This document shows, in pieces, positions 1 through 64,000 of a stretch of DNA of 64,000 nucleotides (the stretch's first letter is position 1; the number at the start of each line of letters is the position of its first letter). Below the pieces are notes generated by a model. That model saw only the letters and a program-made list of their open reading frames with translations. It was not told the origin of the DNA and ran no database searches. Source of the stretch: Arcicella aurantiaca. GTDB taxonomy: Bacteria; Bacteroidota; Bacteroidia; Cytophagales; Spirosomataceae. The position numbers and the translations under genes are program-made. The stretch covers positions 156,042 through 220,041 of the forward strand of contig NZ_QGGO01000007.1 in assembly GCF_003148625.1 (NCBI RefSeq), given 5' to 3'.

Positions 1-95
1 ACTGTTTACTGTTTACTGTTTACTGTTTACTGTTTACTGTTTACTGTTTACTGTTTACTGTTTACTGTTTACTGTTTACTGTTTACTGTTTACTG
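1..95. repeat. Perfect heptanucleotide tandem array (ACTGTTT)n
   Basis: About 13.5 uninterrupted copies of the 7-bp unit ACTGTTT run from the window edge to position 95, so the full array may be longer. It overlaps the 3' end of the minus-strand SGNH-type gene: the stop codon and the last three or so residues of that protein are read from repeat sequence. A diverged piece of the same unit (CAGTAAA on the plus strand) reappears inside the cobalamin riboswitch near 17330. Confidence 0.97.
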
Positions 96-1456
96 ATAAG
101 TTGTTTTGACAGAGTTTCAGCCATCATTTTGTGAGCCATAACGTTGGGGTGGTTATCATAAATCGAAGAATCTGTTTTACTGATTTTACCCCAATGAACG
201 TATTTTGAATAATTCTCTTTAGGAAGAATATTAGCTCTTAATACAGAATCACCGTCAATAAAAGTGATATTTCTAACTAAACCGCTATCAACTGTTTCTT
301 TGAATCGCTTTCGGTCATAATGGTTCGACATTCTCTGTTCGTCAGAATAACCAAAACCGCCTACATTAAAAACCACCATTTTTACGCCATATTGTTCACA
401 AAGTTTATAAAGCCGTTCGTAAACATACTTTTCTATTTTTTGATTATCATTTTCAGAAACAGGTACTAAGCCCAGCATCATTTTCCATTGAACGATTTGC
501 TGTTTCCATTTGTCAACAATAGCAACAGGAATCCCAACATTATAGATAAAAGAAAGTTTGTCTAAAAATGAAGTATGAGAGGTTTTATAAACTCGATAAG
601 CAGGATTATATAAAGCAGAGCGAAAATAAGGTTCATGAACATATAAATCTCCACGTTCATTTTTTGTGATAAAAGGAAATGGCATCACACCATGAGCAGA
701 AGGGAAAAACATAAATCTTGCTCTATCCGCTAACCAAGGAGAATATTGTACAGATAAAACTTTTGGGCGGTATTTAGGAATATTTCGTTCTGCCAAAATG
801 AGCATTTGTGCCAAACCATACGCATCTACTCCGCAATTGAGGACTTCGTAATTTAGAGATTGACTTGCAATTGTTGGATAATTTTGTTCAGCTAATACAT
901 AATCCCCCCAAGTAAATGAACAACCCAAAAACATCATCAAACTATCAGATTTCGAGGAGATACTTTTCTCTGTAATTCTAAATCCATCCGAATTGAGTTT
1001 GATTGGAACACTTATTCCTGAATGTCCTAATGAATAAATAGTATTGCCAGAGCCATTGGGTACTCCACAATGTCCGAGCGTATCATCTACCATAAAAACG
1101 TTGCCAGCAATACCAATGTTTTTCTTGTAGTAAGCATACAATTTATCTACTGCACGGAAGTTATTATACATTCCTTTAATGATGAGAAATGCAAACACAA
1201 AGACAATTCCAAAACCAATAAGAGAAAGTTTTTTTTTGAAGGTATTAGCTTCCCATATTTTGTTGTAAGTAATAGCTAACAAGAATATTAAGGTTGTCAG
1301 AATACCAAGAGCATCAAAGAAAACTTCAACTAAATTAAGATTGATGTGGATATGTCTGAAACGAGAATGTCCAAGAACCCAATCAATAAAATTAGGAGTT
1401 TGGTAAAATAAGAAGATAAGTGCAAGAAAGGTAAAGGTAAACTTTAGGCTTTTCAT
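83..1456 (-). CDS. Membrane-anchored SGNH/GDSL-like hydrolase family protein
   Basis: A 457-residue protein of unknown substrate. The N-terminus has three hydrophobic segments (about 5-20, 48-62 and 78-95), so it is probably anchored in the inner membrane with a periplasmic catalytic domain. SGNH block I is seen as GCSFTWG at 178-184 with the candidate nucleophile Ser180. The C-terminal Asp/His block appears as D434-N-H436-P-N. Family members are esterases or O-acyl-modifying enzymes of cell-surface glycans, but nothing here fixes the substrate. The gene is divergent from ftsZ. Its last codons lie inside the ACTGTTT array, so its C-terminus has been set or altered by the repeat. The SGNH assignment rests on two motifs. 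Confidence 0.75.
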   Translation of the reverse strand: MKSLKFTFTFLALIFLFYQTPNFIDWVLGHSRFRHIHINLNLVEVFFDALGILTTLIFLLAITYNKIWEANTFKKKLSLIGFGIVFVFAFLIIKGMYNNFRAVDKLYAYYKKNIGIAGNVFMVDDTLGHCGVPNGSGNTIYSLGHSGISVPIKLNSDGFRITEKSISSKSDSLMMFLGCSFTWGDYVLAEQNYPTIASQSLNYEVLNCGVDAYGLAQMLILAERNIPKYRPKVLSVQYSPWLADRARFMFFPSAHGVMPFPFITKNERGDLYVHEPYFRSALYNPAYRVYKTSHTSFLDKLSFIYNVGIPVAIVDKWKQQIVQWKMMLGLVPVSENDNQKIEKYVYERLYKLCEQYGVKMVVFNVGGFGYSDEQRMSNHYDRKRFKETVDSGLVRNITFIDGDSVLRANILPKENYSKYVHWGKISKTDSSIYDNHPNVMAHKMMAETLSKQLISKQ

Positions 1457-1729
1457 AGGTTGGCGGTTTAAGTAGATTTTTCTTTCAAAAATTTCTGAAA
1501 CTTGACAAGGGTTTTCAATTTTTTCTTTTAATTTTGAATAGCTGTTTAAAAATTAAGTATTGGTTATCAGTTATTTGCTATTATAAAGAATATATTATTG
1601 CTTGATATAGATAACCGTTTTATTGGTTAAAATTATAGAAAATCCTTTAATGATTATAATCTATTCCCCCCCGAATTAATTATAATTTAATATCCTTATT
1701 CAAAGTATCCTTTCCTGAATATATACACT
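1457..1729. other. AT-rich divergent intergenic region upstream of ftsZ
   Basis: A 273-bp spacer between the divergent SGNH-type gene and ftsZ. It must hold the promoters of both. I see no full TAnnTTTG plus TTG promoter, no recognisable RNA and no ftsA or ftsQ remnant. Confidence 0.5.
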
Positions 1730-3040
1730 ATGGCTTTTTACGATCACAATATCGAAATCCCCTCTGAAAAGAAAGATAATATTATTAAAGTTATTGGCGT
1801 TGGTGGCGGCGGTAGTAATGCCGTTGAACACATGTACGAGATGGAAATCAAAGATGTGGACTTTGTTGTCTGTAATACTGATTTACAAGCTCTTAACGAC
1901 AATAAAGTTCCTACCAAGTTACAATTAGGAGCAATCCTAACTGAAGGACTCGGAGCAGGAACAGAACCCGAACAAGGGCGTTTGGCTGCTCTTGAAAGTG
2001 AAGCTCAAATAAAAGCACTCTTGCAAGGTGATACCAAGATGGTATTTATTACCGCTGGTATGGGTGGTGGTACAGGTACTGGTGCTGCCCCAGAGATTGC
2101 TCGTATCGCCAAAGAATTAGAAATCCTAACAGTTGCTATTGTTACTGCTCCATATTCATGGGAAGGGACGGATAAAATTGATGCTGCCAATGCGGGTATC
2201 AGAATGTTGCAACAAACTTGTGACACCGTTTTAGTTGTCTTGAATGATAAATTACTTGAAATCTTCGAAGACCTTAATATCTTAGAAGCTTTTGAACATG
2301 CAGATGATGTATTGGCAAATGCTGCCAAATCAGTGGCAGAGGTAATTACAAAATCAGGTAAGGTAAATGCCGACTTTAGAGATGTTAAAAAAGTTTTGAG
2401 TAACGCTGGACAGGCAGTAATGAGTAAAGCAACCGCACAAGGACCAAACCGTGCAAAAGAAGTTATTGAAAAAGCACTTGATTCTCCGCTTTTAAATAAC
2501 CGTGATATTAAAGGTGCTGAGCGTATCCTTGTTACCGTAGCTACCAGTATGCAAAAAGTGATGGGTGTAAAAGAACAACAAGCCATTACCTCACACATTA
2601 TGGAGGCAATTGGCGGACAAGCACCCAAAGGTTTCAAGTTAGGTTTTATCATAGATGAAACACTTGGCGAACAAATGAGTATCACGGTAATTGCAGCAGG
2701 ATTTGATAAAAAAGAAATCGTTGTTGATACTAATGGAAAACCCAATGATGATGAACCTGTGGACGAAGTTGACGTCGATTTAGAAAATGAAGATGAAACA
2801 GAAGAGCCAGAGACAGTAGAGGAGGAGGAAATCAAGATTGAAGAACCTGTGCCAGTAGAACCAATTGTGTTTACTTATCGTGAAGATGATACAATCAGGT
2901 TGAGAAAAATGATTGATAGTTTCTGTCAAACAATGCCAACAGAAATGGAACTTGAAGCACCAGCATTTCAACGTTATGGAATTAAATTATTAGACGTTTC
3001 GGAAATAAAAGGAGTTGAATTCCAGAGACATACATTATAA
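1730..3040 (+). CDS. ftsZ: Cell division protein FtsZ
   Basis: Tubulin-like GTPase that polymerises into the Z-ring at mid-cell. The GTP-binding glycine box GGGTGTG is at residues 112-118, the N-terminal GVGGGGSN loop at 23-30, and the T7-loop motif NADFRD near 213-218. A long acidic linker (about 335-375) leads to a C-terminal peptide ELEAPAFQRYG that resembles the conserved FtsZ tail, here followed by about 20 more residues ending FQRHTL. The length (436 aa) is on the short side for Bacteroidota as I recall them. The gene stands alone: no ftsA or ftsQ lies upstream, unlike the usual dcw arrangement. A good hairpin terminator follows. Confidence 0.97.
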   Translation: MAFYDHNIEIPSEKKDNIIKVIGVGGGGSNAVEHMYEMEIKDVDFVVCNTDLQALNDNKVPTKLQLGAILTEGLGAGTEPEQGRLAALESEAQIKALLQGDTKMVFITAGMGGGTGTGAAPEIARIAKELEILTVAIVTAPYSWEGTDKIDAANAGIRMLQQTCDTVLVVLNDKLLEIFEDLNILEAFEHADDVLANAAKSVAEVITKSGKVNADFRDVKKVLSNAGQAVMSKATAQGPNRAKEVIEKALDSPLLNNRDIKGAERILVTVATSMQKVMGVKEQQAITSHIMEAIGGQAPKGFKLGFIIDETLGEQMSITVIAAGFDKKEIVVDTNGKPNDDEPVDEVDVDLENEDETEEPETVEEEEIKIEEPVPVEPIVFTYREDDTIRLRKMIDSFCQTMPTEMELEAPAFQRYGIKLLDVSEIKGVEFQRHTL

Positions 3041-3067
3041 AAGTATTTCCACGTATTGTACATGTTG

Positions 3068-3099
3068 AATCCCGCAAGAAACACAAATTTTGCGGGATT
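3068..3099 (+). terminator. Terminator after ftsZ
   Basis: Ten-bp perfect stem AATCCCGCAA / TTGCGGGATT with a 12-nt loop, followed by a T-rich run. It lies 27 bp after the ftsZ stop. Because it precedes the signal peptide of the next gene, it also argues against the upstream TTG and ATG starts of that gene. Confidence 0.85.
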
Positions 3100-3121
3100 T
3101 TACTTTAAATATTCCCTAACT

Positions 3122-3640
3122 ATGAAAAACACACTAATCATTCTGCTCTTTCTCATTTCTTCAAATATTGTCTTAGCTCAAGAAGAAATTAATAAACTAA
3201 CCCTTGAAAGAGAAACCCTTTATCGAAAATATAAAGAAACAGAAAGCCTTTCAACAGGATTATTTGGCAATCGCTCAAAAGACGATTTACAAACAACTAT
3301 CGATGCCCTAAATGAAATTATTAAAAAAGATAATGAGATTTTAGACGAACTCAAACATATCCAAGAAGACTCAAAAATAGAATTTACCAATAAATACAAT
3401 GACTTGATTCGTCAAAATAATGAATTGAGTGATAAAAATCGGGAGTTGATAGAATTAACAGAAAGACACAAAGGCTATTCAAAAGAAAACCACCAAATGC
3501 TTGAGCAAACCGAAGAAAAACAAATTTTGCACATTTCCTTATTAGCAATATTCGTCTTAATATCAGTTGTTTACATAATTAAATACTTTTCTCTAAAGAG
3601 TGACTTTAAGAAAATTAAAGCCACCAACCAAATGAAGTAA
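3122..3640 (+). CDS. Secreted/membrane coiled-coil protein of unknown function
   Basis: A 172-residue protein that I do not recognise. I chose the ATG at 3122 because a typical signal peptide follows at once (hydrophobic core LIILLFLISSNIVLA, cleavage before QEE); in-frame starts further upstream would translate the ftsZ terminator. The middle (about 25-130) is charged and helical with heptad-like spacing, suggesting a coiled coil. A single transmembrane helix (about 133-155, LLAIFVLISVVYIIKYF) is followed by a short basic tail. The likely topology is a periplasmic coiled coil held by the C-terminal helix. It converges with the DUF721 gene, with only 11 bp between stops. Confidence 0.75.
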   Translation: MKNTLIILLFLISSNIVLAQEEINKLTLERETLYRKYKETESLSTGLFGNRSKDDLQTTIDALNEIIKKDNEILDELKHIQEDSKIEFTNKYNDLIRQNNELSDKNRELIELTERHKGYSKENHQMLEQTEEKQILHISLLAIFVLISVVYIIKYFSLKSDFKKIKATNQMK

Positions 3641-3651
3641 ATCTTGTTGAA

Positions 3652-4050
3652 TTAAATAAAAATAACATCATCAATGATGTCTTCACCAACTTGTTTGTTC
3701 AACAATGTAACAATTTTAGTTTTAGCTAATAACAACTCATTACGCAAAGGAGCAGAATCCAATTGAACAAAAAGCTTACGCTCTTTAATATAAAGTTCGG
3801 TTGTTCGAGAAGAAATAGGTAATCCCATAATTTGTTCCCAATAAGCCACAATGTAAGTTTCATTAAACTTAGAACGAAGCTTATATAATTCCAACATATC
3901 CTCAATAGCTTCCTTTAAAGGTAAAGCTTTCGTTTTACGACGTGCATTCTCACGATTATATTGATATACTTGTGCCAAAGTCTTGATGTTAAGTTTTAAA
4001 GAATCAAAGATAACAAAATTAACATCAAGCCCATTAGCATTATAGTCCAT
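3652..4050 (-). CDS. DUF721 (DciA-like) protein
   Basis: A 132-residue protein matching the DUF721 pattern: a helical lead (ALPLKEAIEDMLELYKL), then W-x-x-I-M-G at about 69-75 and a strand-rich tail with KLFVQLDSAPLRNELL. DUF721 includes DciA, an ancestral loader or operator of the replicative helicase DnaB in bacteria without DnaC, so a role in replication initiation is the best guess. About 40 residues precede the domain. The gene is divergent from the unknown at 4091, with a 40-bp gap. Family assignment comes from remembered motif shape, and the function is inferred from the family. Confidence 0.7.
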   Translation of the reverse strand: MDYNANGLDVNFVIFDSLKLNIKTLAQVYQYNRENARRKTKALPLKEAIEDMLELYKLRSKFNETYIVAYWEQIMGLPISSRTTELYIKERKLFVQLDSAPLRNELLLAKTKIVTLLNKQVGEDIIDDVIFI

Positions 4051-4090
4051 TCTTAATGAGTCCCAATCATTTTATTTCATTGTCAAAGCC

Positions 4091-4483
4091 ATGAACCTTT
4101 TTCTTTATCTTCAAATTACTGATTCTCCAGAAGAAATCAAGTTTTCAAATCCAATTATCGCTTCTTTAAAAGAACATCAAAAAGAATTAATGATACATGA
4201 TTTCGATAACCATTCAGATATACTAAACCTGAGCTATATAAATAAACTTCTCAACGATTCGGACAGTACCTTAATATTCATCGACACCAACTTCAACTCG
4301 AATTTTTCAAAACTGATGCCTTTTTTTACCAATCTCCTCGATAATCCAGAAAACATTAAAATTATTCTGCGAGGAAATAACCCAAGTTTAGAAAAAATGA
4401 TAAGTATTTTACCCCACTCAAAAATTCCAGAAAATACTTATGGGTTAGAGCAAATTGTCCAATTTTTTGCCAAAATATTCTAA
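4091..4483 (+). CDS. Hypothetical protein, 130 aa
   Basis: I do not recognise this protein. It has no signal peptide or transmembrane helix. The pattern of short hydrophobic strands alternating with helices (LFLYLQI at the start, TLIFIDTNF in the middle, IKIILRGNN) suggests a small alpha/beta cytosolic domain. It is divergent from the DUF721 gene, 40 bp away, and is followed 13 bp later by a possible 43-codon ORF. It could be a lineage-specific partner of the DUF721 protein, but only position supports this. Confidence 0.6.
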   Translation: MNLFLYLQITDSPEEIKFSNPIIASLKEHQKELMIHDFDNHSDILNLSYINKLLNDSDSTLIFIDTNFNSNFSKLMPFFTNLLDNPENIKIILRGNNPSLEKMISILPHSKIPENTYGLEQIVQFFAKIF

Positions 4484-4496
4484 AAAAACATCATAT

Positions 4497-4628
4497 ATGA
4501 AAAATTATATGTTTTATATGAAAAATTATATTCTTGAAATAGTACATCAAAAAAGTTTCAAAACCGATGAATTTATTGAGATAGTACAATGCGAAGGAAT
4601 AGTTGAATATTTTTTTACTAAAACTTGA
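4497..4628 (+). CDS. Possible small ORF, 43 aa
   Basis: ATG at 4497 to TGA at 4626-4628 encodes 43 residues starting MKNYMFYMKNYILE. The 5' part is a 21-bp direct repeat (ATATGAAAAATTATAT at 4495 and 4516), which gives a seven-residue protein repeat. The later part (FKTDEFIEIVQCEGIVEYFF) looks protein-like. It starts 13 bp after the preceding gene and could be co-translated with it. No ribosome-binding site is evident and the region is AT-rich, so it may be chance. Confidence 0.3.
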   Translation: MKNYMFYMKNYILEIVHQKSFKTDEFIEIVQCEGIVEYFFTKT

Positions 4629-4662
4629 TACAAAGCATATTCAAATTAAAATTTTTTTATGT

Positions 4663-4670
4663 TAGATTTG
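4663..4670 (+). promoter_or_regulatory. Bacteroidota -7 element before exbB
   Basis: TAGATTTG matches TAnnTTTG and lies about 120 nt before the exbB start. No clear TTG -33 element is at the expected spacing. It is the best candidate promoter for the exbB-exbD-exbD-tonB cluster and implies a long leader. Confidence 0.45.
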
Positions 4671-4789
4671 TCAGACTGTGGAAGCAAGATAATTCAGTAG
4701 AATCTTTTGTGAACAGGTCATTTTTCATTTTTTTATTTTAAAATTCACCTAAAACTGTTTTTTAACTTAAACCCAAAATTACCAAACTA

Positions 4790-5629
4790 ATGAGTACACA
4801 AGCAAAAACTCCAGCTGCAAAACCAGCAGCACCAGCTCAAAAAAAATCAGGCGGCATTCCAGCAGGCGTGGTTATGATTATTCTTTTTGTTATTGCACAA
4901 TTGTTTTTCCATTTTGTGATGGGAGACGGTTCACGTTTTGAAGGCGGTACTAACGAAGGACACGCACATTCAGGAGACTTTTTAGCACTTGCTTACAAAG
5001 GTGGTGTTATTGTACCTGTACTTTTAACGTGTTTTTTAACAGCTCTAACTTTCTCAATTGAGCGTCTTATCACAATCAGTAAAGCTAAAGGTAGTGGCGA
5101 TGTTAACGCATTCGTTCGTAAAATCCAGTCTTTATTAGACAAAGATGATACAGAAGGAGCATTGAAAGAATGTGACAAACAAAAAGGTTCAGTAGGAAAC
5201 GTTACATTAGCTGCAGTAAAAAAATACAAGCAGTTAACAACAGACGGTTCATTGGACAAAGAACAAAAATTAGCTGCTCTTAGCAAAGAAGTTGAAGAAG
5301 CTACTTCATTGGAATTACCAATGTTGGAGAAAAACTTAACTATCATCGCTACGTTAGCATCAGTTTCTACGCTAATCGGTCTTTTAGGAACGGTAGTAGG
5401 TATGATTAAAGCGTTCTCGGCACTTGGTAACTCAGGAGGTTCGACAGACTCAACTGCATTAGCAAACGGTATCTCTGAAGCCCTAATCAACACGGCATTA
5501 GGTATTGGTACTTCAGCGGTTTGTATCATTGCGTATAACTTCTTTACGTCTAAAATTGACGAATTGACTTATAGCGTTGACGAAATTGGCTTGAGCATCA
5601 ACCAAAACTATGCAACACACCATAATTAA
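4790..5629 (+). CDS. exbB: ExbB/TolQ/MotA-type proton channel protein
   Basis: Inner-membrane channel subunit that, with ExbD and TonB, converts proton-motive force into work on outer-membrane TonB-dependent receptors. The 279-residue protein has an Ala/Pro/Lys-rich N-terminal tail, a first membrane helix at about 23-45, a second at 66-88 (GVIVPVLLTCFLTALTFSIERL), a cytoplasmic helical domain, and the characteristic paired C-terminal helices around LASVSTLIGLLGTVVGMIKAF and INTALGIGTSAVCIIAYNFF. It is first in a run of exbB, exbD, exbD and tonB. Several TonB-dependent receptors in this window would depend on the complex. Confidence 0.93.
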   Translation: MSTQAKTPAAKPAAPAQKKSGGIPAGVVMIILFVIAQLFFHFVMGDGSRFEGGTNEGHAHSGDFLALAYKGGVIVPVLLTCFLTALTFSIERLITISKAKGSGDVNAFVRKIQSLLDKDDTEGALKECDKQKGSVGNVTLAAVKKYKQLTTDGSLDKEQKLAALSKEVEEATSLELPMLEKNLTIIATLASVSTLIGLLGTVVGMIKAFSALGNSGGSTDSTALANGISEALINTALGIGTSAVCIIAYNFFTSKIDELTYSVDEIGLSINQNYATHHN

Positions 5630-5632
5630 TAG

Positions 5633-5722
5633 TTATTCGTTTCTGTTAAACAGTTATTCGTTATTCTGATTTTTTAAAGTAACGTAACTCATAACTAAAT
5701 AACTAAAAACTCATAACTAAAC
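5633..5722. repeat. Degenerate inverted heptamer array between exbB and exbD
   Basis: The 99-bp exbB-exbD spacer consists of 7-bp-spaced AGTTATTCG-type words on the left and CATAACTAAA/TAACTAAA words on the right. AGTTAT and ATAACT can pair, so the spacer is an imperfect foldback of the same kind seen elsewhere in the window. Confidence 0.65.
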
Positions 5723-5728
5723 AATATT

Positions 5729-6334
5729 ATGCCAAAAGTTAAAGCAAAACGACAAAGCGTTTCCCTCGATATGACAGCGATGTGTGACGTGGCGTTCTTG
5801 CTACTGACTTTCTTCATGTTAACAGCAAAGTTTAAACCAGAAGAAGCGGTAACAATCACACCACCATCATCAATTTCAGAGAAAGCGTTGCCTGCAAATG
5901 CTGGTTTTCTTACAGTATCAGTAGGCCCAGAAGGCGGTATTTTCTTAGGAACTGACGATAAATTAGCTAAAGATGCAATGTTGGAAAGAATGGCAAACCG
6001 TATGGGTATTGCAATCACTCCAGAAATGCAAAAAAACTATAACGCTTCTGAATTAGTGGGTTATCCAGCAGGTGCGATGCGTCAAGTATTAGGAATGAAA
6101 CCTTCAGATGTAAAAGCACAAGGTTTGATGAAAGGTATTCCTTGTGACTCTGCAAATAATGAACTTTTCCTTTGGGTTAGCTACGCAAAAATTGCGAATC
6201 CAGCCCTACAAGTTGCTATCAAAGGTGATGCAAATTCAAACTACAAAGTATTTAACCAAATTGTTGGTACTTTGCAAGAACAGAATATCAACAAATTTCA
6301 GTTGGTTACATCACCAGAAGGTAAGCCTCAATAA
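5729..6334 (+). CDS. exbD: ExbD/TolR biopolymer transport protein (first copy)
   Basis: Single-pass partner of ExbB. A basic N-terminus (PKVKAKRQSVSLDMTAMCD) leads into the transmembrane helix at about 17-34 (VAFLLLTFFMLTAKF). The Asp of MTAMCDVAF sits at the membrane-helix start, where ExbD has its essential proton-carrying Asp. The rest is a periplasmic alpha/beta domain, longer than usual (201 aa in total). It is one of two exbD genes in the cluster. Two different ExbD subunits together are common in Bacteroidota and may form mixed complexes. A hairpin terminator follows at 6367. Confidence 0.92.
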   Translation: MPKVKAKRQSVSLDMTAMCDVAFLLLTFFMLTAKFKPEEAVTITPPSSISEKALPANAGFLTVSVGPEGGIFLGTDDKLAKDAMLERMANRMGIAITPEMQKNYNASELVGYPAGAMRQVLGMKPSDVKAQGLMKGIPCDSANNELFLWVSYAKIANPALQVAIKGDANSNYKVFNQIVGTLQEQNINKFQLVTSPEGKPQ

Positions 6335-6366
6335 TTTTATTTTAGTTGTACTCAGTAGTTTTAACC

Positions 6367-6392
6367 CTGCCTCTCTCTTGAAAGGCAGGGTC
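6367..6392 (+). terminator. Hairpin terminator between the exbD genes
   Basis: Eight-bp perfect stem CCCTGCCT / AGGCAGGG with a 10-nt loop, followed by a short T-containing stretch. It may attenuate the distal part of the cluster. Confidence 0.7.
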
Positions 6393-6399
6393 TTATAGA

Positions 6400-6565
6400 A
6401 CTTAATTAATAGTTGATAGAGAATAGTCAATACATTTTATCATCTGTAGAATATATTAAGGTTTAACTATTAGAAATACAACTAAGTAGTTTGAAGGTTA
6501 GTAAAATTAGTATTTGTTAATTTCAACTATTAATTATTAATCATCAACTATTAACTACTTAACAA
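6400..6565. repeat. Inverted heptamer-type repeats before second exbD
   Basis: Words such as TAATAGTTGATAG on the left and CTATTAATTATTAATCATC on the right recur at about 7-bp spacing and are reverse-complementary in part. Together they form an imperfect hairpin across the 243-bp spacer, with no ORF. Confidence 0.55.
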
Positions 6566-6577
6566 ACCCCAGAAAAA

Positions 6578-7093
6578 ATGGCAGAAATAAGTCAAGACGG
6601 TGGGGGCAAAAAAGGTGGTAAAAAACGTAGTAAGAAAGCGTCAACCAAAATTGACATGACACCAATGGTGGACTTAGGTTTCTTACTAATTACCTTTTTC
6701 ATGTTAACCACGACGTTAGCAAAGCCCGTAGTAATGGAGTTGAATATGCCTGACAAAACGGAAACGGAAGAAAAATCACCAGTGAAAATGTCTGAAACAT
6801 TGACAGTTATTCCTGACGCTGAGAAAGTATATTACTATCAAGGTCTTCCTACCGACGCTACAACTCAAATACAAAAAACTGATTATTCAAACAAAGGTAT
6901 CCGTACTATTTTGTTTGATTTAAAGAAAAGAATTGGTGATAACTTTACCATTGTAATTAAAGCCACAAAAGGTGCTAAGTACAAAAATATGGTTGATTTA
7001 TTGGATGAATGTGTTATCACAGGAAACAAGCGTTACGCCATCTTAGAAATTGACCCAGATTCAGAAGCCTTGATTAAAAAATCAGGACTTTAA
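6578..7093 (+). CDS. exbD: ExbD/TolR biopolymer transport protein (second copy)
   Basis: Second ExbD-family subunit, 171 residues. A strongly basic cytoplasmic tail (GKKGGKKRSKKASTK) precedes TKIDMTPMVDLGFLLITFFMLTTTL, where Asp sits at the start of the transmembrane helix (about 27-48). The periplasmic domain ends AILEIDPDSEALIKKSGL. It is shorter and more typical than the first copy. Together with the upstream exbB and exbD and downstream tonB it forms the energy-transducing module. Confidence 0.92.
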   Translation: MAEISQDGGGKKGGKKRSKKASTKIDMTPMVDLGFLLITFFMLTTTLAKPVVMELNMPDKTETEEKSPVKMSETLTVIPDAEKVYYYQGLPTDATTQIQKTDYSNKGIRTILFDLKKRIGDNFTIVIKATKGAKYKNMVDLLDECVITGNKRYAILEIDPDSEALIKKSGL

Positions 7094-7339
7094 TTCAAAA
7101 AGGGTCTGAGGTTTGAAATGAACCAATTCAAGAAAACCTCTATGCTATAATCATTCAATGTTTTAAAACTAAAACTAAAAAAATAGTTGAAAATGTTTTG
7201 AAAACTAATTAAATAGTTTTAATTTTAATTCAAGAAAGATTAGCGAAGAAATTAGTATAATTACAATGTAACAATTGATAATGGTTTGTCCACTCAATTG
7301 CAATTTGTTAATTGTTCAACAGTATTAACATCAAGAATT

Positions 7340-8176
7340 ATGTCAAACGTAATAAGTCCAAATGCAACATTGGATGATATTATTTTCAGAGACAAAAACA
7401 AAAGTTATGGTGCTTTTGTCTTGAGAAAAGAATATCCTAAAGTGGTTACAAGGTCTTTACTGGTAGGCATAGCTTCTGTAACAACACTTTTTGCTTTATC
7501 TTTTGCTTACAATAAATTAGCAGAGACAATCGAAAAGAATAAAACAGAGGTAACAGCTGAGGTAATGAAAATTGACCAGCCACCACCAGAGAATAAAGTA
7601 CCACCACCACCACCACCACCACCGCCACCACCACCACCGAAAGAAATTCCGAAGGTGACGACAACAAAATTCTTACCTCCTGAAATCAAAAAAGATGAAG
7701 AGGTAACAAAACCAGAACCACCACCAGAAGTTGTAGTAGGTAACACTGCTGCGGAAACTGTAAAAGGTGAAACTGAAGTAGAAGCACCACCAACTGACCC
7801 AGATGCTAAACCAGCGAAGGAAGAAGCACCAGTTGAACCACCAAAACCAAAAGAAGAAGAAATCTTTACGGCGGTAGAACAACAAGCTGAATTCCCAGGT
7901 GGTATGGGAGCTTTTGCAAAATTCTTGCAGAAAAACCTTAAATACCCAGCGGCAGCACAACGTGCAAACGTTTCAGGTAAAGTTTATATCCAATTCGTAG
8001 TAAATACGGATGGTTCTATTCAAAACGTTGAAACATTGAAATCAGTAGGGTTTGGTTGTGATGAGGAAGCAACAAGAGTAATTAAATCTGTACCGAAATG
8101 GACTCCAGGTAAACAATCTGGACGTGCAGTACGTTCAAGATTTACTATTCCGATTAACTTCCAATTATCAGAATAG
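7340..8176 (+). CDS. tonB: TonB energy transducer
   Basis: Periplasm-spanning protein that passes energy from ExbB/ExbD to TonB-dependent receptors. I chose ATG 7340 (MSNVISPNATLDD) over a TTG 54 bp upstream because this is the usual start in the Bacteroidota family. Order of parts: cytoplasmic segment with RDKNKSYGAFVLRKEYP; membrane helix at about 37-57; a proline-rich spacer with a run of 13 prolines, then acidic Pro/Glu/Lys repeats; and a C-terminal TonB fold (about 205-278) with YPAAAQRANVSGKVYIQFVV and PKWTPGKQSGRAVRSRF. Length 278 aa. A strong terminator follows, ending the core module. Confidence 0.94.
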   Translation: MSNVISPNATLDDIIFRDKNKSYGAFVLRKEYPKVVTRSLLVGIASVTTLFALSFAYNKLAETIEKNKTEVTAEVMKIDQPPPENKVPPPPPPPPPPPPPKEIPKVTTTKFLPPEIKKDEEVTKPEPPPEVVVGNTAAETVKGETEVEAPPTDPDAKPAKEEAPVEPPKPKEEEIFTAVEQQAEFPGGMGAFAKFLQKNLKYPAAAQRANVSGKVYIQFVVNTDGSIQNVETLKSVGFGCDEEATRVIKSVPKWTPGKQSGRAVRSRFTIPINFQLSE

Positions 8177-8211
8177 TATTTGTTCGAGTAATCGAAAATC
8201 ATAGCTTAAAA

Positions 8212-8246
8212 AATGAAAACCTGTCAGGAAACTGGCAGGTTTCATT
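8212..8246 (+). terminator. Terminator after tonB
   Basis: Long near-perfect stem with core AAACCTGTCAG / CTGGCAGGTTT (one G-U pair), extended by AATGA/TTCATT, with a 4-nt loop and a following T-run. Located about 35 bp after the tonB stop. Confidence 0.9.
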
Positions 8247-8295
8247 TTTCTTAACAGTTTATAATACGAATTGGGAGATTCGTGTTACGGAAAAT

Positions 8296-8556
8296 ATGCC
8301 AAATAGAATTTTTGCAATAGTCAATGCCTTAATGGCGTTATCATATTCCATTATCGGAGTAATGTTGGTTTTATATCCAGAATCCGCTTTTGCTCAAATG
8401 ATGTTGCCTTCTTATAAGTGGGCGTATGCTTTAGGAGCAGTGTTGATTGTATATGGGTTATTTAGAGCGTGGAGGGTTTATCAAAAAAATAGAGATGAGG
8501 ATGAAGAAGACGATGAGGAGTATTCGTATTATGATGGGAGCAACGGGAGTAAGTAA
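8296..8556 (+). CDS. Small two-helix membrane protein, 86 aa
   Basis: I cannot name this protein. Two transmembrane helices are clear (about 5-27 IVNALMALSYSIIGVMLVLY and 43-60 WAYALGAVLIVYGLFRAW). They are followed by a basic patch and a very acidic tail (RDEDEEDDEEYSYYD). It lies between tonB and the PstS-like gene, 60 bp before the latter, so the two are probably co-transcribed. Equivalent small genes sit at this place in related clusters as I remember them, which hints at a role linked to the TonB module. That is inference only. Confidence 0.7.
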   Translation: MPNRIFAIVNALMALSYSIIGVMLVLYPESAFAQMMLPSYKWAYALGAVLIVYGLFRAWRVYQKNRDEDEEDDEEYSYYDGSNGSK

Positions 8557-8616
8557 AACATTAGATGACAGCATTACAATCTTAATTACCAATCATTCGG
8601 TACAACAATTAAAATT

Positions 8617-9567
8617 ATGAAAAAGTTATTGAATTTGACACTAATAGGACTTGGAATGAGTGCTTTAGTTTCTTGTGGGGGAGGTAAAGACAAAGAAGGA
8701 AAAGAATTGGATACACCTGCAAAAGGAACTATTACAGTCGCTGTTGACGAATCTTTTCGACAAATAATTGAAGCTGAAAAGTCAGCATTTGAAAAGACAT
8801 TTCCATATACAAAGATAAATTTGGTTTTCAAACCAGAAGGAGAAGCCGTTGCGATGATGTTGAATGACAAAGCTCGCATGGCAGTGGTGGCAAGAGAATT
8901 GGATGAGAAAGAAAAAGCGATTTTTAAGCAAGACGATATTAGATATAAGAGTTTTAAATTTGCGGGTGATGGTATTGCTCTAATTACCAATAAAGCAAAT
9001 CATGATACATTAATTACTACTCAGGAGTTGGAAGGAGTAATGAAGGGTACAAAAAAGAGATGGTCGGAAGTAGGTAAAGGTGGTTCTGGGCAAGATATTG
9101 TTTTAGTTTTTGATGGAACAAGTTCAAGTAATCTGACATTTTTATTAGACACATTCAAAATTGATAGAAAACAAAAAGTGTCTTTTTTTGCGGCAAAATC
9201 TAATAAAGATGTAATTGAATATGTAAAAACTCATGCCAATGCAATGGGAGTTATTGGAGTAAATTGGATAAGTGATGGCGATGACCCTACATCATTGAAG
9301 TTTATCAGAAGTGTAAATGTACTTTCGGTAGCGAATAAACCCAATGCTAAAACTGAAGATTATTATCAACCATTTGGATATAATTTAGCTTTGAAAAAGT
9401 ATCCATTGACTCGTAAAATTAGATTAATTCTGAAGGAAGCTCACATGGGTCTTGGAACAGGTTTTGTTAATTATATGACACTTGAACAAGGACAGTTAAT
9501 TGTTTACAAAAACGGATTGATTCCGTTAACGCAACCTTTACAGATTAGACAAGTCAAATCTCAATAG
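8617..9567 (+). CDS. PstS-like substrate-binding lipoprotein
   Basis: A 316-residue lipoprotein of the PstS-type periplasmic binding superfamily. The lipobox LVSC places the lipidated Cys at residue 20, followed by GGGKDKEGKE. The mature part has the family's opening strand (KGTITVAVDESFRQIIEAE), a VARELDEKEK segment matching the loop found in phosphate-binding proteins, and FDGTSSSN at about 168-175, resembling the ligand-binding S/T cluster. No pstCAB transporter genes are nearby. Instead it follows the exbB-tonB cluster and precedes a TPR protein, an arrangement I associate with Cytophagales. Its ligand is therefore uncertain, and it may serve the TonB system. Confidence 0.75.
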   Translation: MKKLLNLTLIGLGMSALVSCGGGKDKEGKELDTPAKGTITVAVDESFRQIIEAEKSAFEKTFPYTKINLVFKPEGEAVAMMLNDKARMAVVARELDEKEKAIFKQDDIRYKSFKFAGDGIALITNKANHDTLITTQELEGVMKGTKKRWSEVGKGGSGQDIVLVFDGTSSSNLTFLLDTFKIDRKQKVSFFAAKSNKDVIEYVKTHANAMGVIGVNWISDGDDPTSLKFIRSVNVLSVANKPNAKTEDYYQPFGYNLALKKYPLTRKIRLILKEAHMGLGTGFVNYMTLEQGQLIVYKNGLIPLTQPLQIRQVKSQ

Positions 9568-9899
9568 TTGTTAATGTTTTGTTAAGCAATGTTATAAGTT
9601 GTTACTTCAGAATTTTGATGGCGTCAGATAAATATCTTTCGGAATTTGCAAATTATTATAAAAATAATCCATTTATGTAAAATCTGAAAAAAGAATAGAT
9701 AAAGAATAAATGTTGGGTTTTTATTACAATTTTTTTATTTTAATTTTGTAAATAGTCTTAAAAAAGAAATAACATAAAAGTTTTGTCATTTAAGCTTTTG
9801 ATTCAGAATTTAAGAAAATAGAACTAAACAGAAAAACGATTTAAATTAATGTGCGTAAGCACTTAACAACTACTTACAACTAAAAAACTCAAGACGACG
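9568..9899. other. Gene-free spacer before the TPR gene
   Basis: A 332-bp AT-rich spacer. Apart from the -7 element at 9741-9748 I see no ORF, repeat or RNA. If that element is used, the TPR mRNA has a leader of roughly 145 nt. Confidence 0.5.
9741..9748 (+). promoter_or_regulatory. Bacteroidota -7 element before TPR gene
   Basis: TAATTTTG matches TAnnTTTG exactly. The -33 region about 19 nt upstream is T-rich without a clear TTG. Confidence 0.4.
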
Positions 9900-11585
9900 A
9901 TGAACGTAAAAATGAAATCTCTATTGGTGGCTGCAGGTTTGTTATTTACTACTATGGTAAACGGACAAACAGTTCAGCAAGGATTAGCGCAGTTGGATGG
10001 AGACCAGCCAACGAAAGCAAAGGCAACTATGACAGCAGTAGTGACTGCTTCGCCAACTGCTGAAAATATGTATTACTTAGGGTATGCTCAAGTTCGTACT
10101 GGTGATTTGGCAGGTGCAAAAGCAACTTTTGAAAAAGGATTAGCCGCTGAACCAAAACAACCTTTAAACTCAGTAGGTTTGGCAACATTGATGTTGGCTG
10201 ACAAAAACGCTCAGGGTGCAAAAGCTGCATTTGATAAAATTTTGTTAGATACAAAAATGAAAAATGCGGAAGTAATGTTTCGTATTGCAGAAGCGTACAC
10301 TTTGTATGAGCATACAAATGACCCAGGTGAAGCTGTTCGTTTAATTGATTTAATTACTGAAAAAACGAAAAAGCCTTTAACTGCAGACATGAATATTGTT
10401 AAAGGAGATGCTTATTTATTGAAAAATGATGGTGGACCTGCTGCAACAGCTTATGAACAGTCTATTTTAGTAAATAAAACTGCTAAAGCTTATATCAGAT
10501 TAGGCGTTGTTTATTTGAGAGGTAAAAACTACCAATTTACAGTAAATAACTACCAAAGTGCTTACGAAACGGATTCTTCTTTTGCTCCTTATTACAAACG
10601 TATGGGTGAATATTATATCATCTTTAACCGTTATAAGCAAGCATCTGCATTATTCAGAAAGTATGTTGATAGAGCAGAAGCAACACCTCCTGTATTATTA
10701 GAAACTGCAAAATTGATTTTCTTAGCTAAAGATTATGAATCAGCTTTAGAATTTACTCAAAAAGCAGAAGCAGGTGGAGCAACTGATAATGACGTATTTA
10801 GAATGAAAGGTTATTCAAATATTGAATTAGGAAAATGTCAAGACGGTATTGATAACTTAGAGAAAATGGTAAAAGCAGGTGTTAAGCCTTATTTCTTAGA
10901 TAACGTGTACTTTGCAAAAGGTTATCAGTGCTTAAAACAAGATTCTTTAGCGATTACATATTACGAGAAAGCAGCTCCATTAGATACTAACAATAACCAT
11001 AATGCTACAATGTACAATATTGCTTATGGACAGAAAAAGTATGCTAAAGCTGTTGATTATGCAACAAAATCAATGGATTGGAAAGGCAAAAAGAAACAAG
11101 CTTTGACAAGTACAGACTGGTATAACGCTGCAATGGCTCAATATTTTGTAACAGCTTATACGCCACGTGAAGATACTTTAGGAAGATACAATCAAGGTTT
11201 GAAAGCAGATTCTATGTATGCAAAAGCAATTGGAATCAACGAAAAATTCGCTCCTTTCCACTTGTATCGTGCAAGAACAAATAGTTACGTTGATTATACT
11301 GGAACGAAATGGTTGGCTGTACCTCACTATGAGAAATTCTTGACAGTTGTTGACATGGCAAAAGCTAATAAAGACCAACTGTATGAGTCTTACAAATATT
11401 TAGCAGGTTACCATATCAACGTTACTAAAGATTTAGTAAAAGCTCAAGAATATGTTGATAAAGCAGTAGCAATCAAAACTGATGACCCAGATGGATTAAA
11501 AGTGATGTTGAATCCAGCTTCGGCTACTCCAGCAACACCTGCTCCAGCGGTGAAAACGCCAGCTCCGAAAACTCCGAAAAAATAA
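9900..11585 (+). CDS. Secreted tetratricopeptide-repeat protein
   Basis: A 561-residue exported protein with signal peptide MKSLLVAAGLLFTTMVNGQ (second Met used as reference; start at 9900). The body is made of TPR motifs from about 25 to 535. Recognisable repeats include NMYYLGYAQVRTGDLAGAKA, AYIRLGVVYLRGKNYQFTVN and NATMYNIAYGQKKYAKAVDY. The C-terminus is a low-complexity Ala/Pro/Thr tail (TPAPAVKTPAPKTPKK). TPR arrays are protein-protein scaffolds. Its place directly after the tonB/PstS-like cluster suggests a periplasmic scaffold connected with that system. The exact partner is unknown. Confidence 0.85.
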   Translation: MNVKMKSLLVAAGLLFTTMVNGQTVQQGLAQLDGDQPTKAKATMTAVVTASPTAENMYYLGYAQVRTGDLAGAKATFEKGLAAEPKQPLNSVGLATLMLADKNAQGAKAAFDKILLDTKMKNAEVMFRIAEAYTLYEHTNDPGEAVRLIDLITEKTKKPLTADMNIVKGDAYLLKNDGGPAATAYEQSILVNKTAKAYIRLGVVYLRGKNYQFTVNNYQSAYETDSSFAPYYKRMGEYYIIFNRYKQASALFRKYVDRAEATPPVLLETAKLIFLAKDYESALEFTQKAEAGGATDNDVFRMKGYSNIELGKCQDGIDNLEKMVKAGVKPYFLDNVYFAKGYQCLKQDSLAITYYEKAAPLDTNNNHNATMYNIAYGQKKYAKAVDYATKSMDWKGKKKQALTSTDWYNAAMAQYFVTAYTPREDTLGRYNQGLKADSMYAKAIGINEKFAPFHLYRARTNSYVDYTGTKWLAVPHYEKFLTVVDMAKANKDQLYESYKYLAGYHINVTKDLVKAQEYVDKAVAIKTDDPDGLKVMLNPASATPATPAPAVKTPAPKTPKK

Positions 11586-11607
11586 TTTTTAGATTTTTCA
11601 ATACACA

Positions 11608-11631
11608 AAGCCCTGCCTTATGGTGGGGCTT
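11608..11631 (+). terminator. Terminator after TPR gene
   Basis: Stem AAGCCCTGCC / GGTGGGGCTT (one mismatch plus a G-U pair) with a 4-nt loop, followed by TTTTTT. Confidence 0.85.
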
Positions 11632-11636
11632 TTTTC

Positions 11637-11671
11637 GTGATTGGTGATTGGTGATTGGTAATTGGTGATTA
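11637..11671. repeat. Heptamer array (GATTGGT)n
   Basis: About five copies of GATTGGT/AATTGGT at exact 7-bp spacing between the TPR terminator and the SDR gene. Confidence 0.85.
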
Positions 11672-11704
11672 GATTTGTAGCAAGAAATTATAAATTTAAA
11701 AGAT

Positions 11705-12475
11705 ATGTACGCATTAATCACAGGAGCAAGTAAGGGGATAGGGAAAGAAATAACTATTGAATTAGCCAAGAAGAAATTTAATCTTATACTAATTGCACGT
11801 TCGGCGAGCCAATTAGAAGATGTAGCTAAGGAAATACAAGAAAAATATGCTGTGAAAGTTCAATTCTTGGCAGCAGATTTGTCAGCACCAGACGCCGCTA
11901 GAACGGTTTATAAGTGGGTTGAACAAAATGGATATAAAGTTTCTGTTTTAGTAAATAATGCAGGATATGGAGCTGCGGGTAATTTTGATAGATTCACGAT
12001 TGAACAAAATCGTGATATGATGAACCTAAACATGATTACTTTAACAGAAATGTGTCAGGTGTTTTTACCGATGTTAAAGAATCATTCTCAGTCATATATT
12101 CTAAATATTGCCAGCTCAACAGCGTATCAGGCGTTACCACAAATGGCAGTTTATGCGGCAACGAAGATTTTTGTGCTTAATTTTTCAAGAGCATTGAAAT
12201 ATGAATTGAAAGATTCCCCCGTTTCTGTAACGTGTATTTGCCCGGGAGCAACGGATACAAACTTTAACGACCGTGCGGATATTCCACCAAAAGCCAGAGA
12301 AGCCGCAGAAAAAGTAGTAATGACTCCGCAAGAAGTAGCTAAAATTTCAGTAGATGCTATGTTTGCGAGTAAAACAGAAGTGATTCCGGGATTTATTAAT
12401 AAGTTAGGAGCATTCTTGGCTTGGCTTGCTCCAAAAGCTATTACCGAGAAAGTTGCGGCTGGCATTTATCAGTAA
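11705..12475 (+). CDS. Short-chain dehydrogenase/reductase (SDR)
   Basis: A 256-residue classical SDR, an NAD(P)-dependent oxidoreductase of unknown substrate. The Rossmann motif TGASKGIG is at 6-13, NNAG at 84-87, and the catalytic Ser137/138, Tyr150 and Lys154 (YAATK) are all present. The basic residue after the glycine motif region (ARS at 31-33) favours NADP(H). The late sequence CICPGATDTNF is the usual PG motif. The length and C-terminus resemble the DltE/YqjQ-like branch of ketoreductases. It stands alone between a terminator and the convergent recQ. Confidence 0.9.
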   Translation: MYALITGASKGIGKEITIELAKKKFNLILIARSASQLEDVAKEIQEKYAVKVQFLAADLSAPDAARTVYKWVEQNGYKVSVLVNNAGYGAAGNFDRFTIEQNRDMMNLNMITLTEMCQVFLPMLKNHSQSYILNIASSTAYQALPQMAVYAATKIFVLNFSRALKYELKDSPVSVTCICPGATDTNFNDRADIPPKAREAAEKVVMTPQEVAKISVDAMFASKTEVIPGFINKLGAFLAWLAPKAITEKVAAGIYQ

Positions 12476-12499
12476 ACTTTATTGTCGTAACCAATTAGG

Positions 12500-12539
12500 A
12501 CACAGATAACACTGATGCTTGCATTCGTATTATCTGTGT
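12500..12539. terminator. Bidirectional hairpin between SDR and recQ
   Basis: Ten-bp stem ACACAGATAA / TTATCTGTGT with a 20-nt loop between convergent genes. T-rich DNA follows on the plus side. Confidence 0.65.
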
Positions 12540-12562
12540 ACCATTTTTTGTTTGGATACTAT

Positions 12563-14473
12563 TTATATCAAATTCCCTTCTTCGTCGTATTTGATTTCTT
12601 CATTAGCAATCATTTCACGAATAATCGTTTGGAATTTAGATTGATTATTTGGTTGCATTATTTGGGTAATCAATTGCAAACTCATAGCTCCGTTTTGTAA
12701 TAATTGCTTTATTTTTTGACGGATAAATTCTTCAACCTCTTGGTCTTGATTTTCGACTTTACTTTCCCTTTTTTTCTTTAAGCAATTATCGCAAATACCA
12801 CATTCTTCGTCTGTGATTTCGTTGAAATATTCTAATAATAATTGCGTTCTGCAACGATTATGATGCTCCATGTAATGCTTAACGGCTTTTGCTTTTTGTA
12901 AGTCTCTTTCTTTTCGATTTTTGATTTCCATTTCTTGCAAAGGCAATTCTCGAAGGTCGAATCTGGGAGTGAGAAAAGTCAGTTGTGGTTTATCTTTTTG
13001 TTTGTCGTAAATCAAAATATCAAACTTTTCCAAGATTTGTAGCCAAGCAGTTACTTCATTGACAGGAATTGAAAATGCTTTGGCAATATTAGCTTCTGAA
13101 ATACTCAAATATGTTCCAAAAAGCTCTCCTCCGTACATTCTGAGCAATAATTTAATGAAAGAATCGTACTTCGGATTTCTCAATTGAAAATCATACAATT
13201 GCCGATTATCAACAATTAGCATAATTTTAGAACTACTTTTAAGGGCTTCTGATAATTGTAAAAAACCTTGAATTTCAAGAATTTTTAGAGCAAAATAAGT
13301 ATTGGTAGGAGGGAGGTCGAAACGACGTTGAAATTCTATCAAATCAAAATCATAACTGGCAAATTCTCCTGCTCCAACTGCCAACTGAAAAAGATTTCCC
13401 AAACACTGATAAACTCGTCGGATGAGTTCAATGGGTGGATAAGCTTGTTGCACATTTTTCTCTAATCCATCAATGTCAGATTGATTAAACAATGCGACTC
13501 CATAAGCCTTTTCGCCGTCCCGTCCAGCACGTCCTGCTTCTTGATAATAGGCTTCTAAAGTATCTGGTAAATCCAAATGTATAACCGTTCTGACATCGGG
13601 TTTATCAATTCCCATTCCGAAAGCATTGGTGGCAACAATCACACGCACTTGATTTTTTATCCAAGATTCTTGTCTTTTCGTGCGTTCGGTAGCGTTCAAT
13701 CCTGCATGATAAAAAGTAGATTGAACATTATATTTATTCAATAAATCCGAAACCTCTTGTGTACGTCTGCGATTACGCACATATACCACCGCTGAGCCTT
13801 GTACATTTTGTAAAATTTTCATCAAACGTCTTTCTTTATCGTCTTCTTTAAAGGCTGAATACGATAAATTGGCTCTTGCAAAACTCTGTTGAAAGGTTTG
13901 CGGATTATTCATTTCCAAACGCCCGATGATGTCAGATTTGACTTCTTCGGTTGCGGTAGCCGTTAAAGCAATCATGGGAACAGGAGCAATGAGTTTACGA
14001 AACTCCGCAATTTTCATATATGGCGGACGGAAGTCGTAACCCCATTGCGAAATACAGTGAGCTTCATCAATTGCCAACAAATTGATTTTCATTTGCTTGG
14101 CTCGTTCAATAAAAATCTTGGTTTGTAGTCTTTCAGGAGAAACATACAGAAATTTTATATCGCCATAAATACAATTGTCGAGGGCAATATCAATTTGGTT
14201 TTTGTGCATTCCCGAAAAAATACCCACGGCTGAAATACCACGATTTTTGAGTTGTAAAACTTGGTCTTGCATCAAAGCAATTAAAGGAGATACCACAATG
14301 CAAATACCTTCTGACATGAGAGCAGGCACTTGAAAACACAAGGATTTGCCACCGCCCGTAGGCATAAGAGCAAGCGTATCACACCCATCAATGACCGACT
14401 GAATAATGTCAGCTTGCAACGGACGAAAAGTATCATAACCCCAATATTGTTTTAGTATTTCTTGTGCTTGCAT
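12563..14473 (-). CDS. recQ: ATP-dependent DNA helicase RecQ
   Basis: Superfamily 2 3'-5' helicase of recombination and replication-fork repair. Walker A is PTGGGKS at 38-44 and DEAH at 136-139 with the RecQ aromatic loop HCISQWGYDFRPPY following. The second RecA domain has ATNAFGMGIDKPDVR and the arginine-finger motif YYQEAGRAGRDG. The RQC region has the zinc-binding cysteines (CRTQLLLEYF then CGICDNC). At 636 aa there is no clear HRDC domain; the C-terminus ends in a short helical segment. Divergent from the acyltransferase gene. Confidence 0.96.
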   Translation of the reverse strand: MQAQEILKQYWGYDTFRPLQADIIQSVIDGCDTLALMPTGGGKSLCFQVPALMSEGICIVVSPLIALMQDQVLQLKNRGISAVGIFSGMHKNQIDIALDNCIYGDIKFLYVSPERLQTKIFIERAKQMKINLLAIDEAHCISQWGYDFRPPYMKIAEFRKLIAPVPMIALTATATEEVKSDIIGRLEMNNPQTFQQSFARANLSYSAFKEDDKERRLMKILQNVQGSAVVYVRNRRRTQEVSDLLNKYNVQSTFYHAGLNATERTKRQESWIKNQVRVIVATNAFGMGIDKPDVRTVIHLDLPDTLEAYYQEAGRAGRDGEKAYGVALFNQSDIDGLEKNVQQAYPPIELIRRVYQCLGNLFQLAVGAGEFASYDFDLIEFQRRFDLPPTNTYFALKILEIQGFLQLSEALKSSSKIMLIVDNRQLYDFQLRNPKYDSFIKLLLRMYGGELFGTYLSISEANIAKAFSIPVNEVTAWLQILEKFDILIYDKQKDKPQLTFLTPRFDLRELPLQEMEIKNRKERDLQKAKAVKHYMEHHNRCRTQLLLEYFNEITDEECGICDNCLKKKRESKVENQDQEVEEFIRQKIKQLLQNGAMSLQLITQIMQPNNQSKFQTIIREMIANEEIKYDEEGNLI

Positions 14474-14540
14474 AAAATTGATAAGTGTGTCTTATTTTGT
14501 TAATCGGATACTATTCTGGTTTATTTTCAACAATTCAGCG

Positions 14541-14548
14541 TAAATTTG
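14541..14548 (+). promoter_or_regulatory. Bacteroidota -7 element before acyltransferase
   Basis: TAAATTTG matches TAnnTTTG, 45 nt before the ATG at 14593, in the recQ/acyltransferase divergent spacer. The -33 element is not clear. Confidence 0.45.
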
Positions 14549-14592
14549 TTACAAAGAATTGCCCATAATGTGTTTCGCAAAATAAAATAAAT

Positions 14593-15690
14593 ATGAGTGT
14601 AATCCCCAATAATCGTAACCAAGCCATAGATTTTTTAAGAGCCATTGCTGTATCGTTAACCCTTTTTAGACATTATGGTATTAATTTATTTATGTACAAA
14701 ATTGGCTGGGTTGGGGTAGATTTATTCTTTGTATTGAGTGGTTTTTTGGTTTCGGGTTTGTTGTTTGGAGAATTTAAAAAAACAGGGAAAATTGATTTTC
14801 TACGCTTTTTTGTTCGTCGTGGCTTAAAAATCTACCCTTTATTTTACCTGTTAATTATTATTTATGTTATTCAAACGAAAATTGACCCCATTGCTAAAAT
14901 AGATTATCATGCCATTCAAGTAGAAGCTCTTTTCTACAAAAACTATGTAGGTGGCAATGCTTTTTGGATTCATACTTGGTCGATTGACGTAGAAGAACAT
15001 TTTTATTTATTACTTCCGCTTTTATTCTTAACCTTGATATTTTTCAATAAATCAAGTCAAAAGCCTTTCAAGGTTATTCCTTATTTGTTTGCTGTAATTG
15101 CCCTAATATGTTTGGCTCTCAGAACTTACGTAACCCTTACTCAGCCATTTTCGCATACTACTAATGTTTCTCCTACACATTTAAGAATAGACTCGTTACT
15201 TTTCGGAACATTATTGTCCTATTTTTATCATTTTCACCGTGACCAATTAACAGATTTTGTGATAAACAATAGACAAAAACTTAGGATAGGAAGCCTAATT
15301 TTACTGTTGCCATGTGCCATTTTTTGGGATGAAAACCCACAAATGACCACTTGGGGTTTTACGTCTTTATATTTAGGTTTTGGCGGAATATTATTGTTGA
15401 GTATTTATTCTGAAATAAAACTATCTCCATTTCTTGAAAAAATATACAATGGCATGGCAAAAATGGGTTTGTATTCATACTCAATGTATATCATTCATTG
15501 GCCTTTGATTTGGTGGTTTATTCTACCCAATGGAGGATATTTAGATGCTCACTATCCTGTTAAACTTTTGGTGTTTTTTGTGTATTTCGGAGTTGTTTAT
15601 TTATTGGGATGGTTACTGTCTAAAACAATTGAAATTCCATTTTTGGCATTACGGGATAAACTTTTTCCTGCCAACTCCAAATCAATTTAA
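14593..15690 (+). CDS. Acyltransferase family 3 (OafA/NolL-like) membrane protein
   Basis: A 365-residue integral membrane O-acyltransferase that moves acetyl or other acyl groups to surface carbohydrates. Family features: an N-terminal IDFLRAIAVSLTLFRHYG with the conserved Arg-His at 26-27, GVDLFFVLSGFLVSGLL just after, a W-S-I-D-V-E-E-H-F motif at about 132-140, and about ten hydrophobic helices. The target glycan cannot be told from sequence, and no polysaccharide cluster is present. Its stop codon overlaps that of the convergent thioesterase by four bases. Confidence 0.88.
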   Translation: MSVIPNNRNQAIDFLRAIAVSLTLFRHYGINLFMYKIGWVGVDLFFVLSGFLVSGLLFGEFKKTGKIDFLRFFVRRGLKIYPLFYLLIIIYVIQTKIDPIAKIDYHAIQVEALFYKNYVGGNAFWIHTWSIDVEEHFYLLLPLLFLTLIFFNKSSQKPFKVIPYLFAVIALICLALRTYVTLTQPFSHTTNVSPTHLRIDSLLFGTLLSYFYHFHRDQLTDFVINNRQKLRIGSLILLLPCAIFWDENPQMTTWGFTSLYLGFGGILLLSIYSEIKLSPFLEKIYNGMAKMGLYSYSMYIIHWPLIWWFILPNGGYLDAHYPVKLLVFFVYFGVVYLLGWLLSKTIEIPFLALRDKLFPANSKSI

Positions 15691-16220
15691 GAAGTAATAA
15701 AAGTACCTTCTGCTAACTCCTTTTTAATGGTTTTGATACGGTCATTTAAAGTAATATGCTCAAAATCAATGCCCTCAACGCATATAGCATTTAAGAAATT
15801 TTCCACTTCTGGTTGATGATTGGTTTTCTTTCCTGTGCGTACATCAATGTATTTTGAGGTCGTCCAAAGTACCGCACGAACGGTTTTACAGTCGTGGTCA
15901 GTCATGACAAATTCTGTCACTAAAGTATTTTCGTTATGATAAATGGCCGATGAAATTATCTTGACCCATTCACTCACTTTTGCAGAAGAAACATACGCAA
16001 TTTGATGGTTATAAACGACCCAAGATGTTTGATTATGAATAAAATAATCATTGTAGTCAAATTGATAAACCTCTGCTACTTGGTCTTCACGAGCATTGAA
16101 AAAATAGTCGAAATATTTGGCATTATTCAAATGTTGAAGTGGGTCACAATCTTGAAAACGAATAACTGCTTTTGAATATAATTTCTTGGGATAAGTTTTA
16201 TTGGAATCTAATTGGAACAT
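15687..16220 (-). CDS. Hotdog-fold acyl-CoA thioesterase family protein
   Basis: A 177-residue cytosolic protein of the 4-hydroxybenzoyl-CoA thioesterase-like group. The family hallmark is RFQDCDPLQHLNNAKYFDYF (21-40), with Asp26 at the usual catalytic position and the H-x-N-N-x-x-Y-x-x-Y pattern. It hydrolyses an acyl-CoA of unknown chain. It converges on the acyltransferase, and the two TAA stops share bases 15687-15690. The pairing of an acyltransferase with a thioesterase may be coincidental. Confidence 0.85.
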   Translation of the reverse strand: MFQLDSNKTYPKKLYSKAVIRFQDCDPLQHLNNAKYFDYFFNAREDQVAEVYQFDYNDYFIHNQTSWVVYNHQIAYVSSAKVSEWVKIISSAIYHNENTLVTEFVMTDHDCKTVRAVLWTTSKYIDVRTGKKTNHQPEVENFLNAICVEGIDFEHITLNDRIKTIKKELAEGTFITS

Positions 16221-16260
16221 GTCTTTATCTTGATGAATGATTAGTTTTAAAATATCAACA

Positions 16261-16268
16261 CAAAGTTA
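16261..16268 (-). promoter_or_regulatory. Possible -7 element for thioesterase gene
   Basis: Minus-strand TAACTTTG matches TAnnTTTG, about 40 nt before the start codon. The nearest TTG lies 25 nt upstream, which is long. Confidence 0.35.
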
Positions 16269-16393
16269 GTTTATAAGCGTGGTTGAAGGAGGGCAAAATA
16301 GAATGAATTGTAAATATTCTTCAAAACCCCTAAATTAGCAAGTAAATGTAGTTCGATTCACTGAAATCGAAAACATATTCAAATAAAAACCGA

Positions 16394-17074
16394 ATGACAA
16401 AGATATTATTAGTTGAAGACGACGATAGTTTAGGTTTTGTGGTAAAAGACAATCTCGAACAAGAAGGCTACGAAATAGACCTACAAACAACAGGAAAAGC
16501 AGGACAAAGAGCCTTTCAACAGAATCAATACGACATTTATATTCTTGATGTGATGCTTCCAGAAATGGACGGTTTTACGCTTGCAGAGTACATTCGGAGT
16601 ACAGGAAGTGATGTGCCAATTATTTTCCTGACGGCAAAATCGTTGAAAGAAGACCGCATCAAAGGCTTAAAATTGGGTGCGGATGATTATTTGACAAAAC
16701 CGTTCAGTATTGAAGAATTGGTTTTGAGAATCGAAGCCATTTTAAAACGTACAGGAAAAAAGACCAATCAACAACCTGTGACGGTACATACACTTGGTAA
16801 ATATACTTTTGATACCAAGAATCTTAAACTAATCTTTGAGGATAAAATTCAAGACCTAACTCACCGAGAATCAGACCTTTTGGAGTTTTTGGTTCAACAT
16901 AAAAACGAAACTTTGTCGAGAGATAAAATCCTGATAGCCATTTGGGGCGACGACGACTATTTCAAAGGTAGAAGTTTAGACGTTTTCATTACTCGACTTC
17001 GTAAATATATTAGCCAAGACCCAAGCGTTAAATTAACCAATGTTCACGGCGTTGGGTTTAGATTAGAGGTGTAA
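16394..17074 (+). CDS. OmpR/PhoB-family response regulator (orphan)
   Basis: A 226-residue transcription factor. The receiver domain has the acidic pair Glu8-Asp9, phospho-acceptor Asp52 in ILDVMLPEMDG, Thr80 and Lys102. The C-terminal winged helix (about 128-226) has LTHRESDLLEFLVQHKNETLSRD and RSLDVFITRLRKYI, the usual recognition helix. No histidine kinase gene lies beside it, so its partner must be elsewhere. It could be the regulator of the 11-bp direct repeats at 41141-41191, since this family binds such repeats, but this is only a guess. A palindrome pair follows the stop. Confidence 0.93.
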   Translation: MTKILLVEDDDSLGFVVKDNLEQEGYEIDLQTTGKAGQRAFQQNQYDIYILDVMLPEMDGFTLAEYIRSTGSDVPIIFLTAKSLKEDRIKGLKLGADDYLTKPFSIEELVLRIEAILKRTGKKTNQQPVTVHTLGKYTFDTKNLKLIFEDKIQDLTHRESDLLEFLVQHKNETLSRDKILIAIWGDDDYFKGRSLDVFITRLRKYISQDPSVKLTNVHGVGFRLEV

Positions 17075-17081
17075 AATGTAG

Positions 17082-17155
17082 CATGGGAATCCTTCCCATG
17101 TGAATTATAAGTATTCGTTCAAAACACGCCTCACGGGAAAAAATCCCGTGATACC
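17082..17155. repeat. Double palindrome after the response regulator
   Basis: Two short hairpins: CATGGGAA / TTCCCATG and CACGGGA / TCCCGTG. The second resembles the palindrome at the end of the M28 peptidase gene near 35213. They may act as terminators and belong to the dispersed palindromes of this window. Confidence 0.6.
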
Positions 17156-17178
17156 ATAATATTTTTCAAATTTCCCAC

Positions 17179-17186
17179 TACCTTTG
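17179..17186 (+). promoter_or_regulatory. -7 element for riboswitch/btuB transcript
   Basis: TACCTTTG matches TAnnTTTG and lies just before the riboswitch. Transcription would begin around 17193, at the riboswitch's 5' edge. Confidence 0.55.
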
Positions 17187-17197
17187 CATCAGTTTAT

Positions 17198-17437
17198 GGT
17201 GCTTTCTATTCGTTATCGAACGAATTTAACGCTTAATAGGGAAATCGGTAAAAGCCGATACTGTCCCCGCAACTGTAAGTTTTACAAAGTCATTACCATT
17301 CTTCAATAACCACTGGGAACAGTTGGCAGTAAGCAGTAAACAGTAAACAGAGTTAATTTCTGATAGCTGATAACTGATAACTGATAACTGAAATCGGGAA
17401 GGTTCAGTAATGATAAAACGAGTCAGGAGACCTGCCA
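17198..17437 (+). promoter_or_regulatory. Cobalamin (adenosylcobalamin-type) riboswitch
   Basis: The conserved cobalamin aptamer core is plain: AATAGGGAA, then AATCGGTAAAAGCCGAT, the invariant CTGTCCCCGCAACTGTAA (about 17261-17278), CCACTGGGAA (17310-17319), and the B12-box GAGTCAGGAGACCTGCC (17420-17436). It lies upstream of a BtuB-like receptor, the standard target, so B12 binding should lower receptor expression. It is larger than usual because about 75 nt of heptamer repeats sit between CCACTGGGAA and ATCGGGAAGG, a region that forms a variable peripheral stem. I could not settle the expression platform; AGAAGA/TCTTCT followed by a T-rich run near 17530 may be a terminator. Confidence 0.93.
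17321..17395. repeat. Heptamer arrays inserted in the B12 riboswitch
   Basis: CAGTAAA-type units (17325-17350) and ATAACTG-type units (17365-17391), each at 7-bp spacing, face each other around a short loop. CAGT and ACTG can pair once per unit, so the insert forms an imperfect hairpin in the RNA. CAGTAAA is the reverse complement of TTTACTG, the array at the window start. Confidence 0.8.
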
Positions 17438-17631
17438 TTAAATCATTCTTGATTTTTGTTTACGGAGGATGAACAAAATTGAGCGTTAGAATTTCTCTTT
17501 TTTTAATCAAACATTACATCATTTTAGCGTCAGAAGAGCAAAATCTTCTCTGATTGGTTTTGTTATTTTCGTATTTCTATGCAAAAATAATCAAGTCAAT
17601 TACTAATTTCTATGTATTGTTAACCCTTCAA

Positions 17632-19614
17632 ATGTTGAAAACTTTACAAAAAATCTTTTTATTCGTGGGCTTATGTTTTGCCCAATTTACTTTCGCTCAA
17701 AACAACGTATCAACCGTTGCTAATAAGAACTTAGATGAAGTAATTATTACTGGAAACAAAACAGAACAAAAACAATCACAAACAGGAAAAGTGGTTACGA
17801 TTCTTTCTGATTCTATTCTACAAAAGTATCAATCTCAGACGATTACAGAATTATTGACTCGTCAAGCAGGATTTATGATTGTGGGTTCACAAAATACATC
17901 TGGTACTAATCAAGACGTGTATTTGCGTGGAGCAAGTACAGGAAATACTCTTATTTTAATTGACGGAATGCCCGTTTATGACCCTTCTGGAATCTCATCA
18001 AATTTTGACCTCAATATGATTACCGTTGCAGAATGTGAGCGTATTGAAATCTTGAAAGGGGCTCAATCAACGCTTTATGGTTCTGATGCTGTGGCTGGTG
18101 TGATTAATATTTTCACGAAAAAAGGAAAATCAAATCAACCAATCAGTGGTAGTGCTTCGGTAAATGCAGGTTCTTATGGAACTTACAGAGCAACCGTTGG
18201 GATTAATGGAGCTTTTAATAAAGGTTATTACAATGTTCAATACACTCGTTTGCAATCAGATGGTTTTTCGGCAGCCTTCGATAAAGATGGTAATAAAGGA
18301 TTCGATAATGACGGAATTCGTCAAAATAATATCTTAGCCAATGTTGGATATAATCTTACTAAAAACCTTCAAGTAAAATTTCGTACTTTAATCAATGGCT
18401 ACAAAAACGATATTGATGCAGGTGCTTTTGCTGATGAAAAAGACTATACCATCGACCAAAAATTCAAGATGTTTGCTTTGGGTTTAGTTCATAGTTATGC
18501 AAAAGGTAAATTGACGTTTAATTACGGATATAGCAAAAGCGAGAGAAACTTTGTGGATGATTCTACCTCAGTAGAAAAAGGAGCTTTCAATAAGTATGTT
18601 AAACAGTTTTACGGAGGCGATACTCACTACGCAGAAATTTATAACTCTTTGAAAATCAATGATGATTTTGAATTGGTAGCAGGTGCAGATTATCGTTTTG
18701 CTAATACAGACCAAACTTACGTGTCATACAGTCAATATGGGAAATATGCTTCGCCAGCTCTTGGTGCAGATACTGCTAAAACCAATATTTTCAGTGTGTA
18801 TGCTTCGGGATTATTGAAAACAAATGCTGGGTTTTTCTTAGAATTGGGTGGACGTTATAACAATCATTCTTTGTATGGTAGCAATTTTACCTATTCATTT
18901 AATCCATCTTATTTGATTGACGACCAATTGAAAGTTTTTGTCAATCTATCTTCTGGTTTCAAAGCTCCTTCGTTATACCAATTATATTCTCCTTACGGAA
19001 ATAAAGGATTGAAGCCAGAAAAATCAGTTTCTACTGAAGCAGGTATTCAAGCCTTCTCGAAAGATAAAAATTCAAATATCAGAGTGTTGTATTTTGATAG
19101 AAACATAAAAGATGTTATTTATTTTGAGTCTCTTTCAAAAGCCCCTTATGGACGTTATATCAATTTTGATAAACAACATGATTATGGTTGGGAAGTTGAA
19201 GGGAAAACGCAAATCGGGAAGTTTAATTTATGGGCAAATGTAACGCTATTGCAAGGAGCAATTACTACGCAAATTGCCAAAAAAGATACTACTTACAACA
19301 ACCTTTTCCGTCGTCCAGAAAGCATTATTAACTTCGGTATTGGTTATTCTGTTTCTCCTAAATTGTATGTTAGCACCAATTTAAGAAGCATCGGAAAACG
19401 TACTGACCGTTTTTATAATAGTGCAACTTTCAAGACAGAAAGCGTAACGCTAAATGCCTACACAACGCTTGATTTTTATGCAGAATATAAATTTACAAAA
19501 AACATTAAGGCTTATGTGGATTTGAAAAATATTACTGACGAACAATATTTTGATGTTTACGGCTATAATAGTCGAAGATTTAACTTTATGACAGGTCTTA
19601 GTATAACGTTTTAA
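17632..19614 (+). CDS. btuB: BtuB-like TonB-dependent vitamin B12 receptor
   Basis: Outer-membrane receptor that imports cobalamin using TonB. I chose ATG 17632 because a signal peptide follows immediately (LQKIFLFVGLCFAQFTFA). The mature 660-aa preprotein has a TonB box-like NLDEVIITGN, a plug domain with YLRGASTGNTLILIDGMPVYDP and ILKGAQSTLYGSDAVAGVINIFT, and a 22-strand-type barrel ending in aromatic FNFMTGLSITF. The B12 specificity comes mainly from context: a cobalamin riboswitch directly upstream and a cobalamin-binding protein downstream. A large hairpin follows its stop. Confidence 0.9.
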   Translation: MLKTLQKIFLFVGLCFAQFTFAQNNVSTVANKNLDEVIITGNKTEQKQSQTGKVVTILSDSILQKYQSQTITELLTRQAGFMIVGSQNTSGTNQDVYLRGASTGNTLILIDGMPVYDPSGISSNFDLNMITVAECERIEILKGAQSTLYGSDAVAGVINIFTKKGKSNQPISGSASVNAGSYGTYRATVGINGAFNKGYYNVQYTRLQSDGFSAAFDKDGNKGFDNDGIRQNNILANVGYNLTKNLQVKFRTLINGYKNDIDAGAFADEKDYTIDQKFKMFALGLVHSYAKGKLTFNYGYSKSERNFVDDSTSVEKGAFNKYVKQFYGGDTHYAEIYNSLKINDDFELVAGADYRFANTDQTYVSYSQYGKYASPALGADTAKTNIFSVYASGLLKTNAGFFLELGGRYNNHSLYGSNFTYSFNPSYLIDDQLKVFVNLSSGFKAPSLYQLYSPYGNKGLKPEKSVSTEAGIQAFSKDKNSNIRVLYFDRNIKDVIYFESLSKAPYGRYINFDKQHDYGWEVEGKTQIGKFNLWANVTLLQGAITTQIAKKDTTYNNLFRRPESIINFGIGYSVSPKLYVSTNLRSIGKRTDRFYNSATFKTESVTLNAYTTLDFYAEYKFTKNIKAYVDLKNITDEQYFDVYGYNSRRFNFMTGLSITF

Positions 19615-19627
19615 TAATCCAGATTTA

Positions 19628-19659
19628 AACGCAAGCTGGGTTTGAACCCAGCTTGCGTT
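19628..19659. terminator. Hairpin after btuB
   Basis: Fifteen-bp perfect stem AACGCAAGCTGGGTT / AACCCAGCTTGCGTT with a 2-nt loop and no T-tract. It shares the plan AACGCA-GC-GGGTT with the hairpin at 20372, so both belong to one palindrome family. Confidence 0.75.
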
Positions 19660-19688
19660 AGTCCAAATAATCAATACCCCCAACTACC

Positions 19689-20276
19689 ATGAAACAGACA
19701 TTAAAACCTCGTTTTTTAACGCTTTTATTTTTTATTTTGGTAATGGCTATTATCAGAATTCTGAATGTCGAAAAATTGACTTCTTTCAATGAATACACAC
19801 CTTTGGGTGCTATGTGTATGTTTGGAGGAGCGTATTTTTCCAATAAATGGAAAGCCATTTTGTTTCCGTTGGGGATGCTTTTGGTGAGTGATTTGGTGAT
19901 AAATAAAGTAGTTTATCAAGGCAAATATGGCGTAATGTATAGCGGTTGGTATTGGATTTATGCCATATTTGGGCTGATTACACTTTACAGCAAACAAATT
20001 TTGCAAAAGATAAATGTAAAAAATATTTTCATAGCCGCTATTTGTGCGGCAGTTGGACATTGGGTTTTGGCAGATACTATTGTGTTTATCGGTGGCGGAA
20101 CAGATTTAAGAACGATGCTTCCATTGAGCCGTGATTGGGCTGGTTTACAACAATGTCTCATTCAAGGATTTCCATTTATGAAAAACTTTTTGGTGGGTAC
20201 GTTAGCATATAGTGGATTAATGTTCGGGGCATTTGAATTATTGCAAGTACGTTTTCCAAAATTAGCGATAGCGTAG
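19689..20276 (+). CDS. DUF6580-like integral membrane protein in B12 locus
   Basis: A 195-residue membrane protein with about five helices (roughly 9-24, 36-62, 84-103, 115-133, 165-185). The motif FNEYTPLGAMCMFGGAYF in the first third resembles the DUF6580 family of putative transport proteins, whose shape is like ECF transporter substrate-binding subunits. Lying between btuB and a cobalamin-binding protein gene, it may move cobalamin or a corrinoid precursor across the inner membrane. No BtuC or BtuD is visible, so it could fill that gap. That role is inference from position. The gene is flanked on both sides by hairpins of the same family. Confidence 0.7.
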   Translation: MKQTLKPRFLTLLFFILVMAIIRILNVEKLTSFNEYTPLGAMCMFGGAYFSNKWKAILFPLGMLLVSDLVINKVVYQGKYGVMYSGWYWIYAIFGLITLYSKQILQKINVKNIFIAAICAAVGHWVLADTIVFIGGGTDLRTMLPLSRDWAGLQQCLIQGFPFMKNFLVGTLAYSGLMFGAFELLQVRFPKLAIA

Positions 20277-20371
20277 CTTCATGGTTCTATTTTTTGGAAA
20301 ATCAGAAACAATCACTGCATGATTAATGTAAAAGTTGTGATATGATTTACACACAAAACGCTAATTGAACT

Positions 20372-20403
20372 AACGCAGGCGGGGTTCAAACCCCGCCTGC
20401 GTT
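20372..20403. terminator. Hairpin between DUF6580-like and BtuF-like genes
   Basis: Fifteen-bp perfect stem AACGCAGGCGGGGTT / AACCCCGCCTGCGTT with a 2-nt loop. Same architecture as the hairpin after btuB. Confidence 0.75.
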
Positions 20404-20419
20404 CTATAAATCATAAAAA

Positions 20420-21352
20420 ATGAAAGCCGTTTCCTTCCTTCCTGCCGCAACCCAGATGATTTACGACATGGGTTTGCAAGACCTTTTGTATGGCGTAACG
20501 TTTGAATGCCCCCAAAAATCTCGAACAGAAAAAGAGATTTTAGTTCGTTGTGTTTTGGAAGGTAAAGACTATTCGAGTGAAGAAATTGACCGTATTTTTT
20601 CTGCTTCAAAAGCACAAGGAAAAAGTCTTTATTATGTAGAAGAAGATAAACTACAAGCCATTGCACCCGACATTGTTATTACGCAAGACGTTTGTGAAGT
20701 TTGCCAAATTGATACCAAATGCACCCAAGCGGTCATTGATAATCTTGAAAAAACACCTCTCATCATCACATTAACCCCCCAAAGCTTGACTGATGTATTT
20801 CAGTCTGCCATCACAATTGCTTCGGCATTGGGTCGAGAAGAAGCTGCTTTTCATTATTTGGCGAATCTTCAGAACCGAATAGATACCGCCATTGACATTC
20901 TCCGAGAACATCGGGCTTTGCCGAAGCGAGTGATGGTCATGGAATGGATTGAACCAATTTATAACTGTGGACACTGGATTCCGCATCAAATTGCGTATGC
21001 AGGTGGTGTGGATATGTTAAGTAATCCTTCGGGAGATAGCATTGTGACTTCTTGGGAAAAAGTATTGAAATACGACCCCGAAGTTTTAGTCATAGCTCCT
21101 TGCGGTTTTGAAACCAAGCGGAGTTTAGAAGAATTACACCTGTTAAGTTCCCAAAAAGGTTGGGAAAATCTGCAAGCAGTACAAAATAAATCGGTTTATA
21201 TCCTTGATTATGATTTATTTACCCAACCAAGTGCCTCGACCTTAGTAAATGGTATCGAAATTTTGGCAGCATTATTTCACCCTACACTTTTTAATATTCC
21301 TGAATCATTGAAACACAAAGTTTATGCAGTTTTCAATGAAATTTTAGTTTAA
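20420..21352 (+). CDS. BtuF-like cobalamin-binding protein (no signal peptide)
   Basis: A 310-residue protein of the class III periplasmic binding family used for B12 and siderophores. The opening VSFLPAATQMIYDMGLQDLLYGVTFEC matches the cobalamin-binding group (S-L-x-P-x-A-T-E/Q), followed by APDIVITQDVCEVC and a C-terminal half with VMVMEWIEPIYNCGHWIPHQIAYAGG and YDPEVLVIAPCGF. It starts at the mature fold with no signal peptide or lipobox, so the product should be cytosolic unless exported unusually. It may be a handling or salvage protein and not an ABC-transporter partner. It sits in a B12 locus, 68 bp upstream context being a hairpin. Confidence 0.82.
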   Translation: MKAVSFLPAATQMIYDMGLQDLLYGVTFECPQKSRTEKEILVRCVLEGKDYSSEEIDRIFSASKAQGKSLYYVEEDKLQAIAPDIVITQDVCEVCQIDTKCTQAVIDNLEKTPLIITLTPQSLTDVFQSAITIASALGREEAAFHYLANLQNRIDTAIDILREHRALPKRVMVMEWIEPIYNCGHWIPHQIAYAGGVDMLSNPSGDSIVTSWEKVLKYDPEVLVIAPCGFETKRSLEELHLLSSQKGWENLQAVQNKSVYILDYDLFTQPSASTLVNGIEILAALFHPTLFNIPESLKHKVYAVFNEILV

Positions 21353-21521
21353 CAATAACACATTAAATAGCCTCTAACTTGTTCATTGGTCTGGTGCGAA
21401 AGTGTCAGACCAAATTTATATTAAAATGAATTGTGCTGATAATGATTCAAAAGTTAGTATTCTTGGAAAATAGTAAAGCCTGTCTCTGTCACCTAAAAAC
21501 TCAACCCCAATTACTATTCAA

Positions 21522-22226
21522 ATGCAAAAAAGAGCCTTAATGAATTGGTCTGGAGGGAAAGACTCAGCCCTTTCTCTTTATCATATTCTTCAAAATAAAG
21601 AATACGAAGTTGAATATCTTTTAACGTCCTTGAATGATTCTTTCAAAAGAGTTTCGATGCACGGCGTTCGGGAAGAGTTGCTCGACCAACAAGCTGAAAA
21701 TATTGGTATTGATTTGGTAAAATTGCGTTTGGCAGAAACTGTTTCGATGGAAGAATATCAAGCAAAAATGGCTGAAACTATGCAACCATTAATTGAATCG
21801 GGGATTGAATATTCTATTTTTGGCGATATTTTCTTGGAAGATTTACGCCTACATCGAGAACAACGTTTGGCAGAAGTAGGCATGAAAGGTGTTTTCCCAA
21901 TCTGGAAACGCCCTTCTTTGGAATTATTAGATGAATTTTGGGATTTAGGTTTTAAAACAATTGTCGTTGCCATCAATGGAAATCAATTAGATAAATCATT
22001 TTGTGGTAGAATTCTCGACCGTGATTTTGTCAAAGATTTACCACCAACGGTTGACCCTTGTGGTGAAAATGGCGAATTCCATACCTTCGTTTTTGAAACG
22101 CCTTATTTTAAAAAGCCCATTAAATTTGATATTGGAGAAACCGTTGATAAAACCTATCATTTCAAAAATTCAGACGGCGATGATTTAACTTCGACTTACT
22201 TTTTTACAGATTTGATTCCTAAATAA
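21522..22226 (+). CDS. DUF71/COG2102 ATP-pyrophosphatase (B12-salvage type), copy 1
   Basis: A 234-residue PP-loop ATPase often auto-named diphthine-ammonia ligase. The PP-loop is WSGGKDSA at 9-16, and the C-terminal signature is DPCGENGEFHTFVFETP at about 179-195. Bacteria have no diphthamide, and published comparative genomics assigns a subset of DUF71 proteins to B12 salvage. Its place just after btuB and a cobalamin-binding protein fits that subset, probably as an amide-forming step on a corrinoid. It abuts copy 2 with no gap (TAA-ATG). Confidence 0.8.
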   Translation: MQKRALMNWSGGKDSALSLYHILQNKEYEVEYLLTSLNDSFKRVSMHGVREELLDQQAENIGIDLVKLRLAETVSMEEYQAKMAETMQPLIESGIEYSIFGDIFLEDLRLHREQRLAEVGMKGVFPIWKRPSLELLDEFWDLGFKTIVVAINGNQLDKSFCGRILDRDFVKDLPPTVDPCGENGEFHTFVFETPYFKKPIKFDIGETVDKTYHFKNSDGDDLTSTYFFTDLIPK

Positions 22227-22868
22227 ATGAACTTAATTTGCTCATGGTCAGGTGGTAAAGATTCTTGTTTTGCTTTGATGCAAATGAATCAGCAACCAGC
22301 AGTTTTATTAAATGCTTTGAATGAAAACGGAGAAATTAGTCGCTCGCACGGCTTGCATACGAGCATTTTGCAAGCTCAAGCCAAGGCAATGAATGTTCCG
22401 ATTGATTTTATTTCAGCAACTTGGAGTGATTATACAGGAAATTTTATCCAAAAACTCCAAGAACTTAGCCAGCAATATGAATTAACTGATGCTGTTTTTG
22501 GTGATATAGATATTGACGTTCACCGAGAATGGGAAGAGAGCGTTTGTCAATCTGCCAATCTAAATTGTCATTTGCCTTTATGGCAAAAAGACCGTAAGGG
22601 TCTGGTTTTCAGTATGATTGAATCAGGAGTAGTAGCCATGATAGTTTCTTGCAATGACCATTTAGGGCAAGGGTTTTTAGGTAAAATAATAAACCCAGAA
22701 ACCATTGTGGCGTTGGAAAGGAAAGGAGTAGATGTATGTGGCGAAAATGGCGAATTTCACACAGTAGTATTAGATTGTCCACTTTTTGCCAGTCCAATAG
22801 ACGTTATTTTAGGTGAAAAAAAGAGTAATGGAACGGGTTATAATTTCTTGGAGTTAAGGATAAAGTAG
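22227..22868 (+). CDS. DUF71/COG2102 ATP-pyrophosphatase (B12-salvage type), copy 2
   Basis: A 213-residue paralogue of the preceding gene, beginning at the base after its stop. The PP-loop is WSGGKDSC at 7-14 and the tail signature is VDVCGENGEFHTVVLDCPLF. The two proteins share the same plan but differ clearly in the middle (H-R-E-W-E-E-S-V-C here), so this is an old duplication. They may act on different substrates or form a heteromer. Expected substrate class is corrinoid, from context only. Confidence 0.8.
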   Translation: MNLICSWSGGKDSCFALMQMNQQPAVLLNALNENGEISRSHGLHTSILQAQAKAMNVPIDFISATWSDYTGNFIQKLQELSQQYELTDAVFGDIDIDVHREWEESVCQSANLNCHLPLWQKDRKGLVFSMIESGVVAMIVSCNDHLGQGFLGKIINPETIVALERKGVDVCGENGEFHTVVLDCPLFASPIDVILGEKKSNGTGYNFLELRIK

Positions 22869-22947
22869 AAGTTGAATTATCATATTAGACTTTCCCAAAG
22901 TTCTTTTTTACTTTCGGGAAGTTCAGAACATACGATAAGTTATAAAT

Positions 22948-23154
22948 ATGGAAAAACACGTAGCAGATAGTTGTCCAAGATGCGGAGAAATTTTCACTTG
23001 TAAAGTAAATAATGTCTTGCAATGTGACTGTATGAAATTGGTTTTGACCAAAGCCGAAACCGAATACATTGCCGATATTACCGAATGGGAATATGATGGT
23101 AATTGTCTGTGTAATAAGTGTTTAATAGAATTGAAAGGCGAAGTGAAATCATAA
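22948..23154 (+). CDS. Cysteine-rich CWC family small protein
   Basis: A 68-residue zinc-ribbon-like protein. Cysteines are at C9-P-R-C12-G, C18, C27-x-C29 and C53-x-C55-x-x-C58. The pattern CPRCGEIFTCKVN with a following C-D-C matches the Cys-rich CWC family. Its function is unknown. It is 79 bp after the DUF71 pair and probably part of the same transcript, so a supporting role in the B12 locus is possible. Confidence 0.75.
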   Translation: MEKHVADSCPRCGEIFTCKVNNVLQCDCMKLVLTKAETEYIADITEWEYDGNCLCNKCLIELKGEVKS

Positions 23155-23212
23155 TTTGATGTTCAATGTTTGTTAATTTTTAATACAAACATCGAACATC
23201 GAATAACAAAAA
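23154..23212. repeat. Inverted heptamer pair between CWC gene and mrp
   Basis: Left words TTGATGTTCAATGTTTG and right words CAAACATCGAACATCGAA are built of 7-bp units and are reverse complements with few mismatches, making a hairpin between convergent genes. Confidence 0.75.
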
Positions 23213-24316
23213 TTATACTCTTACCTGTACAGGTTGCGTTTTTGCTTTATTGGCATTTCTAATGGCTACTTGCTGAGCCAATAAATTAGCTGATTCACGG
23301 AAAGCCGTAGCGATAACGCCTTCGTCCATCACCGCAGGGCGACCAGCATCTCCAGCCTCACGAATGCCTTGAACAATTGGAATTTCGCCTAAAAGTTCAG
23401 TCTCAAATTTAGTAGCTAAATTCTTTCCCCCATCTTTCCCGAAAATGTAATATTTATTATCAGGCAATTCTTCTGGTGTAAAATACGCCATGTTTTCAAT
23501 TACACCCAAAACAGGAACATTAATTTGTGATTGACGGAAGAACATCAATCCTTTGGTAGCATCTGCCAAAGCCACTTTTTGAGGTGTTGTGACGATAACT
23601 GCACCCGTTACAGGAACTAATTGTACCAAAGAAAGGTGAATATCTGAAGTTCCCGGAGGAAGGTCAATCAATAAATAATCTAATTCTCCCCAATGTGTAT
23701 CGCTAAAAAATTGACGTAAAGCCTGCGTTGCCATTGGTCCTCTCCAAGGCACAGGATTATCTTGTGGTGCAAGAAAACCCATTGAAATCATTTTGATTCC
23801 GTACTGCATGATAGGCTGAATCATGTTTTTGCCATCAACTTGGTGAACCATTGGTTGCATATCTTCAGCCCCAAACATGACAGGAATAGAAGGACCTGAA
23901 ATATCGGCATCAATAATACCAACCTTTGCTCCAGATTGTTTAAGAGCCATTGCTAAATTGGCAGTCACCGTAGATTTTCCAACCCCCCCTTTACCAGAAG
24001 AAATAGCAATGATATTTTTTACATCAGGCAAAAGCGTTCCGCCCATACGAGAAGAAGTAACATCAGCCGTCATGTTTACCACCACGCTCAAATCAGGTTC
24101 AACGTGTGTATGAATTGCATCAACACAATCTTTACGGATTTTTTCCTTCAAAGGACACGCAGGAGTAGTTAGAACAACCGTAAAACGGACTTCACCCACA
24201 CCCAATTCAATGTCTTTAATCATATTGAGCGTTATTAAATCCTTTTTCAAGTCAGGTTCTTGAACGGTTGATAACGCTCGAATAATATCTTCTTTTTTTA
24301 TTTTTAAATCACCCAT
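23213..24316 (-). CDS. mrp: Mrp/ApbC-family Fe-S cluster carrier ATPase
   Basis: A 367-residue P-loop protein that carries iron-sulfur clusters to target enzymes. An N-terminal DUF59/MIP18-like domain (about 8-85, with TTPACPLKEKI) is followed by the ParA-type ATPase. The deviant Walker A is GKGGVGKS at 108-115, then DADISGPSIPVMFG and DYLLIDLPPGTSDIHLSL. The CxxC cluster-binding motif common in the C-terminal part of other Mrp proteins is replaced by FTPEELPDNKYYIFG, which as I remember is the usual Bacteroidota form. Stands alone. Confidence 0.93.
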   Translation of the reverse strand: MGDLKIKKEDIIRALSTVQEPDLKKDLITLNMIKDIELGVGEVRFTVVLTTPACPLKEKIRKDCVDAIHTHVEPDLSVVVNMTADVTSSRMGGTLLPDVKNIIAISSGKGGVGKSTVTANLAMALKQSGAKVGIIDADISGPSIPVMFGAEDMQPMVHQVDGKNMIQPIMQYGIKMISMGFLAPQDNPVPWRGPMATQALRQFFSDTHWGELDYLLIDLPPGTSDIHLSLVQLVPVTGAVIVTTPQKVALADATKGLMFFRQSQINVPVLGVIENMAYFTPEELPDNKYYIFGKDGGKNLATKFETELLGEIPIVQGIREAGDAGRPAVMDEGVIATAFRESANLLAQQVAIRNANKAKTQPVQVRV

Positions 24317-24583
24317 GATTTTAATGAAATAATTAGTGAATTAGGGATTGATGTTTGACATCATATCAATCTCCAATTTTAATGTACAAAGATACGGCTG
24401 AAAATTGGAAGGAGAGTTAGAAAAAGAAAAAAGGCTTCGTAACTACTAAGGGCTTCTTTAAGTGTTGATACAGGATATAAGGCTGTTCACCCCGATTAAA
24501 GGCTATTTAACGTAATAAAATGATTTTTGAAGTATTGAAAGTTTGATAATTGATAATTTTGTTTAAAAGTTGTAATAGGTAAA
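24317..24583. other. Divergent spacer between mrp and the kinase cluster
   Basis: A 267-bp AT-rich region holding the promoter of the first kinase pair (24535-24561). I see no RNA or ORF of substance. Confidence 0.5.
24535..24561 (+). promoter_or_regulatory. Promoter of kinase pair 1
   Basis: TTG at 24535-24537 and the -7 element TAATTTTG at 24554-24561, 16 nt apart. The ATG of the first kinase-like gene is 22 nt downstream of the -7 box, giving a very short leader. Confidence 0.6.
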
Positions 24584-25597
24584 ATGGATAAAAGGAGAAA
24601 TCATATCATTTTTTGGGTAGGGTATTTTTTATTGATTAATGGGATAAGTATTTGTGCAAGAATTGGGACTGGCTCTTTAACGATTCCATTTTTTTTAAGA
24701 ATTTTTGTTGGAGATGTCACAACTCTATCTCTCACATATTTATATTTGAATATTTTATTTCCACGTTTTTTAACTACTAAAAAATATTTATGGTTGCTTT
24801 TGGTGAGTTTGGGTTCTTATTTTTTAATAGTTTCAGGTATTTATGGATTGTTTCGGAGTTTACAGCAATTATATCCTCAGATATTTTCTTCGGTTGAATT
24901 TTTACAAGAATTTATAAATGTAATATATTCTTTTTTTAGAGTCCTTAATATAACATTTTCATTTTGGATTTTTAAAAAATTATTAGCTGAACTTGAGCAG
25001 AAGAAAGAAAAAGAAAAGAAATATTTTACCTTGAATAAACATATATCGAATGCTGAACTGATGAGCCTTAAAAACCAAATAAATCCTCACTTTTTTTATA
25101 ATAGCCTTAATTTTTTATACGCACAGTCGATTCCTTATTCAGTCAAACTTTCAAAGAGTATTCTTTCCCTTGCTGATATGATGAGATATTCTATCAGAGA
25201 TAATGATGAAACTAATACTATACCCTTAGAACAAGAAATAGCTTATCTTGAGAGATACATCTATTTAGAAAATATTGAAAGTCAGAGTAGCTATCAAAGT
25301 CAATTGATTGTTATGGGTAACGTCAAATATAGACGGATTGTACCATTGGTATTACAGCCTATTTTGAGTAGTAGTTATCATTTTGGGAAAGAGGTGAACA
25401 TTGGAATATCAATAGAAGAAAATCAAATACAATTTGTATGTACCTATACCAAAAAACAAGAAATAGAGATAAGTGATATTGATGAGTTTCATAATGTTTT
25501 AAGACGTAAAATGGTCAATAAATATTATCAGAGTTTAAGTGTAAACTATACCCATAATACAGAGTTATATAGCATTTTTATTGTCATTTTATCATGA
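24584..25597 (+). CDS. LytS-type kinase protein A1: acceptor His kept, ATP-binding lost
   Basis: A 337-residue inner-membrane protein with four N-terminal helices (about 8-26, 38-59, 68-90, 108-130), a charged helix, and a His_kinase (LytS/YehU) domain. The phospho-acceptor box is intact: LKNQINPHFFYNSLNFL with His169. The catalytic half is degenerate. Where family members have the N-box ENAxKHG, this has LSSSYHFG (261-268), and the GxGLxNxxxRL box is absent. It should therefore receive phosphate but not bind ATP. It overlaps the next gene by ATGA, implying coupled translation and a complex. A2 is a tandem copy: the first 15 residues differ at only one position. Confidence 0.88.
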   Translation: MDKRRNHIIFWVGYFLLINGISICARIGTGSLTIPFFLRIFVGDVTTLSLTYLYLNILFPRFLTTKKYLWLLLVSLGSYFLIVSGIYGLFRSLQQLYPQIFSSVEFLQEFINVIYSFFRVLNITFSFWIFKKLLAELEQKKEKEKKYFTLNKHISNAELMSLKNQINPHFFYNSLNFLYAQSIPYSVKLSKSILSLADMMRYSIRDNDETNTIPLEQEIAYLERYIYLENIESQSSYQSQLIVMGNVKYRRIVPLVLQPILSSSYHFGKEVNIGISIEENQIQFVCTYTKKQEIEISDIDEFHNVLRRKMVNKYYQSLSVNYTHNTELYSIFIVILS

Positions 25598-26625
25598 AAA
25601 ACTTAAAATATCATATAATTTATTGGGCTATATTTTATGTGTTGTATTGTATATTACATTTTGGTATATATGAAACAGAAGTTTATTGGTATCCCTTTTT
25701 TATAATACTATTGAATTTATGTATGTATATAATACCCTATTATATTTCTCTTTTATTTATAATTCCAAGGTATTGGGAAAAAGGGAAATATAGTTTGACA
25801 ACCATTCTCTTTTTTATGTCAATATGTTTTACACATTTTTTTATCCATTTTTTTTACACTTTTTTTAAGATACCTATTCCAAGGGGAGATAACTCTAATG
25901 AGTTATCAATGTTGCAAGATTTTTTATTTATGATGAATATATTTATTCTTACACTCCCCTTTGCTTTTACGTTATTTTACATAGGGAAAATAGAAAAAGA
26001 AATAAAAGCTCAACAAATAATAGAACTGGAAAATTTTCGACTCGAACAATCCATTACACAAACAGAATTAAACAATCTCAAAAATCAAATTAATCCAGAT
26101 TTCTTATTTCGTAAACTAAACCATTTTTATCAAGAATCTATCATTTATTCTCCAAACCTCTCAAAAGGAATTGCCTTGTTAACAGATATGATGCACTATG
26201 CAATTGATGAAGAAGATGCTAATGGAAAAGTGTTACTAATAAAAGAAATTAAACATATTCATAATTTTATTGAAATAAATCAACTAAGATTTGATGGACG
26301 CTTATACGTTGATTTTGAAGTAACTGAGATTGATAATAAGCATCAAATTATGCCTTTAGTTTTGATAACATTTGTTGAAAATGCCTTTAAATATGGAGAA
26401 TTATTTGATAGTGAAAACCCGCTTAAAATACAAATAAGGGTTGTGGATAACGAGTTGCTGTTTTCTACTTTTAACCTTAAACGTAGAGGACCAACTGAAT
26501 TATCGGAAGGGATAGGGATTGTAAATACACAAAGACGATTAGCTCTGGGGTATCCATTTAAATATCAGTTAAATATTGTAGAAGACTCGAAATTGTATAA
26601 AGTAGATTTAAGTTTGATTCTTTAA
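25594..26625 (+). CDS. LytS-type kinase protein B1: ATP-binding kept, acceptor His replaced by Asp
   Basis: A 343-residue membrane protein with four helices in the first 130 residues and a LytS-type kinase domain. The ATP-binding elements are well preserved: N-box FVENAFKYG (Asn262) and G-box EGIGIVNTQRRL (Gly306, Gly308). The acceptor box reads NLKNQINPDFLFRKLN, with Asp169 where the histidine should be, so it cannot autophosphorylate on the usual residue. Together with A1, whose defects are the reverse, it could form one working kinase that phosphorylates His169 of A1. Start overlaps A1's stop by four bases. A terminator hairpin follows. Confidence 0.88.
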   Translation: MKNLKYHIIYWAIFYVLYCILHFGIYETEVYWYPFFIILLNLCMYIIPYYISLLFIIPRYWEKGKYSLTTILFFMSICFTHFFIHFFYTFFKIPIPRGDNSNELSMLQDFLFMMNIFILTLPFAFTLFYIGKIEKEIKAQQIIELENFRLEQSITQTELNNLKNQINPDFLFRKLNHFYQESIIYSPNLSKGIALLTDMMHYAIDEEDANGKVLLIKEIKHIHNFIEINQLRFDGRLYVDFEVTEIDNKHQIMPLVLITFVENAFKYGELFDSENPLKIQIRVVDNELLFSTFNLKRRGPTELSEGIGIVNTQRRLALGYPFKYQLNIVEDSKLYKVDLSLIL

Positions 26626-26634
26626 TAAATTAAA

Positions 26635-26660
26635 AAGGCTTGTAACGAATTACAAGCCTT
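26635..26660 (+). terminator. Terminator after kinase B1
   Basis: Ten-bp perfect stem AAGGCTTGTA / TACAAGCCTT, 6-nt loop, then CTCTTTT. It separates the two kinase pairs into different transcripts. Confidence 0.8.
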
Positions 26661-26956
26661 CTCTTTTATAAAATGTGCAGAGACTGATTTATATATTGAG
26701 GACAATGCTGCCTGTGTAGAATACCCTTGTAGAACCCTTAATTTTCCTAAAGTTGGTTTTATGTTTTCAAAAAAAAAAATATATTACACGAACCCCTCAA
26801 TAAAAATGACTAATTGGGCAAAAACAAGGGTAAACCGATTTTAGGAGATTTTTGGTTTGAAAAGGTATTGGTACATTATGGAAAGGAGTTAATCAATGAT
26901 TTTGACTGTTTCATGTAAAAAACACTATTTATTCTCAATGACTATTTTAGAATTGG

Positions 26957-26964
26957 TAATTTTG
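26957..26964 (+). promoter_or_regulatory. -7 element of kinase pair 2
   Basis: TAATTTTG matches TAnnTTTG, about 23 nt before the A2 ATG, at almost the same distance as in pair 1. No TTG is seen at -33, so basal strength may be lower or an activator may be needed. Confidence 0.5.
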
Positions 26965-26987
26965 AGTTAATCACATGAACATACTAA

Positions 26988-28004
26988 ATGGATAAAAAGA
27001 GAAATCATATAATTTTTTGGGTTGGGTATTTTATGTACTATTATTTTATGTACTATTATCTTGTAAAAGATTTGATTGATGAAGGTACTTTTACAATAAA
27101 GGGTATTTTCGTAAGTGTATTTAAAATAAGTTTTGGCACTGTGGTATCATTTTATATTCTAAACTTAAATATTTTTCCATCCACTTTACCCTTAAAAAAA
27201 TATTTTAAATTATGTTTTTTTGTAGCAATACTTGTTTTTTTAATTTTTGAGATTAATTATCAAGTTGGACAATTGTTTCATTACCTCTCTCCTCAAGATA
27301 TTCCTTCTCCTAATATTGGAAAAAGTATTAACCTTACAATTCTTTCGATACAACATTCTTTTGCTTTTGCTCTTATTTTTTGGTTTAGTAAAATTTTTAT
27401 TGCGAATGCAAAATATCAACGTTTTCTTCAAGATAAACAAAATGTATTGCGTAATAATATTTTAAGTGCAGAACTATTGGCACTAAAGAATCAGATAAAT
27501 CCTCATTTTTTTTATAATATGTTAAACTTTTTCTATGCCCAATTTTTGCCTTATTCTAAAAGTACATCAACTGCCATTCTTAAACTATCAGATATGATGA
27601 GATATACAATTAGGGATAATCATTATGAAGGCAAAGCATTATTGGAAAATGAAATAAATTATTTGAAAAACTATATTGATTTGGAAAATGTAAATAGATA
27701 TTCTGATGTAATTGTTGTTTCTATCAATGGCAATCCTACCTTCAAAAAGGTTAGACCATTAATATTTCTACCTATTTTGGAACATTGTTGCTTGTTTGGT
27801 ATGCAGATAAAACTAAAAATGGATATTGACGATAATTACGTAATGTTTTCAGGTTATTATATTAAAAAAAATAATGTAACCATCCCACATATTCTTGAAA
27901 GTGTAGAAAGTATTAAGCAAAAAATATCCTATTTTAAAGAATGTAATATCATGTTTAGTCATACAGAAATGGAGAATAACTTTCAAATGTCGATAGTGCC
28001 ATGA
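26988..28004 (+). CDS. LytS-type kinase protein A2: acceptor His kept, ATP-binding lost
   Basis: A 338-residue tandem paralogue of A1; the first residues MDKKRNHIIFWVGYF are nearly identical, then the membrane part diverges strongly (helices near 8-27, 38-62, 72-90, 115-138). The acceptor box ALKNQINPHFFYNMLNFFYA keeps His173. The N-box is replaced by LEHCCLFG (264-271) and no GxG box is present, so ATP binding is not expected. It overlaps B2 by ATGA. Preserved acceptor motif with lost catalytic motif in both copies argues for function and against decay. Confidence 0.88.
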   Translation: MDKKRNHIIFWVGYFMYYYFMYYYLVKDLIDEGTFTIKGIFVSVFKISFGTVVSFYILNLNIFPSTLPLKKYFKLCFFVAILVFLIFEINYQVGQLFHYLSPQDIPSPNIGKSINLTILSIQHSFAFALIFWFSKIFIANAKYQRFLQDKQNVLRNNILSAELLALKNQINPHFFYNMLNFFYAQFLPYSKSTSTAILKLSDMMRYTIRDNHYEGKALLENEINYLKNYIDLENVNRYSDVIVVSINGNPTFKKVRPLIFLPILEHCCLFGMQIKLKMDIDDNYVMFSGYYIKKNNVTIPHILESVESIKQKISYFKECNIMFSHTEMENNFQMSIVP

Positions 28005-29029
28005 AAAGTTTGAAATTTCATATTATTTTATGGACAATAAATTATTTGTTTCATTGTGTAGGGCATTTTACTGGTTCTCCTACAAAAATTTATATAGTAT
28101 CTCTTCTTATTATTTTATATAATGTACTTGTAAAAACGATAGTTTTTTACATAACTCTATATTGTATTATACCCTTATATTTGGAAAAAAAGCAAATCTC
28201 GAAATTTATTCTATTAATGATTTTTAATATTGGAGGAGTTGCTTTTGTGAGTGTTTTAATGAATAATTTTCTTCCTGTTGCTGAAGGGGATAAATCAGTT
28301 GACCTTACATTTATTGAAAATTATGTGGCTAATTTAATTGATATATTGGGTGTCTTCCCTTTTGTTTTTGTATTCTGGTATGTTAATAGAATTGTAACAC
28401 AAGAACGCATTAAAATACAAATTGAGCAAGAAAATCACTATCTCGAACAATCTATTATAGAGACTCAGTTATATAACTTGAAAAATCAAATTAACCCTGA
28501 TTTTCTCTTCCGAAAATTGAATTATTTTTACCATGAATCGTTGCCATATTCTCCCAATCTATCAAAGGGAATTTCTTTACTAACGGACATGATGCACTAT
28601 GCAATTGACGATGATGACGATAACTTGAAAGTCTCTTTACAAAAAGAAATAAAACATATACAGAACTTTGTTGAAATCAATCAATTGCGTTTTAATGGAC
28701 GTTTACAAGTAGAATTCGATATAGTAGGAGTCGAAAAGAGGCATGAAATTATGCCCTTGATTTTGATAACTTTTGTTGAAAATGCCCTTAAATATGGAGA
28801 ATTATTTGATAAGAATAATCCGCTGAAAATAAGATTAAAAGTTGAAGATAATAATTTATTCTTTACTACTTTTAATCTTACCCGACGAGGCCCCAAGGAG
28901 GATTCTGAAGGTATTGGAATTGATAACACACAAAAGCGACTTTCTCTGGGATATGTTGATAATTATAGCTTAGATATCAAGCATGAACCAGAATTTTATG
29001 AAGTGGCTTTGTATATTAAATTAGAATAA
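28001..29029 (+). CDS. LytS-type kinase protein B2: ATP-binding kept, acceptor His replaced by Asp
   Basis: A 342-residue tandem paralogue of B1. Four membrane helices fill the first 130 residues. NLKNQINPDFLFRKLNYFY has Asp167 at the acceptor position. The N-box FVENALKYG (Asn261) and G-box EGIGIDNTQKRL (Gly304, Gly306) are intact. The C-terminal kinase half is much closer to B1 than the membrane half is, so the catalytic role is conserved while the sensor part has changed. It ends 4 bp before the LytTR regulator, so A2, B2 and regulator form one operon. Confidence 0.88.
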   Translation: MKSLKFHIILWTINYLFHCVGHFTGSPTKIYIVSLLIILYNVLVKTIVFYITLYCIIPLYLEKKQISKFILLMIFNIGGVAFVSVLMNNFLPVAEGDKSVDLTFIENYVANLIDILGVFPFVFVFWYVNRIVTQERIKIQIEQENHYLEQSIIETQLYNLKNQINPDFLFRKLNYFYHESLPYSPNLSKGISLLTDMMHYAIDDDDDNLKVSLQKEIKHIQNFVEINQLRFNGRLQVEFDIVGVEKRHEIMPLILITFVENALKYGELFDKNNPLKIRLKVEDNNLFFTTFNLTRRGPKEDSEGIGIDNTQKRLSLGYVDNYSLDIKHEPEFYEVALYIKLE

Positions 29030-29033
29030 CACT

Positions 29034-29780
29034 ATGATAAATTGTTTAGTAATTGATGATGAACAGGCAGCGATTGATGTCATAAAATTTCATGTCAAGA
29101 GTATCCCTTTTTTAAATATAGTAGCTGTAAGTCTTGGACCTGTGGAGGCTTTGGAGATAATTTATACTCAAAAAATAGATTTGATTTTTATTGATATTCA
29201 AATGCCTGAACTTTCGGGATTGGATTTCATAAAACTAACTAAAGGTAGATGTAAATTTATCCTCACAACCGCTTATAAACAATATGCACTTGATGGATAT
29301 GAACATAATGTGATTGATTATCTATTAAAACCAATTTCTTTTGAACGACTTTTACAGGCTGTACAGAAGGCTCAGGATATTTTATTTCCACCTACAATTC
29401 CTATTGAAGTTCCTTCAAACAGTGGCATAAAAACGAAGGATTTTATCTTTGTGAAAACCGATAACCGAATGCAAAAAATATTCTTTTCGGAAATCCTTTT
29501 TATTGAAGGGTTAGGAAATTATGTAACTTTTAATACAACCAAAGGTAAATTTGTGTCACTTTTGAATATGAAAGATTTGGAAGGAAATGAAACGTTGCCA
29601 CACGATAATTTTTTACGTGTTCATCGTTCATTTATTATTTCTTTGGATAAAATTGAATATGTAGAAGGCGGAAATATTTACTTGGACAAAGATACTCCAA
29701 TACCGCTTGGGGATACCTATAAAAACTTGCTTTGGACGGCTCTGGATAGTAGAATCGTTCCTGCTAAAAAGAGTTATTGA
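29034..29780 (+). CDS. LytTR-family response regulator
   Basis: A 248-residue transcription factor, the expected phosphate acceptor of LytS-type kinases. The receiver domain has the acidic pocket Asp8-Asp9-Glu10, phospho-acceptor Asp54 in LIFIDIQMPELSG, and Lys99 in YLLKPISFE. After a linker (about 120-140) the LytTR DNA-binding domain has DFIFVKTDNRMQKIFFSEILFIEGLGNYV and FLRVHRSFIISLDKIEYVEG. LytTR proteins bind paired 9-bp direct repeats; I did not find a clear pair here. It is the only regulator for four kinase proteins. A terminator follows. Confidence 0.93.
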   Translation: MINCLVIDDEQAAIDVIKFHVKSIPFLNIVAVSLGPVEALEIIYTQKIDLIFIDIQMPELSGLDFIKLTKGRCKFILTTAYKQYALDGYEHNVIDYLLKPISFERLLQAVQKAQDILFPPTIPIEVPSNSGIKTKDFIFVKTDNRMQKIFFSEILFIEGLGNYVTFNTTKGKFVSLLNMKDLEGNETLPHDNFLRVHRSFIISLDKIEYVEGGNIYLDKDTPIPLGDTYKNLLWTALDSRIVPAKKSY

Positions 29781-29812
29781 CATTTTTATTTACCTGTACC
29801 GCTATGCAATAG

Positions 29813-29842
29813 AAAGCCCCAATCTGAAAAGAAAGGGGCTTT
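29813..29842 (+). terminator. Terminator after LytTR regulator
   Basis: Eight-bp perfect stem AAAGCCCC / GGGGCTTT with a 14-nt A-rich loop and a following T-containing run. Confidence 0.8.
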
Positions 29843-29951
29843 ATCATTTTCTAACTATATGTGAAATCAGTACGTGTTTGATTATGTTGTAATAGCTTGA
29901 TTAATAGCGAGTTTCAATGCAAATGCCCAACAACTAAATCCCAATGCCTAT

Positions 29952-31862
29952 TTAATACAATAATCTAAACTTAATTGTATTATCAATTCCTTTCAATTCT
30001 GCTACAATTTCGTCGGCATATTCTTTTGAAATATCAGTGATAACATAACCGATTTCGTTGGTAGTTTTCAAATATTGACCTTTGATATTTACATTATATT
30101 TGGCAAAAATATTGTTGATTTTTGCTAAAATACCTGGTACATTTTGGTGAATATGCAACAAACGGTGAGCATCTTCCAACGGAGGTAACTGCAATTCAGG
30201 GAAGTTCACAGAACCATACGTGCTACCATTGTTCATGAATTGTAACAATTTACTTGGTACAAATTCGCCAATATTCGCTTGGGCTTCTTCAGTTGAACCT
30301 CCTACGTGTGGTGTTAAAATTACTCTTGGCAAACCACGCAATTCATTGATAAATTCTTCGTCGTTTGTTTTTGGTTCGTAAGGGAAAACGTCAACTGCCG
30401 CACCCCAAACTTTTCCTGATTTCAAGGCATTTACCAAAGCAGGAATTTCAACTACGTGTCCACGAGAAAGATTTATGAAAATTACATTGTCTTTCATTTG
30501 AGCAAATTCACGTTCACCAATGATGTTTGCATTTGATTTGCGTCCATCTACGTGCAGCGAAATAAAATCAGAAATGTTTAATAATTCTTCTAAAGTTTTA
30601 CATTTCTTGGCATTTCCTAAAGCTAATTTATCAACGGCATCGTAGAAATAAACTTGCATACCCATAGCTTCTGCAATGACAGAAATTTGTGTTCCGATGC
30701 TTCCGTAACCAACCAAACCTAATTTCTTCCCTCTGATTTCGTAAGAATTTTTGGCAGATTTATCCCAAACACCTTCGTGCATTTTGTTCGATTTCGTCAT
30801 GATGTCACGGGTCAAAATAATCATTTCACCGATTGCCATTTCTACTACCGAACGAGTATTTGAGTAGGGAGCATTGAAAACTGCAATACCTCTACGCTCG
30901 CATTCGTCCAAATTGATTTGGTTTGTTCCGATACAAAATGCACCAACAGCCATCAAACGACTTGCGTTTGGATGTTCCAAAACTCGTTTCGTCAGGTTTG
31001 TTTTTGAACGTAAACCTAAGATTGATACGCCTTTAATTTTCTCAATTAATTCGTCCTCATCCAAAGCTCCTTTCAATAATTCTACTTGAAAACCTTCAAT
31101 TTTAAATGCTTCAACAGCTTTTGGGTGAACGTTTTCTAATAATAAAACCTTAATTTTTGATTTCGGATACGACTGTGAACGACTTAACCCATTGATATAC
31201 AAAAACTCATCAAATGAATGTACGATTTCGTCTGCTTTGTCGGTAACTTTCTGGCGTTCAACGTTTTCTGTAAAAGCAAAAAACTTGTTTGCCAAACCCG
31301 CTTCACGCATTTCGTAATCTGTGTAGCCGTCACCAATTGCGTAAATATCTCCCTCAAAATCAAGCGATTGCAATAATTTCACCTTGCCTTTATCTTGTGA
31401 TAACAGATTGCTTTCGTCGTAACCTGTAATGTTTCCTTCTTCGTCGTAAGTGAAAGTATTAGCGAAAACATTTTTCTCTAAAACACCCATTGAAGCAGCC
31501 ACAGGCACAATAAAATCCTTGAATCCAGACGATACAATATAGATATTTTTAGTATTTTCACGAATGAAGGCTTCGTTGCGAGCAAATGAATCAGAGATTT
31601 TTCCCATCAAAAACTCAATCAACTCCGTTACGTGCGAGCTATTAGCAGGCAAAAGAGCTACTCTTTCTTTCAAGGATTCCGCAAATCCGATTTCGCCAGC
31701 CATACCTCTATCAGTAATAGCTTTAATCTGACCTACAATTTTGTCTTGGTCTTTATGACCTTTCAAGGCAATGGCTGCCAATTCGTCAAGTCCTTCAACT
31801 TTAGTAAAAGTTGAGTCAAAATCAATGACGAAGTTAATTTCTTGTGCTGTGTTGGTTAACAT
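29952..31862 (-). CDS. SerB-SerA fusion: phosphoserine phosphatase + D-3-phosphoglycerate dehydrogenase
   Basis: A 636-residue bifunctional-looking protein of serine synthesis. Residues about 8-225 are a HAD phosphatase of the SerB type: motif I FVIDFDSTFT with nucleophile Asp14 and Asp16, IVSSGFKDFIVPVA (motif II), and IGDGYTDYEM (motif III). Residues about 235-560 are a phosphoglycerate dehydrogenase: GLRSKTNLTK, GAFCIGTNQINLD, the NAD-binding LGLVGYGSIGTQ, and HVGGSTEEAQ. A C-terminal ACT domain (about 565-636, HIHQNVPGILAKINNIF) is the usual serine-sensing regulator. The first and last steps of the pathway are thus on one chain; SerC is not in the window. Last gene of a three-gene operon. 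Confidence 0.92.
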   Translation of the reverse strand: MLTNTAQEINFVIDFDSTFTKVEGLDELAAIALKGHKDQDKIVGQIKAITDRGMAGEIGFAESLKERVALLPANSSHVTELIEFLMGKISDSFARNEAFIRENTKNIYIVSSGFKDFIVPVAASMGVLEKNVFANTFTYDEEGNITGYDESNLLSQDKGKVKLLQSLDFEGDIYAIGDGYTDYEMREAGLANKFFAFTENVERQKVTDKADEIVHSFDEFLYINGLSRSQSYPKSKIKVLLLENVHPKAVEAFKIEGFQVELLKGALDEDELIEKIKGVSILGLRSKTNLTKRVLEHPNASRLMAVGAFCIGTNQINLDECERRGIAVFNAPYSNTRSVVEMAIGEMIILTRDIMTKSNKMHEGVWDKSAKNSYEIRGKKLGLVGYGSIGTQISVIAEAMGMQVYFYDAVDKLALGNAKKCKTLEELLNISDFISLHVDGRKSNANIIGEREFAQMKDNVIFINLSRGHVVEIPALVNALKSGKVWGAAVDVFPYEPKTNDEEFINELRGLPRVILTPHVGGSTEEAQANIGEFVPSKLLQFMNNGSTYGSVNFPELQLPPLEDAHRLLHIHQNVPGILAKINNIFAKYNVNIKGQYLKTTNEIGYVITDISKEYADEIVAELKGIDNTIKFRLLY

Positions 31863-31884
31863 TTATTTTTTAATCTTTTATATT

Positions 31885-32484
31885 TCAATACTCCTCAACA
31901 ATGGTCTGTAAAACTCCCAATAATTCGGGTAAATTTCTGATGGAATAATATTCTGTATCCTGATAAGCAATCATATTTTCTAATTTCAAAAACTGCCATT
32001 CTGTCCCGATAGAAACTGCTCCATAAACTGATTTTTGCTCCTTCCCTTTTCTTTCATTAAAGATTTGAGCGGCATACATAGTGGCAATACATTGCGGAAT
32101 TCCCAACTCGAAATTATCATTTTTTGCTTCAATAATGCTGATAATTGGGGCTTCAATCATGGGTGAATCATAGATGGCTGAAATCAAATAATCACAAAAA
32201 CCTTTTAAGCCGTTTTTTTCATCTACATCAAAGTTATAGCCTGAAAAGTAGGTTAATTTCTTTAAATTTTTCCTTACAACTTCATTTAATATTGGCGAAA
32301 TAATCAGTTCACATTTAGCTTTTTCGGTTGCCATTGGGAGCTGAGAATTAAACGATAAAGTTTCTAATAAGTAATCACTGGGCTTTGAATCAACTATTTT
32401 TCCAAATATTTCAGTTCTCTTTACCTGAATACCAAGATTGATTAAATCTTCATATTTGTATTTTGAATATGATTTTGGATTCAT
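31885..32484 (-). CDS. PD-(D/E)XK nuclease-like protein of unknown function
   Basis: A 199-residue cytosolic protein. The pattern Glu59 (KCELIISPIL), Asp98 (GFCDYLIS), Glu119-x-Lys121 (ISIIEAKND) and Gln131 (GIPQCIATMYAA) fits the PD-(D/E)XK nuclease core with the E-x-K and downstream Gln seen in the N-terminal parts of type I restriction subunits. There are no partner methylase or specificity genes. It sits between the YheT-type hydrolase (27-bp gap) and the SerB-SerA fusion (22-bp gap), presumably in one operon. Similar stand-alone proteins are common in cyanobacteria and Bacteroidota as I recall. Activity is inferred. Confidence 0.65.
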   Translation of the reverse strand: MNPKSYSKYKYEDLINLGIQVKRTEIFGKIVDSKPSDYLLETLSFNSQLPMATEKAKCELIISPILNEVVRKNLKKLTYFSGYNFDVDEKNGLKGFCDYLISAIYDSPMIEAPIISIIEAKNDNFELGIPQCIATMYAAQIFNERKGKEQKSVYGAVSIGTEWQFLKLENMIAYQDTEYYSIRNLPELLGVLQTIVEEY

Positions 32485-32511
32485 ACTTTTATTATTTAAT
32501 TAGTTTTAAAT

Positions 32512-33552
32512 TTAACCCATCACCCACTCCAAAGCTCGCTTCTCCGACCATAAAATGCCTTGATAATCAGCTTGATAAAAGCCACAATGTCCGCCCATTT
32601 CGGGGGCTTGAAAGTGAACTTTGTCTAAATGCTTTACTTTTTCAAAAGGAAAACAGTCTTTTGAGAGAAAAGGGTCATTTTGGGCATTAACGATTAGCGT
32701 CTGGACAGTAATTTTATCCAAAAAGTACAGCGAACTATTACGCTCGTAGTAATCTTCGGCGTCTTTAAATCCATGTAGTTGTGAAGTGTAACAATCATCG
32801 AAATCTTTTAATGTTTTGATTTTCGGGATGTTTGAAGTATTTATTTGAAACTCAGGATAGCGTTGAGATTTCTCCTGTATTTTCTTTATCAAGGATTTGT
32901 TGAATCGTTTGGTATAAAGCCAACCGATTGTCTGACTGCTACTTGACAGGTGCAAAGGTACTGAAAAAACGACCGCTTTTTGGACTTCTGGGTAAAGATT
33001 TTGCCCTTTTTCGCCCAAAAATTTGAGGGTCAAATTACCTCCAAGACTGAATCCGACTAAATATATTTTTTGATAACCCTTTGAAATAGCGTGTTTTATC
33101 ACCGTGTCTAAGTCGTCGGTTGCTCCGCTGTGATAAAAGCGTTTGGTTTGATTGAGTTCGCCAGAACAACTTCTGAAATTCCAAGCCAGACAATCAAAAC
33201 CATTGGTATTGAATTGTTTAACCATGCCCGTGATGTACTGCCGATTTGAATCGCCCTCAAGACCATGTGAGAGAATTACGATTTCGGATTTACGATTTAC
33301 GATTTCGGATTTTATGGAATAGCCCTCTTTATCTTCAATCAATGTTTTCTCGTTGAATAATCCGTAATCCGCAATTGAAACTCCGTAATCCGAAAAATCT
33401 AAATCCAAAAAATCACCATCGTGTGTACTAATTCTTTCACGCAAGTAGTTCACCCCCTCAACTTTACGAAATACAGATGGGTAAATCGTTTGTAAGTGAC
33501 CTTCGGGCAACCAAAAAGGTGCTTGATAATCAGCGTGTTGGATAACTGGCAT
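32512..33552 (-). CDS. YheT-family alpha/beta hydrolase with repeat-derived insert
   Basis: A 346-residue alpha/beta hydrolase. Landmarks: FWLPEGHLQTIYPSVFRK at the N-terminus (YheT/ABHD1 family start), the oxyanion-side motif ILSHGLEGDSNRQYI at 93-107, the nucleophile elbow GFSLGGN at about 171, and a late GGHCGF with the catalytic His. Between the strand DFLDLDF and VILSHG lies an unusual stretch of roughly 40 residues (about 52-92). It shows a seven-residue period (SDYGVSI/ADYGLFN; KSEIVNR/KSEIV) because the DNA there is a 7-bp repeat array read in frame. The active-site residues are kept, so the protein may tolerate the insert. Confidence 0.87.
   Translation of the reverse strand: MPVIQHADYQAPFWLPEGHLQTIYPSVFRKVEGVNYLRERISTHDGDFLDLDFSDYGVSIADYGLFNEKTLIEDKEGYSIKSEIVNRKSEIVILSHGLEGDSNRQYITGMVKQFNTNGFDCLAWNFRSCSGELNQTKRFYHSGATDDLDTVIKHAISKGYQKIYLVGFSLGGNLTLKFLGEKGQNLYPEVQKAVVFSVPLHLSSSSQTIGWLYTKRFNKSLIKKIQEKSQRYPEFQINTSNIPKIKTLKDFDDCYTSQLHGFKDAEDYYERNSSLYFLDKITVQTLIVNAQNDPFLSKDCFPFEKVKHLDKVHFQAPEMGGHCGFYQADYQGILWSEKRALEWVMG
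33275..33416. repeat. Inverted heptamer array inside a coding region
   Basis: Left part at 33275-33314 reads ATTACGA, TTTCGGA, TTTACGA, TTTACGA, TTTCGGA in exact 7-bp steps. Right part at 33356-33416 has the reverse-complement words CGTAATC, CGCAATT, CGTAATC, CGAAAAA, TCTAAAT, CCAAAAA. About 40 bp separates them. The whole is translated within the YheT-type gene without a stop. Confidence 0.9.
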
Positions 33553-33728
33553 TTGTTTCAGAATTAGACAATGAAGTTACAGCCAATCTATTAAATGTTC
33601 AATATTTATTGAGAAAATCAATGTTTTTTCATGGAATAGTTAAAATAAAAAGAGCAAAGACTATCTCCTTTACACTCTTTATGAATCTTTATATTTTATT
33701 CAATTGTTTATTCTGAAACTGTTTAGCC

Positions 33729-33760
33729 ACAAATGTGCTTCAATTATTATGCACATTTGT
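33729..33760. promoter_or_regulatory. Inverted repeat upstream of TPR gene
   Basis: Ten-bp perfect arms ACAAATGTGC / GCACATTTGT separated by 12 bp, 64 bp before the TPR gene and in the spacer after the divergent hydrolase gene. It has no T-tract. It could be an operator or a hairpin in the leader. Confidence 0.45.
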
Positions 33761-33824
33761 TCTTCAACTAAAGTTTTAGTATTTTCACCTAAGAAATTAG
33801 TTTATACTTAAAGTCTATTCAATT

Positions 33825-35069
33825 ATGAAAAATCTTCACATTATTCTGCTAATTATTTGTTGTTTATTTTCTGTTAGATTATTCGCTCAAAATGAAAATA
33901 ATTCTATCAATGATTTAATACAGAAAGGTCAATATGCACAGGCACTTTCGTACTTAGAAAAACTCAATATTGGGGATAGTACACAAAGTGAAATTTTACA
34001 AAAACAAGCTCTTTGTAACTTCAAATTAGGTCGTTTGTCGCAAGCTAAAAAATTGTATTATTCTGCTTTGAGTAAATCGCCATTTTCTGCTGAAATTTTA
34101 CTGCAAATTGCGGTTGTAGCTGAGAAAGACTATAGTTTGGTAGAAACACTTAAAACGTTCCAACGTTTAAACCAACTTGACTCAACAAATACCTATTATT
34201 TAAAAGAATTGGCTCGGATTAATGCTCGAATGGAGCGGGCAAAATTGGGTATTTCTTACCTTCAAAAAGCCATCGAAATTGATAATAAAGATATTGAAAG
34301 TGTGGTTAGTTTAGCCAATTTGTACTTAAATGATTCTAAAGATGATTTAGCCGAACCTCTTATCATTAAAGGATTCGAACTGGATAGTTCTTCTATTAAA
34401 GTGAGACACCTAAGAAGTAGGTTATTTTACAGAAAATCAGACTTTTATGGAGTGAAAAATGATTTGCTGTTTACTATGTCTTTAGGTGACTCTACCAGTT
34501 TTTATCAGAGATTGTTAGGTACTGCATTTTACCAAATGGATAGTATTCCACAGGCAATAGCTGTTTTTAATCGACTTTTAAAGATTGGAGAAGATACCGA
34601 AAATGTAAGGGCTGGTTTAGCATTTGCTCAGTTGAAGTCCACTGAAAATAATGTGGATATTTTACGAGAATCTACTGATAATTTCTATTTAGCAATCGAC
34701 TTAGGGAAGTCTGACCGATTGACCGATTACGAATTGGGTCTTGCAGATATTTCCGATAAATTAGGGCAGACAGAAACTGCTATTCATCGTTTTCATAATT
34801 TGGTCAACTCACGTCCAAAAGCTACTTTTAGATTAGCTGAAATATATGAAAAAAAGAAGAATGATAAAGAAATGTCTTTAATCTTTTATCAGGAGTATCT
34901 TAGAGTTTGTAGAACAATGAAAAAACCTAACGCCGATTGTAATTTTGTGGATTTGGCAAACCGTAGAATTGCAAATTTGAAAACCAATAAACCGACGGAA
35001 ATCCCTAAAGTTATAGTTGCAAAAGATTCAGTTGAAATGGTTGTTGATACAGTCCGTAATGATGAATGA
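33825..35069 (+). CDS. Secreted tetratricopeptide-repeat protein
   Basis: A 414-residue exported TPR protein. The signal peptide is LHIILLIICCLFSVRLFA, cut before QNENN. TPR units run from about 28 to 370, for example QYAQALSYLEKLNIGDSTQ, KQALCNFKLGRLSQAKKLYY and DYELGLADISDKLGQTETAI. The C-terminus is a short acidic tail without a sorting domain. It probably serves as a periplasmic scaffold. The role is unknown. Followed by a bidirectional terminator. Confidence 0.83.
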   Translation: MKNLHIILLIICCLFSVRLFAQNENNSINDLIQKGQYAQALSYLEKLNIGDSTQSEILQKQALCNFKLGRLSQAKKLYYSALSKSPFSAEILLQIAVVAEKDYSLVETLKTFQRLNQLDSTNTYYLKELARINARMERAKLGISYLQKAIEIDNKDIESVVSLANLYLNDSKDDLAEPLIIKGFELDSSSIKVRHLRSRLFYRKSDFYGVKNDLLFTMSLGDSTSFYQRLLGTAFYQMDSIPQAIAVFNRLLKIGEDTENVRAGLAFAQLKSTENNVDILRESTDNFYLAIDLGKSDRLTDYELGLADISDKLGQTETAIHRFHNLVNSRPKATFRLAEIYEKKKNDKEMSLIFYQEYLRVCRTMKKPNADCNFVDLANRRIANLKTNKPTEIPKVIVAKDSVEMVVDTVRNDE

Positions 35070-35170
35070 AATTAAAACGGAATTATCAACTATTCGTCGT
35101 ACAACCGCTGACAGTGGCTTTTTTGCCCATTTTCTTGATTTTGCCAAATAGTAGATAGTTCCAAATAAAA

Positions 35171-35203
35171 AAATGCTTGGCAATTTCATATCGCCAAGCA
35201 TTT
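35171..35203. terminator. Bidirectional terminator between TPR and M28 peptidase genes
   Basis: Eleven-bp perfect stem AAATGCTTGGC / GCCAAGCATTT, 11-nt loop, T-run on one side and A-run on the other. Serves both convergent genes. Confidence 0.88.
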
Positions 35204-35211
35204 TTTTATTA

Positions 35212-35235
35212 TCACGGGAAGGATTCCCGTGTTAC
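35212..35235. repeat. Palindrome at the M28 peptidase stop
   Basis: TCACGGGAA / TTCCCGTG palindrome ending GTTAC. The minus-strand TAA stop of the M28 gene (35232-35234) is read from that GTTAC end, as at 57115-57173. Confidence 0.7.
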
Positions 35236-36584
35236 ATTCCAACTTTTGGTAAAACGGGTAAACTTTCGTTCCCGTCTTCGCTAACTGCTTGAACTGCAAA
35301 GAAATAATGGTCTTTTGAGTAGGGGAGGACGATTCCGTTTTTGGTCGTGAAAATCTTTTTTTGCCAAAATGGTTGATAAGTTTCACGCATTAAAACGTAA
35401 TAACCTTTTACTTTTCCTGTTTTGGGTGCTTGCCAAAATAATGTTGTTGAATTTGTTAAATTTTTGGTATCAATTGTTAAGTTCTGAACCGTTGCGGGTG
35501 CTTTTGCCAAGTTTGAAAGCGTTGCTAAGTTCATGGCTGTATTTTTACGGAGATATTCAAAGTCCATTGCCTCTGGAACATCACCGAATTTGATACCTTT
35601 TTCAGTACGTAAATCTTGGTGTTGATGTTCGTAATTTTCGTTCATTTCCGTGATTCTAACCGCTGGGAAGCCTTTTTGCACAAACGGCGTATGGTCGCCA
35701 CCACGCAAGAAGCGGTCATTTCTGTAAACCATCACTACTTCTAAATTATCCACATAACGCTCACCAACTTCTTTCGCATAACGTGCTAATGTACGAGCTT
35801 TTCCATCATTTTCTTGTCCAAAATTACGAATACTGATTGCTTTTTTATCTAATTCAAAAAATGGCAAACCTTCACTAAAAATACGAATTCTGGTATTGTC
35901 GATGATATTTGTTTCGTTAGAATTATTTGAACCCATGATGTCATTATTCAAAATGCCTTCAATGTTCCATTTTTCTTCAAATGCTTGATTGGCAAGGTGT
36001 TCTGCTCCTAAAAGTCCTTGTTCTTCGCCACTCACAACCAAGAAAATTACTGTTGCAGGAAATTTTGCTTTAGCCATAACTCTTGCCAATTCAATCACGG
36101 CTGCCGTTCCCGAACCATCATCATTTGCTCCTGGGGCATCAGCGGTGCGGTTCATTACGTTTGAAACTCGACTATCAATATGTCCCGAAACCAAGAAAAT
36201 GCGGTCGTCATTGGGGTCTGTTCCCTTCAAAGTTGCCATCACGTTACCCATTTCTATCTCGGCATCTACTCTTTTTCCGTCGGGTTTGAGTGTCCACGAG
36301 TCAATTTTTGCCGTCATTCTGCCTTCCGACTGTTTGGCAAATTCTTGAAAGCGACTTAAAACCCAATTACGGGCTGCTCCGATTCCTCTTTTTGGGTCAG
36401 TTGTGGTGCTTAATGTGCTACGAGTGCCGAAACTGACTAATTTCAAAATATGAGATTTCAGACTATCGCTATTCACTTCTGCAACCATATTTTCGATGAT
36501 TGGGTCACGTTGGATAACCTTTTGGGAAAATGCCGAAGTAAAAATTGTGGTTGAAAGTAGGAGTGTTGTAAGCTGTTTTTTCAT
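35232..36584 (-). CDS. M28-family zinc aminopeptidase, secreted
   Basis: A 450-residue secreted metallopeptidase. Signal peptide MKKQLTTLLLSTTIFTSAFSQ. Co-catalytic zinc residues are visible: His135 (GHIDSR), bridging Asp155 (GANDDGSGT), Glu187/188 (VSGEEQG), Asp215 (NNDIMGSN) and a final His in RGGDHTPF. After the catalytic domain (to about 355) a fibronectin-III-like segment (TNSTTLFWQAPKTGKVKGYYV) forms the C-terminus. Likely releases amino acids from peptides in the periplasm or outside. The stop codon lies in a dispersed palindrome. Confidence 0.92.
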   Translation of the reverse strand: MKKQLTTLLLSTTIFTSAFSQKVIQRDPIIENMVAEVNSDSLKSHILKLVSFGTRSTLSTTTDPKRGIGAARNWVLSRFQEFAKQSEGRMTAKIDSWTLKPDGKRVDAEIEMGNVMATLKGTDPNDDRIFLVSGHIDSRVSNVMNRTADAPGANDDGSGTAAVIELARVMAKAKFPATVIFLVVSGEEQGLLGAEHLANQAFEEKWNIEGILNNDIMGSNNSNETNIIDNTRIRIFSEGLPFFELDKKAISIRNFGQENDGKARTLARYAKEVGERYVDNLEVVMVYRNDRFLRGGDHTPFVQKGFPAVRITEMNENYEHQHQDLRTEKGIKFGDVPEAMDFEYLRKNTAMNLATLSNLAKAPATVQNLTIDTKNLTNSTTLFWQAPKTGKVKGYYVLMRETYQPFWQKKIFTTKNGIVLPYSKDHYFFAVQAVSEDGNESLPVLPKVGM

Positions 36585-36713
36585 GGAATTATTGGTTGTT
36601 TTTTGGTTTGATGATGAATTGATAAAAATACGATTTGTTTCTAATAAATGCGTGATTAGTACAAATAATCGACTGTTTTAATTTTGAAATTGAGTCCTAA
36701 AAAACTTATAAAC

Positions 36714-36741
36714 AAAAAAGTCAGACAATGCCTGACTTTTT
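36714..36741. terminator. Terminator downstream of the ECF sigma gene
   Basis: Stem AAAAAGTCAG / CTGACTTTTT with a 7-nt loop, flanked by A- and T-runs, so active on both strands. It lies about 130 bp after the sigma factor stop. Confidence 0.75.
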
Positions 36742-36872
36742 GTAAACTTTCTTCTGTTAACCAAAAAACTAATCAATTAAATTATATTAAAATGCCTGAT
36801 TTTAGTACCATCAGTAAAATTGATAACAGTTTTATGGAGTTTGTTGATGAAATATAACTCCTTGTTAATCAA

Positions 36873-37385
36873 CTAATTTGAGTAAGCATACATATATAAT
36901 CTATCCTTTAATTCTTTTCTTGCAATGTGAATTCTATTTTTTACTGTCCCAATTGGAATATCTAATTTTTCAGCAATTTCATGGTATTTGAATCCTCTGA
37001 AATACATCATAAAAGGTGTTTTATAGGCATCATCAAGTAGTCCAACTGCTTTGTTAATATCATTCATGGCAAAAGTGCTAATTGCCATATTATCTGTGCT
37101 ACTTTCTACGGAATTGATAAAATGTAAGTTATCAGAAGTATCAATGAAAGTATTTTTTCTCACCATTCTTTGATAATTGGTGATGAAAGTATTTTTCATG
37201 ATTGTATATAACCATGCTTTCAAATTAGTTCCTTCTGTGTATTTATCTCGGTTAGTAAAGGCTTTGAGTAAGGTATCTTGCAACAAATCATTTGCTTCTT
37301 CATAATCTCTTGTGAGCTTCATGGCAAACGGTTTTAATGATTTAGAAACCTTACCTATGTGATATGTGAATTCTAAGGCTGTCAT
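36873..37385 (-). CDS. ECF-type RNA polymerase sigma factor
   Basis: A 170-residue sigma-70 family factor of the ECF group, with region 2 (about 18-85: LTRDYEEANDLLQDTLLKAFTNRDKY and LKAWLYTIMKNTFIT) and region 4 (about 112-165: LLDDAYKTPFMMYFRGFKYHEIAEKLDIPIGTVKNRIHIARKEL). No FecR-type anti-sigma gene is adjacent, so it does not fit the FecI/FecR pattern although a TonB-dependent receptor is divergent from it. A -7 box lies 30 nt upstream. Confidence 0.93.
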   Translation of the reverse strand: MTALEFTYHIGKVSKSLKPFAMKLTRDYEEANDLLQDTLLKAFTNRDKYTEGTNLKAWLYTIMKNTFITNYQRMVRKNTFIDTSDNLHFINSVESSTDNMAISTFAMNDINKAVGLLDDAYKTPFMMYFRGFKYHEIAEKLDIPIGTVKNRIHIARKELKDRLYMYAYSN

Positions 37386-37735
37386 TGTATTAGCTTTGTT
37401 GGTGATTTGTTTAACAAATATATGATATTGTTAAACGAAAATGCAACTTTTAATTGTCATTTTTTTTAATTTATTTTTCCTTGATAATTTAAATTTATTG
37501 TTTTTGATAAATTTATTGCTTTTTTGACCTCTGTGGATACTTTTTTTGCTTGTTGTTACTTTGTTTATATTTTTATAACTTTTGTTAAACATTATTGAAA
37601 TTGCTTTTTGTTTAACTAATTCTTCTTTTGAGGTAAACATTGTGTTGGTTGATTATTATCTGCAATAATGTTGCATAAATTAAGATTTCTTGTGAAAATC
37701 TGCGTAAATTGCGGTCTAAAACTTCGTCGGAATTC
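37386..37735. other. AT-rich divergent spacer upstream of ECF sigma and TonB receptor
   Basis: About 350 bp of very AT-rich DNA. It carries the -7 box of the sigma gene at 37415. A 69-codon minus-strand ORF (37431-37640) is Lys/Asn-rich and looks like chance. No RNA recognised. Confidence 0.5.
37415..37422 (-). promoter_or_regulatory. -7 element of ECF sigma gene
   Basis: Minus-strand TATATTTG matches TAnnTTTG, with a TTG 21 nt upstream (37444-37446). Confidence 0.5.
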
Positions 37736-40060
37736 GTGAAAAAAATTAGTATCATAATTACGTTATTTTTGGGTGCTTGGTTGCCAATATTGGCACAAAA
37801 GACTTCTTGTATTTGTTCGTTGAAAGGCGTTGTGCATGAAAAAGATATTCATCAAGCCGTTGCGGGAGCGGTTATCTATATTAAAGGGACAAATATTTCC
37901 ACTTTTGCCGATGGCAATGGAAGATATAATTTCAAAAACTTATGTCAAGGACAATACACTTTGATTTGCCAAGCAGTTGGTTTTCAGAAAGTTGAGATTG
38001 TTGTTAATTTAACACAAGAACATAACGAAGATTTTTCTTTGGAAGACAAAGACGAACACTTGCAAGAAGTGGTTGTGGCAGGGAAAAAGATTGAAACGCT
38101 AACCCAAACCAGAACTACGCTCGACGGACAAGCTCTTGAACAAACTCGTGGACAAAGTTTAGGGGAATCTCTCAAAGCCATTACAGGTGTAACTTCCTTG
38201 CAAACAGGAAGCTCTATTTCAAAACCAATTATTCATGGAATGCACTCCAATCGAGTTTTGATTTTGAATAATGGAATCAGACAGGAAGGACAACAATGGG
38301 GGAGTGAACACGCTCCCGAAATAGACCCATTTGTTGCCAAAAAACTAACCGTTGTGAAAGGTGCGGCAGGTGTTAGATACGGCTCAGATGCTATTGCAGG
38401 CGTTATTATGGTTGAGCCAGACCCATTGCCAGATTCTGCGAAAATTCATGGAGAAATAAATGCAGTAGGTTTGAGTAATGGAAAAATGAGCGTTTTTTCG
38501 GGAATTCTTGAAGGTGGATTTCCTAAAATTCAAGGTTTGTCTTGGCGTTTGCAGGGTACGTACAAGCGTGGGGGAGACATCAAAACGGCTGATTATTATA
38601 TGCTGAATACAGGCGTGCAAGAACGGAATATTTCGGCAGCGGTAGGGTATAAAAAACAACATTTCGGAACGGAATTATTCTTTAGTTATTTCGATACGCA
38701 ATTGGGAATTTTCACGGGTTCGCACATTGGGAATTTGACTGATTTGCAAAATGCCATTCAGAATACAAGACCTAATGAAATTTATACGCCTGTTGAATCG
38801 AGTTATGACATTAACCGCCCGAATCAAGATTTAGCTCATAATTTATTCAAAATCAAAAGTTTTATCATTGCTGAAAATCTTGGAAAATGGTCGCTAACGC
38901 TGAGTCGGCAGTACGATTGGCGTTTAGAATATGATGCTCCACGTGGTAATAAAGCCCTCAATACACTCAATTTTAAACTCACGACTTACACAGGAGAATT
39001 ATTGTTAGACCATAAACCGATTTTCAAAAATATCAGCGGTTCGGTGGGAGTGAGTGGTTTGTATCAAGAAAATCTTTCTTCTGCTTATGAACTACGTAAA
39101 CCTCTGATAAATACCGTTTTGATTCCTAATTATCAGGTAATTAGCGGTGGTGTTTTCGTGATAGAACGTTATCTTAAACAGAAATGGGAATTTGAAACGG
39201 GACTACGTTATGATTTCAGAAATGCACAGGCTTTTGGCTTGAGTCCTTCGGGTGTGTATTTTGATAATACTTTCAATTTTGGCAATTTTTCTGCAACCTT
39301 GGGGGCAAATTATTCTCTTAATGATGCTCTGAGTTTTAAACTTAATGTAGCCAATGCGTGGCGTTCTCCGAATATGAATGAATTGTTTTCAGATGGTGTG
39401 CATCACGGAGCAGCGGCTTATGAAAAAGGAAATATTAACCTAAAGCCAGAAGTTGCTCATAATTTTTCGTTAACTACTAATTTTGAAAAAGAGAAAATTG
39501 CCATTGAATTAACGGCTTATTTGAACTATATCAATGATTTTATTTATCTAAGACCACGCATTGAAAACGGTATTCCACAAACAGTTTTGACGGTACGTGG
39601 GGCTTTCCCAGCCTTTGATTATACCCAAGTTGATGCCCGTTTTGCAGGAGTAGATTTGTCGATTAATTATCTGATAACGAATCGTTTATCTATCAATGAA
39701 AAATATTCAATTATTCGAGCAAAAGATATTTTAAATGATGTTTTTATGGTTAATATTCCTGCTGACCGTTTAGAAAGTACTTTGAAATATTCGTTCAAGA
39801 AATATGATTCCTTTGTAAGTATTGGCAATCAATTAGTTGCTCAACAAACCCGTGTGGAAGACAAAAGCGATTTTGCACCGCCACCGCCCGCATATAGTAT
39901 TTGGAGAATAGATGCGGGCATGAAAATTCAGAAAATCAGTTTAGGTTTAACAGTTAGTAATGCTTTTAATTTATCATATCGAGAATATTTGAATCGCTTT
40001 AGATATTTTACCGATGAAATGGGTAGAAACGTGACGCTGAGATTGAAATATGTATTTTAA
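37736..40060 (+). CDS. TonB-dependent receptor with carboxypeptidase-like regulatory domain
   Basis: Outer-membrane active transporter. I place the start at GTG 37736, since KKISIIITLFLGAWLPILA follows as a signal peptide; a TTG 27 bp upstream is the alternative and no ATG is available. After an N-terminal beta-sandwich (SLKGVVHEKDIHQAVAGAVIYIKG) comes the plug: PIIHGMHSNRVLILNNGIRQEG and KLTVVKGAAGVRYGSDAIAGVI. The barrel ends NVTLRLKYVF with the terminal Phe. The HSNRVLILNNG and HGAAAYEKG motifs recall metal or haem receptors, but I cannot name a ligand. A beta-barrel gene follows 69 bp later. Confidence 0.9.
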   Translation: MKKISIIITLFLGAWLPILAQKTSCICSLKGVVHEKDIHQAVAGAVIYIKGTNISTFADGNGRYNFKNLCQGQYTLICQAVGFQKVEIVVNLTQEHNEDFSLEDKDEHLQEVVVAGKKIETLTQTRTTLDGQALEQTRGQSLGESLKAITGVTSLQTGSSISKPIIHGMHSNRVLILNNGIRQEGQQWGSEHAPEIDPFVAKKLTVVKGAAGVRYGSDAIAGVIMVEPDPLPDSAKIHGEINAVGLSNGKMSVFSGILEGGFPKIQGLSWRLQGTYKRGGDIKTADYYMLNTGVQERNISAAVGYKKQHFGTELFFSYFDTQLGIFTGSHIGNLTDLQNAIQNTRPNEIYTPVESSYDINRPNQDLAHNLFKIKSFIIAENLGKWSLTLSRQYDWRLEYDAPRGNKALNTLNFKLTTYTGELLLDHKPIFKNISGSVGVSGLYQENLSSAYELRKPLINTVLIPNYQVISGGVFVIERYLKQKWEFETGLRYDFRNAQAFGLSPSGVYFDNTFNFGNFSATLGANYSLNDALSFKLNVANAWRSPNMNELFSDGVHHGAAAYEKGNINLKPEVAHNFSLTTNFEKEKIAIELTAYLNYINDFIYLRPRIENGIPQTVLTVRGAFPAFDYTQVDARFAGVDLSINYLITNRLSINEKYSIIRAKDILNDVFMVNIPADRLESTLKYSFKKYDSFVSIGNQLVAQQTRVEDKSDFAPPPPAYSIWRIDAGMKIQKISLGLTVSNAFNLSYREYLNRFRYFTDEMGRNVTLRLKYVF

Positions 40061-40129
40061 AAAGTCTTTCAGTAAAATTTACTAATTTAGCTTTTCGTTA
40101 AACAGGTTCATAAATCAATATCCAAAAAT

Positions 40130-40765
40130 ATGTCTTTGAGATTCTATACAGTTTTAATATCAATCATTTTATTAAACGTTTCACGAGTGTTTTCTCAACA
40201 GACAACCGTCGGTCATTTTACTTTAGGACTCCAAACTGGGGTTTTGATGCCTTTGGGAGCTAATAAAGGAATTGCTTCAGAGCAAATGGGAATTAGCAAT
40301 GCGTTGACCTTTAAGTATTTTCCGAGCGACTATTTTGCGATGGGAATGACCATTGGTATGATGAATAATCATTTTATGGCACAGACAAAAGCCAATAATG
40401 TATCAATAACGCAAGTTCCGTTAACTTTTGATTTTGAATGGTACCCGACGGATTGGGTTGTGAAGCCTTATGTGGGAATGGGAGCTGGATTGACTTTTTT
40501 TTCGGTAAAACCTGTTGGCGGACTCATCAATACTTTAAAAGAAATACCTGATACTTACACAACACCGGGATATTTATTAACAGGAAAAGCAGGATTGTCG
40601 TATCAATTAAGCGACCGTTTTAGTCTTACTGGTGAAGGAAAATATTTTATGATTGCCGAACCTGGCGAAGCATTTCTTTGGCAACAAAATGACGGAACGG
40701 TATATCGTCAATTCTCCAATAAAGCCACTTTCACTTTAGGAATCCATTATCATTTTGATGAATAG
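40130..40765 (+). CDS. Outer-membrane beta-barrel protein
   Basis: A 211-residue exported protein with signal peptide (TVLISIILLNVSRVFSQ). The mature part is made of alternating strands with aromatic girdles (FTLGLQTGVLMPLG, YVGMGAGLTFFSVKP, YLLTGKAGLSYQLSDRFSLT) and ends TFTLGIHYHF, a typical OmpW/porin-like eight-strand barrel. It follows the TonB receptor by 69 bp and may be co-expressed. Function unknown. Confidence 0.8.
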   Translation: MSLRFYTVLISIILLNVSRVFSQQTTVGHFTLGLQTGVLMPLGANKGIASEQMGISNALTFKYFPSDYFAMGMTIGMMNNHFMAQTKANNVSITQVPLTFDFEWYPTDWVVKPYVGMGAGLTFFSVKPVGGLINTLKEIPDTYTTPGYLLTGKAGLSYQLSDRFSLTGEGKYFMIAEPGEAFLWQQNDGTVYRQFSNKATFTLGIHYHFDE

Positions 40766-40778
40766 GGTTTTTATTTTT

Positions 40779-41127
40779 AGGTATGAATTATGAGTTATGA
40801 GTTATGAGGTCGTAGGTATGAATTATGAATTATGAATTATGAATTATGAGTTATGAATTATGAGTTATGAATTATGAGTTATGAATTATGAATTATGAGT
40901 TATGAATTATGAATTATGAGTTATGAGTTATGAATTATGAGTTATGAATTATGAGTTATAAGGCAGACATTACTACATACCCCATAACTACTTACGACCC
41001 CATACCTCATACCTCATAATTCATACCTACGACCTCATACCTAAAAAATACCCCATACCTACGACCTCATACCTCATAATTCATACCTCATAATTCATAC
41101 CTACTACCTCATACCTAAAAAAAACTC
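40779..41127. repeat. Large inverted pair of heptamer arrays (about 350 bp)
   Basis: Left array 40782-40958: about 25 copies of TTATGAA/TTATGAG. Right array 40975-41127: units CATAATT, CATACCT, CGACCT and CTACCT. The right side is the reverse complement of the left (CATAATT against AATTATG; TACGACCTCAT against ATGAGGTCGTA). Transcribed, it would fold into one very long imperfect hairpin. It separates the beta-barrel gene from the regulated TonB receptor at 41237. Confidence 0.93.
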
Positions 41128-41140
41128 CAAACTCCTCTTC

Positions 41141-41191
41141 TTAACATTACGGTAACATAAGCATAATCTAAGCATAATGAACCCGTAACAT
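41141..41191 (+). promoter_or_regulatory. Five 11-bp direct repeats (PhoB/OmpR-type operator candidate)
   Basis: TTAACAT (41141), GTAACAT (41152), ATAATCT (41163), ATAATGA (41174) and GTAACAT (41185) lie in exact 11-bp register, all with the core N-T-A-A. Eleven-bp direct repeats are how PhoB/PhoP-type winged-helix regulators bind; TTAACA-N5-TTAACA is the Bacillus PhoP box. The last repeat touches the -33 element of the promoter, a position suited to activation. Control by phosphate is possible but not shown. Confidence 0.6.
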
Positions 41192-41218
41192 TGGGGTTAA
41201 ATAGCCACTCTAATTTTG
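41191..41218 (+). promoter_or_regulatory. Promoter of the TonB receptor at 41237
   Basis: TTG at 41191-41193 and -7 element TAATTTTG at 41211-41218, separated by 17 nt. The ATG follows 18 nt after the -7 box, so the leader is very short. Confidence 0.7.
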
Positions 41219-41236
41219 TAGCATCAAAAAACCAAT

Positions 41237-44077
41237 ATGATGATGCAAAAGTTACTGAGTACAATTTTAGTTTTAATCGCTTCTATTTCATTCGCTTTCG
41301 CCCAAGAGGGTACAATCAGAGGAACAATCAAAGACGCTAAATCAAAAGAAGATTTAGTAGGAGCAACAGTCTTTCTTGAAGGACATAATAAAGGCGGTGC
41401 TGCCGATATTAACGGATTCTTCTCTTTAAGTCGCTTACCAGTAGGTACTTACAAATTAAAAATCTCATTCGTAGGATATAAATCTAAATTTATTGAAAAT
41501 GTAAAGGTTCTTGCAGACCAAGTTACAGAAATCAATACATCACTTGACGAAGAAGGTTCGACACTTAATGAAGTTAAAGTTGTTGGTCAGAAATTAACAA
41601 ATACAGAGGTTTCGGTAATTTCAGAAATTAAAGCAGCTCAACAAATTGTAAGTGGTATTTCTGCGGCTCAAATCGGTAAAACACTTGACCGTAACGCTGC
41701 TGAGGTAGTAAAACGTGTTCCGGGAGTTACTATTTTTGGAGAACGTTTTATTAACATTCGTGGTCTTAATGAGCGTTATAATACCGTTTTATTAAACAAC
41801 GCTTTTGCTCCAAGTATGGAAGCAGACGTTCGTTCATTCTCATTTGACGTTATTCCGTCAGCACAAATCGACCGTATTTTAGTATTCAAATCTCCTGCAG
41901 CCGAATTGCCAGGTGAATTTGCAGGTGGTGTTGTAAAAATCTTCACAAAAAGTATTCCTGACAATAATTATTTCACCATTGACATTAGCGGAGGTTCTCG
42001 TGAAGGAACAACAGGTAAAGAAATGTTGCAACCACAAAGAGGTAAAAACTACTTATTAGGTTTTAACAACGGATTTGCAGACTTACCTAAATATTTCCCT
42101 ACAACGGCGGGTTTAAAACAAATTGCTACGTCAAATCCAGTTGCCTTGACTCAGGCAGGACAATTATTACGTAATACTTGGACGCCAACATCAACTACTG
42201 CACTTCCAGATTTACGTATGACGCTTACAGGTGCATACAAATTCATTGATAACGACGGGATTAAATTAGCCAACGTAACGGCGGTAAATTATAGCAACAC
42301 GAACTCAATCTTTGAAATGTTGAGAAGTGATTTCGGATATACAGCGGGTTCAAGTAGTGAAATTTCAATTAATGAAGATACAAAGTTTAGAGACTTGCAA
42401 TATAACAATGCCATTCGTTTGGGTATTCTTCATAACTGGGCATTGAAAATCAACGATAAACATACATTTGAGTTCAAAAACCTTTTCAACCAAATGAGCA
42501 ATGCTCAGTATGTAAACAGAAATGGATTTGAAAACGGTGGAACTTGGAATATTCGTTCTTTAGACCAAATTTTTAGAGGAATTTATACAGGTCAGGTTTT
42601 GGGTCGTCATAAATTAAACGATGATAAAACTTTAGTTGACTGGGTGGTAGCTTATAACAAAACTTACCGTGACCAACCTGATTACAAACGTTTCAGATAT
42701 TCAACCGATAATGGTTCAGAGCCAAGTTTGTTAGTACCATTTGGGGCAGCACAAACAGTAAACTTAGGTAGAACAAATATCTTACTTGATGAAAAAGCAT
42801 TGATGGGAGGTTTCAATGTGGTTCAGAAATTGACCCTTGTGAAAGGTGCAACGAAAGAAAATAATAAAGAATTAGAATTGAAATTTGGGGGCTTCTACGA
42901 AAACAAAGACCGTTCTTTCAATGCTCGTAACTTAGGTTTTGTTCGTGCAAACGGTTCATTATTTGATGTTGGAAATTTGCCAATCGACCAAATTTTTGCT
43001 CAACAAAATATCAATTTAACTAACGGTGTCAAAATTGATGAGCAAACAAACGCTTCAGATTCATACTCGGCAAGTAATAACCAAATTGCTTTTTACGCAT
43101 CAGGAAACTATTCTTTCACGAAAAAATTGAATTTGATTGCAGGATTACGTATAGAGAAAAACGTTCAGAAATTGAATAGTTATGACATCAGTAAAAATGC
43201 TCCTGTAAACTATAATCGTGACATTACGAATATTTTACCTTCAGCAAACTTGACCTACAATTTCTCTGAAAAATCATTGTTACGTTTTGCTTATGGAAAA
43301 ACAGTAAACCGTCCTGAATTCCGTGAAATTGCTCCATTCTCTTTCTATGATTTTGTGAATAACCGTGTAATTACAGGTAATTCAAATCTTGAAAATGCTC
43401 AGATTGATAATGCTGATTTCCGTTATGAGTTCTATCCAACACCTTCTGAAATTATATCGGTTGCGGCTTTCTATAAGTACTTTAAAACACCAATTGAAGT
43501 TGTTTTTGACGGTGTGAATAACAACAACATCAGTTTTAGTAATGCAGAAAGTGCTTTCAGTACAGGTATCGAATTAGAGGTTAGAAAATCATTGGATAAA
43601 TTGACCGATTCTAAATTCTTGAATAAAATCAATTTGGTATTCAACGGTGCATTTATTTATAGCCGTGTGAAATTTAATGCAAGCACGATTAACCAATCTG
43701 ATAATCGCCCATTACAAGGACAATCTCCATACATTATCAATGCAGGGATTAACTACAACGATACGAAGAAAAACACACAAGTTAGTTTATTATTCAACGT
43801 AATCGGAAAACGTATTTATGCAGTAGGTAACTCATTTGCAGCAGGTTATCCAGACTGGTACGAAATGCCACGTAATGTATTAGACTTAACTTTCTCGAAA
43901 GAAGTTTATAAAAACTTAATCGTGAAAGGTGGTATCACAGATATTCTGAATAACAGAAACTTGATTCTTCAAGACGGAAATAGAGACGGTAATTTCAGTA
44001 GCGACTCAGACCAAACAATCCAGTCTTATTCTCCGGGTAGAGTTTATTCTTTGGGTGTAGTTTATACAATCCGTTAA
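41237..44077 (+). CDS. TonB-dependent receptor, large type, with carboxypeptidase-like domain
   Basis: A 946-residue outer-membrane receptor. Signal peptide LLSTILVLIASISFAFA, then a carboxypeptidase-regulatory-like domain (TIRGTIKDAKSKEDLVGATVFLEG). The plug has VVKRVPGVTIFGERFINIRGLNERYNTVLLNN and RILVFKSPAAELPGEFAGGVVKIFTK. The long barrel ends PGRVYSLGVVYTIR. The form of the plug (RGLNERYN, AELPGEFAGG) marks a distinct receptor subgroup whose partner is usually a surface lipoprotein, here the next gene. An operator of 11-bp repeats and a strong promoter precede it. The substrate is unknown; a phosphorus compound is my guess from the operator. Confidence 0.9.
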   Translation: MMMQKLLSTILVLIASISFAFAQEGTIRGTIKDAKSKEDLVGATVFLEGHNKGGAADINGFFSLSRLPVGTYKLKISFVGYKSKFIENVKVLADQVTEINTSLDEEGSTLNEVKVVGQKLTNTEVSVISEIKAAQQIVSGISAAQIGKTLDRNAAEVVKRVPGVTIFGERFINIRGLNERYNTVLLNNAFAPSMEADVRSFSFDVIPSAQIDRILVFKSPAAELPGEFAGGVVKIFTKSIPDNNYFTIDISGGSREGTTGKEMLQPQRGKNYLLGFNNGFADLPKYFPTTAGLKQIATSNPVALTQAGQLLRNTWTPTSTTALPDLRMTLTGAYKFIDNDGIKLANVTAVNYSNTNSIFEMLRSDFGYTAGSSSEISINEDTKFRDLQYNNAIRLGILHNWALKINDKHTFEFKNLFNQMSNAQYVNRNGFENGGTWNIRSLDQIFRGIYTGQVLGRHKLNDDKTLVDWVVAYNKTYRDQPDYKRFRYSTDNGSEPSLLVPFGAAQTVNLGRTNILLDEKALMGGFNVVQKLTLVKGATKENNKELELKFGGFYENKDRSFNARNLGFVRANGSLFDVGNLPIDQIFAQQNINLTNGVKIDEQTNASDSYSASNNQIAFYASGNYSFTKKLNLIAGLRIEKNVQKLNSYDISKNAPVNYNRDITNILPSANLTYNFSEKSLLRFAYGKTVNRPEFREIAPFSFYDFVNNRVITGNSNLENAQIDNADFRYEFYPTPSEIISVAAFYKYFKTPIEVVFDGVNNNNISFSNAESAFSTGIELEVRKSLDKLTDSKFLNKINLVFNGAFIYSRVKFNASTINQSDNRPLQGQSPYIINAGINYNDTKKNTQVSLLFNVIGKRIYAVGNSFAAGYPDWYEMPRNVLDLTFSKEVYKNLIVKGGITDILNNRNLILQDGNRDGNFSSDSDQTIQSYSPGRVYSLGVVYTIR

Positions 44078-44217
44078 TAGAAAGACTTAAAATTTGATAA
44101 GAATTTAGAGAGAATCAAGAAAGAATACGCTGTTCAGTAAATCGGTTAAAACATTTGTACAAATAAAATAAACATTATTTCACTTTAATATATTATAAAC
44201 TATTCATTTCGAAACTC

Positions 44218-45957
44218 ATGAAATCTATCAAAATTATTGCTCTGTTACTTTCGGTAATAACAATGTTTCAGGCTTGTAAAGACGATACTCCAGCAATTGT
44301 GCCAATTCCAACAATCACAACAAGCGGAACTTTATCGGGAATTCCAGGAGCAACCGTTCAAATCAAAGCATCAATTAATGCTCCAGGTGGCGTAAAAGCA
44401 ATTACAGTTTTGAAAAATGGTTCTGCTTTTGATTCTCAAACTGGAACTGGACAAACAACACTTGACTATACTAAAGATTACGTTATTGAGTCACTTGCAG
44501 CTAACTCGGTAGTTAATTTTACCATTCAAGTAACTGATAACAATAACCAAGTTTCTTCTTTAACTACTATTCCAGTAACAGTTTCTGCAATTCCTGCTCC
44601 AACAGTAGTTACAGTTTCGGGTAATTTAGAAGGAAACATTACTTGGACGGCTGACAAAATCTATAAATTGAGTGGTTTTGTTCGTTTAGGTACAGAAGCA
44701 GTATTTGGAACGGTTACCAAAACAGCTACTTTGACAATCCAACCGGGTACAGTTATTATCGGTGAACGTGCTACAAAAGGTACTTTAGTGGTTCAAAGAG
44801 GAAGTAAATTAATTGCAGAAGGTACAGCAGCGAAACCAATCGTGTTTACCTCTGAGCGTGCAGCAGGTGAGCGTGAACCGGGTGACTGGGGTGGCATTGT
44901 AATCTGTGGTAAAGCAATCAACAACTTACCAGATGCTCAAGCAAACCGTGAATTAGAAGGTGCTTATGGTGCATTCCACGGAGGTACAGATAACGCTGAT
45001 AACTCTGGTTCTTTAAAGTATGTTCGTGTTGAATTTGCAGGTATTCCAATCAACCCTAACCAAGAAGTAAACTCATTCACTTTTGGTTCAGTAGGAGCAG
45101 GTACAACGTTAGAATATTTACAAGCTACTTTTGGATTAGATGATTCATTTGAATGGTTTGGTGGAAATGTAAACGCTAAATATTTGGTAGCTTACAAAGG
45201 TTTAGATGATGATTTTGATGTTGATAATGGTTTCTCTGGAAATATTCAATACGGAATTGGTATTCGTGGAGCTACTCAAGCAGATATTTCTGGTTCAAAC
45301 GGATTTGAGGTTGATAATGATGCTGCTGGTTCTTCAAACACACCATTTACTTCGGCTACATTTGCCAATATGTCTATCATCGGACCAAAAGGAAGTTTGA
45401 TTACAATTAGTTCTCAATTCCAAAATGGAGCTCAATTACGTCGTAACAGTAAATTGAAAATCTATAACACGGTAATTACGGGTTATCCAAACGGTGTTTA
45501 TATTGATAGCCAAAGAGGTGATGCAAAAGGTAATGCTGCCAAAGGAGATATTACGCTTCAAAACGTTATCGTAGCTGGTTTAGACAAATGGGGTACAAAT
45601 GGTTTCGGACAAGGAGATGCTAACTTACCACGTGGTTTCGGTATCGTTGATAACGAACAATCTACGGCTGCTCCAGCCATCTTGATTGGTACTCAAAAGC
45701 CTTCAGAATGGTTCGTTGCTCAAACTGGAAACAAATTATTGGATAATACTTCAACGCTTGGTTTAAGTTCTTCTTTATGGTCAACGGGTCGTCCTACATT
45801 TATTTTAGGTGCAACTTCTACACTAAAAGGAGTGAACTTACCAACAACTTTACCTGCCTTCTTTACAAAAACAACTTTCGCAGGTGCATTTAATGATACA
45901 GACTGGACACTTGGTTGGACGGAATTTAATCCACAAACAACTGTTTACGTGAAATAG
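44218..45957 (+). CDS. Beta-helix-like surface lipoprotein partner of the TonB receptor
   Basis: A 579-residue lipoprotein (lipobox FQAC, Cys20). An Ig-like beta domain (about 28-130) leads into a repetitive region with LTIQPGTVIIGERATKGTLVVQRGSKLIAEGTAAKPIVFTSE, GDWGGIVICGKA and VRVEFAGIPI, typical of right-handed parallel beta-helix proteins. It begins 140 bp after the TonB receptor, probably in the same transcript, and may capture the receptor's ligand at the cell surface. Such receptor-lipoprotein pairs recur in Bacteroidota. I cannot name the ligand. It is not SusD-like. Confidence 0.82.
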   Translation: MKSIKIIALLLSVITMFQACKDDTPAIVPIPTITTSGTLSGIPGATVQIKASINAPGGVKAITVLKNGSAFDSQTGTGQTTLDYTKDYVIESLAANSVVNFTIQVTDNNNQVSSLTTIPVTVSAIPAPTVVTVSGNLEGNITWTADKIYKLSGFVRLGTEAVFGTVTKTATLTIQPGTVIIGERATKGTLVVQRGSKLIAEGTAAKPIVFTSERAAGEREPGDWGGIVICGKAINNLPDAQANRELEGAYGAFHGGTDNADNSGSLKYVRVEFAGIPINPNQEVNSFTFGSVGAGTTLEYLQATFGLDDSFEWFGGNVNAKYLVAYKGLDDDFDVDNGFSGNIQYGIGIRGATQADISGSNGFEVDNDAAGSSNTPFTSATFANMSIIGPKGSLITISSQFQNGAQLRRNSKLKIYNTVITGYPNGVYIDSQRGDAKGNAAKGDITLQNVIVAGLDKWGTNGFGQGDANLPRGFGIVDNEQSTAAPAILIGTQKPSEWFVAQTGNKLLDNTSTLGLSSSLWSTGRPTFILGATSTLKGVNLPTTLPAFFTKTTFAGAFNDTDWTLGWTEFNPQTTVYVK

Positions 45958-46045
45958 ATTAGGGTTTAGGAGTTAGGTTTTAGGTAATCGAATTGGATAA
46001 TTTCAACTGAAGCCTAAAACCCAACTCCTGCCACCTCAAATAACT
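45958..46045. repeat. Inverted heptamer pair (TTAGGGT type) between lipoprotein genes
   Basis: Left AGGGTTTAGGAGTTAGG and right CCTAAAACCCAACTCC words, in 7-bp steps, are reverse complements with a 30-bp loop. Confidence 0.8.
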
Positions 46046-46051
46046 ACCAAT

Positions 46052-46600
46052 ATGAAAACGATACTTTTAGGCTTACTCATTACATTAACGCTCATTTCCT
46101 GTCAATCTAATAATAACGACTTTGACAATTATTTTTCTAAAAGTCAACAAGATAGCCTCTTAACCAATATTGTTACTTACCTCTATTTACCTGCTCCAGA
46201 AGCAACCAATACAACAAAATTTCAACCTCAGTTTAGAGGTTTTTACGCCAAAAATACTCCCAATTTTAAACTACAAAAGTATTACCAAGCAGAAAATGGC
46301 TGGAATTACTTTTTCCTGATTCGCCCAGTTGGTTCAAGCTCAGCTTTTAAAAGAGGGGTTTTAGGAAAATTCAAATTAGCCCCCAATTCATTCATGCCAA
46401 CAGCATTTGAGGAGGTTGCCAATACACCACATTTAGCAGAGGAAGTTGTGAAAGAACGTGGTAATTATTTATTTCAAGAATTGATAAAAAACGGGAATTT
46501 AGACAAACAAACTCCTATGAAACAATATATAGAATGGCCAGATGAACATTTGGCTTATGATAGAAAAACAAATCAGTGGATTACTATAAAACCGTACTAA
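46052..46600 (+). CDS. Hypothetical lipoprotein, 182 aa
   Basis: A small exported lipoprotein that I do not recognise: lipobox LISC with Cys17, then an Asn/Asp/Ser-rich linker. The mature part is a single globular domain with YLYLPAPEATNTTKFQPQFRGFYAKN and FFLIRPVGSSSAFKRGVLGKFKL. It may belong to the preceding TonB-receptor/lipoprotein unit (94-bp gap), but a repeat hairpin lies between. Ends at a clear terminator. Confidence 0.7.
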   Translation: MKTILLGLLITLTLISCQSNNNDFDNYFSKSQQDSLLTNIVTYLYLPAPEATNTTKFQPQFRGFYAKNTPNFKLQKYYQAENGWNYFFLIRPVGSSSAFKRGVLGKFKLAPNSFMPTAFEEVANTPHLAEEVVKERGNYLFQELIKNGNLDKQTPMKQYIEWPDEHLAYDRKTNQWITIKPY

Positions 46601-46664
46601 AGATTTCCTCCTTGCCTCGGCAGGGAGAAAGTCCAAACGGATTTTCATATTGGTGTAATAAAGC

Positions 46665-46693
46665 AAAAGCCGAGATTTATAGTCTCGGCTTTT
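46665..46693 (+). terminator. Terminator after the small lipoprotein
   Basis: Eleven-bp perfect stem AAAAGCCGAGA / TCTCGGCTTTT with a 7-nt loop. Confidence 0.85.
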
Positions 46694-46806
46694 CTGTTTC
46701 TTTAACTTTTCAGAGCAATAAATAATATTTTGAGTGTGTAGTCTTGTTAGAAACTAAACTTTTAAGTTTTCGGAATACTTTGATAGCATACTCCATAAAT
46801 GCCACT

Positions 46807-46814
46807 TAAATTTG
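46807..46814 (+). promoter_or_regulatory. -7 element before tag
   Basis: TAAATTTG matches TAnnTTTG, 22 nt before the start codon. The nearest TTTG is 24 nt upstream of it. Confidence 0.45.
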
Positions 46815-46836
46815 TAATAGGTAAACAGCACTTTAT

Positions 46837-47412
46837 ATGACTATCAAAAAAGAAAATATAACCCGTTGCCAATGGGCTGGGAATGATGAACTTTATATAA
46901 AATATCATGATGAAGAATGGGGCGTTCCACTTTATGATGATGATAAATTATTTGAGTTTTTGATTCTCGAAGGCTTTCAAGCAGGATTGAGTTGGATAAC
47001 CATTTTGAGAAAAAGAGAGAGCTTTAGGAAAGCATTTGACAATTTCGAAGCCTTAAAAATTGTTAAATATGACGCCCAAAAGGTAGAAGAACTCATGCAA
47101 GACGCAGGCATCATCAGAAATCGTTTGAAGATAGAAGGAACAATTACCAACGCTCGGATATTTCTCGAAATTCAACAAGAATATGGAAGCTTTAGAGAAT
47201 ATATTTGGCAATTTGTGGGAGGGCAACCCATTGTAAATCAAAGGAGTAGTTTAGGAAGTGTACCTGCAAGAACTGATATTTCAGATGCTATGAGTAAAAC
47301 CCTTAAAAAAAGAGGATTCAAGTTTATAGGTACTACAATTTGCTACGCATTTATGCAGGCAACAGGTATGGTAAATGACCACATAGTAAATTGTATCTGT
47401 TATAACCGATAA
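46837..47412 (+). CDS. tag: DNA-3-methyladenine glycosylase I
   Basis: A 191-residue base-excision repair enzyme that removes 3-methyladenine from alkylated DNA. Family features: CQWAGNDELYIKYHDEEWGVP near the N-terminus (zinc Cys and the H-D-x-E-W-G motif), EGFQAGLSWITILRKRE with the catalytic Glu region, and the zinc-binding C-terminus GTTICYAFMQATGMVNDHIVNC. The length is normal. Stands alone. Confidence 0.94.
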   Translation: MTIKKENITRCQWAGNDELYIKYHDEEWGVPLYDDDKLFEFLILEGFQAGLSWITILRKRESFRKAFDNFEALKIVKYDAQKVEELMQDAGIIRNRLKIEGTITNARIFLEIQQEYGSFREYIWQFVGGQPIVNQRSSLGSVPARTDISDAMSKTLKKRGFKFIGTTICYAFMQATGMVNDHIVNCICYNR

Positions 47413-47441
47413 GCAATCCTATAAAATTGGCTTTGCTTTTG

Positions 47442-47449
47442 TAACTTTG
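47442..47449 (+). promoter_or_regulatory. -7 element before DPM1-like gene
   Basis: TAACTTTG matches TAnnTTTG, 50 nt before the start at 47500. No TTG at the usual distance. Confidence 0.4.
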
Positions 47450-47499
47450 TATAAAAGAAAGATGGTAAGTATTCATCTTCTCAAAAAAACTAAAATTAA

Positions 47500-48231
47500 A
47501 TGAATTCACGTATCGTCATCATTCCTACTTATAACGAAATAGAAAATATAGAAGCCATTATACGTAAAGTGATGAGCCTTGAACCTTCTTTTGATTTATT
47601 GATTGTGGATGATGGTTCTCCTGATGGAACAGGAAAAAAAGTTAAAGAATTACAAACAGAATTTGGTACAAATCGTTTACACCTACAAGAACGTAAAGGC
47701 AAATTAGGCTTAGGAACTGCCTATATTCATGGATTTAAATATGCTTTAGGATTAAACTACGAGTATATTTTTGAAATGGATGCAGATTTTTCACATAATC
47801 CAGATGATTTAGTGAAACTTTATAATGCCTGTGCAAACGACGGTGCTGATATGGCAATTGGCTCAAGATATATTCACGGTGTTAATGTAGTGAACTGGCC
47901 AATGAGTCGTGTTTTAATGTCATATTTTGCAGGATATTATGTGCGTTTCATTACGGGTATTCCTGTAAAAGATGTAACGGCAGGTTTTAAATGCTACACG
48001 GCAAAAGTATTGAGAACTATCAATTTAGATACCATTAAGTTTGTTGGTTATGCCTTCCAAGTAGAGATGAAATTTACCACTTGGAAATACGGCTTCAAGA
48101 TTGTAGAAGTGCCAATTATCTTTACAGACCGTACCAAAGGACAATCAAAAATGTCTGCCAATATCTTCCGTGAAGCTATTTTAGGTGTCATTCAGATGAA
48201 ATTGAATAGCTTTTTCAAAAAATATAAGTGA
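47500..48231 (+). CDS. Polyprenol monophosphomannose synthase-like glycosyltransferase (GT2)
   Basis: A 243-residue GT-A glycosyltransferase of the dolichol/polyprenol-phosphate mannose synthase type. N-terminal IPTYNEIENIEAII, nucleotide-binding DDGSPDGTG at 35-43, and the metal site EMDADFSHNPDD at about 91-102. No C-terminal membrane domain, so it is the short soluble form. It transfers mannose or glucose from a GDP/UDP sugar to a lipid carrier for protein or glycan modification. The sugar is not certain. Confidence 0.9.
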   Translation: MNSRIVIIPTYNEIENIEAIIRKVMSLEPSFDLLIVDDGSPDGTGKKVKELQTEFGTNRLHLQERKGKLGLGTAYIHGFKYALGLNYEYIFEMDADFSHNPDDLVKLYNACANDGADMAIGSRYIHGVNVVNWPMSRVLMSYFAGYYVRFITGIPVKDVTAGFKCYTAKVLRTINLDTIKFVGYAFQVEMKFTTWKYGFKIVEVPIIFTDRTKGQSKMSANIFREAILGVIQMKLNSFFKKYK

Positions 48232-48235
48232 AGTT

Positions 48236-48435
48236 TATGAGTTTAGCGTTTATGAGTAAAAAAGGAATATTCTTTATTCAGTTATAGAGTACGACATAAC
48301 GTATCAGAATATATTTTGGAATTATGTTGTTTAGATTAGACAACTATCAAAAAGTTGTCTAATCTAATTCCAATACGTCATGTCGTTGTCTATAACACTC
48401 ATAAACTCATCAACACATAAACTTATAAACTCAAA
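48236..48435. repeat. Multi-level inverted repeat between glycosyltransferase and hemJ
   Basis: Nested inverted repeats fill the 204-bp spacer. Outer heptamer words GTTTATGAGTTTA / TAAACTCAT-CATAAAC; middle ATAGAGTACGACATAACGTA with its near-complement TACGTCATGTCGTTGTCTAT; inner ATTAGACAACT / AGTTGTCTAAT around a short loop. The whole could fold into a single rod. Confidence 0.85.
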
Positions 48436-48978
48436 ATGACTTACGAACACATCAAAGCCATTCATATTATCTTCGTAACCAGTTGGTTTGCAGGACTTTT
48501 CTATTTGCCACGCCTATTTGTATATCATACAGAAGCCAACGAGAAGCCCGATTTAGAGCGTACTATCATTCAAGAGCAATTCAAGAAAATGGAGAAAATC
48601 CTTTTCAATGCGATTATGGTTCCTGCTATGTGGCTGACGATAATTTCGGGAGTGACAATGGTTTATTGGACTTGGTGGGATTCTTTCGCAGCTCACGGTT
48701 GGCTACACATCAAATTGAGTTTTGTGGTTGGACTAATTATCTATCATTTTTATTGTAGAAAATTAATCTTAGAATTACGTCAAGATAAATTTAGATTTAC
48801 AGGTTTTCAGCTAAGACTATTCAACGAAATTGCTACGGTTTTCCTTTTTGCTATCGTGTTTTTAGTAGTGTTAAAAAATGCAGTAGATTGGATTTGGGGT
48901 ATTTTAGGACTAATTCTTTTTGCTGTAATCATTATGTCAGCGGTGAGAATTGTGAAGAAAATTCGGGAGAAGAAGTAA
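48436..48978 (+). CDS. hemJ: HemJ-family protoporphyrinogen IX oxidase (UPF0093/CopD-like)
   Basis: A 180-residue membrane protein with four or five helices. The start TYEHIKAIHIIFVTSWFAGLFYLPRLFVYH carries the conserved His and the W-F-A-G-L-F-Y-x-P-R-L signature of HemJ. A second signature WLHIKLSFVVGLIIYHFYCRK contains the conserved His-x-K. HemJ oxidises protoporphyrinogen IX in haem synthesis. Automatic labels often call it CopD. No other haem genes are near. Confidence 0.85.
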   Translation: MTYEHIKAIHIIFVTSWFAGLFYLPRLFVYHTEANEKPDLERTIIQEQFKKMEKILFNAIMVPAMWLTIISGVTMVYWTWWDSFAAHGWLHIKLSFVVGLIIYHFYCRKLILELRQDKFRFTGFQLRLFNEIATVFLFAIVFLVVLKNAVDWIWGILGLILFAVIIMSAVRIVKKIREKK

Positions 48979-49135
48979 GCTGAAATCGTAAACTAAAATT
49001 AGACCACAGATTGTACTGATTCAACGGATTTACACGGAAAATTAAAGAAAAATGATAACTCCGTTATGGGGAAAAATGTAGTAGTTTCGAAATCATTAAC
49101 CGAACAATAAAGGGTTTGTCTCAACACAAACGAAA

Positions 49136-49222
49136 GACCACTGATTGAACGGATTATACTGATTTTCGCTGATTTTTCTTTATCTGCTGTGTAAATCAGT
49201 ATAATCCGTTTCATCAGTGGTC
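49136..49222. terminator. Long inverted repeat between hemJ and dxs
   Basis: Thirty-bp arms (GACCACTGATTGAACGGATT... against ...AATCCGTTTCATCAGTGGTC) with few mismatches and a 27-bp loop, between convergent genes. A related half-copy (CACAGATTGTACTGATTCAA) precedes it near 49001. Presumed bidirectional terminator and dispersed palindrome. Confidence 0.75.
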
Positions 49223-49260
49223 TAAATTTGTCTGTGACAAATAGTTTATAGTTCTGATTA

Positions 49261-51231
49261 TTAATTCAACACCAACTTCACATCTTCTGTTTTTTGCTGA
49301 ATTTTCTTTGTTCCTAAAATCGCTCTAACAGCTTCTGCAATTCCTTCTGGGTCGAAACCACATTCACGATGAAGTTCAATTTGTTCGCCATGTTCAACAA
49401 TTCTATCAGGAATGCCCAAACGTTTTATTTGTGCCGAATAATTATGGTCTAACATAAATTCTGCAACTGCCGAACCAAATCCGCCTTGAATACAACCATC
49501 TTCAACGGTAATTACTTTATCATAATTTTGGAAGATTTCATGTAACATCACTTCGTCCAAAGGCTTCACAAAACGCATATCATAATGAGCTGGATTGATG
49601 CCTTCTTTTTCGAGGATTTTACAAGTTTCAACGGCATAATTTCCAATGTGTCCGAGTGTTAAAATAGCTACATTTTCACCGTCTTTTATCTTTCTACCTT
49701 TTCCAATTTCCATTTTCTCAAATGGAGTTCTCCACTCAGGCATAACGCCTTCTCCACGTGGGTATCTGATAGAAATACACTGTTTTAAATCTTTAAAATC
49801 ATCTTGCGAAACTGTAAACATAATATCACGCAACTCCTTTTCATTCATCGGAGAAAATACAATCATATTCGGAATACAACGCATATACGCAAGGTCATAA
49901 GCCCCATGATGCGTTGGTCCATCCGCACCTGCAAAACCCGCACGGTCGAGACAGAAAATTACGGGTAATTCTTGAATCGCTACGTCGTGTACTACTTGGT
50001 CGTAAGCACGTTGCATAAAAGAAGAATAAATATTACAGAAAACTGTCAAGCCTTGCGTTGCCATTCCTGCCGAAAAAGTCACGGCGTGTTGTTCAGCAAT
50101 ACCTACGTCAAAAGCACGGTCAGGCATGGTTTTCATCATGATATTCAAGGAACTTCCCGAAGGCATAGCAGGAGTAACACCCATAATTTTGGAGTTTTTT
50201 TCTGCTAATTCTACAATAGTATTTCCAAAAACATCTTGGTACTTTGGAGGCTGTGGAGTGGTGAAAACCTTTTTCTTGATTTCCCCTGTGATTTTGTCAA
50301 ATTTTCCGGGAGCGTGCCAAAGTGTTTGGTCTTTTTCGGCAAGTGCGTAACCTTTCCCTTTGGTGGTAATACAATGAAGAATTTTTGGACCGGGAATGTC
50401 TTTCAAATCATTCAAAACCGTTACCATATATTCTACGTCATGCCCGTCGATAGGACCAAAATAACGAAGATTTAATGACTCAAATAAGTTACTTTGATTT
50501 AATAAAGTTGCTTTCAGTCCATTTTCAATTTTGGAAACAATATCTTGGGCTGATTTTCCGAATTTAGACATCTTCCCCAACAAATTCCAAACTTCGTCTT
50601 TCACACGATTGTACGTATGAGAAGTGGTAATATCGGTCAAATATTCTTTTAAAGCCCCTACATTAGGGTCAATTGCCATGCAGTTATCATTCAAGATAAT
50701 AATCATGTTGTTGGGAATATCTCCCGCATGATTCATGGCTTCAAATGCCATACCTGCTGTCATTGAACCATCGCCAATTACGGCAACGTGTTGACGATTT
50801 TTTTCACCTTTATATTGAGATGCTACTGACATACCCAAAGCTGCCGAAATCGAAGTCGATGAGTGTCCAACGCCAAAAGCATCGTATTTACTTTCTTTGC
50901 GTTTTGGGAAACCCGAAATACCTCCGTAAAGACGATTTGTATGGAATACATCACGTCGTCCTGTTAATATTTTATGTCCATAAGCCTGATGTCCAACGTC
51001 CCAAACCAAATTATCGGTAGGCGTATTGAAAACATAATGTAGAGCCACTGATAACTCAACCACACCCAAAGAAGCCCCAAAATGTCCTCCAAAAACAGAA
51101 ACATCATCAATAATATATTGACGAAGTTCATCACAAATTTGGATTAATTCCGAGCGGTCTCTGTTTCTTAAATCCTCAGGGGAGTTAATTTGAGCCAATA
51201 TTTTGCCAGGAGTGATTTTCATGAGTTTCAA
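49261..51231 (-). CDS. dxs: 1-deoxy-D-xylulose-5-phosphate synthase
   Basis: First enzyme of the MEP isoprenoid pathway, condensing pyruvate and glyceraldehyde-3-phosphate with thiamine diphosphate. Visible features: HFGASLGVVELSVALHYVF, VGHQAYGHKILTGR, and the TPP-binding GDGSMTAGMAFEAMNHAGD with a later ILNDN. The transketolase pyrimidine domain has DVGIAEQHAVTFSAGMATQG and DRAGFAGADGPTHHGAYDLAYMR. The length (656) is normal. The first Met may be residue 4 (MKITPGKIL) instead. Stands alone. Confidence 0.96.
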   Translation of the reverse strand: MKLMKITPGKILAQINSPEDLRNRDRSELIQICDELRQYIIDDVSVFGGHFGASLGVVELSVALHYVFNTPTDNLVWDVGHQAYGHKILTGRRDVFHTNRLYGGISGFPKRKESKYDAFGVGHSSTSISAALGMSVASQYKGEKNRQHVAVIGDGSMTAGMAFEAMNHAGDIPNNMIIILNDNCMAIDPNVGALKEYLTDITTSHTYNRVKDEVWNLLGKMSKFGKSAQDIVSKIENGLKATLLNQSNLFESLNLRYFGPIDGHDVEYMVTVLNDLKDIPGPKILHCITTKGKGYALAEKDQTLWHAPGKFDKITGEIKKKVFTTPQPPKYQDVFGNTIVELAEKNSKIMGVTPAMPSGSSLNIMMKTMPDRAFDVGIAEQHAVTFSAGMATQGLTVFCNIYSSFMQRAYDQVVHDVAIQELPVIFCLDRAGFAGADGPTHHGAYDLAYMRCIPNMIVFSPMNEKELRDIMFTVSQDDFKDLKQCISIRYPRGEGVMPEWRTPFEKMEIGKGRKIKDGENVAILTLGHIGNYAVETCKILEKEGINPAHYDMRFVKPLDEVMLHEIFQNYDKVITVEDGCIQGGFGSAVAEFMLDHNYSAQIKRLGIPDRIVEHGEQIELHRECGFDPEGIAEAVRAILGTKKIQQKTEDVKLVLN

Positions 51232-51281
51232 TTGTCGAAAAGTGTAAAGATATAACTACAAAGTTTTCAAAATGTTTGTAA

Positions 51282-51454
51282 TGAACCTGTTTAAACTTTC
51301 TGTTTTGAGAAGAAATTTGAATCATTTTGAACCTGTTATTTCAATATTTGAAGCCCCAGTGGAACTGCATAGCAGAGCTACGTTGAGAAAATATTGGATT
51401 AGCAGATTAAAAATGAACAGGTTTATACCGAAACAGAAAGTTTAAACAGGTTCA
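51282..51454. mobile_element. MITE-like element with 24-bp terminal inverted repeats
   Basis: Perfect 24-bp inverted ends (starting TGAACCTGTTTAAACTTTCT) at 51282-51305 and 51431-51454 flank 125 bp with no ORF. The inside holds further partial copies (TTGAACCTGTTATT, ATGAACAGGTTTAT). The word AAACAGGTTCA also occurs at 40101-40111, so parts are dispersed. No convincing target duplication is seen. It could also be a large hairpin regulatory RNA element. Confidence 0.55.
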
Positions 51455-51586
51455 ATAAATATCTATCGGTAAAGATGCTAAGAATCTTTCGACAAATTTA
51501 CATAAATTTTTTGAGGTTCTTACAAAGCAAAACGGTCAAGCGTTTTGAGCTTAACCGTTTTGCTTTTGTAAGTATCAATTTTACCG

Positions 51587-52498
51587 TTATTTCTGTGACG
51601 CTTTAAATAATTTCTGTTTTTCTTCTTTGGTTAAACTTTCGTAACCTGAGCGAGATATTTTATCTAAAATCTCATCTACTTCATCATCGTCTGGATAGCC
51701 TCCACCAACGCCCGCAGGAGAACTACTATAAGTTGATTCTTTCTGACGATAAGCAACTTTGATGGTTGGTTTTTCGGTACGTTTAAAAATATTTTGGAAG
51801 AAATCAAAAATGGCATCAAGTGGTGTTCCCCAGTCTCTACCTGCTTGCAATTGTTTTACGTATAAATATCCTAAAAAAGCACCGCCTAAGTGAACAATTC
51901 CTCCGCCTGCATTTGTACCAATAGCTCCTGCCAATGAAATCAAGAAGAAGAAAAAGGCGATGTATTTAATCCGAACTGGTCCAATCAAAAACAAAAAGAA
52001 AGTGTAATCAGGCATTAAGGTAGCGGCTGCAAAAACAATAGCCATGACACTTCCAGATGCACCAATAATAGTTGTATTGATTGCTCCTTGATAATACGGA
52101 ATGAAATTAAAAGAAAGTAATGCTAAAATTCCACCAAATAACGCACCAAGAATGTATAAATTTATTAATCTACGACTACCTAAAAACTCTTGAATAATTG
52201 CCCCAAACCAATATAACATTAACATATTGGGCAGAAGGTGAGCAATTGGATTTACCGAATGAAAGAATGCGTAAGTAAGTATTGTCCAAGGGCGAAAAAG
52301 AAACGTTCCCATCGCTGGTGTGAGGCTGAAATATGAAAGTGCATTTTCAAAAACATCGGGTTTTTTGAAAAACACCGTTAATGTTATCAAACACAATAAC
52401 ATGACCACATACACCGCCACATTCAGCCAAATTAACTGAATTAAACCGTTGTTACGCTTGGCGAAAGCGTCTTTGAAGTCATCTAAAATCCCACTCAT
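51587..52498 (-). CDS. Rhomboid-family intramembrane serine protease 1
   Basis: A 303-residue membrane protein with six core helices. The catalytic serine is Ser148 in GASGS and the catalytic His is His203 in GGIVHLGGAFLG; AHLLPNMLMLYWFG (86-99) is the H-x-x-x-N oxyanion motif. A cytoplasmic tail (about 220-303), rich in charged residues and ending in EEKQKLFKASQK, follows. It cleaves membrane-protein helices; the substrate is unknown. The next gene upstream is another rhomboid 126 bp away on the same strand. Confidence 0.93.
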   Translation of the reverse strand: MSGILDDFKDAFAKRNNGLIQLIWLNVAVYVVMLLCLITLTVFFKKPDVFENALSYFSLTPAMGTFLFRPWTILTYAFFHSVNPIAHLLPNMLMLYWFGAIIQEFLGSRRLINLYILGALFGGILALLSFNFIPYYQGAINTTIIGASGSVMAIVFAAATLMPDYTFFLFLIGPVRIKYIAFFFFLISLAGAIGTNAGGGIVHLGGAFLGYLYVKQLQAGRDWGTPLDAIFDFFQNIFKRTEKPTIKVAYRQKESTYSSSPAGVGGGYPDDDEVDEILDKISRSGYESLTKEEKQKLFKASQK

Positions 52499-52504
52499 AT
52501 TTTT

Positions 52505-52540
52505 AGTTGTGATTTGTGAATTACGATTGGTGATTTTTAA
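52505..52540. repeat. Heptamer remnants (TGATTTG type) between rhomboid genes
   Basis: TGATTTG, TGAATTA, CGATTGG and TGATTTT follow one another in 7-bp steps. Confidence 0.6.
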
Positions 52541-52623
52541 ACCAATTTATAAATATAAATTATCATCAGTTATTCTGATAACGTTTTGATTAATAAAAAG
52601 TTACCATATTTGTAAATATAATT

Positions 52624-53415
52624 TTAATAAAAATTATTCCTTTGATTTCCCCAGAATTTTATTAAAATGAAAGCAAAAATCATGCCTCCAATATGGGCAA
52701 AATGTGCTACATTATCACCGGGCATTTTGTGTATGCCCGCATAAATTTCATAAAGTGCATAGAAAGTTACAAAATATTTGGCTTTAATCGGAACAGGTAT
52801 TGGGAAAAGCATTAATTCTGTGTTTGGAAATAAAATAGCAAAGCCTGCCATGACGCCAAAAACAGCTCCTGATGCACCAATCATCGGTGTATTTAAAACA
52901 CTTTTCAAACTTTCTTCAATCACAAATACTGATTCTTTCAATGAAACGTTGCCTGTATTTTCTAATAAACCATACACATTTGATGGAATTCCTTCAGAAT
53001 AAAACTTTTGAATAAGGCTTTCAAATTGCTTAAAATCTGGATTTTGAATGTATGCTTCTGACGCCGCCTGCAAAGCACTGATGTCGTAATATTTTAACCC
53101 CATATACAACAAGCCAGCTCCAATACCCGTACCAAGATAAAAAGCTAAAAAGCGTTTTTCTCCCCAAAACATTTCTAAAATTGGTCCTAAGAAAAACAGA
53201 CCTAACATATTTCCAAAAATATGCCCAATCCCTGAATGCACAAACATATACGTTACTAACTGAATGGGATTGAATTGTTCCGAAGAAAAATAGTGCAAAC
53301 CAAACAGCGAGACAATCATTCTATCATATTGTGGATTAATAGATTGAACGATGAATACAATAACGTTTATAGCAATTATTGCCCGAATAATGGGCGTGAT
53401 ACTGGGTGTTCTCAT
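52624..53415 (-). CDS. Rhomboid-family intramembrane serine protease 2
   Basis: A 263-residue rhomboid in the short six-helix form. The oxyanion motif is HIFGNMLGLFFLG (65-77), catalytic Ser182 in GASGAVFG, and catalytic His241 in AHFAHIGGMIFAF. A loop of about 70 residues between helices 3 and 4 (110-178) is longer than in rhomboid 1. The two differ greatly in sequence, so they are old paralogues, presumably with different substrates. Confidence 0.93.
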   Translation of the reverse strand: MRTPSITPIIRAIIAINVIVFIVQSINPQYDRMIVSLFGLHYFSSEQFNPIQLVTYMFVHSGIGHIFGNMLGLFFLGPILEMFWGEKRFLAFYLGTGIGAGLLYMGLKYYDISALQAASEAYIQNPDFKQFESLIQKFYSEGIPSNVYGLLENTGNVSLKESVFVIEESLKSVLNTPMIGASGAVFGVMAGFAILFPNTELMLFPIPVPIKAKYFVTFYALYEIYAGIHKMPGDNVAHFAHIGGMIFAFILIKFWGNQRNNFY

Positions 53416-53495
53416 TTTTTAGGGGTTGGGGGTTGGGGTTTAGGATTTAGGGAGGTACATTGTAACTAACCCCTAAAACCCAAAACCTAACACCT
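53416..53495. repeat. Inverted heptamer pair (TAGGGGT type) between cysS and rhomboid 2
   Basis: Left TAGGGGTTGGGGGTTGGGG... and right AACCCCTAAAACCCAAAACC words in 7-bp steps are reverse complements around a loop of about 25 bp. Both flanking genes are on the minus strand. Confidence 0.85.
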
Positions 53496-53500
53496 TTTAT

Positions 53501-54991
53501 CTATTCTTCATAAGCCCAATCAATACGGGTTTTCATGTCTTTGATTACTAAACCATTGGCTTTGAAATATCCTCTGATTTCATCGACTTTATCGTATTGC
53601 TTAGCTTCTTTATATTCTTTGTATAATGATAACATTCCTTTGGCAAAAGCCTCAACGGAAGTGCTTTGCTCTTCAACGATTCCTAAAACGCCTTCGATAA
53701 TTAAGACAAATTTCTCTTTTAAAAGGTTGAAAGTAGCTTCACCAATTTGAGCTGTTTGTACTTGCCCCATATACAATTGATTGATTTTTTTCACGAGATT
53801 GAACAAACCTGCAATGGTTACTGCGGTGTTCATATCATCGTTTAAGCCATCATAACATCCTTGAATACCTTTCTCAATTTCGGCAACTTGTTTCTCATCA
53901 ATAACGATAGAATCATCAGCAACGTATTCCAAATTTTTAATAATTCTCAATCCGTTGATTAAACGTTTGTAGCCTTTTTGAGCTGCTTTCAAGGCATCAT
54001 TTGAGAAATCAAGCGTACTTCTGTATTGCGACTGCAACATGAAGAAACGAACTGTCATTGGGCTATATGGTTGCTCTAATAGCGGATGAGAACCAGCAAA
54101 AAGCTCGGCAGGTAAGAACGAATTACCTAAGGATTTTGACATTTTTTGTCCGTTCACTGTAAGCATATTTGAGTGCATCCAATAACGTACAGGTTCACGG
54201 TCGTTTGCTCCTTTTGCTTGGGCAATTTCACATTCATGGTGAGGGAATTTTAAGTCCATCCCTCCTCCGTGAATATCAAAGCTATCTCCTAAGTATTTGG
54301 TACTCATGCAAGTACATTCTAAATGCCAGCCTGGGAAACCTTCGCCCCAAGGAGAATTCCAACGCATGATGTGTTCGGGAGCGGCTTTTTTCCAAAGAGC
54401 AAAATCAAGTGGACTGCGTTTTTCGCCAACACCGTCTAAATCACGAGTTTCGGTTAATAAATCGTCCAAAATTCTACCCGAAAGTTTACCATATTCACCG
54501 CCTTGTTCGTTGTATTTGGCAATGTCAAAATAAACAGAACCGTTTGATTCATAAGCTAAACCTTTATTGATAAGGGTTTGAGTCGTTTCGATTTGCTCAA
54601 CGATGTGTCCCGTTGCAGAAGGTTCAATGCTTGGAGGCAAGAAATTAAATTGCTCTAAAACTTTATGAAAATCGTTGGTATAACGTTGTACAATTTCCAT
54701 TGGTTCGAGTTGCTCTAACTTCGCCATTTTCCCGATTTTGTCTTCGCCTTCATCGCCATCACCCACCAAGTGACCCACGTCGGTAATATTTCGTACATAA
54801 CGCACTTTATAGCCGAGGTGCATCAAATAACGATACAACACATCGAAAGTCATGAAAGTACGGACGTTTCCTAAATGAACATAATTATAAACAGTTGGCC
54901 CACAAACGTAAATACCCACGTGAGGGGCGTTTAGAGGGGTAAACAATTCTTTTTCTCGGCTGAGGGTATTGTATATTTTTAAAGGTTGCAT
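53501..54991 (-). CDS. cysS: Cysteinyl-tRNA synthetase
   Basis: Class I aminoacyl-tRNA synthetase that charges tRNA-Cys. The zinc and HIGH region reads YVCGPTVYNYVHLGNVRTF near 28-46, and the second zinc site GWHLECTCMS and HGGGMDLKFPHHECE are present. KMSKS is GQKMSKSLGN at about 279-288. The length (496) is normal. Its ATG directly follows the stop codon of a broken small gene (TAA-ATG), so the two were once probably one operon. Confidence 0.97.
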   Translation of the reverse strand: MQPLKIYNTLSREKELFTPLNAPHVGIYVCGPTVYNYVHLGNVRTFMTFDVLYRYLMHLGYKVRYVRNITDVGHLVGDGDEGEDKIGKMAKLEQLEPMEIVQRYTNDFHKVLEQFNFLPPSIEPSATGHIVEQIETTQTLINKGLAYESNGSVYFDIAKYNEQGGEYGKLSGRILDDLLTETRDLDGVGEKRSPLDFALWKKAAPEHIMRWNSPWGEGFPGWHLECTCMSTKYLGDSFDIHGGGMDLKFPHHECEIAQAKGANDREPVRYWMHSNMLTVNGQKMSKSLGNSFLPAELFAGSHPLLEQPYSPMTVRFFMLQSQYRSTLDFSNDALKAAQKGYKRLINGLRIIKNLEYVADDSIVIDEKQVAEIEKGIQGCYDGLNDDMNTAVTIAGLFNLVKKINQLYMGQVQTAQIGEATFNLLKEKFVLIIEGVLGIVEEQSTSVEAFAKGMLSLYKEYKEAKQYDKVDEIRGYFKANGLVIKDMKTRIDWAYEE

Positions 54992-55287
54992 TTATTCGTT
55001 TATTTGATATTTTTCTTTTATATAATTGATAAATTCTTCTACCATTAGTAAGGCTTTTATGTTTGACTGCTGTCATTGCGAGGCACGAAGCAATCCGTAT
55101 GATTGATGAAATGGTATTGGAAAATCTTATCTCGTGAGTGGGCAGATTGCTTCGTGCCTCGCAATGACAGTAATCATAACATTTTAAGACATTCATCAAA
55201 GGTATCTAATGCTAAGTTTAAAGTATCTTTAATATTCTCATTCATGGTTTCCGTAAAATCTTTAATGACAAGTGCTTTATCAACCAT
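54992..55287 (-). pseudogene. Small gene split by a palindromic element
   Basis: Two pieces of a small helical protein lie on either side of a 101-bp palindrome. The 5' piece (ATG at 55287, stop at 55174) gives 37 residues ending TFDECLKML. The 3' piece (55066 down to a TAA at 54992) gives SNIKALLMVEEFINYIKEKY and ends QINE. Joined, they read as one plausible protein of about 61 residues that would abut cysS. Stop codons inside the palindrome prevent read-through. Not a family I know. It could alternatively be a working 37-codon gene. Confidence 0.5.
55070..55170. repeat. Palindromic element with perfect 26-bp arms
   Basis: Arms CTGTCATTGCGAGGCACGAA... (55070-55095) and the exact reverse complement (55145-55170) flank a 49-bp spacer. 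Sequences of the TGTCATTGCGAGG...GCAATC type are, as I remember, dispersed in many bacterial genomes. No transposase is present. It interrupts the small gene upstream of cysS. Confidence 0.85.
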
Positions 55288-55472
55288 CGTGATAAGATTT
55301 GGTTTCTTCTACAAAACTAATAAAAGTATAACGGAATGAGATATTTTTCGTTCCAAAATACGTGTTTATGAAAAAAGGCTTAACGACAACCACATTAATT
55401 GTACTTAGTTACTTTTTCCTCAATTCTCTCAAAATCCCCTATCTTTACTAAAAAATTAAACAAGAAACCACA

Positions 55473-56648
55473 ATGACCATTTTAGAAGTCGCTGACGATA
55501 AAAAATTACAACAAGAATTCCTTTTATTACCCGTAAAACTGTACGAACAAGACACTAATTGGATTCGTCCGCTTGACCAAGATGTTGAGAATACGTTTAA
55601 TCCGAATAAGAATAAATACTTCAAACATGGTGAAGCTATCCGTTGGATTTTACAAAACGAATCTGGCGAAACTATCGGTCGTGTAGCGGCTTTTATCAAT
55701 CATGAAACTGCCACAAAAGAGGAACAACCAACAGGCGGAATGGGCTTTTTTGAATGTATTGAAGATGAAAAAGCCGCTTTTTTATTATTTGATACTTGTA
55801 AAAATTGGTTGACATCTAAAGGCATGGAAGCAATGGATGGGCCAATTAACTTTGGCGAACGTGATGCTTTTTGGGGCTTAATGACCAAAGGTTGGCAATA
55901 CGAGCCAACTTATAAAATGGCTTGGACGAAACAATATTACATTCCATTTTTCGAGAATTATGGTTTCAAAGATTATTTCCAACAATACGTTTATGTTTCG
56001 CCAATCAGAGCGGCAACCGTAGCAGACACCGTTGAAGAAAAGGCAAAAAAGGTTTATGCCAATCCAGATTATGATTTCAGACATATTGAAAAGCGTAAGT
56101 TAGAAAAATACGGAGAAGATTTCAGAACGGTTTTTAATGAAGGTTGGGCGAAATTTCCGGGGGTAAAAGCCATGAGTTCGGAGCAGGCACAAAGTTTAGT
56201 AAAAACCATGAAGCCAATCATTGACGAACAACTCACATGGTTTGCCTACGCAGGCGAGCGTCCGATTGCTTTCTTTATTGTTATTCCAGACATCAACCAA
56301 ATTGTAAAACATCTTGATGGAAAATTTGGACTTTGGCAAAAACTAAAATTTTGGCTTTTGTTACAACGTGGCGTAGTTACTCGTACTTGCGGAATGATTT
56401 TCGGGGTTGTGCCAGATTTTCAAGGAAAAGGGATTGAATCTGCCATTGCTTTGCGTTTCCGTCAGGCTGGACGAGACAATCCACATTATCAATACGAAAC
56501 AATTGACATGAATTGGGTGGGCGATTTTAACCCCAAAATGAACCGTTTTGTGTCGCAATTAGGAACAACACGTGACAAAGAATATATCACTTACCGTTTC
56601 CTTTTTGATAGAACCAAAGAATTTAAACGTTGTCCAAGAGTGGGATAG
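55473..56648 (+). CDS. GNAT-like acyltransferase-fold protein of unknown function
   Basis: A 391-residue cytosolic protein of a Bacteroidota-common family with an acyl-CoA N-acyltransferase fold. N-terminal DTNWIRPLDQDVENTFNPNKN and RVAAFINHE resemble the first strand pair. The middle MDGPINFGERDAFWGLMTKGW is highly characteristic. The C-terminal half has a likely acetyl-CoA-binding strand and loop (GVVPDFQGKGIESAIALRF) with the Q-x-K-G-x-E form of the GNAT Q/R-x-x-G-x-G/A loop. The substrate is unknown. Confidence 0.78.
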   Translation: MTILEVADDKKLQQEFLLLPVKLYEQDTNWIRPLDQDVENTFNPNKNKYFKHGEAIRWILQNESGETIGRVAAFINHETATKEEQPTGGMGFFECIEDEKAAFLLFDTCKNWLTSKGMEAMDGPINFGERDAFWGLMTKGWQYEPTYKMAWTKQYYIPFFENYGFKDYFQQYVYVSPIRAATVADTVEEKAKKVYANPDYDFRHIEKRKLEKYGEDFRTVFNEGWAKFPGVKAMSSEQAQSLVKTMKPIIDEQLTWFAYAGERPIAFFIVIPDINQIVKHLDGKFGLWQKLKFWLLLQRGVVTRTCGMIFGVVPDFQGKGIESAIALRFRQAGRDNPHYQYETIDMNWVGDFNPKMNRFVSQLGTTRDKEYITYRFLFDRTKEFKRCPRVG

Positions 56649-56695
56649 TATTTCTTAAAAATCCTTAATAATATAAAATCTACCCAAATTCGCCG

Positions 56696-56703
56696 TAAAT
56701 TTG
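56696..56703 (+). promoter_or_regulatory. -7 element close to the DUF4296 start
   Basis: TAAATTTG matches TAnnTTTG and ends only four bases before the ATG at 56708. If used, the mRNA would be leaderless or nearly so. Confidence 0.4.
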
Positions 56704-56707
56704 AATT

Positions 56708-57118
56708 ATGAGATTTAGAATACTTTTACTTTTATTAGGGCTAACCGCTTGTGAATCTGACGATAAACCCAATGATTTAATAGCAGAAGATAAAATGGCA
56801 GTCATTTTATCGGATATTCACGTACTGGAGTCGCAGGTGAATGATATGCACATTAGCAATACTGATTCAGCCCTTTTTATTTATCAAAAATTAAAAGTGA
56901 AAGCGTTGAAAAAATACAATATTGATACGGCAAATTTTAATATGAGTTTGAGGTATTATATTACCAATCCAGCATCGTTGAAGAATGTGTATGTTGATGT
57001 AAAAAGACTTTTAGAAGAAAAAAAGAAGAAAATACCAACAATTAAAGCAAAGCAGTATAGTAAAAAACAGCCTGTTGATAGTATAAAAAGGATTTCTGCA
57101 AGATATAAATTGCCGTAA
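56708..57118 (+). CDS. DUF4296 lipoprotein
   Basis: A 136-residue lipoprotein: signal RFRILLLLLGLTAC with Cys15. The mature part has LIAEDKMAVILSDIHVLESQV and a late YYITNPASLKNVYVDVKRLLEE, the DUF4296 pattern restricted to Bacteroidota. Function unknown. The C-terminus is very basic (KKKIPTIKAKQYSKKQ). Its TAA stop is read from the left arm of the palindrome at 57115. Confidence 0.85.
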   Translation: MRFRILLLLLGLTACESDDKPNDLIAEDKMAVILSDIHVLESQVNDMHISNTDSALFIYQKLKVKALKKYNIDTANFNMSLRYYITNPASLKNVYVDVKRLLEEKKKKIPTIKAKQYSKKQPVDSIKRISARYKLP

Positions 57119-57173
57119 CACAGACTTTAGTCTGTATGTTAATCATCGACATACAGACTAAAGTCTGTGTTAC
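57115..57173. terminator. Palindrome that carries both stop codons of convergent genes
   Basis: Perfect 25-bp arms (GTAACACAGACTTTAGTCTG... and its reverse complement) separated by 9 bp. The TAA of the DUF4296 gene (57116-57118) and the minus-strand TAA of the oxidoreductase (57170-57172) both lie in the GTAAC/GTTAC ends. It presumably ends transcription from both sides. Confidence 0.9.
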
Positions 57174-58174
57174 GCTCTCACTTTTTCAATAATCTTGATT
57201 TGCTCTAAAACCTCTTCAGGCTTAATAATCAATTCTTTACCATCGACAATTACATCGTGTAAATTTTGGAATAATAATGACCAATTCCCCGTCAAAGTTT
57301 CAACAGTTCCTCTAATTCCCAAGCCATTCATATCAGCATTCAAAATGCCAACTTGAGAACTTGGTTCAACGCCAAAACCTGCGTCATTTGGCTGTAAACC
57401 TGCTTTTAGGTGGTCTTCTTGCACATCAATTCCGTATTTTACGAACGAGCCTTTTGTACCATGAATAATATATCTTGGAGAATCTTCACGAACCAATAAA
57501 CTCGACCTCAACGTAACTTTCAATTTGCCATAGTCCAAACGAATATCAAAAGCATCTTCAATTTCAGAACCTTCTCTTTGCGTGAAAGATTGTCCCCAAA
57601 CGCTTTGCGGAGAACCAAAAAGGACAATAGCTTGGTCGATAATGTGAGCTCCTAAATCGTATAAAATTCCGTTGGCAGGACTAACCGTTTCTTTCCATTT
57701 TTTAGGATTCAAAACGGGTTTGAAGCGATTGAAATGTGCTTCAAAGTTTAAAATTTCGCCCAATAAACCATCATCAATAATTTTTTTGACCGTCATAAAA
57801 TCACTATCAAAACGGCGATTTTGGAAGATTGTTAATAATTTCCCTGTTTCTTTTCCTAACGCAATGAGTTCTTCGGCTTCTTCGATAGTTGCGGTAAATG
57901 GTTTTTCTACCAAAACATTTTTACCTGCCAATAACGTTTTTTTTGCATACTCAAAATGCGTTGAATTGGGCGAACAAATACTTACCAAGTCGATAGAATC
58001 ATCTGCCAAAACTTCGTCTAAACTTTTGGCAACATTGACATTCGGAAAATATTCCTTTGGATTTTGACTATTAGAAACAATAGTTTTAAGATTGAAATTT
58101 GGATTAGTTTCAAAAAAGGGAGCTTGTAAATATCTTCCCGATAAACCAAAACCAATAAGAGCGACGTTGAGCAT
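57170..58174 (-). CDS. Gfo/Idh/MocA-family oxidoreductase
   Basis: A 334-residue NAD(P)-dependent oxidoreductase. I use ATG 58174 (MLNVALIGFGLSGRY) because the Rossmann strand starts there; the ORF's first 12 residues are upstream sequence. GFGLSG (about 8-13), SICSPNSTHFEYA, and the family motif LVEKPFTATIEEAEEL with the conserved E-K-P are present, plus DLGAHIIDQAIVLFG near 170. It oxidises or reduces a sugar or polyol, unknown which. Stop codon lies in a palindrome. Confidence 0.92.
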   Translation of the reverse strand: MLNVALIGFGLSGRYLQAPFFETNPNFNLKTIVSNSQNPKEYFPNVNVAKSLDEVLADDSIDLVSICSPNSTHFEYAKKTLLAGKNVLVEKPFTATIEEAEELIALGKETGKLLTIFQNRRFDSDFMTVKKIIDDGLLGEILNFEAHFNRFKPVLNPKKWKETVSPANGILYDLGAHIIDQAIVLFGSPQSVWGQSFTQREGSEIEDAFDIRLDYGKLKVTLRSSLLVREDSPRYIIHGTKGSFVKYGIDVQEDHLKAGLQPNDAGFGVEPSSQVGILNADMNGLGIRGTVETLTGNWSLLFQNLHDVIVDGKELIIKPEEVLEQIKIIEKVRA

Positions 58175-58340
58175 GATTTTTTTATTTTGTAATCCGATGT
58201 TGGACGGCACTCCGTCTCTGCATCGGAATGTTATTAACTATATAAGTAGGCTGGCTGCCTGTTAATGTAGTAACTCGCAAGATGCGAGCTACTGAGCGGG
58301 AATAAGACTAAAATTGAAAATTTCTACTCTTACTATTTTT

Positions 58341-58399
58341 GTAACTCGATGCTTCTGCATCGGAATATATTTACGTTCGATGCGGAAGCATCGGGTTAC
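58341..58399. repeat. Dispersed double palindrome, copy 1
   Basis: GTAACTCGATGCTTCTGCATCGG ... CGATGCGGAAGCATCG-GGTTAC: two inner palindromes (GATGC-GCATC) that also pair with each other, ending GTAAC/GTTAC. A second copy with the same plan is at 58731. Confidence 0.85.
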
Positions 58400-58429
58400 A
58401 TTTCTTGCCCTTGTGTTAGCAGTTCATAG

Positions 58430-58636
58430 TTATTTCTGATTGTTCAATTCTTCTTTTATTTTTTGTACACTAACACCTCCAACAGCAATATCTTCGTCTG
58501 GTTTTTCATTTATCGTTATAAAAAACAAATGTTTGGGTATTCCTGTAATTTCTACTGAAATGTCTGTCAGTTGTGTTATGAGTTTTTCTTTTACTTCTTT
58601 TGTTAATTTTCCTGCTGTAAATTCAATTATTGGCAT
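58430..58636 (-). CDS. 4-oxalocrotonate tautomerase-like protein
   Basis: A 68-residue tautomerase-superfamily protein. The start Met-Pro-Ile-Ile leaves catalytic Pro1 after Met removal. LTKEVKEKLITQLTDISVEITGIP and FFITINEKPDEDIAVGGV follow the family beta-alpha-beta plan. Works as an oligomer on enol substrates; the true substrate is not known. Lies between two copies of a dispersed palindrome. Confidence 0.88.
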   Translation of the reverse strand: MPIIEFTAGKLTKEVKEKLITQLTDISVEITGIPKHLFFITINEKPDEDIAVGGVSVQKIKEELNNQK

Positions 58637-58730
58637 ATTTCAGAAAGTTGTTTTGCGTAAGCATACACACCAAACGGCTTTATAATAATCATGCTCAGTG
58701 CGTTGCTTTCGTTAATGTTGTTAATTTTTT

Positions 58731-58789
58731 GTAGCCTGATGCTTCCGCATCGGAATATAATTGCGTCCGATGCGGAAGCATCGGCTTAC
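58731..58789. repeat. Dispersed double palindrome, copy 2, overlapping ilvA stop
   Basis: GTAGCCTGATGCTTCCGCAT ... ATGCGGAAGCATCGGCTTAC, the same plan and nearly the same core as copy 1. The minus-strand TAA of ilvA (58786-58788) lies in its CTTAC end. Confidence 0.85.
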
Positions 58790-60054
58790 ACCAATACCGA
58801 AAACAAATCGGGTTGTTCGTTAAGTTCTTGGTAAACAATGTTTTCTGCTTTCATTCTGTCAATGAGGGCAGCGTAATCTTCTCTGGTCTTTAGTTCTATT
58901 CCTAATAAAACGGGTCCTGATTCTCGACTGGTTTTCTTCTGATATTCAAAGAAAGTAATGTCGTCGTCTGGTCCTAAAACGTTATTCAAAAAGTTGCGTA
59001 ATGCTCCTGCACGTTGTGGAAAACGCACCATAAAATAGTGTTTTAACCCTTCGTAAAGCAAAGAACGTTCTTTGATTTCTTCGGTGCGAGTGATGTCGTT
59101 ATTCCCCCCAGAAACTAAACAAACTACATTTTTACCTTTAATTTGGTCTTTCATAAAATCCAAAGCCGCAATGGTCAAAGCTCCTGCGGGTTCGGCTACG
59201 ATGGCAGATTCGTTGTATAGTTCCAAAATGGTAGTACAAACTTTCCCTTCGGGAACAATGATGATGTCGTCCAAATTTTTCTGACAAATGGCAAACGGAA
59301 TTTCGCCTACTTTTCCCACAGCCGCACCATCTACAAATTTGTCGATTTTCTCTAAACCCACTACATGACCCGCATCAATACTCGCCTTCATAGACGCCGC
59401 ACCAGCAGGCTCAACGCCAATAATTTTGGTATGTGGCGATAACTGTTTGAAAACCGTAGAAATCCCCGCAGAAACGCCTCCGCCACCAATGGCAAGGAAT
59501 AAATAATCAATTTTTATATCAGCATCTCTAAAAATCTCCAGTCCGACGGTAGCCTGTCCCGTAATAACATCAATATCATCAAATGCCGACACAAAAGTAG
59601 CGTGATGTTCTTCACAATATTGTTTGGCAGCTTTGGCGGCATCATCGTAAGTATCACCCACCATCATAATTTCGATGTCGTCTTTACCAAACATTTTTAC
59701 CTGCTTTATTTTCTGATTTGGCGTGGTTGTAGGCATAAAAATCGCTCCTTTTACGCCCATTTTATGGCAAGCATACGCCAATCCTTGTGCATGGTTTCCC
59801 GCAGAAGCACACACAACCCCTTTGTCGAGTTCAGCTTTTGAAAGCCTAACCATTTTATTATACGCACCTCTTATTTTGTAAGAACGGACAATTTGTAGGT
59901 CTTCTCTTTTCAAGAAAATATTTGCCTCATAACGCTCCGAAAGGATTAAATTTTCCATCAAAGGCGTGTGTACGGCTATGCCTCTCAACTTTTCGGCAGC
60001 TTCGTAGATGCTTTCTAAAGTTGGGGCAACGATTGTTTTTGTTTTATTGCTCAT
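58786..60054 (-). CDS. ilvA: Threonine ammonia-lyase (threonine dehydratase)
   Basis: PLP enzyme that turns threonine into 2-oxobutanoate, the first step to isoleucine. I start at ATG 60054 (MSNKTKTI); the ORF's 47 upstream codons translate a minisatellite and are not protein-like. The PLP lysine is in LKREDLQIVRSYKIRGAYNKM, with SAGNHAQGLAYAC and the phosphate loop AIGGGGVSAGI. A C-terminal ACT-like regulatory domain of about 90 residues (YFMVRFPQRAGALRNFLNNVLGPDDDITFFEY) is the short type. Length 422. Confidence 0.94.
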   Translation of the reverse strand: MSNKTKTIVAPTLESIYEAAEKLRGIAVHTPLMENLILSERYEANIFLKREDLQIVRSYKIRGAYNKMVRLSKAELDKGVVCASAGNHAQGLAYACHKMGVKGAIFMPTTTPNQKIKQVKMFGKDDIEIMMVGDTYDDAAKAAKQYCEEHHATFVSAFDDIDVITGQATVGLEIFRDADIKIDYLFLAIGGGGVSAGISTVFKQLSPHTKIIGVEPAGAASMKASIDAGHVVGLEKIDKFVDGAAVGKVGEIPFAICQKNLDDIIIVPEGKVCTTILELYNESAIVAEPAGALTIAALDFMKDQIKGKNVVCLVSGGNNDITRTEEIKERSLLYEGLKHYFMVRFPQRAGALRNFLNNVLGPDDDITFFEYQKKTSRESGPVLLGIELKTREDYAALIDRMKAENIVYQELNEQPDLFSVLV

Positions 60055-60109
60055 GAAGTGTTTGTGTTTTGAAGTTCGAGGTTTCAAGGTCGATGTTTGA
60101 TATTTTGTA
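60055..60109. repeat. Heptamer remnants upstream of ilvA
   Basis: GTTTTGA, AGTTCGA, GGTTTCA, AGGTCGA, TGTTTGA, TATTTTG in 7-bp steps. Confidence 0.6.
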
Positions 60110-60201
60110 GGGGCGTATCGCATACGCCCATTTCCTGACAATGTGGACATATCGCATACGCCCATTTCCTGACAATGTGAACGTATCGCATACATCCCTA
60201 C
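60110..60201. repeat. 34-bp tandem repeat (GTATCGCATACGCCC type)
   Basis: Units of 34 bp begin at 60116, 60150 and 60184 (the last partial). Each starts TATCGCATACGCCC and continues ATTTCCTGACAATGTG. The ends GTAGGGGCG and CATCCCTAC make a palindromic frame, so this looks like a dispersed palindrome whose inside has been amplified. Confidence 0.85.
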
Positions 60202-60234
60202 ATATCTTTTAATACATAATACTGAATCGAAAAA

Positions 60235-60669
60235 TTATTCCAAAATTATCTTCCCGTCACGGTCGATGTTTGTTCTTTTATCGAAATGGAAATCATAAAA
60301 ACCTGCATCTCCCGACCGTGCATCAATTTTTACGGTACTTCTGCCCATTTCTAAACCTTGATTGTCGTAAGCTTTTGCTAATACTTTACCTTTAAATTTT
60401 TTAGAGAAAATCAAATAAACGCTTAGAAGATTGTCTGTGCCACCGTCTTTGTCGCTTTTGAGAGAGACTTTTCCGTTGGTAATTCCTTTATTGATAAGGG
60501 CATCGGTATAAGTTAAATTGATGGCACGTGCTTTTTTTACACCTGTTTCAATCCCTTTTACCATCGAACCTGCGGTTTCGCCAATTTTTTCGGTAGAGTT
60601 ACTTAATTTGTCACAAGATGAAACAATAATTGATAAAGCTAAAGAGCTGATAGTTAATGCCTTTTTCAT
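60235..60669 (-). CDS. Hypothetical lipoprotein, 144 aa
   Basis: A small lipoprotein (lipobox VSSC, Cys19) that I do not recognise. After a Ser/Thr/Lys linker comes KARAINLTYTDALINKGITNGKVSL and a beta-rich part (VYLIFSKKFKGKVLAKAYDNQGLEMGRSTVKI) ending FHFDKRTNIDRDGKIILE. Soluble domain presumably periplasmic. No neighbour gives a clue. Confidence 0.7.
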   Translation of the reverse strand: MKKALTISSLALSIIVSSCDKLSNSTEKIGETAGSMVKGIETGVKKARAINLTYTDALINKGITNGKVSLKSDKDGGTDNLLSVYLIFSKKFKGKVLAKAYDNQGLEMGRSTVKIDARSGDAGFYDFHFDKRTNIDRDGKIILE

Positions 60670-61040
60670 TGATATTGATTTATGAATTGTTAGTTCAAAT
60701 TTAGTGAAAATTACTCGAACAATTCATCTACTCATGATGTTTCAACCTTTTGTGTTTGATGGCACACCATCTTTTTTTGAGATGATAAAATCAGCTTAAA
60801 TATTATCTAAACAACCATTTAATCAATTGTCACCGATATTGTTTGAATTTCCCAATAATGTTTATACTTTTATTAAATTCTTCTAAGTAGCACTTCGATA
60901 ATATCCTCAGTCTGAGGGAGCATTTTGCTTACCACACTTTGTATTTGAAATATATGATTTTGTTAAACATTGGGCTATTCTCTTCCTGATTTGTATGGGA
61001 GTTAGCATTTATATTTTCACAACTTTAAACAATTTCAATC
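60670..61040. other. Gene-free spacer with a small hairpin
   Basis: 371 bp between divergent genes. A GATGG / CCATC stem followed by TTTTTTT at about 60757-60777 looks like a plus-strand terminator without an evident gene before it, so an unannotated short RNA is possible. CCTCAGTCTGAGG near 60910 is a small palindrome. Otherwise nothing seen. Confidence 0.4.
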
Positions 61041-61943
61041 ATGAAAAAATCAAACTTCTTACGTTTGCTAATAGGAGCAAGCGTTGCCGCCATGACAGTT
61101 TGGGCTTGCCAGACCAATGATTTAACTACTCCAAGTACTCCCAATTCCGACTCAAAAGTATCAAGTGCCAAAGTGTTAGTTTGTCCTTCTGTATATGCTT
61201 TAGTTTTGTTAGGAAGTGCAGGTTCACCTGTTCCTGCGGGTTTTCCATCATACATTTATAAAGTTGACCCTTGTGCATCTCCTGTTGGTTTTGCTCCTGT
61301 TTCGCAAATTAAAATTGCAGGTACTCCTGTATATTCTGTAACAGGTATTTGTGATATGCCAGGCGTGGCAGATATGGCTTGGGCGGTTACTGGGGTGAAC
61401 TCTAATTTTCCTCAAAAACTGCTTAAAGTTCAAATTTCAACGGGTATTGCTTCAGTGGTAAATACCACTACTGCCCCATTGCAAGATATTGAAAATTATG
61501 GAACAACGGGACTTTTCGTTGCCATCAAAGAAGGAACTTCTCAATTATTGAAAGTGGCAGTTCCGAGTGGTGCAACAACGGTTTTTGCTCCTGCTGGTCC
61601 AACGGCACAATACAATGGTTTAACGGTAGTTGGTACAAAATTTCAAGCAATTTCGGGTTTGACAAATCTCATTTGTAGTCCTAATTCTGGAGATATTTTT
61701 GAATATCCAAATACAGGAGGAGCATATACAGGGAAATATTCGTATAAAAATTTGCCTGCTAATAGTATCTGGACGATGAAAGAATTGGGTTTCTATTTTG
61801 ATAATTGTTGTGGTAAACGATGGATGGTGGGTAGCTCTTCGAATATCCTTTCTCATAATTTGAATATTACGGCTTGTCTTCCGTCAAGTCCTGTAATGTT
61901 GCTACAAACTCGTCCTATTTACGATTTCATGGCAAAACCGTAA
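61041..61943 (+). CDS. Hypothetical lipoprotein, 300 aa
   Basis: An exported lipoprotein (lipobox VWAC, Cys23) of unknown function. A Thr/Ser/Pro linker is followed by a beta-rich domain with regularly spaced short strands (AYSVTGICDMPGVADMAWAVTG-like and DIENYGTTGLFVAIKEGTSQLLKVAV), suggestive of a beta-propeller or WD40-like fold. Cysteines at about 52, 77 and 102 may form disulfides. A long hairpin follows. Confidence 0.65.
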   Translation: MKKSNFLRLLIGASVAAMTVWACQTNDLTTPSTPNSDSKVSSAKVLVCPSVYALVLLGSAGSPVPAGFPSYIYKVDPCASPVGFAPVSQIKIAGTPVYSVTGICDMPGVADMAWAVTGVNSNFPQKLLKVQISTGIASVVNTTTAPLQDIENYGTTGLFVAIKEGTSQLLKVAVPSGATTVFAPAGPTAQYNGLTVVGTKFQAISGLTNLICSPNSGDIFEYPNTGGAYTGKYSYKNLPANSIWTMKELGFYFDNCCGKRWMVGSSSNILSHNLNITACLPSSPVMLLQTRPIYDFMAKP

Positions 61944-61997
61944 GGATAGAACTTAATGTTTTAGATTGGGGTTTAGTTTATATATGCTTTAGGTGAT

Positions 61998-62040
61998 AAG
62001 TCGTATGTAATAAATTATTTTAGTTTATTATATACGGCTT
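61998..62040 (+). terminator. Hairpin before the ABC exporter gene
   Basis: Seventeen-bp stem AAGTCGTATGTAATAAA / TTTATTATATACGGCTT (two G-U pairs), 9-nt loop, no T-run. It ends the lipoprotein gene's transcript or lies in the leader of the ABC gene. Confidence 0.6.
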
Positions 62041-62083
62041 AATGCTTATGACATAAACGAACCATTTACGAATAAAATCCCCG

Positions 62084-63844
62084 ATGAAAATACTATTACG
62101 TTATTTGAAAAAACACCAAGCAACCGTGCTTGGAGCATTATTTTTAGCTGCAATCAATCAAATTTTCTCTCTTCTTGACCCTTATATTTTTCGTAAAATT
62201 ATTGACGATGTAGCCAATGTCTATCGTGCTGATACGCATACAGTTGAAGACTTTTTACGTGCCATTATTCCATTGACTTTAGCGTCAATTGGTGTGGCTT
62301 TTGTGAGTCGGGTAGCCAAAAATTTTCAAGATTATTTTATCAATACCGTTACCCAAAAAGTAGGAGCTCAAATCTACGCAGACGGTATCAGTCATTCTTT
62401 GGAATTACCTTACGAATCTTTTGAAGACCAACGTTCTGGCGAGACTTTAGGAAAATTACAAAAAGTACGTACCGACGTTGAGAAAATTATCACCGTAGGA
62501 ATTAACATTCTTTTCCAATCAGTAATTGCTTTGATTTTCATTTCGGTGTATGCGTATTCTGTTCACTGGATGATTGTGCCTTTGTTTTTGATAACGGGAC
62601 CACTCATTGCGTGGATTAGTTCGGTTTTGAGTAAGAAAATCAAAACCATTCAGATTCAAATTGTGAAGGAATCAACAGGTTTGGCGGGTTCTACTACGGA
62701 ATCTTTACGCAATATTGAATTGGTAAAATCGTTGGGTTTGGCAAAACAAGAAATCGCTCAGTTGAACGCCACGACTCAGAAAATCTTGAAATTAGAATTG
62801 AAAAAAGTGCGTTACGTGCGTTCCATGTCGTTTGTACAAGGAACAGTCGTAAACTTCTTACGTGCCATGATGGTCTTGGTTTTGATTTATTTGATTTACG
62901 AAAACAAAATTACACTCGGACAATTCTATTCACTTAATATTTATTCGTTCTTCTTGTTTGGCCCACTTCAAGAAATTGGTAATGTGGTAAATACTTACCG
63001 TGAAGCGGAGGTTTCATTACAAAATTTTGAGGATATTTTCAAGATTCCTGTGGAAGTAAAACCCGCTAATCCATATCCTGTCATTAGTATTGATTCGCTT
63101 GAATTTCAAGACGTTAAATTCAAACATCAATCGGCGAATAAAGATGCTTTGCGTAAAATTACCTTCAAGGCAACGCAGGGAGAAACGATTGCTTTTGTTG
63201 GGCCATCGGGTTCTGGGAAATCTACTTTGGTGAAATTATTGGTCGGATTGTATCGCCCGAAAGAAGGAAAAATTTTGTACAATGGTCATAATTATGATGA
63301 AATTGATTTCGACCAACTTCGTGAACGCATCGGTTTTGTAACGCAAGACACGCAGTTATTTTCGGGAACAATTCGTGAAAATTTATTATTCGTAAATCCT
63401 TTGGCGACTGACGAACAGTGTTTGGACGTATTAAGAAAAGCCGCTTGTCATACCCTTTTAGACCGTGCCGAAAACGGTTTAGATACCATTATCGGAGAAG
63501 GTGGCGTGAAGGTTTCGGGAGGAGAAAAACAACGTTTGAGTATCGCCAGAGCATTATTACGTAATCCAAACTTATTAGTTTTTGACGAAGCAACCTCTTC
63601 TTTAGATTCACTAACAGAAGAAGAAATCTCTGAAACCATCCGTGAAGTTTCGGAAGGCACAACGCATTTAACCATCGTAATTGCCCACCGTCTCAGTACC
63701 ATCATGCACGCCACCAATATTTTCGTGTTAGAAAAAGGAAAAATTGTAGAAAACGGCTCGCATGATGAATTATTGGAAAATAAAGGTTTGTATTATGCCA
63801 TGTGGAGACAGCAGGTTGGCGAGAAGGATTTAATCGAAGAATAA
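62084..63844 (+). CDS. ABC exporter half-transporter (MsbA/HlyB type)
   Basis: A 586-residue fused membrane and ATPase protein that works as a homodimer. Six helices cover about 15-320 (SLLDPYIFRKIIDDV at the start; VHWMIVPLFLITGPLIAWISSVL). The ATPase domain has Walker A GPSGSGKST at 373-381, a Q-loop FVTQDTQLFSGTIRENL, signature VSGGEKQRLSIARALL, Walker B LLVFDEATSSLDS and switch His in IAHRLST. The family exports lipids, peptides or drugs; the substrate is not known. Confidence 0.93.
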   Translation: MKILLRYLKKHQATVLGALFLAAINQIFSLLDPYIFRKIIDDVANVYRADTHTVEDFLRAIIPLTLASIGVAFVSRVAKNFQDYFINTVTQKVGAQIYADGISHSLELPYESFEDQRSGETLGKLQKVRTDVEKIITVGINILFQSVIALIFISVYAYSVHWMIVPLFLITGPLIAWISSVLSKKIKTIQIQIVKESTGLAGSTTESLRNIELVKSLGLAKQEIAQLNATTQKILKLELKKVRYVRSMSFVQGTVVNFLRAMMVLVLIYLIYENKITLGQFYSLNIYSFFLFGPLQEIGNVVNTYREAEVSLQNFEDIFKIPVEVKPANPYPVISIDSLEFQDVKFKHQSANKDALRKITFKATQGETIAFVGPSGSGKSTLVKLLVGLYRPKEGKILYNGHNYDEIDFDQLRERIGFVTQDTQLFSGTIRENLLFVNPLATDEQCLDVLRKAACHTLLDRAENGLDTIIGEGGVKVSGGEKQRLSIARALLRNPNLLVFDEATSSLDSLTEEEISETIREVSEGTTHLTIVIAHRLSTIMHATNIFVLEKGKIVENGSHDELLENKGLYYAMWRQQVGEKDLIEE

Positions 63845-63854
63845 ATAATGGTAG

Positions 63855-63966
63855 AGACGTTGCCTGCAACGTCTTGCCTGTCTTACCTGCAATGTCTTGC
63901 CTGTCTTACCTGCAACGTCTTGCCTGTCTTACCTGCAACGTCTTGCCTGTCTTGCCTGCAACGTCT
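63855..63966. repeat. 23-bp minisatellite grown from a palindrome
   Basis: A seed palindrome AGACGTTGCCTGCAACGTCT (63855-63874) is followed by four tandem units of 23 bp (TTGCCTGTC + TTACCTGCAACGTC, minor changes). It ends CGTCTTTTT, so it may still terminate the ABC gene's transcript. Confidence 0.9.
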
Positions 63967-64000
63967 TTTTATCAACGTAAATGTACCACCAGATAAATAT

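Follow-up and report, generated by a model that had tools for sequence, protein, structure and literature searches.

In Mycobacterium tuberculosis, kinase functions are distributed over two adjacent proteins, Rv0600c and Rv0601c; this is a split at the level of domains in another kinase family, and is not known as a reciprocal pair of paralogues. ChpT and Spo0B belong to phosphorelays and receive their phosphate from receiver domains. Of CheA3 and CheA4 of Rhodobacter sphaeroides, neither protein autophosphorylates alone, the acceptor histidine (together with a phosphatase) being located on one of them and the ATPase on the other (PMC3591291). Two further papers describe MaeK of Lactobacillales as a membrane sensor that has kept the acceptor histidine, with a degenerated CA domain and no ATP binding (PMC5457438), and ChpT of Caulobacter as a histidine-kinase-like dimer bearing an acceptor histidine and an atypical Bergerat domain without ATP (PMC3433190).

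Here, we analysed a window of 64,000 nucleotides from Arcicella aurantiaca, where two tandem gene pairs, A1-B1 and A2-B2, precede a gene for a LytTR response regulator, all on the forward strand. A1 (24584..25597) retains the acceptor His169 (25088-25090), bears SSSYHFG (25367-25387) in place of the N-box and has no G-box; likewise, A2 (26988..28004) retains His173 (27504-27506), bears EHCCLFG (27780-27800) at the N-box position and is devoid of a G-box, and the H-box of both reads NPHFFYN. In B1 (25594..26625) and B2 (28001..29029) the H-box is NPDFLFR, with Asp (Asp169 at 26098-26100 in B1; 28499-28501 in B2) for the acceptor His and Arg (Arg173 in B1) for the Asn, and the N-boxes (VENAFKYG, 26374-26397; VENALKYG, 28775-28798) and G-boxes (GIGIVNTQRRL, 26509-26541; GIGIDNTQKRL, 28910-28942) are intact. 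The regulator (29034..29780) matches Pfam Response_reg and LytTR, both above the cut-off. In either pair, A and B overlap by ATGA, and 4 bases separate B2 from the regulator, so that the five open reading frames, overlaps and gap reported in the earlier note were all found in their places. All four kinases exceed the curated cut-off of PF06580 (His_kinase; 25.2 bits), scoring 70.2 (A1), 67.3 (A2), 55.0 (B1) and 57.0 (B2); the missing Pfam HATPase match is not diagnostic and was dropped as evidence, since the intact relatives at L118 and L120 likewise give none. By hhalign (probability 95.6, E 1.3e-8), the C-terminal part of A can still be aligned with the CA domains of intact relatives. Simple hydropathy analysis gives two candidate membrane segments in each of A1 and A2, four in B1 and three in B2, with three in each of three intact relatives.

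The same pattern of losses recurs in a second species, the Arcicella MAG Prado083 (locus L055), the sole relative found to have these genes, which are thus present in two of the eight genomes of the genus. There too A overlaps B by ATGA, and in all three known pairs the two genes adjoin and overlap. All three A proteins have the acceptor His in an NPHF motif, lack the N-box and G-boxes, and have a short deletion and derived residues (Tyr/Lys among them) in common; in each of the three B proteins, Asp stands for His and Arg for Asn, and every conserved N-box and G-box residue is present, the motifs of Prado083 B being read from the piece 3′ of a frame break. This break lies just upstream of the H-box and reflects either an error in the MAG or loss of function. 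The acceptor and ATPase sites are therefore on separate polypeptides, neither of which is complete. Residue reading and the alignment with Prado083 thus bear out the complementary motif losses that had been noticed in the window, and their recurrence in a relative, even though with a broken B frame. Sequencing error is ruled out as their source in the window, because the losses are found in both diverged copies and again in a second species. As the derived A residues and deletion, and the Asp/Arg of B, are common to all three copies, the reciprocal loss very probably occurred once, before the pair was duplicated, and the two copies would not be independent events.

The losses were scored at 27 columns, each of them conserved in 90% or more of 43 intact LytS kinases. 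At three DHp columns (His169, Asn173, Arg201), every B protein has lost the conserved residue and every A protein retains it; at eight catalytic-domain columns, every A protein has lost it and every B protein retains it, and no column of either domain shows the opposite split; of the remaining columns, nine are kept in both A and B and seven are mixed. The split of losses between A and B gives a Fisher p of 0.006, for columns that are not truly independent. The pattern used to pick 36 of these 43 controls included His169 and three of the eight catalytic columns in its filter; without these four, the DHp versus catalytic split is 2:0 against 0:5. The host genome has 23 PF06580 sites, and in the 19 besides A1, B1, A2 and B2 the acceptor His is always kept, the N-box Asn being seen in 18 (that of L022 was not read).

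The DHp domain is constrained in both A and B, and the catalytic domain is constrained in B and relaxed in A. With dS near saturation in these comparisons, dN/dS is 0.08-0.12 for the DHp of A, 0.15-0.27 for the catalytic domain of B, and 0.26 (A1/L055) to 0.70 (A1/A2) for the catalytic domain of A; the DHp of B is 75-85% identical. The catalytic domain of A is fast-evolving, and slow decay would look alike.

Five genomes, all from a single related genus (G116-G120), have one intact kinase and an orthologous regulator divergent from mrp, and this kinase occupies exactly the position of the pair in the window and in L055. A single intact kinase with its regulator also lies near mrp, in a different arrangement, in another genus (G152), and a single kinase was found in G121, with no mrp on the stretch examined. 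The window regulator is 57-61% identical to the regulators adjoining these seven single kinases and 70% identical to that of the Prado083 pair. The related genera thus have the same kinase family and an orthologous regulator, with one intact kinase in place of A plus B. Because the single kinase and orthologous regulator occupy the same place by mrp in G116-G120, the A/B pair probably replaced a normal kinase through duplication and reciprocal loss. In a 50-row tree, A and B each form one clade (100/100 each), and both fall within a set of 13 rows (98/90) that also includes six of the seven single kinases; in a 19-row tree, for which there is a long-branch warning, they are not neatly grouped with the single kinases. 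The union of A and B as one clade was neither shown nor rejected (p-AU 0.43).

The B1-A2 spacer (26626..26987) aligns with the mrp-A spacer of Prado083 in a MAFFT alignment taken alone, without a significance test, and owing to this alignment the duplicated unit probably comprised the upstream region, A and B. A terminator-like hairpin 3′ of B1 (26635..26660, forward strand), which is a pattern match only, lies within the part aligning with the L055 upstream spacer; promoter-like sites were not enriched over shuffled sequences (42 observed against 38.6). A1 groups with L055 A, both A1+A2 (p-AU 0.0015) and A2+L055 A (0.0004) being rejected, and B2 groups weakly with L055 B (alternatives, p-AU 0.12 and 0.105). 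The branching order of the pair duplication is unsafe, because the A2 branch is long. No clear-cut B1/B2 chimera was seen in Prado083 B: at the protein level, its N-terminal piece is nearer B1 and its C-terminal piece nearer B2, but DNA identity to B1 and B2 is similar along the gene.

We propose that A and B are full-length membrane LytS-type kinases that would have arisen from one intact ancestor and divided its active site, A retaining the phosphoacceptor His with the Asn at +4 from it, and B the ATP-binding motifs. The two would associate via the conserved DHp helices into a dimer or a higher heteromer, where the catalytic domain of B would phosphorylate the A histidine in trans; from A, the phosphate would go to the neighbouring LytTR regulator, which A may also dephosphorylate. 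A-A or B-B homodimers would be inactive, such that both partners would be required for output, and a later duplication of the pair with its upstream region would have given A1B1 and A2B2 served by one regulator. Such an obligate A-B heteromer, already suggested in the earlier note, is the best reading and, judged from the sequences, a likely one, because of the reciprocal losses, the conserved overlap, the domain-by-domain constraint and the finding that a related genus has one intact kinase in this position.

As in CheA3/CheA4, two proteins would jointly make up one kinase for a regulator; those, however, are chemotaxis kinases that lost whole domains (PMC3591291), whereas A and B are full-length LytS paralogues, putatively membrane-bound, with reciprocal losses confined to active-site motifs. 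A resembles MaeK in its kept His and degenerate CA motifs, but MaeK is a citrate-family kinase, and the accessible part of that paper mentions no reciprocal ATP-binding partner (PMC5457438). In being a histidine-kinase-like protein with an acceptor His, A is also similar to ChpT/Spo0B (PMC3433190); unlike theirs, its proposed donor is the ATPase of a paralogue. The literature searched contained no description of two full-length LytS paralogues with reciprocal losses. Split and half-dead kinases are known from other families (PMC3591291, PMC5457438 and PMC3433190), so what is new here is the pairing of full-length paralogues by reciprocal loss, together with how it came about.

Instead of receiving phosphate from B, A might be a phosphotransferase/phosphatase for the regulator, and B an ATP-binding pseudo-kinase acting allosterically on A or on another kinase. 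MaeK (PMC5457438) and ChpT (PMC3433190) provide precedents for a kept acceptor His beside a dead ATPase domain, and partners without a catalytic role may be widespread, as the His-less LytS genes outside Arcicella adjoin kinases with both His and N-box. Pure allostery, however, would not require all the conserved N- and G-box residues that B has, no receiver-only donor protein is present at the window locus, and the adjacency and overlap of A and B in every pair also speak against this reading, which we regard as rather unlikely. That A and B each pair with other LytS kinases of the cell, and not with one another, is highly improbable: the 19 other kinases would all offer an acceptor His, but the A-B adjacency and overlap are conserved, the genes were duplicated jointly, and the unit is orthologous to one kinase-regulator pair.

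The locus might also be decaying, its function lost under relaxed selection after the duplication, with a complementarity that is accidental or partly used. This would fit the broken frame of Prado083 B, the relaxed catalytic domain of A, the absence of a kinase adjoining mrp in G001, G002 and G005, and the lack of matches to A1 (1e-25) or B1 (1e-40) in G002-G006, G001 yielding nothing beyond a 31% match to B1, itself unread. The four kinase frames in the window are nevertheless intact, whereas in neutral simulations of the A catalytic domain at the A1/L055 divergence a stop was gained in 300 of 300 runs, and mean protein identity fell to 0.30 against 0.46 observed. Diverged copies have, moreover, the derived residues in common (Asp169/Arg173 for B, Tyr/Lys for A), and the A DHp and both B domains are under strong constraint. 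The two diverged copies, which the earlier note held against random decay, very probably do not count as independent events; decay nevertheless appears quite improbable. The obligate heteromer is thus retained as the preferred reading.

It is conceivable, though we hold it with some doubt, that a tandem-duplicated homodimeric kinase became an obligate heteromer as its two active-site halves were lost reciprocally, a case of intermolecular complementation in nature, and that the four half-kinases made by the second duplication, in the allowed A-B combinations, act as an AND gate through which a single regulator integrates the input of up to four sensor domains, while the intact single kinase persists in the corresponding position in a related genus. 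If true, an obligate two-protein kinase would have evolved out of a homodimer through complementary loss, with its single-gene version surviving, and would illustrate a route to an irreversibly heteromeric complex; the second duplication could permit combinatorial signalling, and the locus would offer a compact system for tests of trans-phosphorylation in the LytS family.

For a wider survey of His-less LytS genes, the scan patterns reached only genes with a QxNPxF core and were blind to A-type genes, and we make no claim of uniqueness for the reciprocal pair. The class-wide scan gave 10 places in 9 of 395 genomes, three already known and seven new; the seven new loci contained no kinases by our custom profile, built from 42 rows that had been selected for His and GxG. 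A scan of named genomes gave one locus. Across the order (390 genomes), the pattern matched at 74 places, eight of them LytS genes without the His, and all eight adjoin a His-bearing LytS gene. This counts in favour of the A-B heteromer and, if the proposed mechanism is true, suggests that these pseudo-kinase and kinase tandems are heteromeric sensors and not junk.

All five genes of the kinase locus, on the forward strand, lie where they had been placed from the sequence alone: A1 at 24584-25597, B1 at 25594-26625, A2 at 26988-28004, B2 at 28001-29029 and the regulator at 29034-29780. A1 overlaps B1, and A2 overlaps B2, by ATGA, and a 4-base gap separates B2 from the regulator. The four kinases all score above the Pfam His_kinase (PF06580) cut-off, and the regulator bears Response_reg and LytTR domains (Pfam). 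The motif readings of the earlier note also held: A1 and A2 possess the acceptor motif NPHFFYN (His169 and His173, respectively), with SSSYHFG (A1) and EHCCLFG (A2) in the place of the N-box and no GxG box, while B1 and B2 have intact N-boxes (VENAFKYG; VENALKYG) and G-boxes (GIGIVNTQRRL; GIGIDNTQKRL) and NPDFLFR at the acceptor site. The sole solved structure with a sequence match was a histidine kinase, 6swj/6swk. At 26-29% G+C, the four kinase genes lie below the window as a whole (35%) and below serA and mrp (37-40%).

A scan of named genomes revealed only one further A/B locus, L055, in the MAG Arcicella sp. Prado083, whose genes are those found as G007:C182 by the genus search. It comprises one A, one B and one regulator, flanked by the same mrp and serA-type neighbours (named by domain content) as in the window, and the ATGA overlap of A with B is kept. 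Its A protein (338 aa) has NPHFFYN and SSSCQFG; in its B gene, a change in length shortly before the H-box shifts and breaks the frame, through either an assembly error or a real loss, and the piece past the break bears NPDFLFRKL, VENAFKYG and GIGIANTEKRL. The A/B genes were found in two of the eight genomes of the genus (G000, the genome of the window, and G007). G002-G006 gave no match within the thresholds (1e-25 for A1, 1e-40 for B1), and the one match to B1 in G001 (31%) was no stronger than that of L012, a His-bearing kinase of our own genome. In G001, G002 and G005 mrp is present without an adjoining kinase; the contig stops 1.5 kb beyond mrp in G004 and within mrp in G006, and the search for mrp gave no match in G003.

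The losses in A and B are reciprocal. A and B were compared at the 27 columns that at least 90% of a set of 43 intact kinases conserve (seven single kinases beside orthologous LytTR regulators in related genera and 36 others; one duplicate row dropped). Three DHp columns have been lost by every B but by no A, and eight catalytic columns by every A but by no B, while no column in either domain shows the opposite pattern; nine are retained by both and seven are mixed (Fisher p 0.006 for the split, the columns being not truly independent). The 36 controls were picked by a His + GxG pattern, so four of these columns (His169, two Gly and the G-box Arg) cannot count as independent evidence; once they are removed, the split becomes 2 to 0 versus 0 to 5. 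In each of the three A proteins, Tyr stands in place of the conserved Asn288 and Lys in place of Arg309, and a shared short deletion follows the N-box; the three B proteins have Asp169 and Arg173 in common. These common derived residues indicate that the losses very probably predate the duplication of the pair. The earlier note had taken reciprocal loss in two copies as an argument against decay; the loss is indeed kept in both, but the copies would then represent one event kept twice. Lying four residues apart, Asp169 and Arg173 could form a helix salt bridge replacing the acceptor in B.

An intact, single-kinase version of the locus exists in related genera. In G116-G120 (one genus of the same family), a single intact kinase and the orthologous LytTR regulator are divergent from mrp, just as in the window. 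G152, of another genus, has the pair on the opposite side of mrp at a distance of about 2.4 kb, and G121 has it with no mrp within the stretch fetched. The window regulator is 57-61% identical to those of the seven singles, and all seven kinases have the His, N-box and G-boxes. A tree of 50 rows resolved A as one clade and B as another (each 100/100); together with six singles and one duplicate row they made up a set of 13 rows (98/90), outside which the G121 kinase branched next. A single clade of A+B could not be rejected (p-AU 0.43), and a tree of 19 rows was disturbed by long branches. Between B1 and A2, the spacer (26626-26987) can be aligned with the mrp-A spacer of L055 (an alignment without significance test), which suggests that the last duplication took the upstream region together with A and B. 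The simplest history would be one intact kinase, its tandem duplication, reciprocal loss, and duplication of the upstream region, A and B. The same spacer contains a terminator-like hairpin, so that A1B1 may be a transcription unit distinct from A2B2-regulator.

Most likely, A and B join as a heteromer in which the His of A receives phosphate from B in trans, and A would then phosphorylate, and perhaps dephosphorylate, the regulator. Such a pair, with the His supplied by A, the ATPase by B and the dimer interface by both partners, would predict the observed order of constraint. In pairwise NG86 comparisons, whose values are rough with dS near saturation, the DHp of A gave 0.08-0.12, the catalytic domain of B 0.15-0.27, and the same domain in A 0.26 between A1 and L055 A and 0.61-0.70 whenever A2 was one of the two; for the DHp of B, protein identity is 75-85% with dS saturated. 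That the locus is simply decaying appears quite improbable: when neutral evolution of the catalytic domain was simulated to the A1/L055 divergence, a stop arose in 300/300 cases. By hhalign, a CA domain can still be recognised in the C-terminal part of A (probability 95.6).

Proteins with an acceptor His and a dead CA domain can still function, as described for MaeK (PMC5457438) and ChpT (PMC3433190); A might act in this way with B as a modulator, which we consider unlikely; that A and B pair with other kinases is hardly credible. Our own genome has 23 PF06580 sites, and all 19 outside the locus keep the acceptor His, the N-box Asn being seen in 18 (the remaining one, L022, was not read). A characterised split kinase is CheA3/CheA4, and 1.7% of HisKA proteins are estimated to be possible split bifunctional kinases (PMC3591291); the references of PMC5956149 include a title on intermolecular complementation of CheA. 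The earlier note knew of no description of such a reciprocal pair in this kinase family, and our literature search, with most subscription papers outside its reach, likewise found none for full-length LytS paralogues. A keeps an Asn four residues past the acceptor His, by position the putative N/T of the phosphatase motif HE/DxxN/T (PMC3591291). The proposed mechanism, if right, places phosphatase and acceptor on A and the ATPase on B, a separation predicted to give ultrasensitivity or bistability under certain conditions (PMC3591291).

Tandems of a His-less and a His-bearing LytS kinase are recurrent. Of 222 genomes in the family, 5 contained the exact QINPDFLF pattern, at six places; of 390 in the order, 63 contained a wider non-His pattern, at 74 places, all inspected (30 loci, 40 stretches and four further). 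Eight of the 74 are LytS kinases by a profile built for this analysis (two in G000, one each in G160, G166, G462, G460, G316 and G265), and a His-bearing LytS gene adjoins all eight. Outside Arcicella, in those six genomes and in G183 (L006), the N-box of the His-bearing partner is retained in 7/7; the partner's G-box was cut off in L006, and the first GxG Gly is replaced in L100, L134 and L136. The complementary losses sought in relatives are therefore present in Arcicella, but in no other genus examined; uniqueness is not claimed, because the non-His pattern cannot detect A-type genes.

Among these tandems, L004 (G160) and L005 (G166) have an intact LytS kinase, a His-to-Asp LytS paralogue (VENAFK kept, G-box absent) and a regulator-like gene. 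In L134 (943-3104; G316) and L136 (2052-4282; G265), one kinase of the LytS pair has His and N-box and the other has lost both (Glu for His). In our own genome, L021 (1010-3305; G000:C16) holds two adjacent LytS kinases, 67% identical, both with His and N-box, directly downstream of a putative response regulator ORF; this tandem duplicate shows no divergence into half-dead forms. Near the A/B locus, two Diphthami_syn_2 (PF01902) family genes lie side by side at 21522-22868 (gap 0 bases), and a 636 aa protein at 29952-31862, with HAD-type hydrolase, D-isomer 2-hydroxyacid dehydrogenase and ACT domains, resembles a fusion of phosphoserine phosphatase with phosphoglycerate dehydrogenase.
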